From NCBI GenBank assembly GCA_003216375.1, contig QCIZ01000013.1, positions 1 through 38,910 of the forward strand: 38,910 bases of DNA, given 5' to 3'. The notes beneath the pieces were generated by a model that was given only the letters and a program-made list of their open reading frames with translations, did no database searches and was not told where the DNA came from. The position numbers and the translations under genes are program-made. Of the stretch, positions 1 to 38,910 are shown piece by piece (position 1 is the stretch's first letter; each line of letters opens with the position of its first letter). Source of the stretch: Prochlorococcus sp. AG-402-O21. Its GTDB lineage: Bacteria; Cyanobacteriota; Cyanobacteriia; PCC-6307; Cyanobiaceae.

Positions 1-271
1 TATTAATAGAGAATATAATAATTGATAATTTTGTAAAATTTGATAAAAGTGTTGTCCTTATTGATATCTCCATTATCAATAATATTAGAATTGCAAGTAA
101 TATTGTATTAATTGATTTATCTAATAAAAAAGACAATATACTATTGGTAAAATAAAAACCTAATAGTAAAGAAAGCAATAAAATACTTCTCTTACCCCAA
201 GAGTCTGCAATAAATGGATTGATAGCTCTAATAACTGTATCAACAAATTTTCTAAATTTAGTTTTCTGCAT
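1..271 (-). CDS. ycf20: Ycf20-like (DUF565) membrane protein, 3' end cut off by window
   Basis: An open frame of 90 codons starts with ATG at 271 on the minus strand and runs off the left edge without a stop. The visible protein starts MQKTKFRKFVDTVIRAIN, then INPFIADSWGKRS, then a hydrophobic stretch (LLLSLLLGFYFTNSILSFLL) and a second one (NTILLAILILLIMEI). A short basic N-terminus, a W-x-(K/R)-R-S element and two membrane segments is the layout of the DUF565/Ycf20 family of cyanobacteria and plastids. In algae and plants Ycf20 homologues have been tied to thermal dissipation of light energy; the role in cyanobacteria is unclear. The start lies one base beyond the stop of the upstream HAD gene, so the two are probably co-transcribed. 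The family call is from memory of the pattern. Confidence 0.65.
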   Translation of the reverse strand, partial: MQKTKFRKFVDTVIRAINPFIADSWGKRSILLLSLLLGFYFTNSILSFLLDKSINTILLAILILLIMEISIRTTLLSNFTKLSIIIFSIN

Positions 272-272
272 A

Positions 273-1019
273 TTAATTAATTAAAGCTGTCAAATATTCA
301 AAATCTACAAGCTTACTAGTTGATGCTTTTCCATAAATTATTTTTGAAGGTTTATTCATATTTCCAAGGCTAGTAACACATGCATTAGCTTTTTTAGAAA
401 TATATTTGTTTGAACTTGACCAAGGAGGTAATGTCATTAAGCAATTAAGGTTTGCAGCCTTAGCTGCCTCGACACCAATTATAGAGTCCTCAATGGCTAT
501 GCAATTTTTCTCAGATTTATTGCTTAATTGAAGTGCTAATTTATAAGCATCTGGATAGGGTTTGTGTTTACTTACATCTTCATACGTAACTATTCCTGAA
601 AAACAATTTAAATGTGAACTTAATGAGGTTTTTAAAAAAGGTTCTAGGGAATCTCGACCACTTGTCGTAACAATAAACTGCTCTATCTTAAAGCTAGAAA
701 GTTCATTGATTAGTCTCAGAACCCCCTCTCTAACGTTGATTTTTCCAGAATGAATTAAGTTCTTGTAATGAAAGCGCTTTCTCTCTTGAATTTTGGAACA
801 TTGATCCTCACTAACAGTGCTGTTTATTTCGTTTCGATAGTGAATTATTCGTTTTAAGCCTCCTGATGTTTTTAGAAGCTCTAAATATTTGCTCTCATTC
901 CAGTTCCAGTCCAAATCAAAATCTTTAAAGGCTAAGTTAAAAGCCAGTCTATGTCCACACATTTCAGTGTCGGCCAAAGTACCATCAACATCCCAAAAAA
1001 CTGCTTTTAACTTGTTCAT
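273..1019 (-). CDS. HAD-superfamily hydrolase, CbbY/phosphoglycolate-phosphatase-like
   Basis: This is a subfamily IA HAD phosphatase or phosphomutase. From the ATG at 1019 the protein starts MNKLKAVFWDVDGTLADTE, so motif I (DxDGT, nucleophile D10 and acid D12) sits at the usual distance from the N-terminus. Motif II is VTTSGRD, motif III is the lysine of KHKPYPDAYKLAL, and motif IV is AIEDSIIGVEAA. The segment between motifs I and II is the helical cap. An upstream ATG at 1058 would add 13 residues before motif I and is less likely. The best match in cyanobacteria is the CbbY-like group, whose substrates are sugar phosphates such as xylulose bisphosphate, but the substrate cannot be read from sequence. 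It is divergent from recJ and lies directly ahead of the ycf20-like gene. Confidence 0.85.
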   Translation of the reverse strand: MNKLKAVFWDVDGTLADTEMCGHRLAFNLAFKDFDLDWNWNESKYLELLKTSGGLKRIIHYRNEINSTVSEDQCSKIQERKRFHYKNLIHSGKINVREGVLRLINELSSFKIEQFIVTTSGRDSLEPFLKTSLSSHLNCFSGIVTYEDVSKHKPYPDAYKLALQLSNKSEKNCIAIEDSIIGVEAAKAANLNCLMTLPPWSSSNKYISKKANACVTSLGNMNKPSKIIYGKASTSKLVDFEYLTALIN

Positions 1020-1081
1020 GTTATTTCTGAATAAATCAAATATAATTCTGATTAGCAAGGAATCAATCTAGGTTTAAGCTT

Positions 1082-2971
1082 TTGAAAACAGATAATAATC
1101 AATTTTCACGATGGATATTACCTAAACCAATAAATGAACAAGAAATAGAACATTGCACTTTAAACTACACTTTGCAGAAAGTATTAATTAGAAGAGGGAT
1201 TGATTTAAATAATGAATTAGAGGATTACTTAACACCAAAGCAACTCCCAAATCCGGAAGATCATTTCAATGAGTTAGAGAAAGCAAGTCAAAGAATAATT
1301 GAAGCTTGTAGCAGACAAGAAACAATTGCTATATGCGGTGATTATGATGCTGATGGTATAACTAGTACTGTCCTTTTAATTGAGTTATTATCCCAACTAG
1401 GTGCTAAAGCAGAACCGTTTATTCCATCAAGACAGGATGAGGGATATGGACTGAATATAAATATGATTAAGAGAATTCATGATAAACAAATAAAGTTGAT
1501 TATTACCGTAGACAATGGAATTTCTTCTATTGATGCTATTAAAAAATCATCTGATTTAGGAATCGATTTAATTATAACTGACCATCATAAAATACCTGAT
1601 ATAAAATTAAATATTTTTTCGCTAATCCACCCCGAAAGAACACCTGTTAACTCACCTTACAAGTATTTAGCTGGTGTTGGAATTGCATATCTTCTAGCTA
1701 AAAATATATGTAATAAATTGAATTATGATATTAATAAAACAACGGCAAATGTTTTTTTTAGTATAGGTACTGTAGCAGATATGGCTCCCCTAAAAGGAGC
1801 TAATAGAAAGTGGCTAAAAGAGTGTTTGCCAAAAATCAATAGCACTAAAAATAAAGGTGTTATTTCGATTATGAAAAAGCTATCTATCGATAAAGAAGGT
1901 ATAACAACAGAAGATATTGGTTATAAGATAGCTCCATTGATTAATGCTGTCGGTAGAATTGGTGATCCAAAAGTTATAATTGATCTTCTTACAAATGAAT
2001 CTACAAAATGTATTGACAAGCTTATAAAAGATTGTTTATCAATGCATAGAGAAAGAAAAAGACTTACCACTTTAATAGAACAAGAAGCCCTTGAAATAGC
2101 TCAAAGTCAATATAACGAAAATAGGAAATTTCTAGTACTCTCGAAAAGAAAATGGCATCCAGGTATTATTGGTATAGTAGCGGCACGAATTGTTGATAAG
2201 TTTAATCTACCTACAGCAATACTCGCAATTGCAAATGATGGTAACTTCCGAGGATCAATAAGATCTAATAACAGATTAAAGGTGAATAGGGCATTAGAGG
2301 AATGTAAAGATCTTCTAATAGCTCATGGTGGTCACTCCGCTGCTGCAGGATTTTCAATTAAAGAAGATAATATAAATGAACTTTCAGAAAATCTAAATAA
2401 TATAGCCAAAAGGGAATTTAGAAATATTGATTTAAATAAATCAATAAAACCAGATGCACACATATGTCTTGCTGATATTAATTATGATTTTTATCGACAA
2501 TTATGTTTGATCGGTCCTTTTGGAATTATGAATCCTGCACCAATTTTCTGGACAAGGAAATGCAAAATTATAGATATTCATCACCTTAATGGTGGACATA
2601 TAAAAATGACTTTAGACGATGGCAGCTCATCGATAATTGCTGTTAAATGGAATGAAACTGCAAAATTAAAAAAAAATGATTTAATTGATATTGCATTTTA
2701 TATTGAAATGAATAGGTGGAAAAAAGGAAATAGCATTCAACTTAATATTGTTGATATGAAAATCCATAAAAAGATTGTTGAATTAAAATTACATAATCGA
2801 TTTTATAAATGCCAATTAACAGATAAAAAGGAGATATTAATAACAAACACAAAAGGAGAGTCTATCAGTTCTGACTTTTCTAAAAATACTGAGAATATAG
2901 ATAATAATGAATCAGATTTTGCTAAAAAGATTCTGTCTTTTGCTGAGATTGCTCTCGGGAAGGCTGCTTAA
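1082..2971 (+). CDS. recJ: single-stranded-DNA-specific exonuclease RecJ
   Basis: RecJ degrades single-stranded DNA 5' to 3' in recombination and mismatch or base-excision repair. The 629-residue protein carries the DHH-family signatures: DYDAD at about residues 87-91, VDNGISS, the DHH motif with D167-H168-H169, GTVADMAPL, and NAVGRIG. The DHHA1 part follows, with KWHPGIIGIVAARI, RGSIRS and GGHSAAAGF, and a C-terminal OB-fold-like region ends the protein. All metal-binding elements look intact. The start codon is TTG at 1082, giving MKTDNNQFSRW; no better start is visible nearby. The gene is divergent from the HAD hydrolase and its stop lies five bases from that of the convergent psb30-like gene. 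Confidence 0.95.
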   Translation: MKTDNNQFSRWILPKPINEQEIEHCTLNYTLQKVLIRRGIDLNNELEDYLTPKQLPNPEDHFNELEKASQRIIEACSRQETIAICGDYDADGITSTVLLIELLSQLGAKAEPFIPSRQDEGYGLNINMIKRIHDKQIKLIITVDNGISSIDAIKKSSDLGIDLIITDHHKIPDIKLNIFSLIHPERTPVNSPYKYLAGVGIAYLLAKNICNKLNYDINKTTANVFFSIGTVADMAPLKGANRKWLKECLPKINSTKNKGVISIMKKLSIDKEGITTEDIGYKIAPLINAVGRIGDPKVIIDLLTNESTKCIDKLIKDCLSMHRERKRLTTLIEQEALEIAQSQYNENRKFLVLSKRKWHPGIIGIVAARIVDKFNLPTAILAIANDGNFRGSIRSNNRLKVNRALEECKDLLIAHGGHSAAAGFSIKEDNINELSENLNNIAKREFRNIDLNKSIKPDAHICLADINYDFYRQLCLIGPFGIMNPAPIFWTRKCKIIDIHHLNGGHIKMTLDDGSSSIIAVKWNETAKLKKNDLIDIAFYIEMNRWKKGNSIQLNIVDMKIHKKIVELKLHNRFYKCQLTDKKEILITNTKGESISSDFSKNTENIDNNESDFAKKILSFAEIALGKAA

Positions 2972-2977
2972 AGCCTT
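2960..2977. terminator. small hairpin at recJ/psb30 convergent ends
   Basis: AAGGCT (2960-2965) and AGCCTT (2972-2977) form a 6-bp stem with a 6-nt loop across the converging stop codons. Neither strand has a clear T-run after the stem, so terminator activity is uncertain. Confidence 0.3.
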
Positions 2978-3059
2978 AAACACCTCTTCTGTAGAAGATC
3001 AATGCAATGATTGCTGGTCCTGCAAGAAAGACAGCTACTAGAGGCAATAGGTTTCCCAT
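2976..3059 (-). CDS. psb30: Psb30 (Ycf12)-like photosystem II peptide, 27 aa
   Basis: A 28-codon reading frame on the minus strand encodes MGNLLPLVAVFL, then AGPAIIALIFYRRGV. Psb30/Ycf12 is a one-helix subunit at the edge of photosystem II, and its family ends in a hydrophobic helix with an A-G-P-(A/V)-(I/V)-I element and a basic R-(R/K)-G-(N) tail, which is what is seen here. At 27 residues it is a little shorter than the usual 30-35 because the luminal N-terminus is brief; there is no in-frame start further upstream before a TAA. It converges on recJ and diverges from the exchanger gene at 3355. The identification rests on the short motif alone; another one-helix thylakoid peptide is the alternative. 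Confidence 0.65.
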   Translation of the reverse strand: MGNLLPLVAVFLAGPAIIALIFYRRGV

Positions 3060-3354
3060 GTTGATTTTAAAACTTTAATTATCTTACTAAACAAACTGGC
3101 TTAACTTTACAATAATTAAAAATTATTGATTTTCAATCAATTCAATTAATTTTAGATTTGCTTAAATATTTTGGTCTAGCCAAGAACTAACCACAATATT
3201 CATAGATAATGTTTTATTTTATATGAGATGATTTAATTTATGTTTCTTGAAAAATCGTTTAATAATAGTGAGATTATTGTTAATTGATCATTTGTAGGTT
3301 TTATATATCATATAATTGATGTATAAAAATAAAAAAAAGGATAGCATCACTTAA

Positions 3355-3711
3355 TTGGAAGTAATGGGTCAGCCTAATTCAAATTCTCAAATAGAAAAGA
3401 ACGAATCTAAGGATGGTCCAACTTTTTTTAGTATATTAATTACTACTTTTAGTACTATTTTCCTGGCTGAATTAGGAGACAAGACACAACTTGCGACATT
3501 AATGCTTTCTGCTCAGTCTGGTAGACCTCTGATTATTTTCATAGGTGCAGCACTTGCTCTTATCTCGACAAGCCTTCTTGGAGTTCTTATTGGGAGATGG
3601 ATTGCAAATAACTTACCAAGACAAAAATTTACAGTACTTTCAGGAATAATTATGTTAAGTTTGGGTTTATACCTAGTAACACAAGGTTTTTTTGACTTTA
3701 TACAAAATTAG
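3355..3711 (+). CDS. half-size UPF0016/GDT1 cation exchanger, first of a pair (Hmx-like)
   Basis: This belongs to the UPF0016 (GDT1/TMEM165/MneA/Mnx) family, which moves Mn2+ or Ca2+ across membranes. Full members have two copies of a three-helix unit, each with the motif E-x-G-D-(K/R)-(T/S). This 118-residue protein has one unit only: a hydrophilic N-terminus (residues 1-23), then helices with ELGDKTQLATLML (E39, G41, D42, K43, T44). The partner half is encoded 16 bases downstream at 3728, so the working transporter is presumably a hetero-oligomer of the two. Split genes of this kind are known in cyanobacteria as hemi manganese exchangers. The TTG start at 3355 is used here; an in-frame ATG at 3364 is as good and removes only three residues. 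Confidence 0.85.
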   Translation: MEVMGQPNSNSQIEKNESKDGPTFFSILITTFSTIFLAELGDKTQLATLMLSAQSGRPLIIFIGAALALISTSLLGVLIGRWIANNLPRQKFTVLSGIIMLSLGLYLVTQGFFDFIQN

Positions 3712-3727
3712 AATTTGAACTAATTTA

Positions 3728-4021
3728 ATGCTTATAACGCTTCTTTTTACAACTTTTTTCACTGTATTTCTAGCTGAAATGGGTGATAAAACTCAATTAA
3801 CAACAATAACTTTAAGTAGTACAACTAATAAACCACTAGCAGTATTTATTGGTTCGTCAGTAGCACTTATATTAGCTACGCTTTTAGGAGCATTAGCAGG
3901 TGGTTCTATTGCTAATCTAATCCCTGCATTCTTACTAAAACTGCTTTCTGGAATAGTATTCTTAATTTTAGGAATAAAGCTTTTAGCTGAAAGCAGAAAA
4001 GATTCTACTAGTGATAACTAG
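3728..4021 (+). CDS. half-size UPF0016/GDT1 cation exchanger, second of a pair (Hmx-like)
   Basis: This 97-residue protein is the second single-unit member of the UPF0016 family. EMGDKTQLTTITLSS (E17, G19, D20, K21, T22) is the cation-binding signature, followed by GSSVALILATLLGALAG and a third helix ending KLLAES. It aligns along its length with the preceding gene but lacks the hydrophilic N-terminal extension. Together they rebuild the two-unit architecture of Mnx-type manganese exporters. Proper Mn2+ distribution matters in an organism that must load the Mn cluster of photosystem II. Whether the ion is Mn2+ or Ca2+ cannot be read from the sequence. Confidence 0.85.
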   Translation: MLITLLFTTFFTVFLAEMGDKTQLTTITLSSTTNKPLAVFIGSSVALILATLLGALAGGSIANLIPAFLLKLLSGIVFLILGIKLLAESRKDSTSDN

Positions 4022-4104
4022 TAAACAAAATCTTTTAAACATATATAGTCTTTAACTCTAAAGACTGAAATCAAATGAACTTTTATTAATCAGCCACTTT
4101 GATT

Positions 4105-6411
4105 ATGACATCAGTTTTAAAAATACTAGAAAGTCTTGAGAGAGAGGATGGATTAGAGGTATCCAAGCTTGAAAAGTCCTTGAAACTAACAAAAAAACTT
4201 GATAGAGATAATTTACATATAGCTATTAAAGCTCTTTCAAAGCTAGGCATCGTTCAATATATAAATGATGAAAAACTTACTGTTAACAATGAACTTGGTT
4301 TCATACAAGGTAGAGTCCGATGTAGCAGTAAAGGTTTTTGCTTTGTTGTTAGAGATGATCAAGGCGAAGATATATACATTAGAGAAGCTAATTTAAACAA
4401 TGCTTGGCATGGTGATTCTGTAATTGTGTTAATCACAAAGCCCGCAGTAAAAAGGAGAGCACCAGAAGGTTCTATTCAATGTATCTTAAATAGATATAAT
4501 GATACTTTGCTAGCAAAGTTAGAGTCAAACAAATCAACAGGAGAAGTAAAGGCTTACCCGTTGGATGACAGAATATCTGTAATTATTGATTTAGATAATG
4601 ACTGTGATAATAAAAAAATAGAGCAAGAGAAAGATCTAATATATGAAATAAAAATAAGTAATTACCCAATTGCTCAATTTAATGCGAAAGGTTCAATTCT
4701 TAGAGAGTTATCAATTAATGCCGGTGTAGAAGGTGATATAGAATTATTACTTTCAAAGAATAATATTTCTAGAAATATTATTGCACCAAAAGTTGCTCCT
4801 AAAAAAATTCCTTTAAAAGGAAGAGAAGACTTAACGGCTCAACCATCATTATTATTTGAAAGTTGGGAATCGCCAAATTCTCCTTCTTTACCAGCATTAT
4901 TTGCCAAACCGAATGAAGGAGGTACAAGGATTTGGGTTCATTCTCCTACAGTTTCAGAAAGAATTAATATAGGAGGAAAATTAGATCAATTTCTTAAAGA
5001 TAGAGGTGAAGTTATCTGCTTAGGAAACAATTGGCTGGATTTTCTAAGTGAATCACTTAAATCAGCATCTCAATTTAAATTAAATGAAGTAAATGAGGCA
5101 ATTTCATTAATTATAGATATAAATAGTGATGGAAATATAACTGATTGGGAATTTACAACTAGTATTATTAGTCCAGTAAAAATAATTACACCTAAGCATC
5201 TCAAAGCTATCAACAATAGAAAATTAACATCGAAGTCTATTCCAATAGCCCTTAAACCTGTTAAGGATAATCTAGAGGTAATCTATACTATCATTCATTC
5301 AGCAAAATTAATCAATACTAACAATATAACTAGTATAAAGTTAGATGAACAGATTCCTAATTTAGAAAGATTAAGTGAGTTAAAAAAAGCATTTCCTGGT
5401 CGAGACTTTCATGGATGGACTAAGACTTATGATATTTGTGATTCACAGTCAATTCTTGATATTTATATTAGGCTTTCTAATAATATTCTAGCAAAGCATT
5501 TAATGGGATATGAATTACCTTTCATTTACAAAGAGCATGAACAAATAGATACATCTTCAATTAATGATTTAACAAAATCAGCATTAGCTTTAGACAATAA
5601 TATAAACGTTAATATAGATGGTAACGTAACAATATCTCAAGTAATAAACTCATTTGAATCAAGTAATCAAAAGAAAATATTGCACAAGCTTGTTAAACAT
5701 ATAATTCCGGGAATTCATCTAAAATTATATAAAGATAATTTTTTTGCAGAGAATAACATGGATGACAATATAAATACATCTAATATTGAATCTCCATGGT
5801 GTTGCCCAACTCTAAATTATTGGAATGTGTTTAATCAATTTATTTTAACCTCACTTTTAAATGATGGTAAAAACAAGCCTTCAAGCAGAAGTAAGGACAT
5901 TATAGAATTAGGTAAAAAAGATAGTTGGAAAGAAGTAAATTGGGATATATTTCCTTCTAAGATAGAAGAAAACATTATAACTCACTCAAATTTAAAGTTA
6001 ATTCAAAATTTAAATGAAATAAGAAAAAAATCTAAATCATTTAGAAATAATATTATTTCAATTGCTCAGTGTAGAGAAGCTCAGAGAATTATAGGAAAAG
6101 AAGTAGAAGCAATTATTACTGGAGTTCAAAGTTATGGTTTTTTTGCTGAGATAGACGAATTAACTGCGGAAGGATTAGTCCATGTGAGCACATTGGGGGA
6201 TGATTGGTATGAATATAGATCTAGACAAAATCTTTTAGTAGGAAGGAAATATAAAAAAACTTATCAACTAGCACAAAAAGTAAATGTCAAGGTTTTAAAA
6301 GTCGACATACTAAAAAATCAAATTGATTTAGAGCTTGTTAAAGACGAAGATACAGAATCAATCAAAACTAATGATATTAGTATTGACATTGACTCAGACA
6401 ATTTAACTTAA
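4105..6411 (+). CDS. RNase II/R-family (RNB) protein lacking the catalytic residues
   Basis: The 768-residue protein has the RNase II/R layout. A helical N-terminus (about 1-55) is followed by a cold-shock/OB domain (about 64-110: LGFIQGRVRC, GFCFVV, DIYIREANL, AWHGDSVIV), a second OB-like part, an RNB-like core (about 239-580) and an S1 domain (about 664-745: GKEVEAIITGVQSYGFFAEI). The core still starts with REDLTAQP and has RIWVHSPTVSERI and KLDQFLKDRGE. However, the acidic cluster that should follow (D-A-x-D-x-D-D-A in active enzymes) is replaced by WESPNSPSLPAL (254-265), IADVS is SPTVS, and the RRYPD element is PTLNYWN (568-574). Hydrolysis is therefore unlikely, and an RNA-binding or regulatory role is inferred. 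It may correspond to the Zam-type RNB proteins of cyanobacteria. ATG at 4105 is preferred over TTG at 4099. The stop abuts the ubiX ATG. Confidence 0.8.
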   Translation: MTSVLKILESLEREDGLEVSKLEKSLKLTKKLDRDNLHIAIKALSKLGIVQYINDEKLTVNNELGFIQGRVRCSSKGFCFVVRDDQGEDIYIREANLNNAWHGDSVIVLITKPAVKRRAPEGSIQCILNRYNDTLLAKLESNKSTGEVKAYPLDDRISVIIDLDNDCDNKKIEQEKDLIYEIKISNYPIAQFNAKGSILRELSINAGVEGDIELLLSKNNISRNIIAPKVAPKKIPLKGREDLTAQPSLLFESWESPNSPSLPALFAKPNEGGTRIWVHSPTVSERINIGGKLDQFLKDRGEVICLGNNWLDFLSESLKSASQFKLNEVNEAISLIIDINSDGNITDWEFTTSIISPVKIITPKHLKAINNRKLTSKSIPIALKPVKDNLEVIYTIIHSAKLINTNNITSIKLDEQIPNLERLSELKKAFPGRDFHGWTKTYDICDSQSILDIYIRLSNNILAKHLMGYELPFIYKEHEQIDTSSINDLTKSALALDNNINVNIDGNVTISQVINSFESSNQKKILHKLVKHIIPGIHLKLYKDNFFAENNMDDNINTSNIESPWCCPTLNYWNVFNQFILTSLLNDGKNKPSSRSKDIIELGKKDSWKEVNWDIFPSKIEENIITHSNLKLIQNLNEIRKKSKSFRNNIISIAQCREAQRIIGKEVEAIITGVQSYGFFAEIDELTAEGLVHVSTLGDDWYEYRSRQNLLVGRKYKKTYQLAQKVNVKVLKVDILKNQIDLELVKDEDTESIKTNDISIDIDSDNLT

Positions 6412-7020
6412 ATGTCTAGTATTGTATTAGCAATTACAGGTGCATCGGCTCTTCAATTAGGTGAGCGATCAATTCAAGTATTATTAGAAAACTGTCGATC
6501 TGTAGATTTAATTCTGAGTAAAGGTGCATATGAAGTAGCGAAAAGCGAAAGAAATATTAATATTCCAGTTGAACCAAAAGCTCAAGCTGATTATTGGAGA
6601 ACTAAACTTGGAGTCAAATCAGGTAAATTAACTTGCTATAGATGGAATGATCATTCAGCCTCAATTGCCAGCGGAAGTCACAAAACAAGGGGTATGGTAA
6701 TTGTTCCATGCTCAATGGGAACATTGGGTCGAATAGCCTCTGGTTTTTCTTTAGACCTAATTGAAAGATGTGCCGATGTTCACTTAAAGGAAAACAGACC
6801 TTTAATTATTTCCCCTAGGGAATCTCCATTAAATTTAATACATATAGAGAACATAAAACGTTTAGCAACTGCTGGTGCATTAATTGTTCCGCCCATACCT
6901 GCCTGGTATACAAACCCTCAAACAATTGAAGATATTATTGATTTTATAGTAGTTAGATTATTTGATTCTCTTGGTGAGGATTTAAATTATATTAAAAGAT
7001 GGGAAGGCCCTGATAAATGA
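6412..7020 (+). CDS. ubiX: UbiX/Pad1-family flavin prenyltransferase
   Basis: UbiX joins dimethylallyl phosphate to reduced FMN to make the prenylated flavin needed by UbiD-type decarboxylases, here probably for plastoquinone synthesis. Recognisable parts are VLAITGAS at the N-terminus, GMVIVPCSMGTLGRIASG, CADVHLKENRPLIISPRESPLN, and the C-terminal AGALIVPPIPAWYTNPQTIEDIIDF. The length of 202 residues is normal. The phosphate loop reads GASA rather than the common GASG, and the usual tyrosine just after it is absent, a modest divergence. The ATG follows the upstream RNB stop with no gap, and the end overlaps the next gene by 4 bases, so the three are translationally linked. No ubiD is in the window. 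Confidence 0.88.
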   Translation: MSSIVLAITGASALQLGERSIQVLLENCRSVDLILSKGAYEVAKSERNINIPVEPKAQADYWRTKLGVKSGKLTCYRWNDHSASIASGSHKTRGMVIVPCSMGTLGRIASGFSLDLIERCADVHLKENRPLIISPRESPLNLIHIENIKRLATAGALIVPPIPAWYTNPQTIEDIIDFIVVRLFDSLGEDLNYIKRWEGPDK

Positions 7021-7562
7021 AATTAAATTATTTAATAAAGATGATTCCTCTTCTATCAACATTTTCTTTAATTGCGATATTAAATTTTAGTAATCAAAAA
7101 GTGAATACTAAATTAAAAATATTAATTTGGAATACTCCATCATTAACATTAGGATCATATCTTGCAATTTCAACTGGAACAGGCTTCATATTCTCATATA
7201 TAATAACTACAAGCCTAGCAAATTCAATTAGATCAAACTCTATCAAGGGTATAAAGTATAAAAAAGAAATTAACAAAGAAGAAGCAGTAGAATACAATGA
7301 TACAAATTACAATAATTACACCGAAAATATATTAATAGAGAGAGAAATTAATGATCCAATACCTACAGTGGACGCTAGATTTAGAGTAATTGGCAAAACA
7401 GAAAGATACAACACAAATTATAAAAATGATTACAATAGTAAAAACAAGGATTTAAATGAAATAGAAGATTCATATATAGAACAGAATAAAGAAAATAATG
7501 CTTTTAACCAAGATAGAGATATTTCATCTGATTGGAATGATGATTCTTTTAAAAACTGGTAA
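7017..7562 (+). CDS. LapA-like (DUF1049) two-helix membrane protein with Asn-rich tail
   Basis: The first about 70 residues hold two membrane helices (IPLLSTFSLIAILNF and GSYLAISTGTGFIFSYI) joined by FSNQKVNTKLKILIWNTPSLTLG. This N-Q-x-V-x-(I/L)-x-(F/I)-x-x-W-x-x-P-S-L-x-L-G pattern is that of the LapA/DUF1049 domain found in lipopolysaccharide-assembly and many cyanobacterial membrane proteins. The remaining about 110 residues are a hydrophilic, charged, Asn/Tyr/Glu-rich tail that looks disordered. Its ATG overlaps the ubiX stop by 4 bases (ATGA). Its function is unknown; a cell-envelope or thylakoid scaffold role is only a guess. Confidence 0.65.
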   Translation: MKLNYLIKMIPLLSTFSLIAILNFSNQKVNTKLKILIWNTPSLTLGSYLAISTGTGFIFSYIITTSLANSIRSNSIKGIKYKKEINKEEAVEYNDTNYNNYTENILIEREINDPIPTVDARFRVIGKTERYNTNYKNDYNSKNKDLNEIEDSYIEQNKENNAFNQDRDISSDWNDDSFKNW

Positions 7563-7634
7563 AATAAATTTAAGCAATATTTTTAATCAAAAATAACTTT
7601 ACAACCATCTTTAGAAATTTGCTAAAGTAAAGAT

Positions 7635-8114
7635 ATGGAAAACAAAAAGCAGACCAAAAAGATCGAATCCAAAAATGAAGTAGCAAATGTGGAATCAACA
7701 TCTGGATCCAAGGTAGAAAATACTACAATTCCCAAAAAACCTGTCAAACCTCCTAAAGTTGAAGATAAACCCTTCGAAGAGTTTATAATTGAACATTTTA
7801 TTCCTGGTTTAAAAACATCTATAGAACAGACAGGTATATCCGTTCTAAATATAAAACTAATAGATGGTATACGACCAGTAGTAGGAGGTAAATGTTGGAT
7901 GGTTTTTTGTGAAATATCAGAACAAAGAAGATTTTGGCTTTGTTTTAATAAAGAAGTAATAACCTCTGATAAAACAATATTATTAGCCGAGTCAAATTCA
8001 GATCCAAGTATTGTTGAATCATTCCTTATTGATGAAAAGAAAACTACCTTGCCTTTATTGATTTCTAGGGTACTTCAAAGATTAAATGGACAAAAATGGA
8101 TTGGTGCGAATTGA
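7635..8114 (+). CDS. DUF2996 family protein
   Basis: This 159-residue soluble protein has a charged Lys/Glu/Pro-rich leader (1-45) and then a compact domain beginning PFEEFIIEHFIPGL and including ISVLNIKLIDGIRPVVGGKCWMV, EISEQRRFWLCFN, FLIDEKKTTLPLLISRVLQRL and the C-terminal KWIGAN. This is the cyanobacterial DUF2996 pattern, recognised from its order of short conserved blocks. No catalytic residues are known. It sits 72 bases behind the LapA-like gene and 133 before tldD, on the same strand. Confidence 0.8.
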   Translation: MENKKQTKKIESKNEVANVESTSGSKVENTTIPKKPVKPPKVEDKPFEEFIIEHFIPGLKTSIEQTGISVLNIKLIDGIRPVVGGKCWMVFCEISEQRRFWLCFNKEVITSDKTILLAESNSDPSIVESFLIDEKKTTLPLLISRVLQRLNGQKWIGAN

Positions 8115-8247
8115 ATTGTTTTCTCTAATAAAAAGTTATCTCTATTCATTTTATAAATTTGTTTATTAAATAATAACAATAAAGCTTTCTTCTTAATATT
8201 CAGATTCGCAGTTAAGGCATTCAAATGCCATAATAAGAAAAAAAATT

Positions 8248-9693
8248 TTGACTAACTCATTACTTACTAAGACAAATGAAAATTTGCTATTTCATACTTT
8301 TGACGAAACATTAAAACCGCAAATAGAAGAATTATTATCTCTTGGTAGATCCGCAGGAGCAGACCTTGTAGAAATTTTTCTTGAAAAATCAGACAACATA
8401 TCACTTTTAGCTGAACAAGACGATATTTCAAATGTAAGTCCATCTCTTGGAATTGGAGCAGGTATTAGGGTGTTTCTAGGTAAAAAAGACGGTTTTGTTA
8501 GCACAAATGATCTTTCAAAACCTGGTCTTCTTTTTGCTCTCAATCAAGCATTAGGTATGCTGGGTCTAGTAACAGGATCAAAAAATATTGATAAATTTGA
8601 AGGCTTATTAGATCTGAATGATTTTGGTAGTAATAAGAATAATTGGCTAGATCATTCACCAGATCTTGATGAGTCCACAGTCAAACTGTTGGAAGCCACA
8701 AAATCACTCGCAAATAAAAATAGTAATCTACAAGTAAGAAGAGCGAGTTATTCAAGAAGTTGGCAAGAAGTTATCGTCGCTGCTTCAGATGGTGTATTTG
8801 CTAGAGACATCCGTCTTCATCAAACCGTTGGTATTAACGTAATAGCGCAACAAGATAAAAACAGATCAACTTCTGCCAGAAGATATGGAACTTCTGGTAA
8901 TCCGGACGATTTAAGAAATTGGAATATTGAAAAAAGTGCTTCTGACTTAAATGAAAGTGCTCAGAAAATGCTCTATGCAGGATATGTTGAAGCAGGTCAA
9001 ATGCCCGTTGTACTTGCTAATAAATTTGGAGGAGTCATCTTCCATGAAGCATGTGGTCATCTTTTAGAAACAACTCAATTAGAAAGAGGAACATCACCAT
9101 TTAATGAGTCAATAAACAAACAAATTGCTCATAAGGCTGTTAGTGCGGTAGATGAAGGTCTTTCAAATTATGCTTTTGGATCATTATCTATGGATGACGA
9201 AGGAATGGAACCACAAAACACTGTACTTATTGAAAATGGGATATTAAAAAAATTTCTTTCAGATAGAGCAGGTTTTTTAAGAACAGGACATCCTAGAACT
9301 GGTAGTGGAAGGAGGCAAAATTTCTCATTCGCAGCAGCAAGCCGTATGAGGAATACATACATTAAGCAGGGCGATTATACTCCTGAAGAATTAATAAGAA
9401 GTGTTGATAATGGACTTTATTGTAAATCTATGGGCGGTGGTAGCGTAGGTCCAACTGGGCAATTTAACTTCTCTGTTGAGGAAGGTTATTTAATAAAGAA
9501 TGGAAAACTTGATTCACCAGTAAAGGGAGCAACATTGATAGGTGAAGCTAAAGAAATCCTACCAAGAATCTCTATGTGTGCGAATGATTTAGATCTTGCA
9601 GCTGGTTTTTGTGGCTCTGTAAGTGGAAGTGTGAACGTTACTGTCGGGCAACCACATATAAAAGTGGATTCTATAACTGTAGGAGGTAGGTAG
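8248..9693 (+). CDS. tldD: TldD-family metalloprotease subunit
   Basis: TldD, with its partner PmbA/TldE, forms a heteromeric metalloprotease that trims unfolded peptides and matures some ribosomally made peptides. The zinc motif HExxxH is present as HEACGH at residues 266-271, within GGVIFHEACGHLLETT. Other family blocks are GAGIRVFLG at the N-terminus, LKKFLSDRAGFLRTGHPRTGSGRRQNFS, and the C-terminal CGSVSGSVNVTVGQPHIKV. The length of 481 residues is typical. The start is TTG at 8248, giving MTNSLLTKTNE; no ATG is placed better. The partner gene follows after two bases. Confidence 0.95.
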   Translation: MTNSLLTKTNENLLFHTFDETLKPQIEELLSLGRSAGADLVEIFLEKSDNISLLAEQDDISNVSPSLGIGAGIRVFLGKKDGFVSTNDLSKPGLLFALNQALGMLGLVTGSKNIDKFEGLLDLNDFGSNKNNWLDHSPDLDESTVKLLEATKSLANKNSNLQVRRASYSRSWQEVIVAASDGVFARDIRLHQTVGINVIAQQDKNRSTSARRYGTSGNPDDLRNWNIEKSASDLNESAQKMLYAGYVEAGQMPVVLANKFGGVIFHEACGHLLETTQLERGTSPFNESINKQIAHKAVSAVDEGLSNYAFGSLSMDDEGMEPQNTVLIENGILKKFLSDRAGFLRTGHPRTGSGRRQNFSFAAASRMRNTYIKQGDYTPEELIRSVDNGLYCKSMGGGSVGPTGQFNFSVEEGYLIKNGKLDSPVKGATLIGEAKEILPRISMCANDLDLAAGFCGSVSGSVNVTVGQPHIKVDSITVGGR

Positions 9694-9695
9694 TA

Positions 9696-11084
9696 ATGAA
9701 CAATTCAATTACTAATAAAAACAGATTGGTATTAGACCCTGTAGTATTGACTGGCCTTTTGAAAAGATATAGCAATCAGCTAGAAATTAAAAAATGGGAC
9801 ATGGGAGCATCATCAAGTAATGATATTTCTGTTCAAGTACAACAAGGTAATGCTAAACAGATTAAAGGTTCTCAAAGAAATTCTATTACATTAAGAGTAT
9901 GGAATAAAAATAATCAAGTTGGTATAACTAGTACTTCTGACTTAACTAGTGAAGGCATTAATAAAGCAATGATAGGAGCAATTAAAGCAAGCCTTTATGG
10001 TAATGCAAATGAATCCCCGGAGTTTTCTCCTTTAGCCAAGAAAGAATTAGAACAAATTAACTCCGAGATTTCTGAATCTCATACAATTGATGAGTTACTT
10101 AGTATTCTATCAATAGCGGAAAAACAATTAATTGATACTCATCAGTCAATAGATTCTGTTCCATATAACGGATTGAATGAAAGTTATATGGAACGGATTT
10201 ATATCAACAGTGACGGTGCCACTAGACATATGAAACTTTCACAATCATCAATATATTTGTATGCAAAAGCCGAGGAAGAAAACAAAAAGCCAAGAAGTGC
10301 AGGAGGTATTAGAATTAATTCAAATTTAGAAGAACTTGATATACAATCATGTATAAAGGAAACATCTGAAAAGTTAATTAGTCACCTAAATTATAAAGCT
10401 ATAGAAACAAAAAAGTATCTAATTTGTTTTACTCCTGAGGCGTTTTTACAATTAATAAGTGCATTTAGTTCAATGTTTAATGCACGATCTATTATTGATG
10501 GCCTAAGTTTGATGAATGAAGACTCAATTGGTAATCAAATTTCAGTTTCTAATTTAAATATTAGCGATGAAGGTCTCCATCCTGAAAACATAGGGGCATT
10601 TAGTTTTGATGGTGAAGGCACTCCAACACAAAATATAAAATTGGTCTCAAAAGGTATATTAAGAAATCTACTTCATTCAGAGGCAACTGCAAGAAGGTTT
10701 GGAGTTAAGCCCACTGGCCATGCTGGATTAGGTGCTAAGGTATCTGTTTCACCCGATTGGCTAGTTATAAGTAAAAGTGAATCTGAAATGGATAAAGATG
10801 AAAGTCTAAGTGTTATAGATACACAAAAAGAGTATATTTTAATAGATGAACTATCTGCCATTCATTCAGGAGTAAAAGCTAGTCAAGGTTCATTCTCTTT
10901 ACCCTTTGATGGTTGGATAGTTAATACTGGCAAGAAGACATCAATTGAAGCTGCAACAGTTGCAGGAGATATCTTAAAAGTGTTAAAAAGTATTGTAAAA
11001 ATTGAAAATAAGCAGTTCGTTACCCACCAGGGAATTAGTCCTCATGTTTGGGTTGAGAACGTATCAATAACTGGAGAAGCGTGA
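9696..11084 (+). CDS. pmbA: PmbA/TldE, non-catalytic partner of TldD
   Basis: This 462-residue member of the PmbA_TldD family lacks the HExxxH zinc motif, as expected for the TldE/PmbA subunit. Conserved blocks include [19 protein letters not shown] near the N-terminus, [51 protein letters not shown], and the C-terminal [15 protein letters not shown]. The gene begins 2 bases after the tldD stop and its TGA overlaps the GTG start of fmt, so all three are translated as a unit. Confidence 0.93.
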
Positions 11085-12091
11085 AGATAATTTTCTGGGG
11101 TACTCCTAAATATGCTGCTGAAAATTTAATAAGTTTAGTTCGAGCGGGACAAGAAGTAATTGCCGTTATCAGCCAACCAGATAGAAAGCGTGGTCGTGGT
11201 AAGAAATTGTCGCCATCCCCAGTCAAAGAAGCTGCAATAGATTTAGCTATACCTGTTTTTACAACACAATCAATTAGTAAGGATAAAAATACACAGGAAA
11301 TACTTATTAAATTGAAAGCTGATGTTTATGTAGTTGTAGCGTTTGGTCAAATTCTACCTAAAGAAATCTTAGATCAACCAAAACTGGGATGCTGGAATAG
11401 TCACGCTTCCTTACTACCAGTATGGAGAGGAGCTGCACCAATTCAATGGAGCATACTTAATGATGATGCAAAGACAGGTATATGTATTATGTCAATGGAA
11501 GAAGGCTTAGATACAGGACCAGTTATTGAACAAGAGTCAACCGCTATACAAGATTCAGATAATCTTGAGATACTTACTAATAGACTATCGCACATATCCT
11601 CAAAACTTTTACTTAGATCACTCGAAAGAATAAAGCTAACCAAAGGATTAAACAAATCAACAAGGCTCAAACAATTGAATGCAATAGACCAGACAAAGTT
11701 AAAAGGTAGTCCAAGCTATGCTAGACAAATAACAAAAGAAGACAATTTAATAGATTGGAATCAAGATGCAAGAAAGATAATAAAAAAAATTCAGGGATTG
11801 TACCCAAATGCATATACATTTTACAATTCTAAAAGAATTAAGATTTTAGAAGCCTGCTTATCTTGTGATAATAATAAATATAAAGAAAATCATAATATAA
11901 AAAATCAATCAAGACAACAGTTTAGACCTGGTGAAATAATTATGATAAATAAAAAAACTGGCTTAATGATCATGACAAATGATTATCCCATTCTAATTAA
12001 ATATGCACAGTTAGAAGGTAAAAAGGCAACAGACAGTTATACGCTATCTATCCAATCAAATCTGAACATCCATAATAAACTTGGTGCCTAA
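11081..12091 (+). CDS. fmt: methionyl-tRNA formyltransferase
   Basis: Fmt formylates initiator Met-tRNA using 10-formyltetrahydrofolate. The N-terminal domain shows [33 protein letters not shown] (the tRNA-contact loop), and the catalytic block [19 protein letters not shown] with N106 and H108. The third catalytic residue is the aspartate of EGLDTGPVI. The C-terminal tRNA-binding domain begins around [10 protein letters not shown] and ends with the usual ILKYAQ-like segment. The 336 residues match the family. The start is GTG at 11081, overlapping the pmbA stop by 4 bases. Its 3' end overlaps the convergent TerC gene by 4 bases. Confidence 0.95.
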
Positions 12092-12810
12092 ACATTATTA
12101 ATAATAGTATCTTTCTTTGAAAATCCCCAAAGGAAAAGACATAACATTACCAAGAAGAATAAATATTCAGGTATAACTAACTTGTATAAAATTAATTGAA
12201 TAATTAACTTTATACCGATAAGTCCAACTGCAATATAACCAGCTTTTTCTAAATTAATATATATCTCCAGCCATTTGATAAATAGTCCAGATGTGAAACG
12301 TAATGCGATAACTCCGATAATTGCACCAGTTATAACCAAAAGAAATTGATCACTTATTGCGACAGCAGCTGTAATACTATCTATAGAAAAAGCTAAATCA
12401 GTTACTGACAATAGAAGAATTACCTTAAATAATGAAATATTAGATTTTTCACTATTTTCGTTTAAATTTTTATCAGAACCATTATTGTTTAAAGATAAAA
12501 ACTTTGAAATTGAAAGAGAAATCAAATAAATACCACCAATAAGCTTAACTGGCCAAAAGTTTAAGAAAAATTGAGCAGTAAGAATTACAAGTATTCTTAA
12601 TAATAAAGCGATAAATATACCAATATTTAGTGCTTTTCTTTGCAGATCAATATTATTCAGATTCTTAGTTATTGAAGCAAGAGCCACTGCGTTATCAGCT
12701 GACAATACAAGCTCTAATGAAACAATAACAGGCAAAAGAGGAGCTAGTTCAACCCATCTATCAATACCATCCAGTAAAGGAGTTAAGGATCTGAGAGATG
12801 CTGAATCCAT
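12088..12810 (-). CDS. TerC-family integral membrane protein
   Basis: A 240-residue membrane protein with about seven hydrophobic segments. The TerC signatures are present: [16 protein letters not shown] near the N-terminus (SADN at 37-40) and [17 protein letters not shown] in the second half (D138, D144). A short Asn/Ser/Lys loop (about 105-125) separates the halves. TerC-family proteins (PF03741) have been linked to tellurite resistance, manganese export and, in plants, thylakoid membrane biogenesis. Here manganese export or metal loading at the membrane is a reasonable inference, given the exchanger pair at 3355-4021, but it is not proven. The gene is divergent from the gene at 12891. Confidence 0.88.
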
Positions 12811-12890
12811 TAAATTAAAGAAAAAGAGCTATTAATATTGTCTGTTTGGTATATGTTAACTCTAATTATTCAATTCAGTGCTAAGTCAAT

Positions 12891-13589
12891 ATGGCTATGA
12901 GAATCGAATCAAAGCTTTGCCACATATCAGAAAATAAAGCTGTTGTTCAAGTATATGGTTGGCTTAATGACATAAATTTAGGAAGTGCTCTAGCAGAGGG
13001 GCCAACAGTAGAAGTTGCAGAAGATAAAGCCATATCAAGACTGAATGAAAGGATAAATGCAGTCTCAAAAGATGTGTCGAGTAATAATACTAATAATGAA
13101 CATAAAACCAAAACTCCATTAAGAATTGAACTTCCTAATAGTGAAAAGGTTGAATTACCAAAAAGAGAAAAGGTTGAAGATATTAATATCAATCATGAGC
13201 CAAATGATTGGAGTAGCGAATTAACAGCGATAGATGCAGAAATTGAACGGCTAAAATGGTCCAGAGAAGATGAAATAAATTTCCTAGAAAAAACATTAGG
13301 TTATAATAATCGAAATAAAATAACTAGCTATGCTGATATAGTGAAGTATCTAAGTCTATTAAAAAAGACTGATATTCCAAATCAATTCAAAGTATCAAAT
13401 GGGAATCTCAATACTTTAATAGAAGAGTCTGACATTATACTTAGGGATTTATCGTGGGATCATAAACAGGGACGAGAATTTCTACAAAAGGAGTTTAATG
13501 TTTTAACTAGAAAGGATCTTAGTGAAACACAATTAGTATCATTTGTTGAGAAGCTAAAATTGATTCGAAATGAATATCTAGCTCATTAA
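12891..13589 (+). CDS. uncharacterised protein with two tandem helical repeats
   Basis: I do not recognise a named family for this 232-residue protein. The N-terminal part (about 5-57) contains VVQVYGWLNDINLGSALAEG and VEVAEDKAISRLNERI, a small alpha/beta domain ending in a helix. A Lys/Glu/Asn-rich linker (about 58-105) follows. The C-terminal half holds two copies of a helical module: residues 117-159 (IERLKWSREDEINFLEKTLG, then KITSYADIVKYLSLLKK) and 182-225 (ILRDLSWDHKQGREFLQKEF, then RKDLSETQLVSFVEKLKLI). Both share an I-x-x-L-x-W start, an F-L-x-K centre and a closing amphipathic helix. It lies 63 bases upstream of mfd on the same strand, so a link to DNA or RNA handling is possible but inferred. 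The start is ATG at 12891; the ATG two codons on is equally usable. Confidence 0.7.
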   Translation: MAMRIESKLCHISENKAVVQVYGWLNDINLGSALAEGPTVEVAEDKAISRLNERINAVSKDVSSNNTNNEHKTKTPLRIELPNSEKVELPKREKVEDININHEPNDWSSELTAIDAEIERLKWSREDEINFLEKTLGYNNRNKITSYADIVKYLSLLKKTDIPNQFKVSNGNLNTLIEESDIILRDLSWDHKQGREFLQKEFNVLTRKDLSETQLVSFVEKLKLIRNEYLAH

Positions 13590-13652
13590 GCCTTCTCAAC
13601 AAGACTATTAAAATGTTATGGTTAATTATATAAAAATAAGTAAAAAAGAATA

Positions 13653-16600
13653 GTGTCCTTAGAGTCAATAGCAAAGTATTTAGAAAAGCATCATTTAACA
13701 ACTGAGTTGATTGAACGAACAAATAGAGAAGAAAGATTAATATTAACAGGAGCATCACGGACAGCAAAGGCATTAATCACAACTTCGCTTGCCAAAAATG
13801 AGTCCAAAAGATTATTAGTAATTGTCCCAACATTAGAAGATGCTACTAGATGGTATCCCCTAGTAAAAGACTGCGGTTGGACTAAGACATGTTTATATCC
13901 AACAAGTGAAGTCTCACCATATGAAACTACGCAGGTGACTTCAGAAATCATTTGGGGTCAATTACAAGTACTAAGCGATATATTGGAATTAAAAGATGAT
14001 GAGAATATCGCAATAATTGCAACAGAAAGATCTTTACAACCACATCTGCCCCCATTTGAATACCTTAAAGAAAAGTGTATTAAATTAAACGTAGGTGATG
14101 AAATAAATCTAAGTGATTTATCTTTAAAATTGAGTGAAAGTGGATATATCAAGTCTAATAATATAGATCAAGAAGGAACATGGACAAGACGTGGAGATAT
14201 TATTGATATTTACCCTGTTAGTAGTGAACTTCCAATTAGATTAGAGCTATTTGGTGATCTGTTAGATAAGATTAAAGAATTTGATCCAATTTCACAAAGG
14301 TCATTAGATCAAATCAACAATGTATGCATAACACCCACAGGTTTTGATCCACTAATCATTAATAAGCTTATATCAACTGACAACAAGGATATATCGAGTT
14401 TATTTACTAACGATGAGTTCTCTGAGCTAGTAAATTCAAATAAATTGGATTCAGCAAAGAAATATTTAGGAGTTGCATTTGATAAGCCTTCATCATTATT
14501 AGATTACTTAGATGATAAGACATTTATTGTGGTTGATGAGAGGCTTCAAGGTATATCTCATGGAAAAGCTTGGTATAATATCGTTAATGAAAATTATACA
14601 GATGTAATTACTACTATAAAAGGTAGTCAAGCAATAAAGACTATATTTAAACCTAATCTTCATAAAGACATTAATGATATATATGATTCTCTAAATAATT
14701 ATAAAGGTATTGATATAACAGATTTAGAAGACACTACAAAGAAAACGAATGTTTTTAGTATTTCAAGCAAAGTTCATAATTGGCTACCTAATCAATACGG
14801 TAAAATAAGTTTATCTTTAAAAGATTACATTAAGAATAAATATTCTGTTTGGATAATTTCAGCACAACCTAGTCGTGCAGTTTCTTTGTTAGAAGAACAT
14901 GAATGTATTTCAAAGTTTATACCTAATAATAACGATCTTAATGGTATCAAAAATATTATAGATGACAATATTCCAGTAGCTATTAAAAATAAAAATGAGG
15001 GTGAAATTGAAGGATTTTATCTTCCTGCATGGAAAATTGCACTATTAACGGATAAGGAGTTTTTCGGACAACAAAATATTTCTACGACTGGTTATATAAG
15101 AAGAAGAAAACAATCTCAAAGTAAAAAGATAGATCCTAATAAGATGAAACCAGGCGATTATGTTGTTCATAGAAATCATGGAATTGGTTTATTTCAGAAA
15201 ATTGAAAAATTAAATATTAATGGAGATTCAAGAGATTATTTGGTAATAAAATATATGGATGGAAAGCTAAGTGTTGCTGCAGATCAACTTGGTAGTTTAG
15301 GTAGGTATAGAAGTTCAAATGCAAAGACTCCTACAATTAGTAAATTAGGAGGAGCTAATTGGAACAAAATAAAGGAAAAGGCAAAGAAATCCGTTAAAAA
15401 AGTTGCTATTGATTTAATTAAGTTATATGCAGAAAGAAGTAAAGAAAAAGGGTATAAATTTCCATGTGATGGACCATGGCAAAACGAATTAGAAGACTCA
15501 TTTCCATACGCACTTACACCTGATCAAGCAACAGCTACATCTCAAGTTAAATCTGATATGGAAAGTGAAAAGCCTATGGATAGATTAGTTTGCGGCGATG
15601 TTGGATTTGGGAAAACAGAAGTTGCTATACGAGCAATATTTAAGGCTATTACCTCAGGAAAACAAATAGCTTTATTAGCACCAACGACTGTATTATCTCA
15701 ACAACATTGGAGAACTATTTCTGATCGATTTGCTCCTTATCCTATAAAAGTTTCATTACTCAATAGATTTAAAACAAATAGTGAAAAAAAACATATAGTT
15801 AGTGGCCTGAAAGATGGACAAATTGATGCAGTTGTTGGTACACATCAGCTATTGAACAAAAAATTAGTTTATAAGGACTTGGGACTTCTAGTTATAGATG
15901 AAGAACAACGTTTTGGAGTTAATCAAAAAGAGAAAATAAAGGAGTTAAAAAAAAGTGTAGATGTATTAACCCTTTCAGCGACTCCAATTCCAAGAACACT
16001 CTATATGAGTCTTTCTGGTGTCCGTGAAATGAGTTTGATAACAACACCGCCTCCCCTACGAAGGCCAATTAAAACACACTTAGCACCCCTCGATAATGAA
16101 ATAATAAGAAGTGCAATTTCACAAGAGATTGATAGAGGTGGCCAAATATTTTATATTGTTCCTCGAATAAAAGGAATAGAAGATGTAGCAGAGAAATTAA
16201 AAATTATGATCCCAAATGTGAAATTATTGATTGCACATGGTCAAATGGAGGAGGGAGCATTAGAGAATGCAATGCTTGCATTTAATGCAGGAGAAGCCGA
16301 TATTTTGCTTTGTACAACTATTGTAGAAAGTGGATTAGATATTCCTAGAGTAAATACTATTTTAATTGAAGATTCTCACAAGTTTGGTTTATCTCAACTT
16401 TACCAATTGAGAGGCAGAGTAGGCCGAAGTGGAGTACAAGCACATGCTTGGTTATTTTATCCAAGCGATGAGAAATTAAATGAGACCTCAAGGCAACGTT
16501 TAAAGGCTATAAAAGAATTTAGTGATTTGGGCAGTGGTTATCAGTTAGCCATGAGGGACATGGAAATTAGAGGCGTTGGAAATATCTTAGGTATTGAACA

Positions 16601-17156
16601 AAGCGGACAAATGGAAACAATAGGATTTGATTTGTATATGGAATTATTGCAGGAAACTATTGCCGAAATACAGGGGCAAGACATTCCTAGTGTTGACGAT
16701 ACTCAAATAGATCTACCTGTTACAGCTTTTATACCGGGAGATTGGATAACTGATCCAGATGAAAAAATAAATGCATATAGATTAGCCACACAATGCGAAA
16801 ACAATGATTCATTAGTTCAATTTGCTAGCAACTTGGTTGATAGATATGGAACATTACCAAAAGCAGTTGAATCATTAATAGAAGTAATGAAATTAAAAAT
16901 AATCGCTAAAAAGTGTGGCTTCTCAAGAATCAAGTTATCCAAACCAAATGTTGAGCTTGAGACAATGATGGATGAGCCAGCATTCAAGTTACTAAGAAAA
17001 GGTTTGGCTAATCATCTTCATGGAAGATTTATTTACAAGAAAAAGGATAGGTGTTCAACGGTGACTATTCGAGGACTCGGAATCTTGGATAGCGATAAAC
17101 TTCTAGATCAATTAACAGAATGGCTAAAACTTATGAATTCAGAAATAAACGCTTAA
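13653..17156 (+). CDS. mfd: transcription-repair coupling factor Mfd
   Basis: Mfd removes RNA polymerase stalled at DNA damage and recruits the UvrA nucleotide-excision machinery. The 1167-residue protein has all expected parts. The UvrB-like N-terminal domain includes YPTSEVSPYE and GTWTRRGDIIDIYP. The CarD-like RNA-polymerase interaction domain starts near residue 499 (KPGDYVVHRNHGIGLF). The RecG-like translocase has Walker A GDVGFGKTEVA at about 648-656, DEEQRFGV at about 749, LSATPIPRTLYMSLSG, and the helicase C part with STTIVESGLDIPR-type sequence and QLYQLRGRVGRS. The C-terminal domain that masks UvrA binding is also present. The start is GTG at 13653. No truncation is seen. Confidence 0.97.
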   Translation: MSLESIAKYLEKHHLTTELIERTNREERLILTGASRTAKALITTSLAKNESKRLLVIVPTLEDATRWYPLVKDCGWTKTCLYPTSEVSPYETTQVTSEIIWGQLQVLSDILELKDDENIAIIATERSLQPHLPPFEYLKEKCIKLNVGDEINLSDLSLKLSESGYIKSNNIDQEGTWTRRGDIIDIYPVSSELPIRLELFGDLLDKIKEFDPISQRSLDQINNVCITPTGFDPLIINKLISTDNKDISSLFTNDEFSELVNSNKLDSAKKYLGVAFDKPSSLLDYLDDKTFIVVDERLQGISHGKAWYNIVNENYTDVITTIKGSQAIKTIFKPNLHKDINDIYDSLNNYKGIDITDLEDTTKKTNVFSISSKVHNWLPNQYGKISLSLKDYIKNKYSVWIISAQPSRAVSLLEEHECISKFIPNNNDLNGIKNIIDDNIPVAIKNKNEGEIEGFYLPAWKIALLTDKEFFGQQNISTTGYIRRRKQSQSKKIDPNKMKPGDYVVHRNHGIGLFQKIEKLNINGDSRDYLVIKYMDGKLSVAADQLGSLGRYRSSNAKTPTISKLGGANWNKIKEKAKKSVKKVAIDLIKLYAERSKEKGYKFPCDGPWQNELEDSFPYALTPDQATATSQVKSDMESEKPMDRLVCGDVGFGKTEVAIRAIFKAITSGKQIALLAPTTVLSQQHWRTISDRFAPYPIKVSLLNRFKTNSEKKHIVSGLKDGQIDAVVGTHQLLNKKLVYKDLGLLVIDEEQRFGVNQKEKIKELKKSVDVLTLSATPIPRTLYMSLSGVREMSLITTPPPLRRPIKTHLAPLDNEIIRSAISQEIDRGGQIFYIVPRIKGIEDVAEKLKIMIPNVKLLIAHGQMEEGALENAMLAFNAGEADILLCTTIVESGLDIPRVNTILIEDSHKFGLSQLYQLRGRVGRSGVQAHAWLFYPSDEKLNETSRQRLKAIKEFSDLGSGYQLAMRDMEIRGVGNILGIEQSGQMETIGFDLYMELLQETIAEIQGQDIPSVDDTQIDLPVTAFIPGDWITDPDEKINAYRLATQCENNDSLVQFASNLVDRYGTLPKAVESLIEVMKLKIIAKKCGFSRIKLSKPNVELETMMDEPAFKLLRKGLANHLHGRFIYKKKDRCSTVTIRGLGILDSDKLLDQLTEWLKLMNSEINA

Positions 17157-17201
17157 TAAATTAAATTCTCAATTCAGGCAAATAGGAAGTCAATTAATCA
17201 A

Positions 17202-17435
17202 TTGGTTGAACAAAATACTTTAAAAGTAAAAGATTGCTATAGTCACCAAAATTTGAGTATTTTTACCTTGGGTGAAGTAATAGAAATTAGTTCAAACCAA
17301 TATGGACTCAGCATTTTTAGCGGAATGATAAGTCTTTTAGCTTTAGGGGTGTATACACTTTTGACTGTAGACGCCGGAAACGACGATGATGATTCTGACT
17401 CTGGAAGTGGTGGCTTGATGCAACCAGTCAATTAA
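17202..17435 (+). CDS. small one-helix membrane protein with acidic Asp/Ser/Gly tail
   Basis: This 77-residue protein has a hydrophobic helix at about 39-56 (FSGMISLLALGVYTLLTV) followed by a very acidic stretch (GNDDDDSDSGSGG) and the end LMQPVN. I do not assign a function. The membrane helix plus D-D-x-S-D-S-G-x-G-G tail resembles a short protein conserved in marine picocyanobacteria. The start is uncertain: TTG at 17202 gives 77 residues, whereas an ATG at 17325 would give a 36-residue protein holding only the helix and acidic tail. It follows mfd by 45 bases and converges on the thioredoxin-like gene 7 bases away. Confidence 0.6.
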   Translation: MVEQNTLKVKDCYSHQNLSIFTLGEVIEISSNQYGLSIFSGMISLLALGVYTLLTVDAGNDDDDSDSGSGGLMQPVN

Positions 17436-17442
17436 TTGAAGA

Positions 17443-17751
17443 TCAATTAGTTATTAGGTTTGAGAGTCTCTCTCTAAAATCACCCTTAGCAATACCACCT
17501 TTAAGCTCACCAATAATCTCAAAGTCTCCCTCCGGATCATTAACTAATAGATAAGTAGGCCAGCCCATACCTTCTTTTGTAGGATATTGCTTTAATAATA
17601 TTGGTCTATATTTTCTATAAACCACTGTATCTTGTAGCTTTACGCTAATAAATTCTATACCTAATTCGGTCGCAACTTTAGAATCAAAGAAGCTCATCCT
17701 GTGACAAGTTCCACAATCCTCAGAACTAAATTTAATTAGAGAACAGGACAT
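17443..17751 (-). CDS. thioredoxin-like protein with CGTC motif
   Basis: A 102-residue thioredoxin-fold protein with KFSSEDCGTCHRMSFFDSKV near the N-terminus; C13 and C16 form the redox CxxC pair. GMGWPTYLLVN supplies the cis-proline element (WPT) that faces the active site, and the family's closing strand and helix follow (IGELKGGIAKGDFRERL). The CGTC sequence differs from the CGPC of general thioredoxins and is closer to specialised family members. It has no signal peptide and should be cytosolic. Its partner is unknown. It lies 53 bases downstream of the methyltransferase-like gene on the same strand. Confidence 0.82.
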   Translation of the reverse strand: MSCSLIKFSSEDCGTCHRMSFFDSKVATELGIEFISVKLQDTVVYRKYRPILLKQYPTKEGMGWPTYLLVNDPEGDFEIIGELKGGIAKGDFRERLSNLITN

Positions 17752-17804
17752 AAAAAAAAACTATTATGAACTTATACTAAATACAAGTATTAATAAAAAG
17801 TAGA

Positions 17805-18455
17805 TCAGTAATTAGACTTATTGTTTCTTGCAATCACTGAAAAAAAAGGATCACTCTCTGATGAGTAAAACCCAAAAAGCTTTTTTTCTTGAGTTTTCTC
17901 ATTTAATATTTTTTCTATCCTCCATCCATTAGAAGTAAGGACACTAGTTACATATTCAATTCTTTTTTCCTCTGACGAATATGTCCAGATGTTTGGAGCT
18001 TTTGTCCAGAATGCTCGATTAGTGAAGGAGATTATCAATAATGAATCAGATTTGATAATCCTTGATAGTTCTAATGAAACTTTTTCAGGATATTGAAGAT
18101 ATTGCCAGCCTGCAACAATTAATCCAACATCAACAGAAGAATCTTCAATTGGCATATTTTGTTTATTATTTAAATTTTGTACGAAGAACTTATCAAGTCT
18201 TTCATTAGAACTTAACTCAGCTTGATTCATTCCATGACCAATAACTTTTTTATATCTAATATTTGGTGGTAAATGGCTTACCCAACTACTCATTAAATCT
18301 AAAATTATATAATGTTTGAGTAGATAATCCGAGTATAAATTAGTAAGTCTAGTTCTGAATGAATCGCTAAGGTGATGAACAAATCTTGGCTGTTGATAAA
18401 AGATTTCATCGTCGGAAATATCACTTTTACACCTATCGTCAGTTGAAAGTTTCAT
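17805..18455 (-). CDS. SAM-dependent methyltransferase-like protein
   Basis: The 216-residue protein has features of a class I methyltransferase (type 11 group). YIILDLMSSWVSHLP resembles motif I, where the usual D-x-G-x-G is D-L-M-S-S. NMPIEDSSVDVGLIVAGWQYLQYP is the typical motif after the cofactor site, where the substrate-domain residues normally read L-P-F-x-D-x-S-F-D, and SRIIKSDSLLIISFTNR is the next conserved strand. The glycine-poor motif I weakens confidence that it binds S-adenosylmethionine in the standard way. The N-terminal QQPRFVHHLSDSFRTRLTNLY is characteristic of a cyanobacterial and plastid-lineage subgroup. Substrate unknown. Confidence 0.72.
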   Translation of the reverse strand: MKLSTDDRCKSDISDDEIFYQQPRFVHHLSDSFRTRLTNLYSDYLLKHYIILDLMSSWVSHLPPNIRYKKVIGHGMNQAELSSNERLDKFFVQNLNNKQNMPIEDSSVDVGLIVAGWQYLQYPEKVSLELSRIIKSDSLLIISFTNRAFWTKAPNIWTYSSEEKRIEYVTSVLTSNGWRIEKILNEKTQEKKLFGFYSSESDPFFSVIARNNKSNY

Positions 18456-18576
18456 TTAAATGAATATATTTTGTTATAGTAGTAGAGTTTTTATGTATTG
18501 GTGAATAAAAAATATAGAAATAGATAATATATCTATACAAAGCCAATTATACAATGTTGTTTAGTTAGTGTTAACC

Positions 18577-19176
18577 TTACTCATTTATAGCTTGAGAAGA
18601 TTTAGTAGGTTCTCTCTGATCAAATTTATCATTAGTAGGGATCAACAACATAAGGGAACTGGTAGATAAAAATAGAATGATTGCATAAAATAAATTAATT
18701 CTTTTCTTTGATTTATTTATACTAGACTGAATATAACTCTTGCTAAAAGGTATATCTAACGTGATATCCCAACATAGGTTGATTCTTGGATCAAATCTCA
18801 AGAGATCTAAACATTGAGTAAGATCTGACAATTCAGAATCATCTAAAATAATTTCGAGAGGTTTTACATCTTTCTTTGTACTATTAAGAAGTAATTTATG
18901 ACTACTGCCAAATGGAGATATCGTTACAATACTTTTTTTAGATATAAATGTTTTTCGAATTCCAGATATATACGATCGTGAATATTGAAGAATTACTTGC
19001 ATCAAGTTTTCAAGATGTTCCTTTTCTCCCTCTAATGTTGGTGAGCCAATTATTTTCAATGTCCATGAAGATAGGATACCAATAATATTCTCAGAGTCTC
19101 CATTTGAGACATCTGGCATACCTTCAAGCTCTAGAGATGAAGAGTTTTGAACAAATCTATAAGATAAATTAATCAT
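18577..19176 (-). CDS. DUF4335 family protein with C-terminal membrane anchor
   Basis: The 199-residue protein starts MINLSYRFVQNSSSLELEG and ends in a single hydrophobic helix (about 166-184: NLFYAIILFLSTSSLMLLIP) and a short hydrophilic tail. SSWTLKIIG, EKEHLENLMQVILQYSRSYI and DDSELSDLTQCLDLLRFDPRIN are blocks matching the cyanobacterial DUF4335 family. The identification is supported by the neighbour: DUF4335 genes usually follow a DUF3038 gene, as here with an 8-base gap. The protein probably sits on the cytoplasmic face of a membrane. Function is unknown. Confidence 0.75.
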   Translation of the reverse strand: MINLSYRFVQNSSSLELEGMPDVSNGDSENIIGILSSWTLKIIGSPTLEGEKEHLENLMQVILQYSRSYISGIRKTFISKKSIVTISPFGSSHKLLLNSTKKDVKPLEIILDDSELSDLTQCLDLLRFDPRINLCWDITLDIPFSKSYIQSSINKSKKRINLFYAIILFLSTSSLMLLIPTNDKFDQREPTKSSQAINE

Positions 19177-19184
19177 TTATAAAA

Positions 19185-19781
19185 CTAATATTGATTATAT
19201 AAAGAAGCTCTTAGTCTACAAGCACCACCTTTTCCACATGATAAAGAAAGAATGACTAATAACTCTCTAAAATATTCATGCTTATCATCATTTATTAAGG
19301 AGGTAATATAACTACGATTCACATTCATTCTCTCGGTTATAAGTGACTTAAGACGTGAACTAAATAAATACCATCGCTCTTGATTAAGTGTCTTAGATTC
19401 TTTTGAGGAAAGTAATTGTCTAATAAGAGGATAAAGGTTTTCTGCCATGGAAGAAATAAGTTCAACAAGTGAATCGATCTGCTCCGATGAGAGTGATGAA
19501 AAGGTGTAACTTTTCCTCAACGGATTAGAACATCTAATTTTCCAGAATTGAACTCTACTAGTGAATTCATCTGACAAACCAATATTTTTAGCTTTCAAAA
19601 AGAGGGAATCAGTTGCATTAATTTGAAGCGTTTCGATAACTAAAATCAAAAAATCAAGTTTTCTAGAAGCGTCCTTAGCAATAGAACAATTTAAATAACC
19701 ACTTTCACCACAGGATTTAAATTTTTTTGATTCATTAATGAATTCTTGCCTATGCGTACCAACTAAATTAGATGTCTTCAT
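19185..19781 (-). CDS. DUF3038 family protein
   Basis: The core KLDFLILVIETLQINATDS, then SRVQFWKIRCSNPLRKSY, SLSSEQIDSLVELISSMAEN and LYPLIRQLL is the DUF3038 pattern of cyanobacteria (helical, with W-x-x-R-C-S-N-P-L-R as the best-conserved block). Cysteines cluster near the end (LSLSCGKGGACRLR). The start is uncertain. The longest frame begins with TTG at 19853, only 12 bases from the apt ATG on the other strand. The ATG at 19781 leaves room for a divergent promoter and keeps the whole core, so it is used here. The gene pairs with the DUF4335 gene just downstream. Function unknown. Confidence 0.75.
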   Translation of the reverse strand: MKTSNLVGTHRQEFINESKKFKSCGESGYLNCSIAKDASRKLDFLILVIETLQINATDSLFLKAKNIGLSDEFTSRVQFWKIRCSNPLRKSYTFSSLSSEQIDSLVELISSMAENLYPLIRQLLSSKESKTLNQERWYLFSSRLKSLITERMNVNRSYITSLINDDKHEYFRELLVILSLSCGKGGACRLRASLYNQY

Positions 19782-19865
19782 AAACTCAATAATGACAGGA
19801 GTTTGCTGATTTGCTAGCTTTAATGTTGGTTTTATAAAATCGTACACCTCCAATATTTATATTGA

Positions 19866-20384
19866 ATGGATCACTTAAAAAAATACATTATAGAAATAGA
19901 TGATTTCCCGAAAAAGGGAATCGTCTTCAAAGACTTAAACCCAATATACAAAGAGCCCAAGATATGGAACGAATTAATGCTTCCTCTTCAGAAGCTGATA
20001 TCTACAGAAAAACCCGATTATATTGCTGGCATAGAATCAAGAGGATTTATTTCTGCATCTGCATTAGCTTATAAGCTTGAGAAAGGGTTTATTACTATTA
20101 GAAAACCTAATAAATTACCTGGAGAAGTAATAAGTACTAATTATAAGCTTGAGTACGGTGAAGACAGATTAGAAATACAGCAGAACATAATTGAAAAAGA
20201 TAGTAAGATACTTTTATTTGACGATTTATTAGCTACAGGAGGAACAGCAGGAGCAGCTGGTAACTTGATCAAAAAAGCAGGTGGTAATTTAATTGGATAT
20301 GCTTTTCTTATAGAGTTAACTGAACTTAAAGGAAGAGATAATTTAGATTCAAATTTATTTGTAGAAACTCTAATAAAGTATTAG
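19866..20384 (+). CDS. apt: adenine phosphoribosyltransferase
   Basis: Apt salvages adenine by joining it to phosphoribosyl pyrophosphate, giving AMP. The protein of 172 residues has the family order: IDDFPKKGIVFKDLNPI, DYIAGIESRGFISASALAY, FITIRKPNKLPGEV, and the phosphoribosyl-pyrophosphate loop LLFDDLLATGGTA at about 116-128. It ends at the usual place. The gene is divergent from the DUF3038 gene and its stop overlaps the end of the convergent DUF2949 gene by 4 bases. Confidence 0.95.
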   Translation: MDHLKKYIIEIDDFPKKGIVFKDLNPIYKEPKIWNELMLPLQKLISTEKPDYIAGIESRGFISASALAYKLEKGFITIRKPNKLPGEVISTNYKLEYGEDRLEIQQNIIEKDSKILLFDDLLATGGTAGAAGNLIKKAGGNLIGYAFLIELTELKGRDNLDSNLFVETLIKY

Positions 20385-20590
20385 TTTTTCTTTAGCCACA
20401 AAAGTATTACCTTTAGTTGAGACAAAGTAATTAAACCATAACTCCACATTACAATCGGAAGTGGAGAATTTTCCAAACAAGATCTTTTTATTCCTAATTC
20501 AATCGCATCCTGACTTATACCTAATTTGTCATTAATGAAATTACACAATTCATCTGAAGGAGGATTGATCGAATCATTAGTATTTATCAT
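20381..20590 (-). CDS. DUF2949 family small protein
   Basis: This 69-residue protein, with FINDKLGISQDAIELGIKRS, ENSPLPIVMWSYGLITLSQL and a closing LLWLKKN, matches the cyanobacterial DUF2949 pattern: a short helical domain with the element L-P-(I/M)-x-(L/M)-W-x-(Y/F)-G-L-(I/V)-(T/S)-L-x-Q-L. No membrane helix or catalytic motif is seen. It lies 16 bases downstream of the UbiH-like gene on the same strand. Function unknown. Confidence 0.8.
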   Translation of the reverse strand: MINTNDSINPPSDELCNFINDKLGISQDAIELGIKRSCLENSPLPIVMWSYGLITLSQLKVILLWLKKN

Positions 20591-20606
20591 TTATATATAA
20601 CTCAAA

Positions 20607-21719
20607 TTAGAATCCATTAGTCATTAAATTGAGAATGCATTTCCTAAGTACGGTTGATTTTTTCAAAATAAAGAATACAAGTAACCTAGGTAAATAAAAG
20701 ATAGAAATATTGCTTCGAGAATATCTTACTAAACTATCCGTCAAAATAGATATCGATAAAACATCAAAAAATCTAGAAATAGAATATATTAATGGAATAA
20801 AAGATTGATTATTTTTTAAGAATGGAATGTAGAATAATTTTGTTAGATAATCAACATCTCGCCAACATAGATTTAGGCCTTGACCACCTACAGGGTGAAT
20901 TTTATGTGCCGTTTCACCTAGGTAAATATATTTACCAGTAAAGAATGAATAGTTAAGATGAAAATCAATTGGAAAAGATTCTGGTTCATCTATAATAGTG
21001 TCAGGTTCTATACCGTAAGGAAGAATTGTTGATAAATAGTCTAAAAATAAAGATTTAGATAAATTCATATTATAAGTACCCTTTAATAGTGATTGACTAC
21101 ATATTATTTGAAATAAATCACCTCCCAATGGTAATACAGCAAATGGTCCCTCACTATTTAAAATTTCAAAAGCTTCATTAGATTTACACCCTCTAAGAAG
21201 AACCTTAGCAGTAATACACATCTGATCATATTTAAAATGAAAAGAGGGTGTTTTAAGCTTTTTTTTGGTATTAGAGCTTGATCCATCTGCAGCTACAATT
21301 AGATCATAATTATTGGTATTAGGAATCACAGAAGTTGGGATCTTATTGATATTATCTATTTTAGAAATAAAATTTATAATAGATAACATGATAAATTTAT
21401 GTTGCGCAATCCAGCCTAATGCAAGATATTTTTGGTCTGGAATACATAAATCATTAACGAGAAATTGAAACTTTTTATTTAATTCATAGTCAATTACATT
21501 TAGATATTGAAATGGTACTAAGTCTTTTGATAAATTTGACCAGATACCAAGTTTTTCTAATATCTTTCTAGAGGAATGTGTAATAGCGTATGTTCGATCT
21601 CGATTGACTAGTTCTTCGTCTGATAGTCTCTCATATAGATCAACTCTACAGCCAGCTTTTGCTAATGAAATTGCGGCCAATGATCCAGTTAATCCAGAAC
21701 CAATAATTGCTATATTCAT
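20607..21719 (-). CDS. UbiH/Coq6-family FAD-dependent monooxygenase
   Basis: The 370-residue flavoprotein starts MNIAIIGSGLTGSLAAISLA, a Rossmann GxGxxG (G7, G9, G12) for FAD. The middle motif IVAADGSSSNTKKK is the D-G motif of this group. YLGETAHKIHPVGGQGLNL (G268 onward) is the G-D motif that touches the FAD ribityl chain, reading GETAH where the family mostly has GDAAH. The C-terminal part has a hydrophobic patch (SIFYLPRLLVFFIL), consistent with membrane association. Family members hydroxylate quinone precursors, but the cyanobacterial plastoquinone route needs fewer hydroxylations, so its substrate is open. It follows the unknown gene at 21753 by 33 bases. Confidence 0.82.
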   Translation of the reverse strand: MNIAIIGSGLTGSLAAISLAKAGCRVDLYERLSDEELVNRDRTYAITHSSRKILEKLGIWSNLSKDLVPFQYLNVIDYELNKKFQFLVNDLCIPDQKYLALGWIAQHKFIMLSIINFISKIDNINKIPTSVIPNTNNYDLIVAADGSSSNTKKKLKTPSFHFKYDQMCITAKVLLRGCKSNEAFEILNSEGPFAVLPLGGDLFQIICSQSLLKGTYNMNLSKSLFLDYLSTILPYGIEPDTIIDEPESFPIDFHLNYSFFTGKYIYLGETAHKIHPVGGQGLNLCWRDVDYLTKLFYIPFLKNNQSFIPLIYSISRFFDVLSISILTDSLVRYSRSNISIFYLPRLLVFFILKKSTVLRKCILNLMTNGF

Positions 21720-21752
21720 AAATACAATTATATCATTTGTTACAAAAAAGTT

Positions 21753-22400
21753 TTAGCTTGAAATTCTCAAATTAACAAATTCCTCAAATGCAGGACGAAG
21801 AAGAAAAGGATAAGAACCTACCCATAAATTTATCTCTGGACACCAAGCATCACTTATAGCCTGAATTGAATCGAAATCTCTTCTATTGCTAAAAACCACA
21901 CAGTTAATTCTCATTCCTTTAGTAAGTATATTAAATTTGTTTTGTAGTGGAAAACTTATATTACCTATGAATCCATCTTCATCTTCTATATCTAAAACGA
22001 CAAATGTTCGTTTTTTCTCTAACACCTCTAACCTTCCATCTTTATTTGCTTGCTCCTGTTGATTCTCTACCCTATCTTCTACATAAACATCAGAAATATA
22101 ACCATCAACTAAAGCTGAGAAAGAGAAACTTTTAAACTTTGAATTTTTTCTGCTGGCTTCAAGTATTGGTCCCCATAAAATATATAAAAGAAAAACAACT
22201 CCTAATACCAACCATAGAGAATAGAACTGACTTGTTACTTGACTTTGACTAATTAGCAAAGTAATAACACCTCCAATAGCAGAAATCATAATCCGCTGAA
22301 AGATTTTCTGAGGATTACCTAAAGCTGAATTAAATTGTTTCCCTGTCGCAACAGCAGGAATCAATTTATTAATCTCATTTTGCTTAATAGGAAATAACAT
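21753..22400 (-). CDS. conserved two-helix membrane protein, function unknown
   Basis: This 215-residue protein has two hydrophobic helices (about 38-52, ISAIGGVITLLISQ, and 62-77, LWLVLGVVFLLYILWG). The helices are followed by a soluble domain with FSALVDGYISDVYVEDRVEN, FVVLDIEDEDGFIGNISFPL and MRINCVVFSNRRDF, ending AWCPEINLWVGSYPFLLRPAFEEFV. The C-terminal W-C-P-E-x-x-x-W-V-G-x-Y-P-(F/Y)-L element looks like a family signature, but I do not recall a named function. The soluble part alternates strands in the manner of a small beta domain. It sits 12 bases behind dapB and is probably in one transcript with it. Confidence 0.7.
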   Translation of the reverse strand: MLFPIKQNEINKLIPAVATGKQFNSALGNPQKIFQRIMISAIGGVITLLISQSQVTSQFYSLWLVLGVVFLLYILWGPILEASRKNSKFKSFSFSALVDGYISDVYVEDRVENQQEQANKDGRLEVLEKKRTFVVLDIEDEDGFIGNISFPLQNKFNILTKGMRINCVVFSNRRDFDSIQAISDAWCPEINLWVGSYPFLLRPAFEEFVNLRISS

Positions 22401-22412
22401 TTGTATTAAAAA

Positions 22413-23261
22413 CTATAAAATTTTCTCAAGTCCGTAAACCAATTTATTGAATGATCTAATTTTTTTGACTACCAAGAGAACGCCAGGCATGTAAGCAGAT
22501 CGATCAATAGTGTTATGAGATAACTCATATGTCTCTCCATTTGATCCAAACATGACTTGTTGATGAGCAACAAGTCCAGGCAACCGTACGGAATGGAGTC
22601 TTAAACCACTGGCACGAGAACCGCCTCGAGAGCCTTTAATTGATTCTTCTTCCTCTACAAAAGATCTATTGAAGTTTGAACGTTGCTCCTCAATAAGTTC
22701 AGCAGTTTTAATACAAGTTCCACTTGGGGCGTCAGCTTTTTTATTGTGATGCATTTCGGTTAATTCAGCGAACTCATAAAAACGTGCTGCAGCGGCAGCT
22801 GCTTGTTGAAGCAAAACCATACCTACTGAAAAGTTTGGAATAATAGCTGAACCAAGAGAGGCCTTATCTGCAAATTTAGAGAGATCTTCTAATTGATCTG
22901 AAGTAATTCCAGTGGTACCTATTACAGGATGAACACCATAAGCAATTGATGTGCGTGTATGTCTATACGCAACCTTGGGATGTGTGAAATCAACTAAAAC
23001 AGCACCATTATTTGATCCATCTTTTGGAACATTTTGGCTTGCAGCACACAAAGAACCTTCAAAATCACTTGAAAGAAATACATCTAATGGTCCTAGACCT
23101 ATCAATGATCCAATATCTTGACCTTCTTTTTCCTTCTGAGTATCAATGGCTCCAACTAGTTGATAATCTTTGGATGAATTAATCGCTTTAATAACCTCTG
23201 ATCCCATGCGCCCTAAAGCTCCTGCGACCAAAACTGGTATTGATTGATTAGCAGAACTCAT
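22413..23261 (-). CDS. dapB: 4-hydroxy-tetrahydrodipicolinate reductase
   Basis: DapB reduces hydroxy-tetrahydrodipicolinate with NAD(P)H in the diaminopimelate/lysine pathway. The N-terminal nucleotide-binding motif is [14 protein letters not shown] (G14 to G20). VDFTHP, GTTGIT, and [11 protein letters not shown] follow in family order. The substrate motif [17 protein letters not shown] (H171, H172, K175) is intact. The length of 282 residues is normal. The gene is the first of a minus-strand run (dapB, membrane protein, ubiH-like, DUF2949) and is divergent from chlH, with 111 bases between the starts. Confidence 0.96.
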
Positions 23262-23289
23262 TGATTTGTTTTTTACAATTATATTTGAT

Positions 23290-23307
23290 ATCCCTTGTAA
23301 CAGGGAT
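23290..23307. promoter_or_regulatory. 18-bp palindrome between dapB and chlH
   Basis: ATCCCT and AGGGAT are perfect inverted 6-base arms separated by TGTAAC. The site lies 29 bases upstream of the dapB start and 66 upstream of the chlH start, and is GC-richer than its surroundings. This is operator-like, but no known consensus is claimed and no experiment is implied. Confidence 0.3.
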
Positions 23308-23372
23308 TAACTAAATAACACACTAAAGGGCAACTGAACACTAAGCTTGGTCGAATTCCTATAGAAGAAAAG

Positions 23373-26300
23373 ATGTTTACACAGGTTCGCTCAGCCAATC
23401 GCAGAGTCTCACCTGTAGAGAATCACAAGCACAAAGCAGTGATGAAGGCTGTTTATGTGGTTCTGGAGCCTCAATACCAGAATGCTCTTACACAGGCTGC
23501 AAACTCATTAAATTCACAAAATGGTCCTATAGGAATAGAACTTAATGGATATTTAATTGAAGAACTTAGAGATACAACTAATTATGAAAGCTTTAAAAAA
23601 GATATAGAGAATGCTGATTTATTCGTAGCTTCACTGATCTTCATTGAAGATTTGGCACAAAAAGTAGTTGAAGCAGTTGAACCTCATAAGGAAAACCTTA
23701 AAGCGGCTGTGGTATTTCCATCAATGCCAGAAGTGATGAGGCTGAACAAATTGGGAACTTTTTCAATGGCCCAATTAGGACAAAGTAAAAGCATAATTGG
23801 CGATTTCATGAAGAAGAGGAAAGAAGCAGGTGGTGCTGGATTTCAAGATTCAATGTTGAAGCTTCTTAATACTCTTCCCTCAATTCTTAAGTATCTGCCT
23901 GTAGATAAGGCTCAAGATGCTCGTAGCTTTATGCTTAGTTTTCAGTATTGGCTTGGTGGGACGCCAGATAATCTTAGAAATTTCCTACTAATGCTTGGAG
24001 ACAAATATGTTTTTCCAGAATTAAATGTAGAAGAAGAAAAAATTGAAGTTGCAGAGCCAGAGGTTTTTCCAGATTTAGGAATTTGGCATCCTTTAGCCCC
24101 AAATATGTTTGAAGATAAAAAAGAATATCTTAATTGGACTGCTTCTAGAGATGATCTATCAAACAAGGCTAAAGAAGGTCCAGTAATTGGACTAGTTCTC
24201 CAAAGAAGTCATATTGTTACTGGAGATGATGCCCACTACGTTGCAGTAATTCAAGAACTGGAATACAGAGGAGCAACAGTAATACCAATTTTTTGTGGTG
24301 GATTAGATTTTTCTAAGCCAGTAAATGAATTTTATTACGATCCAATCAACACCGACAAACCAATTGTAGACGGCGTTGTCTCTCTTACAGGCTTTGCTCT
24401 AGTAGGAGGTCCTGCAAGACAAGATCACCCGAAAGCAGTCGAGGCTTTGAAGAAACTAAATCGACCTTATATGGTTGCTCTTCCACTTGTTTTCCAAACG
24501 ACGCAAGAATGGGAAGGTAGTGATCTTGGTCTTCATCCAGTTCAAGTTGCACTTCAGATTGCAATTCCAGAATTAGATGGTGCTATAGAGCCAATAGTTT
24601 TATCTGGTCGAGATGATGCAACTGGCAAAGCTCATACGCTCCAAGACAGAGTAGACGCAATAGCAGAAAGAGCTATTAGATGGTCATCGCTGAGAATTAA
24701 AAAACGTGATCAGAAGAAATTAGCTATTACTGTATTTAGTTTTCCACCTGATAAAGGAAATGTTGGTACAGCTGCATACTTAGATGTCTTTGGCTCTATT
24801 TATAGAGTTTTAGAAGAAATGAAGGAAAAAGGTTATGACATAAAAGATTTGCCAAAGAATCCAAAAGAATTGATGGAGTCATTAATAAATGATCCTGAAG
24901 CTTTACAAGGATCTCCTGAATTATCAATAGCTCATCGAATGAGTGTAAAAGAATATGAAAAATTAACTCCATATTCTGAAAGGCTAGAAGAGAACTGGGG
25001 AAAACCACCAGGAAATTTAAATAGTGACGGTCAAAATCTTCTTATATATGGAAAGGAATTTGGGAATGTATTTGTTGGAGTACAACCAACTTTTGGATAT
25101 GAAGGTGATCCTATGAGATTACTTTATTCCAGAAGTGCCAGTCCTCACCATGGTTTTGCAGCTTATTATACTTATCTAGAAAAAGTATGGAAAGCGGACG
25201 CAGTACTACATTTTGGAACCCACGGATCGCTTGAATTCATGCCCGGTAAACAAATGGGTATGAGTGAGACTTGTTATCCCGATTCATTAATTGGAGGTCT
25301 GCCAAATCTTTATTACTACGCAGCCAATAATCCTTCCGAAGCAACTATCGCAAAAAGAAGAGGATATGCATCAACAATTAGTTATTTAACTCCCCCCGCT
25401 GAAAATGCTGGATTATATAAAGGTCTTAAAGAACTTGGAGAGTTAGTTGGTTCTTATCAACAATTACGTGAAAGTGGACGAGGAATTCAAATAGTTAACG
25501 CAATAGTTGAAACATCCAAAAAATGTAATCTTGATGAAGATGTAAAACTACCTGAAAAAGATGCCTCAGAATTAGAAATTGATGAAAGAGATTTGGTAGT
25601 TGGAAATGTTTATAAGCAATTGATGGAAATAGAAAGTCGATTATTACCTTGCGGCTTACACACTATTGGGAAACCCGCCACTGCAGAAGAAGCTATTGCA
25701 ACGTTAGTAAGTATCGCATCCATAGAAAGAGAAGATGATGGAATTAGATCTTTACCAGGATTATTAGCAGAATCTAAAGGCAAATCAATTGAGGAAGTCT
25801 ATGAAGGTAATAACAAAGGCAAGTTAGAAGATGTTGAACTTAATAAATTAATTACAGAAACATCAAGAGAAGCAGTTGGTTCAATGGTTAAGTCCTTAAC
25901 AGGAAGAGATGGAAGAGTAAATATGAAGAAGAATTTTTGGACCCTAGTTGTTGAGTTCTTGAGAGGGATTGGTTTTTCAATCCCATCACCATGGCAATCT
26001 TCTGCTAAGAAAGCGGGTTTTGAGAATTTAAATGTAAGTTCACTAGATAAATTGTTTGACTATTTGAGATTTTGTTTGGAACAAATATGTGCAGATAAAG
26101 AAATGGAGAGTCTTCTAAAAGCTCTAGACGGAGATTATGTAATTCCTGGTCCTGGTGGAGATCCTATAAGGAACCCTGGAGTATTACCAAGTGGTAAAAA
26201 TATTCATGCATTAGATCCCCAGTCAATTCCAACAGTAGCCGCTGTAGCTTCAGCTAAAGGTGTCGTTGACAAGCTTATTGAACGACAAAAAGAAGAACAA

Positions 26301-27386
26301 GGTACTTGGCCTGAAACTATTGCTTGCGTGCTATGGGGTACTGATAACATTAAAACTTATGGAGAATCATTAGCTCAAATACTTTGGTTTGTTGGTGTAA
26401 AACCAAAGCCAGACTCTGTAGGAAGGGTAAATAAATTAGAGCTCCTTTCTCTTGAAGAATTAGGAAGACCAAGAATTGATGTAGTCGTTAACTGTTCTGG
26501 TGTATTTAGGGATTTGTTTATTAATCAAATGGCTTTAATTGACCAAGCAGTAAAAATGGCTGCAGAGGCAGATGAGCCCCTTGATCAAAATTTCGTAAGG
26601 AAACATACCCTTGAACAAGCAGAAAAGGAAGGGAAAAGCATTAGGGAATCTGCAAGCAGGGTATTTTCAAATGCGAGTGGAAGTTATAGTTCTAATGTAA
26701 ATTTGGCGGTAGAGAATTCGACATGGGAAGAAGAGAATGAGTTACAAGAAATGTACCTTTCAAGAAAAACCTATGCTTTCAATGCTGATAATCCAGGCGA
26801 GATGAATCAGAATAGAGATGTATTTGAATCAGTAATGAAAACTGCAGATGTGACATTCCAAAATCTAGATTCTTCAGAAATATCTTTAACTGATGTAAGT
26901 CATTATTTTGACTCTGATCCAACTAATTTAATTAAAAATCTTAGGGAAGATGGAAAAGCACCAAGTAGTTACATAGCAGATACAACTACAGCCAATGCTC
27001 AAGTCAGATCATTAAGTGAAACTATTAGATTAGATTCTAGAACAAAATTACTTAACCCTAAATGGTATGAAGGAATGCTTAAGTCAGGTTATGAGGGCGT
27101 AAGGGAGGTCTCTAATAGACTTAATTACACATTGGGATGGAGTGCTACAAGTGGACAGGTAGATAATTTCGTATATGAAGAGTCAAATGAAACTTTTATA
27201 AATGATCCAGAGATGAGAAAGAGATTGATGGAATTAAATCCACATAGTTTCAGAAGAATAGTAGGTACATTATTAGAAGTTAATGGTAGAGGTTATTGGG
27301 AAACATCAGATGAAAATATTGAACAATTAAAAGAACTTTATCAAGAAGTAGAAGATCGAATTGAAGGAGTTAATACAGAAGATTAG
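23373..27386 (+). CDS. chlH: magnesium chelatase subunit H
   Basis: ChlH is the porphyrin-binding, catalytic subunit of the ChlD/ChlH/ChlI chelatase that inserts Mg2+ into protoporphyrin IX, the first committed step of chlorophyll synthesis. The 1337-residue protein is full length. Conserved blocks include the N-terminal DUF3479 part ([19 protein letters not shown]), [59 protein letters not shown]-type sequence, [17 protein letters not shown] (H617, E621), [20 protein letters not shown], and the C-terminal [22 protein letters not shown]. Its ATG at 23373 follows GAAGAAAAG. The subunits ChlI and ChlD are not in the window. It converges on folP. Confidence 0.97.
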
Positions 27387-27393
27387 TTATAAA

Positions 27394-28245
27394 TTAAATA
27401 ATTGAATTAGTCATTTTGACAACTTGTGAAATTTCTTTAACATCATGTACTCTTAGAATATCAGTACCAGCAATAACACATCTAGAGGCTACAGCAGCGG
27501 TACCAAATATTCGTTTAGCAGGGTCAGATTCATCAATAACTGATCCGATAAATCTTTTCCTAGAAGCTCCAATTAATAGCGGATTGTTCATAGAAGAAAA
27601 TACTTCTAGATTTCGAAGCAAAGTTAAGTTGTGATCGACATTTTTAGCAAAACCAATACCAGGGTCAATAATAATTTGATCATTTTTAATACCTACTGAA
27701 AGTGCTAAATCAATTTGATTAGATAATTCATTTTTTACATCTATGACAACGTTTTTATATTTAGCAAGAGAATCCATTGTCTTACTATTTCCACGACTAT
27801 GAGTCAAAACATAAGGGCAATCTTTATCAGCAATAACATTAAACATTTCAGGATCATGACGACCACCAGTGACATCATTAATCCAATCAGCACCTACGTT
27901 TAATACTTTCTTAGCGACAGAATGATGAAAGGTGTCTACAGAAATTGGAATATTAGGATGTAATATTTTTAATTCTTTTATTAAAGGAACCAATCTTTTT
28001 ATCTCAATTTGAGGGCCAACCTCAGATGCTCCAGGTCGTGTGCTCTGTGCCCCAATATCTAGAATATGCGCACCTTGCTTAATGCATAATGATGCATGAT
28101 TAATTGCAGAGGGAAGCTCACAATAAAGTCCTCCATCACTAAATGAATCATCAGTGACATTTACTATTGCCATTAAATGGGTTTCTTTTTCCCAATGTAT
28201 TGGCCAATATTTATTTAGTTGATTCGTAGTTAGCAATTCTTGCAA
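27394..28245 (-). CDS. folP: dihydropteroate synthase
   Basis: FolP condenses p-aminobenzoate with hydroxymethyl-dihydropterin diphosphate to make dihydropteroate for folate. Landmarks are [15 protein letters not shown] (25-39), [13 protein letters not shown] (61-73), [15 protein letters not shown], and [12 protein letters not shown] near the end, with a final [14 protein letters not shown] element. The length of 283 residues is normal. The start is TTG at 28245, and the gene overlaps the 3' end of tpiA by 35 bases. A second TTG three codons on is the only other nearby start, so a substantial overlap is real. The protein makes the folate that Fmt (at 11081) uses as formyl donor. Confidence 0.95.
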
Positions 28246-28954
28246 AATTTTTAGGATCTAAAGAGGCGCCACCAACCAAGACACCATCAATATCTGACAT
28301 GGACATTATCTCATCAATATTATTGGATTTAACTGATCCACCATATTGAATAATGACGTCTTCGAAACCAATCCATTTACGTATCAGCCCACAAATTCTA
28401 TTGGCTTCATGGGATTCACACGTTTTTCCTGTTCCGATAGCCCATATTGGCTCATAAGCAACAATTAGCCTTTTTACATCAATTCCTTCAAGTCCTTGAT
28501 CAATTTGCCTTCTAATAACCCTTTCAGCTTCTCCAAGCTCTCTTTGTTGAAAAGTTTCCCCAACGCAAACAATTGGAATTAATTGATGATCTTGTGCAGA
28601 TTTAGCTCTCTTATTAATCTGTTCATCACTTTCACTAAAATATTTTCTTGGCTCACTATGTCCGACAATTGCACATTTAACAGAAAGTTCATTAAGCATT
28701 ACTGGCGAGACCTCTGCTGTATATGCCCCACTGTCCTCCCAGTGAACATTTTGACTAGATAAAGTGAGATATTCGCTTGTATCTTTAATAAGCTCAGATA
28801 GAGGGTATAGAGCTGTAAATGGAGGTGCAATAACAACCTCTCTATCCATTTTTGGTATATCTTTCAATAAGGGGATTAATACACGCATGTACTCAATAGC
28901 CTCAGTACATGTCATGTTCATCTTCCAATTCCCTGCGATTACGGGTTTACGCAC
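28211..28954 (-). CDS. tpiA: triosephosphate isomerase
   Basis: TpiA interconverts dihydroxyacetone phosphate and glyceraldehyde 3-phosphate in glycolysis and the Calvin cycle. The catalytic residues are all visible: N9-W-K11-M-N in AGNWKMN, H99 in [11 protein letters not shown], and E168 in [12 protein letters not shown]. The flexible loop 6 sequence and the phosphate-binding [10 protein letters not shown] and [12 protein letters not shown] follow. The 247 residues match the family. It is 12 bases downstream of the S4-domain gene and overlaps folP, forming a three-gene minus-strand unit. Confidence 0.97.
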
Positions 28955-28966
28955 TCTGATAGCTCC

Positions 28967-29185
28967 TTATTTTTCGCTTCTTGCCAACTTACGGCCTAGA
29001 GGATCAGAATTTGGAACAATGTATGTTTCATTAGCAAAAATAATTTGATCACCATCAATTAATTTTCGACCTCTTCTGTTCTCTACAATGCCATTTACAG
29101 ATATTTTTCCTGATTTAATAATCATTTTCGCTTCTCCCCCAGTCTGAACGATCCCCGTAAATTTTAGGTATTGATCCAATTTCAT
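28967..29185 (-). CDS. S4-domain RNA-binding protein
   Basis: The 72-residue protein consists mainly of one S4 RNA-binding domain: MKLDQYLKFTGIVQTGGEAK, then MIIKSGKISVNGIVENRRGRKLIDGDQI. The pattern L-D-x-(F/Y)-L-K-x-x-x-x-x-x-x-G-G-x-A-K-x-x-I-x-x-G-x-V-x-V-N-G is that of the stand-alone YaaA/RlbA-type S4 proteins, thought to act on ribosomes or their assembly. It heads the unit with tpiA and folP and is divergent from the ABC exporter gene, with 37 bases between starts. The precise RNA target is unknown. Confidence 0.88.
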   Translation of the reverse strand: MKLDQYLKFTGIVQTGGEAKMIIKSGKISVNGIVENRRGRKLIDGDQIIFANETYIVPNSDPLGRKLARSEK

Positions 29186-29222
29186 TTACTACTTTTGAAT
29201 TAAACATTGATAGTTTGATGCA

Positions 29223-30959
29223 ATGAACAAAAAAATCAAAATAAATGCTATTTACCTGATAAGGAGACTCAAAGGACATTTGCCAGTACTAATACTTGGT
29301 GGTATTAGCATGCTTGTATATGTAATTTGTTGGCCGATTCTTGCATGGTTATCAGGCAAGTTAATCCCGGCCATAGGTCAAGGAAATACAAAACAGGTTT
29401 TAATTGTAATTTTACAAGCACTAATTGTTTTTATCATTCAAAAAACAGCACAATATCTCCAAGACAGTCTTCTTGCAAAACCCGCATTAGGACTTAGTCA
29501 AGATCTCCGATCGACGCTTTTTAGAAAACTTCAAAAAACAAATATTCTTTTATTAGAAAAACTATCTTCTGGAGATATTGCATACAGACTTACTGAAGAT
29601 GTTGATCGAGTTGGTGAGGTTATTTATAAAACAATTCAGGATACAACACCATGTGTATTTCAATTATTAGCAGTATTTGGTTATATGATATTTATTGATT
29701 GGAATTTATCACTTTCAACAATTATATTAGCTCCCTTAATTGCATTATTGGTAAGCGATTTTGGAGGAAGAGTACTAAAAGCATCTGAACAAAGTCAGAA
29801 TAAAATTAGTTCTTTAGCAGCATTACTATCAGAAGCAATCCAAGGTTTGCCAATGGTTAAAGCATTTGCAGTTGAAGAATGGTTGCAAAGAGATTTTGAT
29901 AAACAAGTTAAATTACACAAGGAGGCAAAATATAAAATGCTTACACTTGTAGCCCTTCAGCACCCAATTGTCGGTTTAATAGAAATAATAGGTATTTTGA
30001 GTATACTTACAATTGGTACTTATAGAATACAAACTGGAGGAATTTCAAATCAAGAATTTGGTAGTTATTTTACAGCATTGATTATGTTAATAGACCCAAT
30101 AAGTCACATAACAGTAAACTATAACGAATTGAAGCAAGGACAAGCTTCGCTAAGAAGGTTAAATGAATTAACAACTAACCCATTAGAAAAATCTACATCT
30201 AATAGTGCTATAATTCCAGATAAAATAGATGGAAGATTATCTTTTAATAATGTAATTTATTCGTATAATGATAAAACTAATGTAATTAATGATATCAATT
30301 TAGAGATTGACAGTGGTAAAATAATGGCATTAGTTGGTCCTTCAGGAGCAGGGAAAAGTACCATCTTTTCGTTGATATTAAAATTTATAGAACCAAATAA
30401 AGGATCTATTTTTATTGATGACTATAAATTAGATGATATTAATACTAACTCATTGAGAAAATTGATAGCAATTGTTCCACAAAAAACATTTATATTCTCA
30501 GGGACCATAGCAGAAGCTATAAGGTTTGGAAGACAAACCACAAGAGAAAATATAATTAACGCTGCTAAAATTGCCAATGCCCATGAATTTATCGAGCAAT
30601 TTCCTGATGGCTACGAAACATATATAGAGGAAAGAGGTAGCAATCTTTCAGGAGGTCAATTGCAAAGAATATCTATTGCAAGGGCTCTTCTAGGCGATCC
30701 AACAATTTTATTACTAGATGAAGCCACAAGTGCTTTAGATGCGGAAGCAGAGGAATCAGTTCAGAAAGGGCTTCAACAAGCAATGAGTAATAGAACGGTT
30801 CTTGTAATCGCCCATAGATTATCAACAATCCAAAAAGCAGATAAAATAGCCGTAATCGAAAAAGGGAGAGTGTGTGAGGTAGGAAAACACAATGATTTAA
30901 TCAAGAGAAATGGGAGGTATAAAGATTTTTGCGATAAACAGTTGATTGAGAGTTATTGA
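29223..30959 (+). CDS. ABC exporter half-transporter (permease fused to ATPase)
   Basis: The 578-residue protein has an N-terminal six-helix ABC membrane domain (about 20-300) and a C-terminal ATPase. The ATPase shows Walker A GPSGAGKST (372-380), the Q-loop IVPQKTFIF, the signature LSGGQ (475-479), Walker B ILLLDEATSALDA, and the switch histidine in VLVIAHRLSTI. This is the MsbA/LmrA-like layout that works as a homodimer. In Prochlorococcus such proteins are mostly annotated as multidrug or lipid exporters; the substrate is not readable. The membrane part includes LRSTLFRKLQKTNILLLEKLSSGDIAYRLTEDVD, which is typical of the intracellular coupling region. Confidence 0.92.
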   Translation: MNKKIKINAIYLIRRLKGHLPVLILGGISMLVYVICWPILAWLSGKLIPAIGQGNTKQVLIVILQALIVFIIQKTAQYLQDSLLAKPALGLSQDLRSTLFRKLQKTNILLLEKLSSGDIAYRLTEDVDRVGEVIYKTIQDTTPCVFQLLAVFGYMIFIDWNLSLSTIILAPLIALLVSDFGGRVLKASEQSQNKISSLAALLSEAIQGLPMVKAFAVEEWLQRDFDKQVKLHKEAKYKMLTLVALQHPIVGLIEIIGILSILTIGTYRIQTGGISNQEFGSYFTALIMLIDPISHITVNYNELKQGQASLRRLNELTTNPLEKSTSNSAIIPDKIDGRLSFNNVIYSYNDKTNVINDINLEIDSGKIMALVGPSGAGKSTIFSLILKFIEPNKGSIFIDDYKLDDINTNSLRKLIAIVPQKTFIFSGTIAEAIRFGRQTTRENIINAAKIANAHEFIEQFPDGYETYIEERGSNLSGGQLQRISIARALLGDPTILLLDEATSALDAEAEESVQKGLQQAMSNRTVLVIAHRLSTIQKADKIAVIEKGRVCEVGKHNDLIKRNGRYKDFCDKQLIESY

Positions 30960-31004
30960 AAATATATTTAATGCTATATTTAAATTTAATCAAATAGTAA
31001 ATTA

Positions 31005-31232
31005 ATGGCAAATACACCTTTAAACGAAAAAGAAGCAATACTGACATTTGAGGATAAGAAATACGATCTCAAAAGTTTACCTAAAGAAGTTCAAGAACTT
31101 ATTAAGGGAATGCAAGTTGCCGATGCACAATTAAGAATGCACGAAGACACCCTGAAAGTACTTGCAGTTGGTCGTCAACATCTAGCTATGCAATTAAAAT
31201 CTAAACTAGAATCAATAAATCCAATAAATTAA
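31005..31232 (+). CDS. DUF6447-like small protein
   Basis: This 75-residue soluble protein starts MANTPLNEKEAILTFEDKKYDLKSL, a short beta hairpin, and continues as one or two helices (LIKGMQVADAQLRMHEDTLK, then VLAVGRQHLAMQLKSKL). The pattern L-x-(F/I)-x-(D/G)-K-x-Y-x-L-x-x-L, then a helix with (Q/E)-x-x-D-x-x-(L/I) and a final A-R-x-x-x-x-x-L is what I associate with DUF6447. That attribution is from memory of the pattern. It follows the ABC exporter by 45 bases on the same strand. Function unknown. Confidence 0.6.
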   Translation: MANTPLNEKEAILTFEDKKYDLKSLPKEVQELIKGMQVADAQLRMHEDTLKVLAVGRQHLAMQLKSKLESINPIN

Positions 31233-31421
31233 TTAATTACAGCTAAATAAAAAACATTTACATATAAAAGTTATCTTTTTAGCTTTTTCATAAGATAAAT
31301 AGTTCGAAGGATCAATCAATATCTCAGGTAAATATACTTAAAAAATTAAAACATTAAATAATCTTCTTCTACCAACTCAATGGTAAGAGTACGTGAGAGA
31401 ATCTAAAGAAAAAATAAAGAA

Positions 31422-31712
31422 ATGGCAACTAAAGGATATTGGCTTAAGCAAGCCAAAATTGAAAGCACAGCACAATTCATCGAATACGTAAAAACCGTTG
31501 TCCCCTGGCTTAGATCAGTTGGCGGGACAATAATTGCTAAAGATGTAAACCAAAATTCTGATTTAAACGAATGGGATGGTGGACAATTAGGAGTAATAGT
31601 TGAATTTGAATCTAAAGCTGCTGCTCAAAAAGCCTTTAATTCATCAGAATTTCAAGAATACATAAAATACAGTGGGATAGAAAATCAATTATCCCTTTCA
31701 ATAATTGGATGA
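31422..31712 (+). CDS. DUF1330-like (dimeric alpha-beta barrel) protein
   Basis: This 96-residue protein fits the DUF1330 ferredoxin-like fold: KGYWLKQAKIESTAQFIEYV, then VVPWLRSVGGTIIAKD, GVIVEFESKAAAQKAFNSSEFQEYIKY and a closing strand LSLSIIG. The pattern G-Y-W-(L/V)-x-x-x-x-(I/V)-x-(D/S)-x-x-x-(F/Y)-x-x-Y, then (I/V)-V-E-F-x-S-x-x-x-A-x-x-(A/W)-(Y/F)-x-S-x-E-(F/Y)-Q is good. No catalytic function is established for the family. A 5-bp hairpin (TACCA/TGGTA, about 31370-31385) lies in the leader, without obvious meaning. Confidence 0.75.
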   Translation: MATKGYWLKQAKIESTAQFIEYVKTVVPWLRSVGGTIIAKDVNQNSDLNEWDGGQLGVIVEFESKAAAQKAFNSSEFQEYIKYSGIENQLSLSIIG

Positions 31713-31749
31713 TTGATTATCCTTAAGATTAAATATATGAAAGATCAGT

Positions 31750-31977
31750 ATGATAAGAGATTCTTCAACTCTTCAAAAAGGTCAAATCCTAAGAGTAGAA
31801 ATAAACGAAGTTAAAGATCGACTACCACAAAGTATTCTTGAAATTATCCGTAAGGAGCCTACTGTCGAATTAGTTGGATATAAAATGGTAGATGGAAATG
31901 AGTTTGGCCTAGTGGTTAAACTTAAAAATGGAGAAATAAATTGGTTTTTCGAAAAGGAGCTATCAGAGACAATGTAA
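31750..31977 (+). CDS. petP: PetP-like (DUF2862) protein, possible cytochrome b6f subunit
   Basis: This 75-residue protein has LQKGQILRVEINEVKDRLPQ, then VELVGYKMVDGNEFGLVVKL and NGEINWFFEKELSE. G-Q-x-(V/L)-R-V, then G-(Y/F)-K-M-x-D-G-x-x-x-G-x-V-V, then W-F-F-(E/D)-x-E-L is the DUF2862/PetP pattern. PetP is a small peripheral subunit of the cytochrome b6f complex on the cytoplasmic side, with an SH3-like fold, and influences the balance of electron transport. The leader (1-8) is slightly longer than usual. It follows the DUF1330-like gene by 37 bases. Confidence 0.78.
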   Translation: MIRDSSTLQKGQILRVEINEVKDRLPQSILEIIRKEPTVELVGYKMVDGNEFGLVVKLKNGEINWFFEKELSETM

Positions 31978-32074
31978 TTAATACCTAAATCATAAAAATT
32001 ATATGACTAAAAGATACATGTTAAGTTAACAAATGATTGATAAAGTATATTGATATTTACTAATTAAAAAGATT

Positions 32075-32209
32075 ATGCCTTACAACCAAATAACAGTGGT
32101 ACTTGGTGGACTTATTCATATTCCTATAATAATACTAGTTCTAAGATTTATTGAAAACAGATTCAATAATAGAAACTGGACTAGGGAAGAACTTAATTAC
32201 AATAAATAG
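32075..32209 (+). CDS. 44-residue one-helix membrane protein
   Basis: A 45-codon frame (ATG 32075, stop TAG at 32207) encodes MPYNQITVVLGGLIHIPIII, then LVLRFIENRFNNRNWTREEL and NYNK. It has one membrane helix at about 6-24 and a basic/polar tail. The helix ends with a positively charged cluster, so the C-terminus is probably cytoplasmic. It is too short for a domain match and I do not recognise it; coding is supported by the clean helix-plus-tail design and position among small co-oriented genes. It could be chance in AT-rich DNA. Confidence 0.5.
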   Translation: MPYNQITVVLGGLIHIPIIILVLRFIENRFNNRNWTREELNYNK

Positions 32210-32274
32210 CCTAATACTTTTTTTTTAATATAATTTATAATTAGAATATATAAACATAAGTAATAAAGGAAATA

Positions 32275-32889
32275 ATGATAACAATCGTAATTACAGGCCC
32301 TTCTGGTTCTGGTAAGACTTATTTAAGTAATAAATTAAATAAATTATTTGATAACTCAATAGTAATAAAAACAGATTCATATTATAGAGATAATATATTT
32401 ATCAGATTCTTATCGATATTTTTTTATGATATTTATGATAGGCCTTTGAGTATCAATAAAAAAGAATTGATGAATGCATTTACTGCTATACACAATAAAG
32501 ATAAATTAATTAGATTTTATCAATATGATTTCAAGAGAAAACAATCATCATATTCAAAGAAAAGCATAAAATATAAGGGAGAAAATCAATTCCTAATACT
32601 AGAAGGAATATTTGCTCACAGATTAGATTTAAATTATCAAGAGACTATAAATATTATATGTGAAGAGAAAAAAGACATCTGTTTTAAAAGAAGATTAATT
32701 AGAGATAAATTAGAAAGAAATAGAAATACGAGTGAAGTAAATAGAAAATTTACACGTTCATGGAATTTATTCTATAAAAACATCATAAGATATATAGATA
32801 TAAATCGGAAAATATCATTAAATCCAGTTGATAAGATTTCTTATGATAAATTAGTTGATTATTTACAAAATATATCAAAAAAAAAATAA
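32275..32889 (+). CDS. uridine-kinase-like P-loop kinase
   Basis: The 204-residue protein starts MITIVITGPSGSGKTYLSNK; the Walker A GPSGSGKT is at 8-15. VIKTDSYYRDN gives the substrate aspartate of the uridine kinase/phosphoribulokinase group. LILEGIFAHR (about 107-116) is the family block L-x-x-E-G-I. FKRRLIRDKLERNRNTSEV is the lid with the R-x-x-R-D element. The length matches uridine kinases, but the middle is diverged and Lys/Asn/Ile rich. Substrate could be uridine, pantothenate-type or another small hydroxyl compound. No pyrimidine salvage gene lies beside it. It follows a 65-base gap after the 44-residue gene, and its stop overlaps the terminator of the convergent gene. Confidence 0.72.
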   Translation: MITIVITGPSGSGKTYLSNKLNKLFDNSIVIKTDSYYRDNIFIRFLSIFFYDIYDRPLSINKKELMNAFTAIHNKDKLIRFYQYDFKRKQSSYSKKSIKYKGENQFLILEGIFAHRLDLNYQETINIICEEKKDICFKRRLIRDKLERNRNTSEVNRKFTRSWNLFYKNIIRYIDINRKISLNPVDKISYDKLVDYLQNISKKK

Positions 32890-32925
32890 CTAGGAAAAAT
32901 AAACAATTTATATTTCCTAGTTATT
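32877..32925 (-). terminator. Rho-independent terminator for the gene at 32955-33104
   Basis: AATAACTAGGAAA (32885-32897) and TTTCCTAGTTATT (32913-32925) form a perfect 13-bp stem with a 15-nt loop. On the minus strand the stem is followed by a T-run, the complement of the A-run ending near 32886. It overlaps the stop of the uridine-kinase-like gene and may end both transcripts. Confidence 0.75.
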
Positions 32926-32954
32926 TATAATATTAGTAGAAATAAATTCTAGTT

Positions 32955-33104
32955 TTATTTTTTCACCTCTGGGGCATTCATACCATCGTAGTCAGGACCA
33001 ACCATTAATCCTACAATTGCAAATAATGCAATTGATGCAACTCCAACTAGAACTGCTGTTGGTGCTGGGGTACTAGTAAGACCAGCAAATAACAAATTGC
33101 CCAT
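32955..33104 (-). CDS. 49-residue one-helix membrane protein, paralogue A
   Basis: A 50-codon frame on the minus strand encodes MGNLLFAGLTSTPAPTAVLV, then GVASIALFAIVGLMVGPDYD and GMNAPEVKK. It is clearly paralogous to the product of 33397-33546: same length, and shared FAGL-x-STPAPTA, one helix, VGP-(D/N)-YDG-(M/F)-N. The design is a short N-terminus with a Pro/Thr turn (STPAPT), a membrane helix of about 20 residues (17-36) and a polar tail with the acidic D-Y-D-G. This suggests a small thylakoid or plasma-membrane subunit, but I do not recognise the family. It has its own strong terminator. Confidence 0.7.
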   Translation of the reverse strand: MGNLLFAGLTSTPAPTAVLVGVASIALFAIVGLMVGPDYDGMNAPEVKK

Positions 33105-33334
33105 AAATCATAAATAAAGCAAGTTATAAATAGCAGAAAAAGGAATAAATTAATTACTTAATTACTAGTTTTGAACCAAAAAAGATAAAATGGATATTTT
33201 GTTACACACATAAGAAACTATTGTTTAAACACTAGAATAATTCTATACATATTTTTATATTAATCGTACACTTCACAATTAAAGAAATGAATTGTTAAGG
33301 TATCATTTCTTTAAAATTTAAAATTTTTTTCAAC

Positions 33335-33375
33335 AAAAAAAAGTGGGTAAACATGAAAAACATTTCTACCCACTT
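33335..33375 (-). terminator. Rho-independent terminator for the gene at 33397-33546
   Basis: AAGTGGGTA (33341-33349) and TACCCACTT (33367-33375) form a 9-bp stem with a 17-nt loop. On the minus strand it is followed by eight T residues (complement of the A-run 33335-33342), 21 bases past the stop. This is a textbook intrinsic terminator. Confidence 0.8.
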
Positions 33376-33396
33376 AATTTAGTATAGATAGTCTAT

Positions 33397-33546
33397 CTAT
33401 TTAGATGTATTTGGATCATTAAAACCATCGTAATTAGGGCCAACTACGACAGCCATTATTCCAAATAGGGCCATAAACGCAATACCTACGATTGGTGCTG
33501 TAGGAGCTGGTGTACTTAGTAGTCCAGCGAAAGTTAAAGGAAGCAT
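33397..33546 (-). CDS. 49-residue one-helix membrane protein, paralogue B
   Basis: From the ATG at 33546 the product is MLPLTFAGLLSTPAPTAPIV, then GIAFMALFGIMAVVVGPNYD and GFNDPNTSK: 49 residues, the same length as paralogue A. An upstream in-frame ATG at 33618 would add 24 residues rich in Trp and Tyr that are absent from the paralogue, so the shorter start is chosen. Helix at about 17-36, preceded by STPAPTAP and followed by VGPNYDG. Intergenic distance from paralogue A is 292 bases. The pair has the look of a recent-enough duplication, but the sequences have diverged at many positions. Function unknown. Confidence 0.72.
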   Translation of the reverse strand: MLPLTFAGLLSTPAPTAPIVGIAFMALFGIMAVVVGPNYDGFNDPNTSK

Positions 33547-33847
33547 GTTCTTTAGTAAGACCCAATATAAATACCAGTCATCAGGGAATATGACCATTGA
33601 TATTTTACTTTGTAACATTTAAATCGAGGTTAAGTAAGCTATGACTGGGTTTACAAAGAGAATCATGAAGAGATCTTCGCGAATCGTAAATTCATGAAAG
33701 CCCCCTAACTGTAGATTGTCGAAAATATTGATTGGTACGAAAAGAAAACAAGAAAATAATAAAAAGATATCATTTATTGTCCTGTGACTCTCGTCAATAA
33801 TTTAAAAAAATAGAGTTTAATTTGCTAATATAAGAGAATATAAATAT
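33547..33847. other. 301-bp non-coding stretch with a structured GC-richer patch
   Basis: No frame longer than about 15 codons is convincing here. It must hold the promoter of paralogue B (minus) and of the gene at 33848 (plus). At 33663-33697, TCATGAA and TTCATGA form a 7-bp stem round a loop that holds the palindrome TTCGCGAA. The patch at about 33640-33725 is less AT-rich than the rest. Confidence 0.5.
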
Positions 33848-34255
33848 GTGTTAGAGATTTCCAACTTGCGACCAATAACACCCGTTGATGAATTTGAAGA
33901 AGCCTGTAAAAGAGCTAATTTAAATGATAAGGAACAAAAGATAATTGATCATATAAGGTATGTTGGTGTATTTACTCAACCATCACTAACTAAAGCTCTG
34001 AAATTAGATTCTAAGCCGCCTGTTTTATCATTACTATGTGAAATTTGCAGAAAAATAGGTAAACATATGCCTGAGCACTTTATTAATGTCAACAACTGGT
34101 CCAAAGAAATTAATGAGCATAATGTGAAATGGGATGGAGATCTTATCTGCTCGTTGGCGTGGAACAAAGACGGAGAAAGACTATCACCAGAAAATGGAAC
34201 ATCTCTTTATCACACATTTGCAGTCCATAAAGAATTATTCCAAGGTCTAGATTGA
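33848..34255 (+). CDS. uncharacterised soluble protein, 135 aa
   Basis: The product starts MLEISNLRPITPVDEFEEAC and has helical segments EEACKRANLNDKEQKIIDHI and FTQPSLTKALKLDSKPPVLS, then SLLCEICRKIGKHMPEHF and WSKEINEHNVKWDGDLICSL, ending HTFAVHKELFQGLD. The middle (SLTKALKLDSKPPVLSLLCE) looks like a small winged-helix or helix-turn-helix in its spacing, and two cysteines lie close together (C63 and C66 approximately), but I do not assign a family. The start is GTG at 33848. It converges with the small gene at 34275, 19 bases away. Probably a picocyanobacterial conserved hypothetical. Confidence 0.6.
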   Translation: MLEISNLRPITPVDEFEEACKRANLNDKEQKIIDHIRYVGVFTQPSLTKALKLDSKPPVLSLLCEICRKIGKHMPEHFINVNNWSKEINEHNVKWDGDLICSLAWNKDGERLSPENGTSLYHTFAVHKELFQGLD

Positions 34256-34274
34256 TTTAAAATTTGGTTTTAGG

Positions 34275-34475
34275 TTATCCCTGACTAAGATATTCAAACA
34301 ACACATTATTTAAACCTAACTCTTCGGCTGAATATTCAAGCATCAAATTATCAGATTCTATTTGAGATCGGAAGGATCTAATTTCATCAGATTCATCTCC
34401 TGAAAGAGGAATGCCATCGACAACATCAAAGATAATGTTTTGTCGATCAATTTCTGCAAGAACTTCATTTGCCAT
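34275..34475 (-). CDS. small acidic protein of unknown function
   Basis: From ATG at 34475 the 66-residue product starts MANEVLAEIDRQNIIFDVVD and is strongly acidic (GDESDEIRSFRSQIESDN, YSAEELGLNNVLFEYLSQG). It has no membrane helix and no cysteine. An ATG three codons upstream (34484) would add only Met-Ile-Ile. I do not recognise a family. An 8-bp hairpin (AAAGGAAT/ATTCCTTT, 34527-34548) lies in the leader about 50 bases upstream and may be an RNA structure. It is co-oriented with nothing else nearby. Confidence 0.55.
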   Translation of the reverse strand: MANEVLAEIDRQNIIFDVVDGIPLSGDESDEIRSFRSQIESDNLMLEYSAEELGLNNVLFEYLSQG

Positions 34476-34694
34476 AATGATCAAACTTAGTACTTATCAA
34501 TACATAGCCAAGACTTGGAATCTATAAAAGGAATTAAAACATTCCTTTACGAAAGCCCAAATAAGTCAATAAAAACTAGTGATCAACCAAAAAACATTAA
34601 TTAACCAAGCAATAACATAATCGTCCAGATAAGCACAACAACTTTACATAAATTCACCTATGATTTACATTCCTTATCAATAGGTTGTTAGATC

Positions 34695-35732
34695 GTGCTT
34701 GAACAAGGAGCAGTCGTAGAGACAAATGTAATTAAAAATGCTGTTATAGCAGTAACTATGGCTACAAGCAGACAAGGAACGGGTGTTGTAAAAGAACTAA
34801 GTAAAACAAATAAATATCAAATACGAGCTATCACAAGAAATGTTAAAAGCACAAAAGCATTAGAGCTGGCAAGGCTAAACAACGTAAAAGTAGTTAAAGG
34901 GGATTTAATGGACCCTGAGAGCTTGAATAAAGCTTTTGATGGTGTTGAAGCAATTTTTGGAAATACCACCCCAACAAAAGGATGGAAATTATTTAGAGGG
35001 AGTATTGTTAGGTCTTATGAAATGGAGCAAGGTTATAACCTTATAAATCAAGTAAAAATTGCTTATGAAAAAGGACAATTAAAACATTTTATATTTAGCT
35101 CAATTAGTAAGGCAAAAAATCCACTAAAAAATGATCCTGCTCCAGGACATTTTACTAGTAAATGGGATATTGAAGAATATATTCAAAAAATAGATCTTAA
35201 AAAAATAACAACTGTCTTAAGGCCAGTGAGCTACTTTGAAAACTTTGAAAATAAATTACCTGGATACACCATTTCTAAGAATATATTTCCTGGAATAGTT
35301 GGTAAAGATTACAAGTGGCAAACAATAGCTGTAGATGATATTGGCAAATGGGTAAGAGGAGTTTTATCGAAACCAGAGAAATATAAAAATCAATCTATTA
35401 ATATTGCAGGAGAGGAACTGACAGGGCTAGAAATGGCAATGACACTACAAAAAATAGTTTCTTCAGAAAGAAATCAAACCAAGTATGTGATGATACCTAG
35501 AGCAGCTATAAAGCTCCTAGAATATGATATTGGTGTGATGGCAGACTGGATTGAAAGATCAGGGTATGGAGCTGATATGAATAAACTTAAAATGATTCAG
35601 AAAGATTTAAATATTATTCCTACATCTCTTAAAGACTGGCTTATAGAAAAACTCGAAAATCAGAATAACTCACGATATTCATGGTCAAGGCAGTGGAAGA
35701 CATCTCAATGGAAACTCCAATGGGATAAATGA
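34695..35732 (+). CDS. NmrA-like NAD(P)-binding protein with degenerate Rossmann loop
   Basis: The 345-residue protein has the atypical short-chain dehydrogenase/NmrA fold: AVIAVTMATSRQGTGVVKEL, IRAITRNVKS, VKVVKGDLMDPESLNKAFDG, VEAIFGNTTPTKGW, KHFIFSSISKAKNP, TTVLRPVSYFENFEN, IAVDDIGKWVRGVLS and INIAGEELTGLEMA. In normal members the first loop is GATGxxG; here it is MATSRQG, so two of the three glycines are lost, and weak or no dinucleotide binding is likely. The C-terminus (NSRYSWSRQWKTSQWKLQWD) is unusually Trp-rich. The start is GTG at 34695. It may be a redox sensor or a reductase that works with a changed cofactor site. Confidence 0.75.
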   Translation: MLEQGAVVETNVIKNAVIAVTMATSRQGTGVVKELSKTNKYQIRAITRNVKSTKALELARLNNVKVVKGDLMDPESLNKAFDGVEAIFGNTTPTKGWKLFRGSIVRSYEMEQGYNLINQVKIAYEKGQLKHFIFSSISKAKNPLKNDPAPGHFTSKWDIEEYIQKIDLKKITTVLRPVSYFENFENKLPGYTISKNIFPGIVGKDYKWQTIAVDDIGKWVRGVLSKPEKYKNQSINIAGEELTGLEMAMTLQKIVSSERNQTKYVMIPRAAIKLLEYDIGVMADWIERSGYGADMNKLKMIQKDLNIIPTSLKDWLIEKLENQNNSRYSWSRQWKTSQWKLQWDK

Positions 35733-35762
35733 TGTAGTTGATATAATTAGATAGAGATATAC

Positions 35763-35933
35763 TTATATACCATTCACTTCAATTGATTTAGCAATACTTC
35801 TAAGAAGTTCTACAATCTCATTATCTTCACAACTTGTATCCTCTTTAAGCTCTACACATAAATCTCTAATAGAAACATTAGTTGACCACCAGATTCCTGA
35901 TGTTTCCGTATCATCAAAGTTGAAATTAGACAT
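35763..35933 (-). CDS. 56-residue small acidic protein, unknown
   Basis: A 57-codon frame on the minus strand (ATG at 35933, stop 35763-35765) encodes MSNFNFDDTETSGIWWSTNV, then SIRDLCVELKEDTSCEDNEI and VELLRSIAKSIEVNGI. It has two cysteines (C26 and C35) and a predicted C-terminal helix, no membrane segment. I do not recognise it. Its start lies 20 bases from the end of the gene at 35954, both on the minus strand, so the two may share a transcript. Chance in AT-rich DNA remains possible, but the residue mix (aromatic, acidic, amphipathic helix) looks like protein. Confidence 0.5.
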   Translation of the reverse strand: MSNFNFDDTETSGIWWSTNVSIRDLCVELKEDTSCEDNEIVELLRSIAKSIEVNGI

Positions 35934-35953
35934 CAGGTTAAAACCTAGAAGAC

Positions 35954-36160
35954 CTATGACAATTTTTGAGCATCAGTAGAAGAATTATCCAGAGCTTTCA
36001 ATTCATCAGGTAATTCCATATCTAAACCTTCTAATAAATTCTTTAAAAGGATTTTATTATTTGTTTCATTTTTTTCAGGTCTGAAATTTATAAATAAATA
36101 AAAAATGAGACAGAAAGCAGTTAATATAAAAAAGGAATATAAAAAGGTATTGTTGATCAT
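35954..36160 (-). CDS. 68-residue one-helix membrane protein, unknown
   Basis: The product starts MINNTFLYSFFILTAFCLIF and continues LFINFRPEKNETNNKILLKN, then LLEGLDMELPDELKALDNSS and TDAQKLS. A membrane helix spans about 6-25 and is followed by a polar tail containing a short helix (ILLKNLLEGLDMELPDELKAL). No family is recognised. With the gene at 35763 it makes a possible two-gene unit. The N-terminus probably lies outside and the tail inside, from the positive charges after the helix. Confidence 0.55.
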   Translation of the reverse strand: MINNTFLYSFFILTAFCLIFYLFINFRPEKNETNNKILLKNLLEGLDMELPDELKALDNSSTDAQKLS

Positions 36161-36484
36161 TCAAATAATAATAACAATTTTATATTCATACCAAATCGGA
36201 TAAAAATCAATAAAAGATAAAAAAAATAATAATAAAATGGTCGATTAAACACAATCACAGCTTAAAAAAATTAAATATAATAAGTATTTATAACTAGAAT
36301 CCAGGGTCAGCAGGTAAAGAATCTCATGATTGAGAGAGCCAAAGGTGACTATAAAATCAATAAAATAAAAGACGATACATAAGTGAATTATTCCTAAATA
36401 TAAAATAATAATTTATTAATTATATTTACAATATGAAAATGTATCAAATACCATAATAATATAATTTAAATTATTTTATTATTT
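36161..36484. other. 324-bp non-coding stretch with one GC-richer patch
   Basis: Most of it is AT-rich spacer with no convincing frame. A patch at about 36298-36352 is markedly less AT-rich (CCAGGGTCAGCAGG, then TCTCATGATTGAGA, which is a 5-bp stem with a 4-nt loop). The longest frame over it is 18 codons. It could be a small RNA, a regulatory leader or the remnant of a lost gene. No known RNA family is recognised. Confidence 0.4.
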
Positions 36485-36655
36485 ATGTTTACAAACATAA
36501 GTTATATATTTTTAATCTCAACACTATTAATTCTAGGTGGTTGGGCATTTAAAGCTGTGATTTCATTAGCTCAAGGGAAACCTGTGGAAGTAAATCTCAA
36601 AAATCCACTTAATCTTAAAGCGAGGTGGCCAAAAGAACCTAAAGAGAAGAAATAA
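36485..36655 (+). CDS. 56-residue one-helix membrane protein, unknown
   Basis: ATG at 36485 gives MFTNISYIFLISTLLILGGW, then AFKAVISLAQGKPVEVNLKN and PLNLKARWPKEPKEKK. One helix (about 4-20) is followed by a basic Lys/Pro-rich tail, so the tail is probably cytoplasmic. The helix ends in GGW, and LNLKARWPKEP is a distinctive polar segment. I recognise no family. It lies 96 bases upstream of another small membrane gene on the same strand. Confidence 0.55.
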   Translation: MFTNISYIFLISTLLILGGWAFKAVISLAQGKPVEVNLKNPLNLKARWPKEPKEKK

Positions 36656-36751
36656 TTATCTAAGAACTAAAACATAAATTTTCCATTGCTTTATAAAGGC
36701 TATTATTCATTTATGATTAAAAATAATTCTATAAGTATAGACTAATTAGAA

Positions 36752-36910
36752 ATGCTTGAATCTTTAGATCCTTTTCAGCAACTATTATTAGGTGTATCTA
36801 GTGTTGGGGTGCTAATGATAGTTATAGTGATTTTCCTTACAGCAAGTCCTAACTTTGAAAACACAGATAGATTAAAGAAAATCTTAGATTTTTTTGAAAA
36901 AAAGAAATAA
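36752..36910 (+). CDS. 52-residue one-helix membrane protein, unknown
   Basis: ATG at 36752 gives MLESLDPFQQLLLGVSSVGV, then LMIVIVIFLTASPNFENTDR and LKKILDFFEKKK. One long helix (about 11-31) and a basic amphipathic tail (LKKILDFFEKKK). The N-terminal LDPFQQ and the ASPNF turn are the only features. It follows the 56-residue gene and may share a transcript. The function is unknown; the tail would be on the cytoplasmic side by charge. Confidence 0.5.
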   Translation: MLESLDPFQQLLLGVSSVGVLMIVIVIFLTASPNFENTDRLKKILDFFEKKK

Positions 36911-37057
36911 ATTCTTCTTTAATGAAATTTAGTCACTAACCATTAAATATTTAAGAAAAATAAAATTCAATGATTTTCTAATATTTTCAAAGGATAACTT
37001 AAACAGATCAATCTCTTAAACATAAGTAATGTTGTTGATAAATAAACAGTACTAGAG

Positions 37058-37309
37058 ATGCTCAAGGATTTATTTGACAATAACAAGTACTTGATTTTTG
37101 CAGGATTAAGTACTTTATCTCTTCTGTTCACTTCAATTTCAATTATTTCTGTATCAAAATCAGTTAAGAAAATATCTACTGATTTAGAGCCAATTTCAGC
37201 TTGGGCTGACTCTCAGAATGAATGCATTACGAAAACATTTCGTATCGACGGGAAAAATACACAAGGAATCCCTTCAAAGGTTTGGAGCTGTAATGGGGGC
37301 GGACAATAG
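37058..37309 (+). CDS. 83-residue membrane-anchored protein with two cysteines
   Basis: The product starts MLKDLFDNNKYLIFAGLSTL and has one helix (about 11-32, YLIFAGLSTLSLLFTSISIISV), then a helical region, SKSVKKISTDLEPISAWADS, and a tail QNECITKTFRIDGKNTQGIP with a closing SKVWSCNGGGQ. The two cysteines (C56 and C78 approximately) could form a disulphide if the tail is outside the membrane. This makes a small anchored or secreted-type protein. No family recognised. Its stop is 18 bases from the convergent Nif11-domain gene. Confidence 0.55.
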   Translation: MLKDLFDNNKYLIFAGLSTLSLLFTSISIISVSKSVKKISTDLEPISAWADSQNECITKTFRIDGKNTQGIPSKVWSCNGGGQ

Positions 37310-37327
37310 TTTTCTACTGTTTTAAAC

Positions 37328-37510
37328 CTAAGATTCTCCCCATCTCTTGCCAATTTCATATCCCCACTGCTTAGCAAGTGAGACCACATCATCATGTGTT
37401 TTACAATTAATAATTAATTGATACTTTTCAGGTGAATTTTTAATTAATTCAACAAATTGATTTAATTGATCAATTTTGTATAGGAATTTTTCGTAATCTT
37501 CTTTTGCCAT
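37328..37510 (-). CDS. Nif11-domain small protein, 60 aa
   Basis: The product starts MAKEDYEKFLYKIDQLNQFV and continues ELIKNSPEKYQLIINCKTHD, then DVVSLAKQWGYEIGKRWGES. The order M-(S/A)-x-E-x-(L/Y)-x-x-F-L-x-K, a short linker, then V-V-x-(L/I)-A-(K/R)-x-x-G-(Y/F)-x-(I/F) matches the Nif11 (PF07862) leader domain, known from nitrogen-fixation loci and as the leader of modified-peptide precursors including prochlorosins. There is no Gly-Gly cleavage site or Cys-rich core after the domain, so it is not a lanthipeptide precursor; a stand-alone Nif11 protein is the better reading. Confidence 0.7.
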   Translation of the reverse strand: MAKEDYEKFLYKIDQLNQFVELIKNSPEKYQLIINCKTHDDVVSLAKQWGYEIGKRWGES

Positions 37511-37632
37511 ATTTATTTAACCTTAAAATAACGAATTTAGGAAATAACATGTATAACTTATACATTACTCAAATCAGAGTGAATTATTTAGAAAGAAAAG
37601 ATTTTAAATTTGTAAAAAAATAAGTTTAATAA

Positions 37633-38850
37633 TCAAGATTGAGAGTGATTGGGTTGTTTCCAAACATACCTATCAATAGTATAATCCTTCTTTACGGCAA
37701 CACAATTAGTAGCGATGTGCCAAAGAGATTTGTGAATTGGAGTAGGATTGTATAGATATACTTTTGGAAATTTATCCTTTAATATTCTTGTTGCAAGTCT
37801 TGCATGGTAATGAGGTACTGTTGGCTCAATATGATGAATAGCGTGTGTAGAACCTATTGAGTGATGAAGAAAATCTAAAATCTTTCCATAAGGTCTATCT
37901 ATAGATAAGAAGGCTCCTCTCATATATGAAAATTGACTTGCACCAAGATGGGGAACATCTGTATCAGTATGGTGAAGCCATGTATAAATCACAAGCCATA
38001 TATTAACAACAACTAGAGGCCCTAAATAAAGACAAATCATAGAATTAAATCCAAAATATAAAGACCAAAAGGTCAATAAGAGCAACATAAAAACAATCCC
38101 CCAGTCTGATATCCATACCTTTTTTGACCATATGGATGGCCAAAGTTTGTTCGAGAAGGGTGCTGTTGGCCAGAAATGATTACTTGTGCCATAGCGAGGT
38201 CCACCTGTTTTGCCAAGAAGTAAGTAAGCTGGCCAGCCTAGTATCAAGTGAAGAAATAGTTGATTAAAGCCATATAGAATTTTTCCAAAGAACAATGATG
38301 ACTCCATTTCACTTTCACCACCCTTTTTTTCAGATTTACCATCACCAGAGATAACAACAGGGACATGTGTCTCGCCATCAGTTATGTGATTTGTGAAAGC
38401 ATGGTGAACCGCATGAGATCTTTGCCACGAAAAGTATGGAACAAGTAAAAATGAATGAAGACAATATCCCACTAGTGTTTCTAATTTTCGATTATCTGAA
38501 AAGGCACCATGCCCACATTCATGAGCCAAGACCCACAGCCCCATAGAAGTTGTACCAGAAATAAATGCATATAAGACCCAAAACGGAATCATCTCTTTGG
38601 TAAGAGGAATAGAAAGTCCTACCAAAACAACAAAGATCTGAATAACTACTGTCCTAACAAGATAAAAAAGAGATCTATTTGTCTGACGAGTAAAACAGTG
38701 CTTGGGAATCGCTTCTCGAACCTCTTTTCTAGTGGGGATATCATCCAAAGTAATTTCTAATGCTTTCCCTTTAAGACCAGAAGGTAGAAAAGTACTATTG
38801 TTATTTTCTTTATTGATCATCTCGAATTTAGTAAGCAAACTTTTTTCCAA
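37633..38850 (-). CDS. FAD2-like (eukaryote-type) fatty acid desaturase
   Basis: This 405-residue acyl-lipid desaturase has the three histidine boxes HECGH (110-114), HAVHH (146-150) and HAIHH (336-340) and about four to six membrane helices. It is not close to the typical cyanobacterial DesA: REAIPKHCFTRQTNRSLFYL, GHGAFSDNRKLETLVGYCLH, SFLLVPYFSWQRSHAVHH and DVPHLGASQFSYMRGAFLSI resemble plant and fungal omega-6 desaturases of the FAD2 type. A Ser/Gly/Lys-rich insert (about 168-186) lies between boxes two and three. The regiospecificity is inferred as Delta-12/omega-6. ATG at 38850 is used; ATG at 38820 is equally plausible. The gene is near the right edge but complete. Confidence 0.88.
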   Translation of the reverse strand: MEKSLLTKFEMINKENNNSTFLPSGLKGKALEITLDDIPTRKEVREAIPKHCFTRQTNRSLFYLVRTVVIQIFVVLVGLSIPLTKEMIPFWVLYAFISGTTSMGLWVLAHECGHGAFSDNRKLETLVGYCLHSFLLVPYFSWQRSHAVHHAFTNHITDGETHVPVVISGDGKSEKKGGESEMESSLFFGKILYGFNQLFLHLILGWPAYLLLGKTGGPRYGTSNHFWPTAPFSNKLWPSIWSKKVWISDWGIVFMLLLLTFWSLYFGFNSMICLYLGPLVVVNIWLVIYTWLHHTDTDVPHLGASQFSYMRGAFLSIDRPYGKILDFLHHSIGSTHAIHHIEPTVPHYHARLATRILKDKFPKVYLYNPTPIHKSLWHIATNCVAVKKDYTIDRYVWKQPNHSQS

Positions 38851-38858
38851 TTTTTATA

Positions 38859-38877
38859 ATATGACTAAGGGTCATAT
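38859..38877. promoter_or_regulatory. 19-bp inverted repeat upstream of the desaturase
   Basis: ATATGAC (38859-38865) and GTCATAT (38871-38877) are perfect 7-base inverted arms with a 5-base spacer. The site lies 8 bases before the desaturase ATG at 38850, or 38 before the alternative at 38820. This fits a repressor operator or mRNA leader hairpin. No transcription factor is identified. Confidence 0.35.
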
Positions 38878-38910
38878 ACGACGTTACTCTTCAATAGTGC
38901 TATGAGGCTA

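What the first reader, a model, noticed from the sequence alone, without database searches (positions are those of the whole stretch)
4105..6411. RNase II/R homologue that has lost its catalytic residues
The fold order (OB domain, RNB-like core, S1 domain) is kept over 768 residues, but the metal-binding acidic cluster of RNB enzymes is gone. Where D-A-x-D-x-D-D-A should follow REDLTAQP there is WESPNSPSLPAL; IADVS reads SPTVS; RRYPD is PTLNYWN. A full-length protein that keeps its RNA-binding ends while dropping catalysis suggests a pseudo-exonuclease acting as an RNA-binding regulator or a decoy. It is locked to ubiX with no intergenic bases, so its translation may be linked to prenyl-flavin supply.
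Basis: partly seen in the sequence, partly recalled or inferred. Interest (0 to 1): 0.72.

Follow-up and report, generated by a model that had tools for sequence, protein, structure and literature searches.

The report
Prochlorococcus Zam, a dead RNase homologue
The gene encodes Zam, a known cyanobacterial relative of RNA-degrading enzymes that has lost its cutting site but keeps its RNA-binding ends and a pair of redox-sensing cysteines; the loss is real but was already described, and the new points are how gradual the loss is across cyanobacteria and that the related working enzyme in this group has lost the opposite parts.

Summary
In detail: 4105-6411 encodes a 768-aa protein with a full RNase R-like fold and no RNB metal site. 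It is not new: it is an orthologue of Zam, reported in 2022 as a degenerate, probably non-nuclease RNB clade with essential redox-active cysteines C73/C79 (PMC9145284); the window protein has both. None of 225 distinct Zams has all four metal-site acids; 56 of 56 cyanobacterial Rnb do. What I add: (1) the loss is graded: 27 of 80 Zams outside Cyanobiaceae keep the three Mg-binding Asp and lack only the D207 equivalent, while most Cyanobiaceae Zams read L-P where the D-D pair stood (122 of 145); (2) in the window's genus selection is purifying in every domain, the former active loop included, except the C-terminal tail; (3) zam-ubiX linkage is old (73/76 and 45/76 loci), so it is no special sign of a prenyl-flavin link; (4) in the window's clade, which holds three of four Prochlorococcus-titled records, the catalytic paralogue Rnb lacks the N-terminal half that should carry the cold-shock domains. 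Most likely Zam is a redox-switched, non-catalytic regulator of RNA turnover, perhaps through RNase E (inferred).

The parts
4105..6411 (+). zam: non-catalytic RNase II/R (RNB) family protein, 768 aa
   Evidence: match to this protein in 78 of 91 family genomes, 58 of 59 near-complete
4291..4494 (+). CSD1 (about residues 63-130), second most conserved domain
   Evidence: OB_RNB Pfam hit 69-125; 14 of 39 invariant columns of 54 Zams (split by domain by hand); pN/pS 0.14
4321..4341 (+). stretch from the C73 codon to the C79 codon, the redox pair of Zam
   Evidence: sequence; CC in 139 of 145 Cyanobiaceae and 77 of 80 other Zams; function from PMC9145284
4846..4899 (+). former metal-site loop SLLFESWESPNSPSLPAL (residues 248-265), without D201/D207/D209/D210
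4822..5862 (+). RNB core fold (residues 240-586)
   Evidence: Pfam PF00773 1.9e-31; model fold match
5806..5826 (+). PTLNYWN in place of the PIRRYPD stretch; R500 equivalent lost
6091..6333 (+). S1 domain (residues 663-743), most conserved part
   Evidence: Pfam S1; 21 of 39 invariant columns of 54 Zams (by hand); pN/pS 0.09
6412..7020 (+). ubiX (UbiX-family flavin prenyltransferase), starts directly after the zam stop
   Evidence: TIGR00421 6e-53, 179.3 bits, cut-off 108.9; linkage
7017..7562 (+). 181-aa ORF of unknown function overlapping the ubiX stop by 4 bases
   Evidence: hit in 18 of 70 Cyanobiaceae loci with room
3355..4021 (+). two ORFs resembling half-size Gdt1/UPF0016 membrane proteins upstream of zam (name recalled, from no call)
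   Evidence: ORFs; each query hits upstream of zam in 75 of 75 Cyanobiaceae loci, but the two are alike and in L208 both hit one stretch

Best explanation
The gene is an orthologue of Zam in a Prochlorococcus-like genome. SHOWN here: RNase R-like fold (model), no metal-site acids, CSD1, S1 and the C73/C79 pair retained, purifying selection, presence in nearly all near-complete genomes of the family. INFERRED from published work on Synechococcus PCC 7002 Zam: the C73-C79 pair in the RNA-contacting loop of CSD1 switches with cell redox state. INFERRED, least certain: by binding RNA and/or RNase E through CSD1 and S1, Zam adjusts RNA turnover without cutting RNA itself, the RNB core remaining as a scaffold. 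Prochlorococcus lacks phycobilisomes (established knowledge), so the phycocyanin phenotype of other strains is unlikely to be the basic function; a general role in RNA turnover fits better.
For: Match in 78 of 91 family genomes, 58 of 59 near-complete; C73/C79 as in Zam; zam-ubiX order. 0 of 225 Zams have four metal acids against 56 of 56 Rnb. 35 of 39 invariant columns of 54 Zams lie in CSD1 and S1 and one in the RNB core; in 35 Rnb all 30 lie in the RNB core (truncated rows in that set cannot show invariant N-terminal columns). pN/pS: S1 0.09, CSD1 0.14, CSD2 region 0.34, RNB core 0.27, old active loop 0.23, C-terminal tail 0.88. RNase E is present in the genome. Literature: PMC9145284; review PMC10989914 on RNase II-RNase E binding in Anabaena (passages and one section).
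Against: Purified Zam showed neither RNA binding nor nuclease activity in PMC9145284 (aggregation-prone; data not shown). The RNase E partner in Anabaena is Alr1240, which the review describes as RNase II-like and active on unstructured RNA; PMC9145284 calls the RNase E-binding Anabaena protein Zam. I could not settle this: the primary paper (DOI recalled) is not held and no named Anabaena sequence was fetched. I found no experiment on a Prochlorococcus Zam in the searches made. Synonymous sites are near saturation, so pN/pS is only indicative.
Confidence: 0.72

Rival explanations
1. Ssd1-like RNA-binding regulator: Zam binds specific mRNAs on the outer face of its cold-shock domains and alters their translation or stability without RNase E.
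For: Fold match to the pseudonuclease Ssd1 (7am1, Z 29.2); CSD1 loop residues R72, K76, F78, F80 present, R72/K76/F80 invariant in 54 Zams; in Ssd1 the CSD outer surface binds RNA (PMC8934651, passages).
Against: Z is lower than for RNase R; no RNA binding seen for purified PCC 7002 Zam (PMC9145284); S1 is even more conserved than CSD1, which the Ssd1 model does not explain.
Confidence: 0.3
2. Trans-acting lid: the catalytic Rnb of this clade, which lacks its N-terminal domains, works with Zam, which supplies cold-shock domains, so that the two form one split exoribonuclease.
For: Short Rnb lacks about 250 N-terminal residues (median 38 vs 287 aa before TID), no OB_RNB/CSD2 Pfam hit in 3 of 3 tested, one group of 23 genomes with support 99 on the Zam tree; zam and rnb lie 15-20 kb apart in the 14 short-Rnb genomes tabulated.
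Against: Long cyanobacterial Rnb also has no OB_RNB hit (2 of 2). The RNase II of D. radiodurans (2r7d), the closest fold to short Rnb (Z 42.3, tied with RNase R chains), is also a short chain. Zam has lost its metal site also where Rnb is long. zam and rnb are 22-31 kb apart in 4 long-Rnb genomes too, so the distance may be shared gene order. No interface evidence.
Confidence: 0.1
3. Residual or non-canonical nuclease: the replaced loop forms another catalytic site.
For: The loop is conserved in Cyanobiaceae (L at D209 in 132, P at D210 in 128 of 145; LPA in 112). 27 of 80 other Zams keep three Mg-binding Asp.
Against: No conserved acid at the four metal positions in Cyanobiaceae; Y313 and R500 equivalents mostly lost too.
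Confidence: 0.04
4. zam is coupled to ubiX function (prenyl-FMN supply).
For: Old linkage: 73 of 76 and 45 of 76.
Against: 31 of 76 non-Cyanobiaceae loci and 3 of 76 Cyanobiaceae loci gave no ubiX hit downstream; spacing varies; no phenotype in the papers read points to prenyl-FMN.
Confidence: 0.05
5. Decaying pseudogene.
For: Catalytic residues lost.
Against: Long open frames in most matched genomes (a few rows carry one stop, among them G057 and G374); purifying selection.
Confidence: 0.01

Closest known systems
Zam of Synechococcus PCC 7002 / Synechocystis PCC 6803 (PMC9145284)
   Same: Domain order, degenerate metal site, C73 and C79 at the same numbers, coexists with a catalytic Rnb.
   Different: Compared through the paper only; no named PCC 7002 or 6803 sequence was fetched. 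In Cyanobiaceae D207, D209, D210, Y313 and R500 are replaced in nearly all; the window's clade has a short Rnb.
RNase R (E. coli 5xgu, B. subtilis 8cdu, M. genitalium 7dic)
   Same: Whole fold, Z 33.4-34.9 over 600-611 residues.
   Different: Catalytic residues absent; NCBIfam RNase_R 184.8 bits, far under the 597.85 cut-off.
Yeast Ssd1 / S. pombe Sts5 pseudonucleases (PMC8934651, PMC8097288, passages only)
   Same: RNB fold with lost active site, conserved CSDs, repeated loss of the active-site signature.
   Different: Derived from Dis3L2; no redox cysteine pair in the passages read; Ssd1 has loops that block the channel.
Cyanobacterial Rnb / RNase II
   Same: RNB family, same genomes.
   Different: Keeps all four acids (56 of 56); conservation lies in the RNB core.

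Membership tests
Zam (cyanobacterial RNB clade) | RNB family with two CSD, RNB and S1 domains | tested here: met
   OB_RNB, RNB, S1 by Pfam; the second CSD only from the model and its RNase R match
Zam (cyanobacterial RNB clade) | Degenerate metal site | tested here: met
Zam (cyanobacterial RNB clade) | Cysteine pair C73/C79 in the CSD1 loop | tested here: met
   sequence
Zam (cyanobacterial RNB clade) | Groups with Zam and apart from Rnb | tested here: inconclusive
   The two classes separate by blastp and by active site, but no named PCC 7002 or 6803 Zam was fetched and the tree held no cyanobacterial Rnb
Zam (cyanobacterial RNB clade) | Redox activity; acetazolamide and pigment phenotype of the deletion | not testable with these tools
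   needs experiments
RNase R / RNase II (active RNB exonucleases) | Four acidic residues DxxxxxDxDD | tested here: not met
RNase R / RNase II (active RNB exonucleases) | NCBIfam RNase_R equivalog cut-off | tested here: not met
   184.8 of 597.85 bits
Ssd1 pseudonucleases | Descent from Dis3L2 | not tested
   no eukaryotic sequences were put in a tree; only the fold is shared

The most novel reading that the evidence does not exclude
In the Prochlorococcus clade the RNase II/R machine has been split: a lidless catalytic Rnb (RNB plus S1-like C-terminus) and a dead Zam that keeps the cold-shock lids, S1 and the redox switch act together, so that RNA is handed to the catalyst by a redox-gated pseudo-subunit.
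Probability: 0.08. Interest if true: 0.7.

Novelty: new member of a known kind. Interest (0 to 1): 0.33.

Why it matters
It places a published cyanobacterial pseudonuclease in a Prochlorococcus-like genome; as Prochlorococcus lacks phycobilisomes, this argues that Zam's basic role is in RNA metabolism and not in phycocyanin control. The graded series (three Asp kept, E/N-type sites, L-P loop) gives natural variants to test when activity was lost. The truncation of the catalytic RNB enzyme in the same clade makes a split-function hypothesis directly testable.

Tried and rejected
Loss of Rnb in this genome: one RNB hit and no hit with a sister Rnb (that call warns that an empty answer alone shows nothing), but the gene next to rnb in a sister (metG by recall) gives only weak hits (best E 5e-9), so an assembly gap is more likely than gene loss. 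Decaying pseudogene: rejected. Prenyl-flavin coupling: linkage real but unspecific. Metal site rescued by realignment: rejected by two alignment methods. Identity of Anabaena Alr1240 (Zam or Rnb): unresolved. Novelty in print: PMC9145284 came up in the listings (not in 25 or 70, which asked about other things); in it the words Prochlorococcus, ubiX, operon, truncat and Gloeobacter do not occur. In the listings I saw no paper on a short Prochlorococcus Rnb; this covers only the held library and the rows shown (12 of 44 and 12 of 143).

Results against my reading: 7 of 80 non-Cyanobiaceae Zams have E at the D207 column, where loop lengths make the alignment unsure; 3 of 80 and 6 of 145 Zams lack one or both cysteines; E542 is not diagnostic (E in 16 of 56 Rnb, T in E. 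coli RNase R) (all). Long Rnb have no OB_RNB hit either (2 of 2). One record titled Prochlorococcus (L196) sits with G110, whose Rnb frame is long, outside the short-Rnb group. The motif regex missed 9 of 40 Rnb, all long; the alignment then found the acids in all. Rows dropped: 241 Zam sequences became 225 after removing identical or contained ones, 58 Rnb became 56 (two partial); the tree used 83 of 225 Zams (61 of 80 and 22 of 145), quick method, with long branches; the tree used 40 genomes, chosen among those for which both a Zam locus and an Rnb frame length were at hand, plus the window.

Full report
CHECK. The ORF 4105-6411 (+) encodes 768 aa with an ATG start that fits its relatives. 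Pfam finds OB_RNB (69-125), RNB (240-586) and S1 (663-743); the CSD2 model hits the same first OB domain (81-133), so the second cold-shock domain rests on the structure model. Aligned to E. coli RNase II and RNase R, D201/D207/D209/D210 read E/gap/L/P, and Y313 and R500 are gone as well. Profile-profile alignment agrees on the loop. The structure model (pLDDT 87.3, pTM 0.86, 54 sequences) matches RNase R chains best (Foldseek E 2.3e-42 to 4.0e-41 for 8cdu, 5xgu, 7dic; Z 33.4-34.9 for these three). Yeast Ssd1 is also matched (Z 29.2).

WHAT IT IS. Full-text search led to PMC9145284 (abstract, introduction, methods, results 3.1-3.7, discussion and legends read), which describes Zam: an RNB clade in every cyanobacterial genome they searched, degenerate active site, conservation in the OB domains, and redox-active C73 and C79, each needed in vivo; deletion lowers phycocyanin synthesis and raises PSI:PSII. 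The window protein has C73 and C79 at these very numbers. So the headline of the finding is already known. That paper does not mention Prochlorococcus or ubiX.

WHICH ORGANISM. On a Zam tree it falls within a clade that holds three records titled Prochlorococcus (L214, L216, L221); a fourth so titled (L196) lies in the sister group. The genome has 1.76 Mb in 43 contigs. I therefore write Prochlorococcus as an inference.

SURVEY. With the window protein as query, 78 of 91 genomes of the family have a match, 58 of 59 near-complete ones. With a Zam from another genus of the family (L097), 55 of 117 phylum genomes match; 49 are of the family or class, and the six others have E-values of 3e-10 or weaker. 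With a Zam from another family (L114), 214 of 214 class genomes match at E <= 0.001, but this tally includes hits to Rnb: the two f50 genomes, G435 and G391 appear to have Rnb only. Of 225 distinct Zams none has four metal acids; of 56 Rnb all have. Outside Cyanobiaceae (80) the number of acids is 3 in 28, 2 in 27, 1 in 18 and 0 in 7; 27 keep Asp at D201, D209 and D210 and lack only D207, all 27 with Y313, R500 and E542. In Cyanobiaceae (145) it is 0 in 94 and 1 in 51, and D209-D210 read L-P in 122. According to PMC8097288 (passages) D201, D209 and D210 are thought to hold Mg2+ and the second Asp contacts the 3' end. On a quick tree of 83 Zams the acid-count groups need 14 changes (shuffled mean 34.8). 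The simplest reading is one early loss of D207 followed by repeated erosion, with the L-P loop fixed once in Cyanobiaceae. The tree has long branches and its root is unsure.

SELECTION. Among 23 sequences of the window's genus, pN/pS is 0.09 (S1), 0.14 (CSD1), 0.27 (RNB core), 0.23 (old active loop), 0.30 (N-terminus), 0.34 (CSD2 region) and 0.88 (C-terminal tail); synonymous sites are near saturation. In 54 Zams 35 of 39 invariant columns fall in CSD1 and S1 and one in the RNB core (split by domain counted by hand). In 35 Rnb all 30 fall in the RNB core.

NEIGHBOURHOOD. Gene order in named Cyanobiaceae loci with room: a Gdt1-like gene upstream 75 of 75 (both queries hit, but they are alike and in L208 hit one stretch), ubiX 73 of 76, DUF2996 gene 65 of 68, tldD (name recalled) 61 of 65, recJ 65 of 70. 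Outside the family a ubiX hit follows zam in 45 of 76 and a Gdt1-like hit precedes it in 0 of 74 (flanks of about 1.5 kb, E <= 1e-3). Linkage to ubiX is old, but linkage alone does not show shared function.

THE OTHER RNB PROTEIN. In 33 of 41 genomes of the genus there is a second RNB with a frame of 425-454 aa; in the ten fetched, TID...[DE]xDDA and RRYxD are intact. Three short Rnb tested give only the RNB domain in Pfam. Compared with long Rnb it lacks about 250 N-terminal residues (38 vs 287 before TID, medians; 128 vs 126 after RRY; 19 short rows, one a partial fragment, and 39 long). In L002 a 73-aa frame (ribosomal protein S18 by recall) overlaps or abuts its start, so the missing half is not encoded just before it there. 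On the Zam tree 23 short-Rnb genomes form one group, support 99. The model of short Rnb (pLDDT 91.7) is closest to the D. radiodurans RNase II (Z 42.3), tied with RNase R chains (Z 41.3-41.8). The window's own genome lacks rnb most likely because the assembly lacks that region.

MECHANISM. Shown: dead metal site, intact fold in the model, conserved CSD1/S1 and cysteines, selection. Inferred: redox-switched regulation of RNA turnover, perhaps through RNase E, which is present here. The review PMC10989914 reports that Anabaena Alr1240 binds RNase E and enhances its activity, and describes Alr1240 as RNase II-like; PMC9145284 calls the RNase E-binding Anabaena protein Zam. These do not sit easily together and I could not resolve it. 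That a Prochlorococcus-like genome, from a lineage without phycobilisomes (established knowledge), keeps Zam under selection argues for a basic role other than phycocyanin control.

VERDICT. Observation confirmed, interpretation partly supported, a new member of a known kind. Interest 0.33, mostly for the graded loss and for the opposite losses in Zam and Rnb.

Noticed in passing
L002:1354-2691 and the rnb genes of L003-L011, L014-L016, L018, L024, L027, L028, L036: Catalytic Rnb of the window's clade lacks about 250 N-terminal residues, where the cold-shock domains should be; one group on the Zam tree.
   Followed up: yes
L114, L128, L226-L246, L251, L252, L254, L271: 27 Zams outside Cyanobiaceae keep the three Mg-binding Asp and lack only the D207 equivalent; possible residual nucleases.
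   Followed up: partly
G463, G471 (family f50), G435, G391: Cyanobacterial genomes of the same class in which only an Rnb-type RNB protein was found, so apparently no Zam.
   Followed up: partly
L208, L217, L220: Zam loci without ubiX downstream although there is room; L220 is titled Candidatus Synechococcus spongiarum, L208 Aphanocapsa feldmannii, L217 Prochlorococcaceae cyanobacterium.
   Followed up: no
window 3355-4021: Two adjacent ORFs resembling half-size Gdt1/UPF0016 membrane proteins (name recalled); a Gdt1-like hit lies upstream of zam in 75 of 75 Cyanobiaceae loci and in 0 of 74 other cyanobacterial loci.
   Followed up: partly
window 7017-7562: 181-aa ORF without a significant family match overlapping the ubiX stop (ATGA); hit in 18 of 70 Cyanobiaceae loci.
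   Followed up: no
G001-G007, G043, G050, G057, G071, G079, G092, G097, G100, G110, G114, G127: rnb and zam lie 15-31 kb apart in these 18 genomes, but over 190 kb apart on linear coordinates in G049, G063, G101, G103 and G122 (a hand-picked 23).
   Followed up: no
L196 and L050 (G110): A record titled Prochlorococcus sp. AG-412-I05 has a Zam close to that of G110, whose Rnb frame is long (706), outside the short-Rnb group.
   Followed up: no
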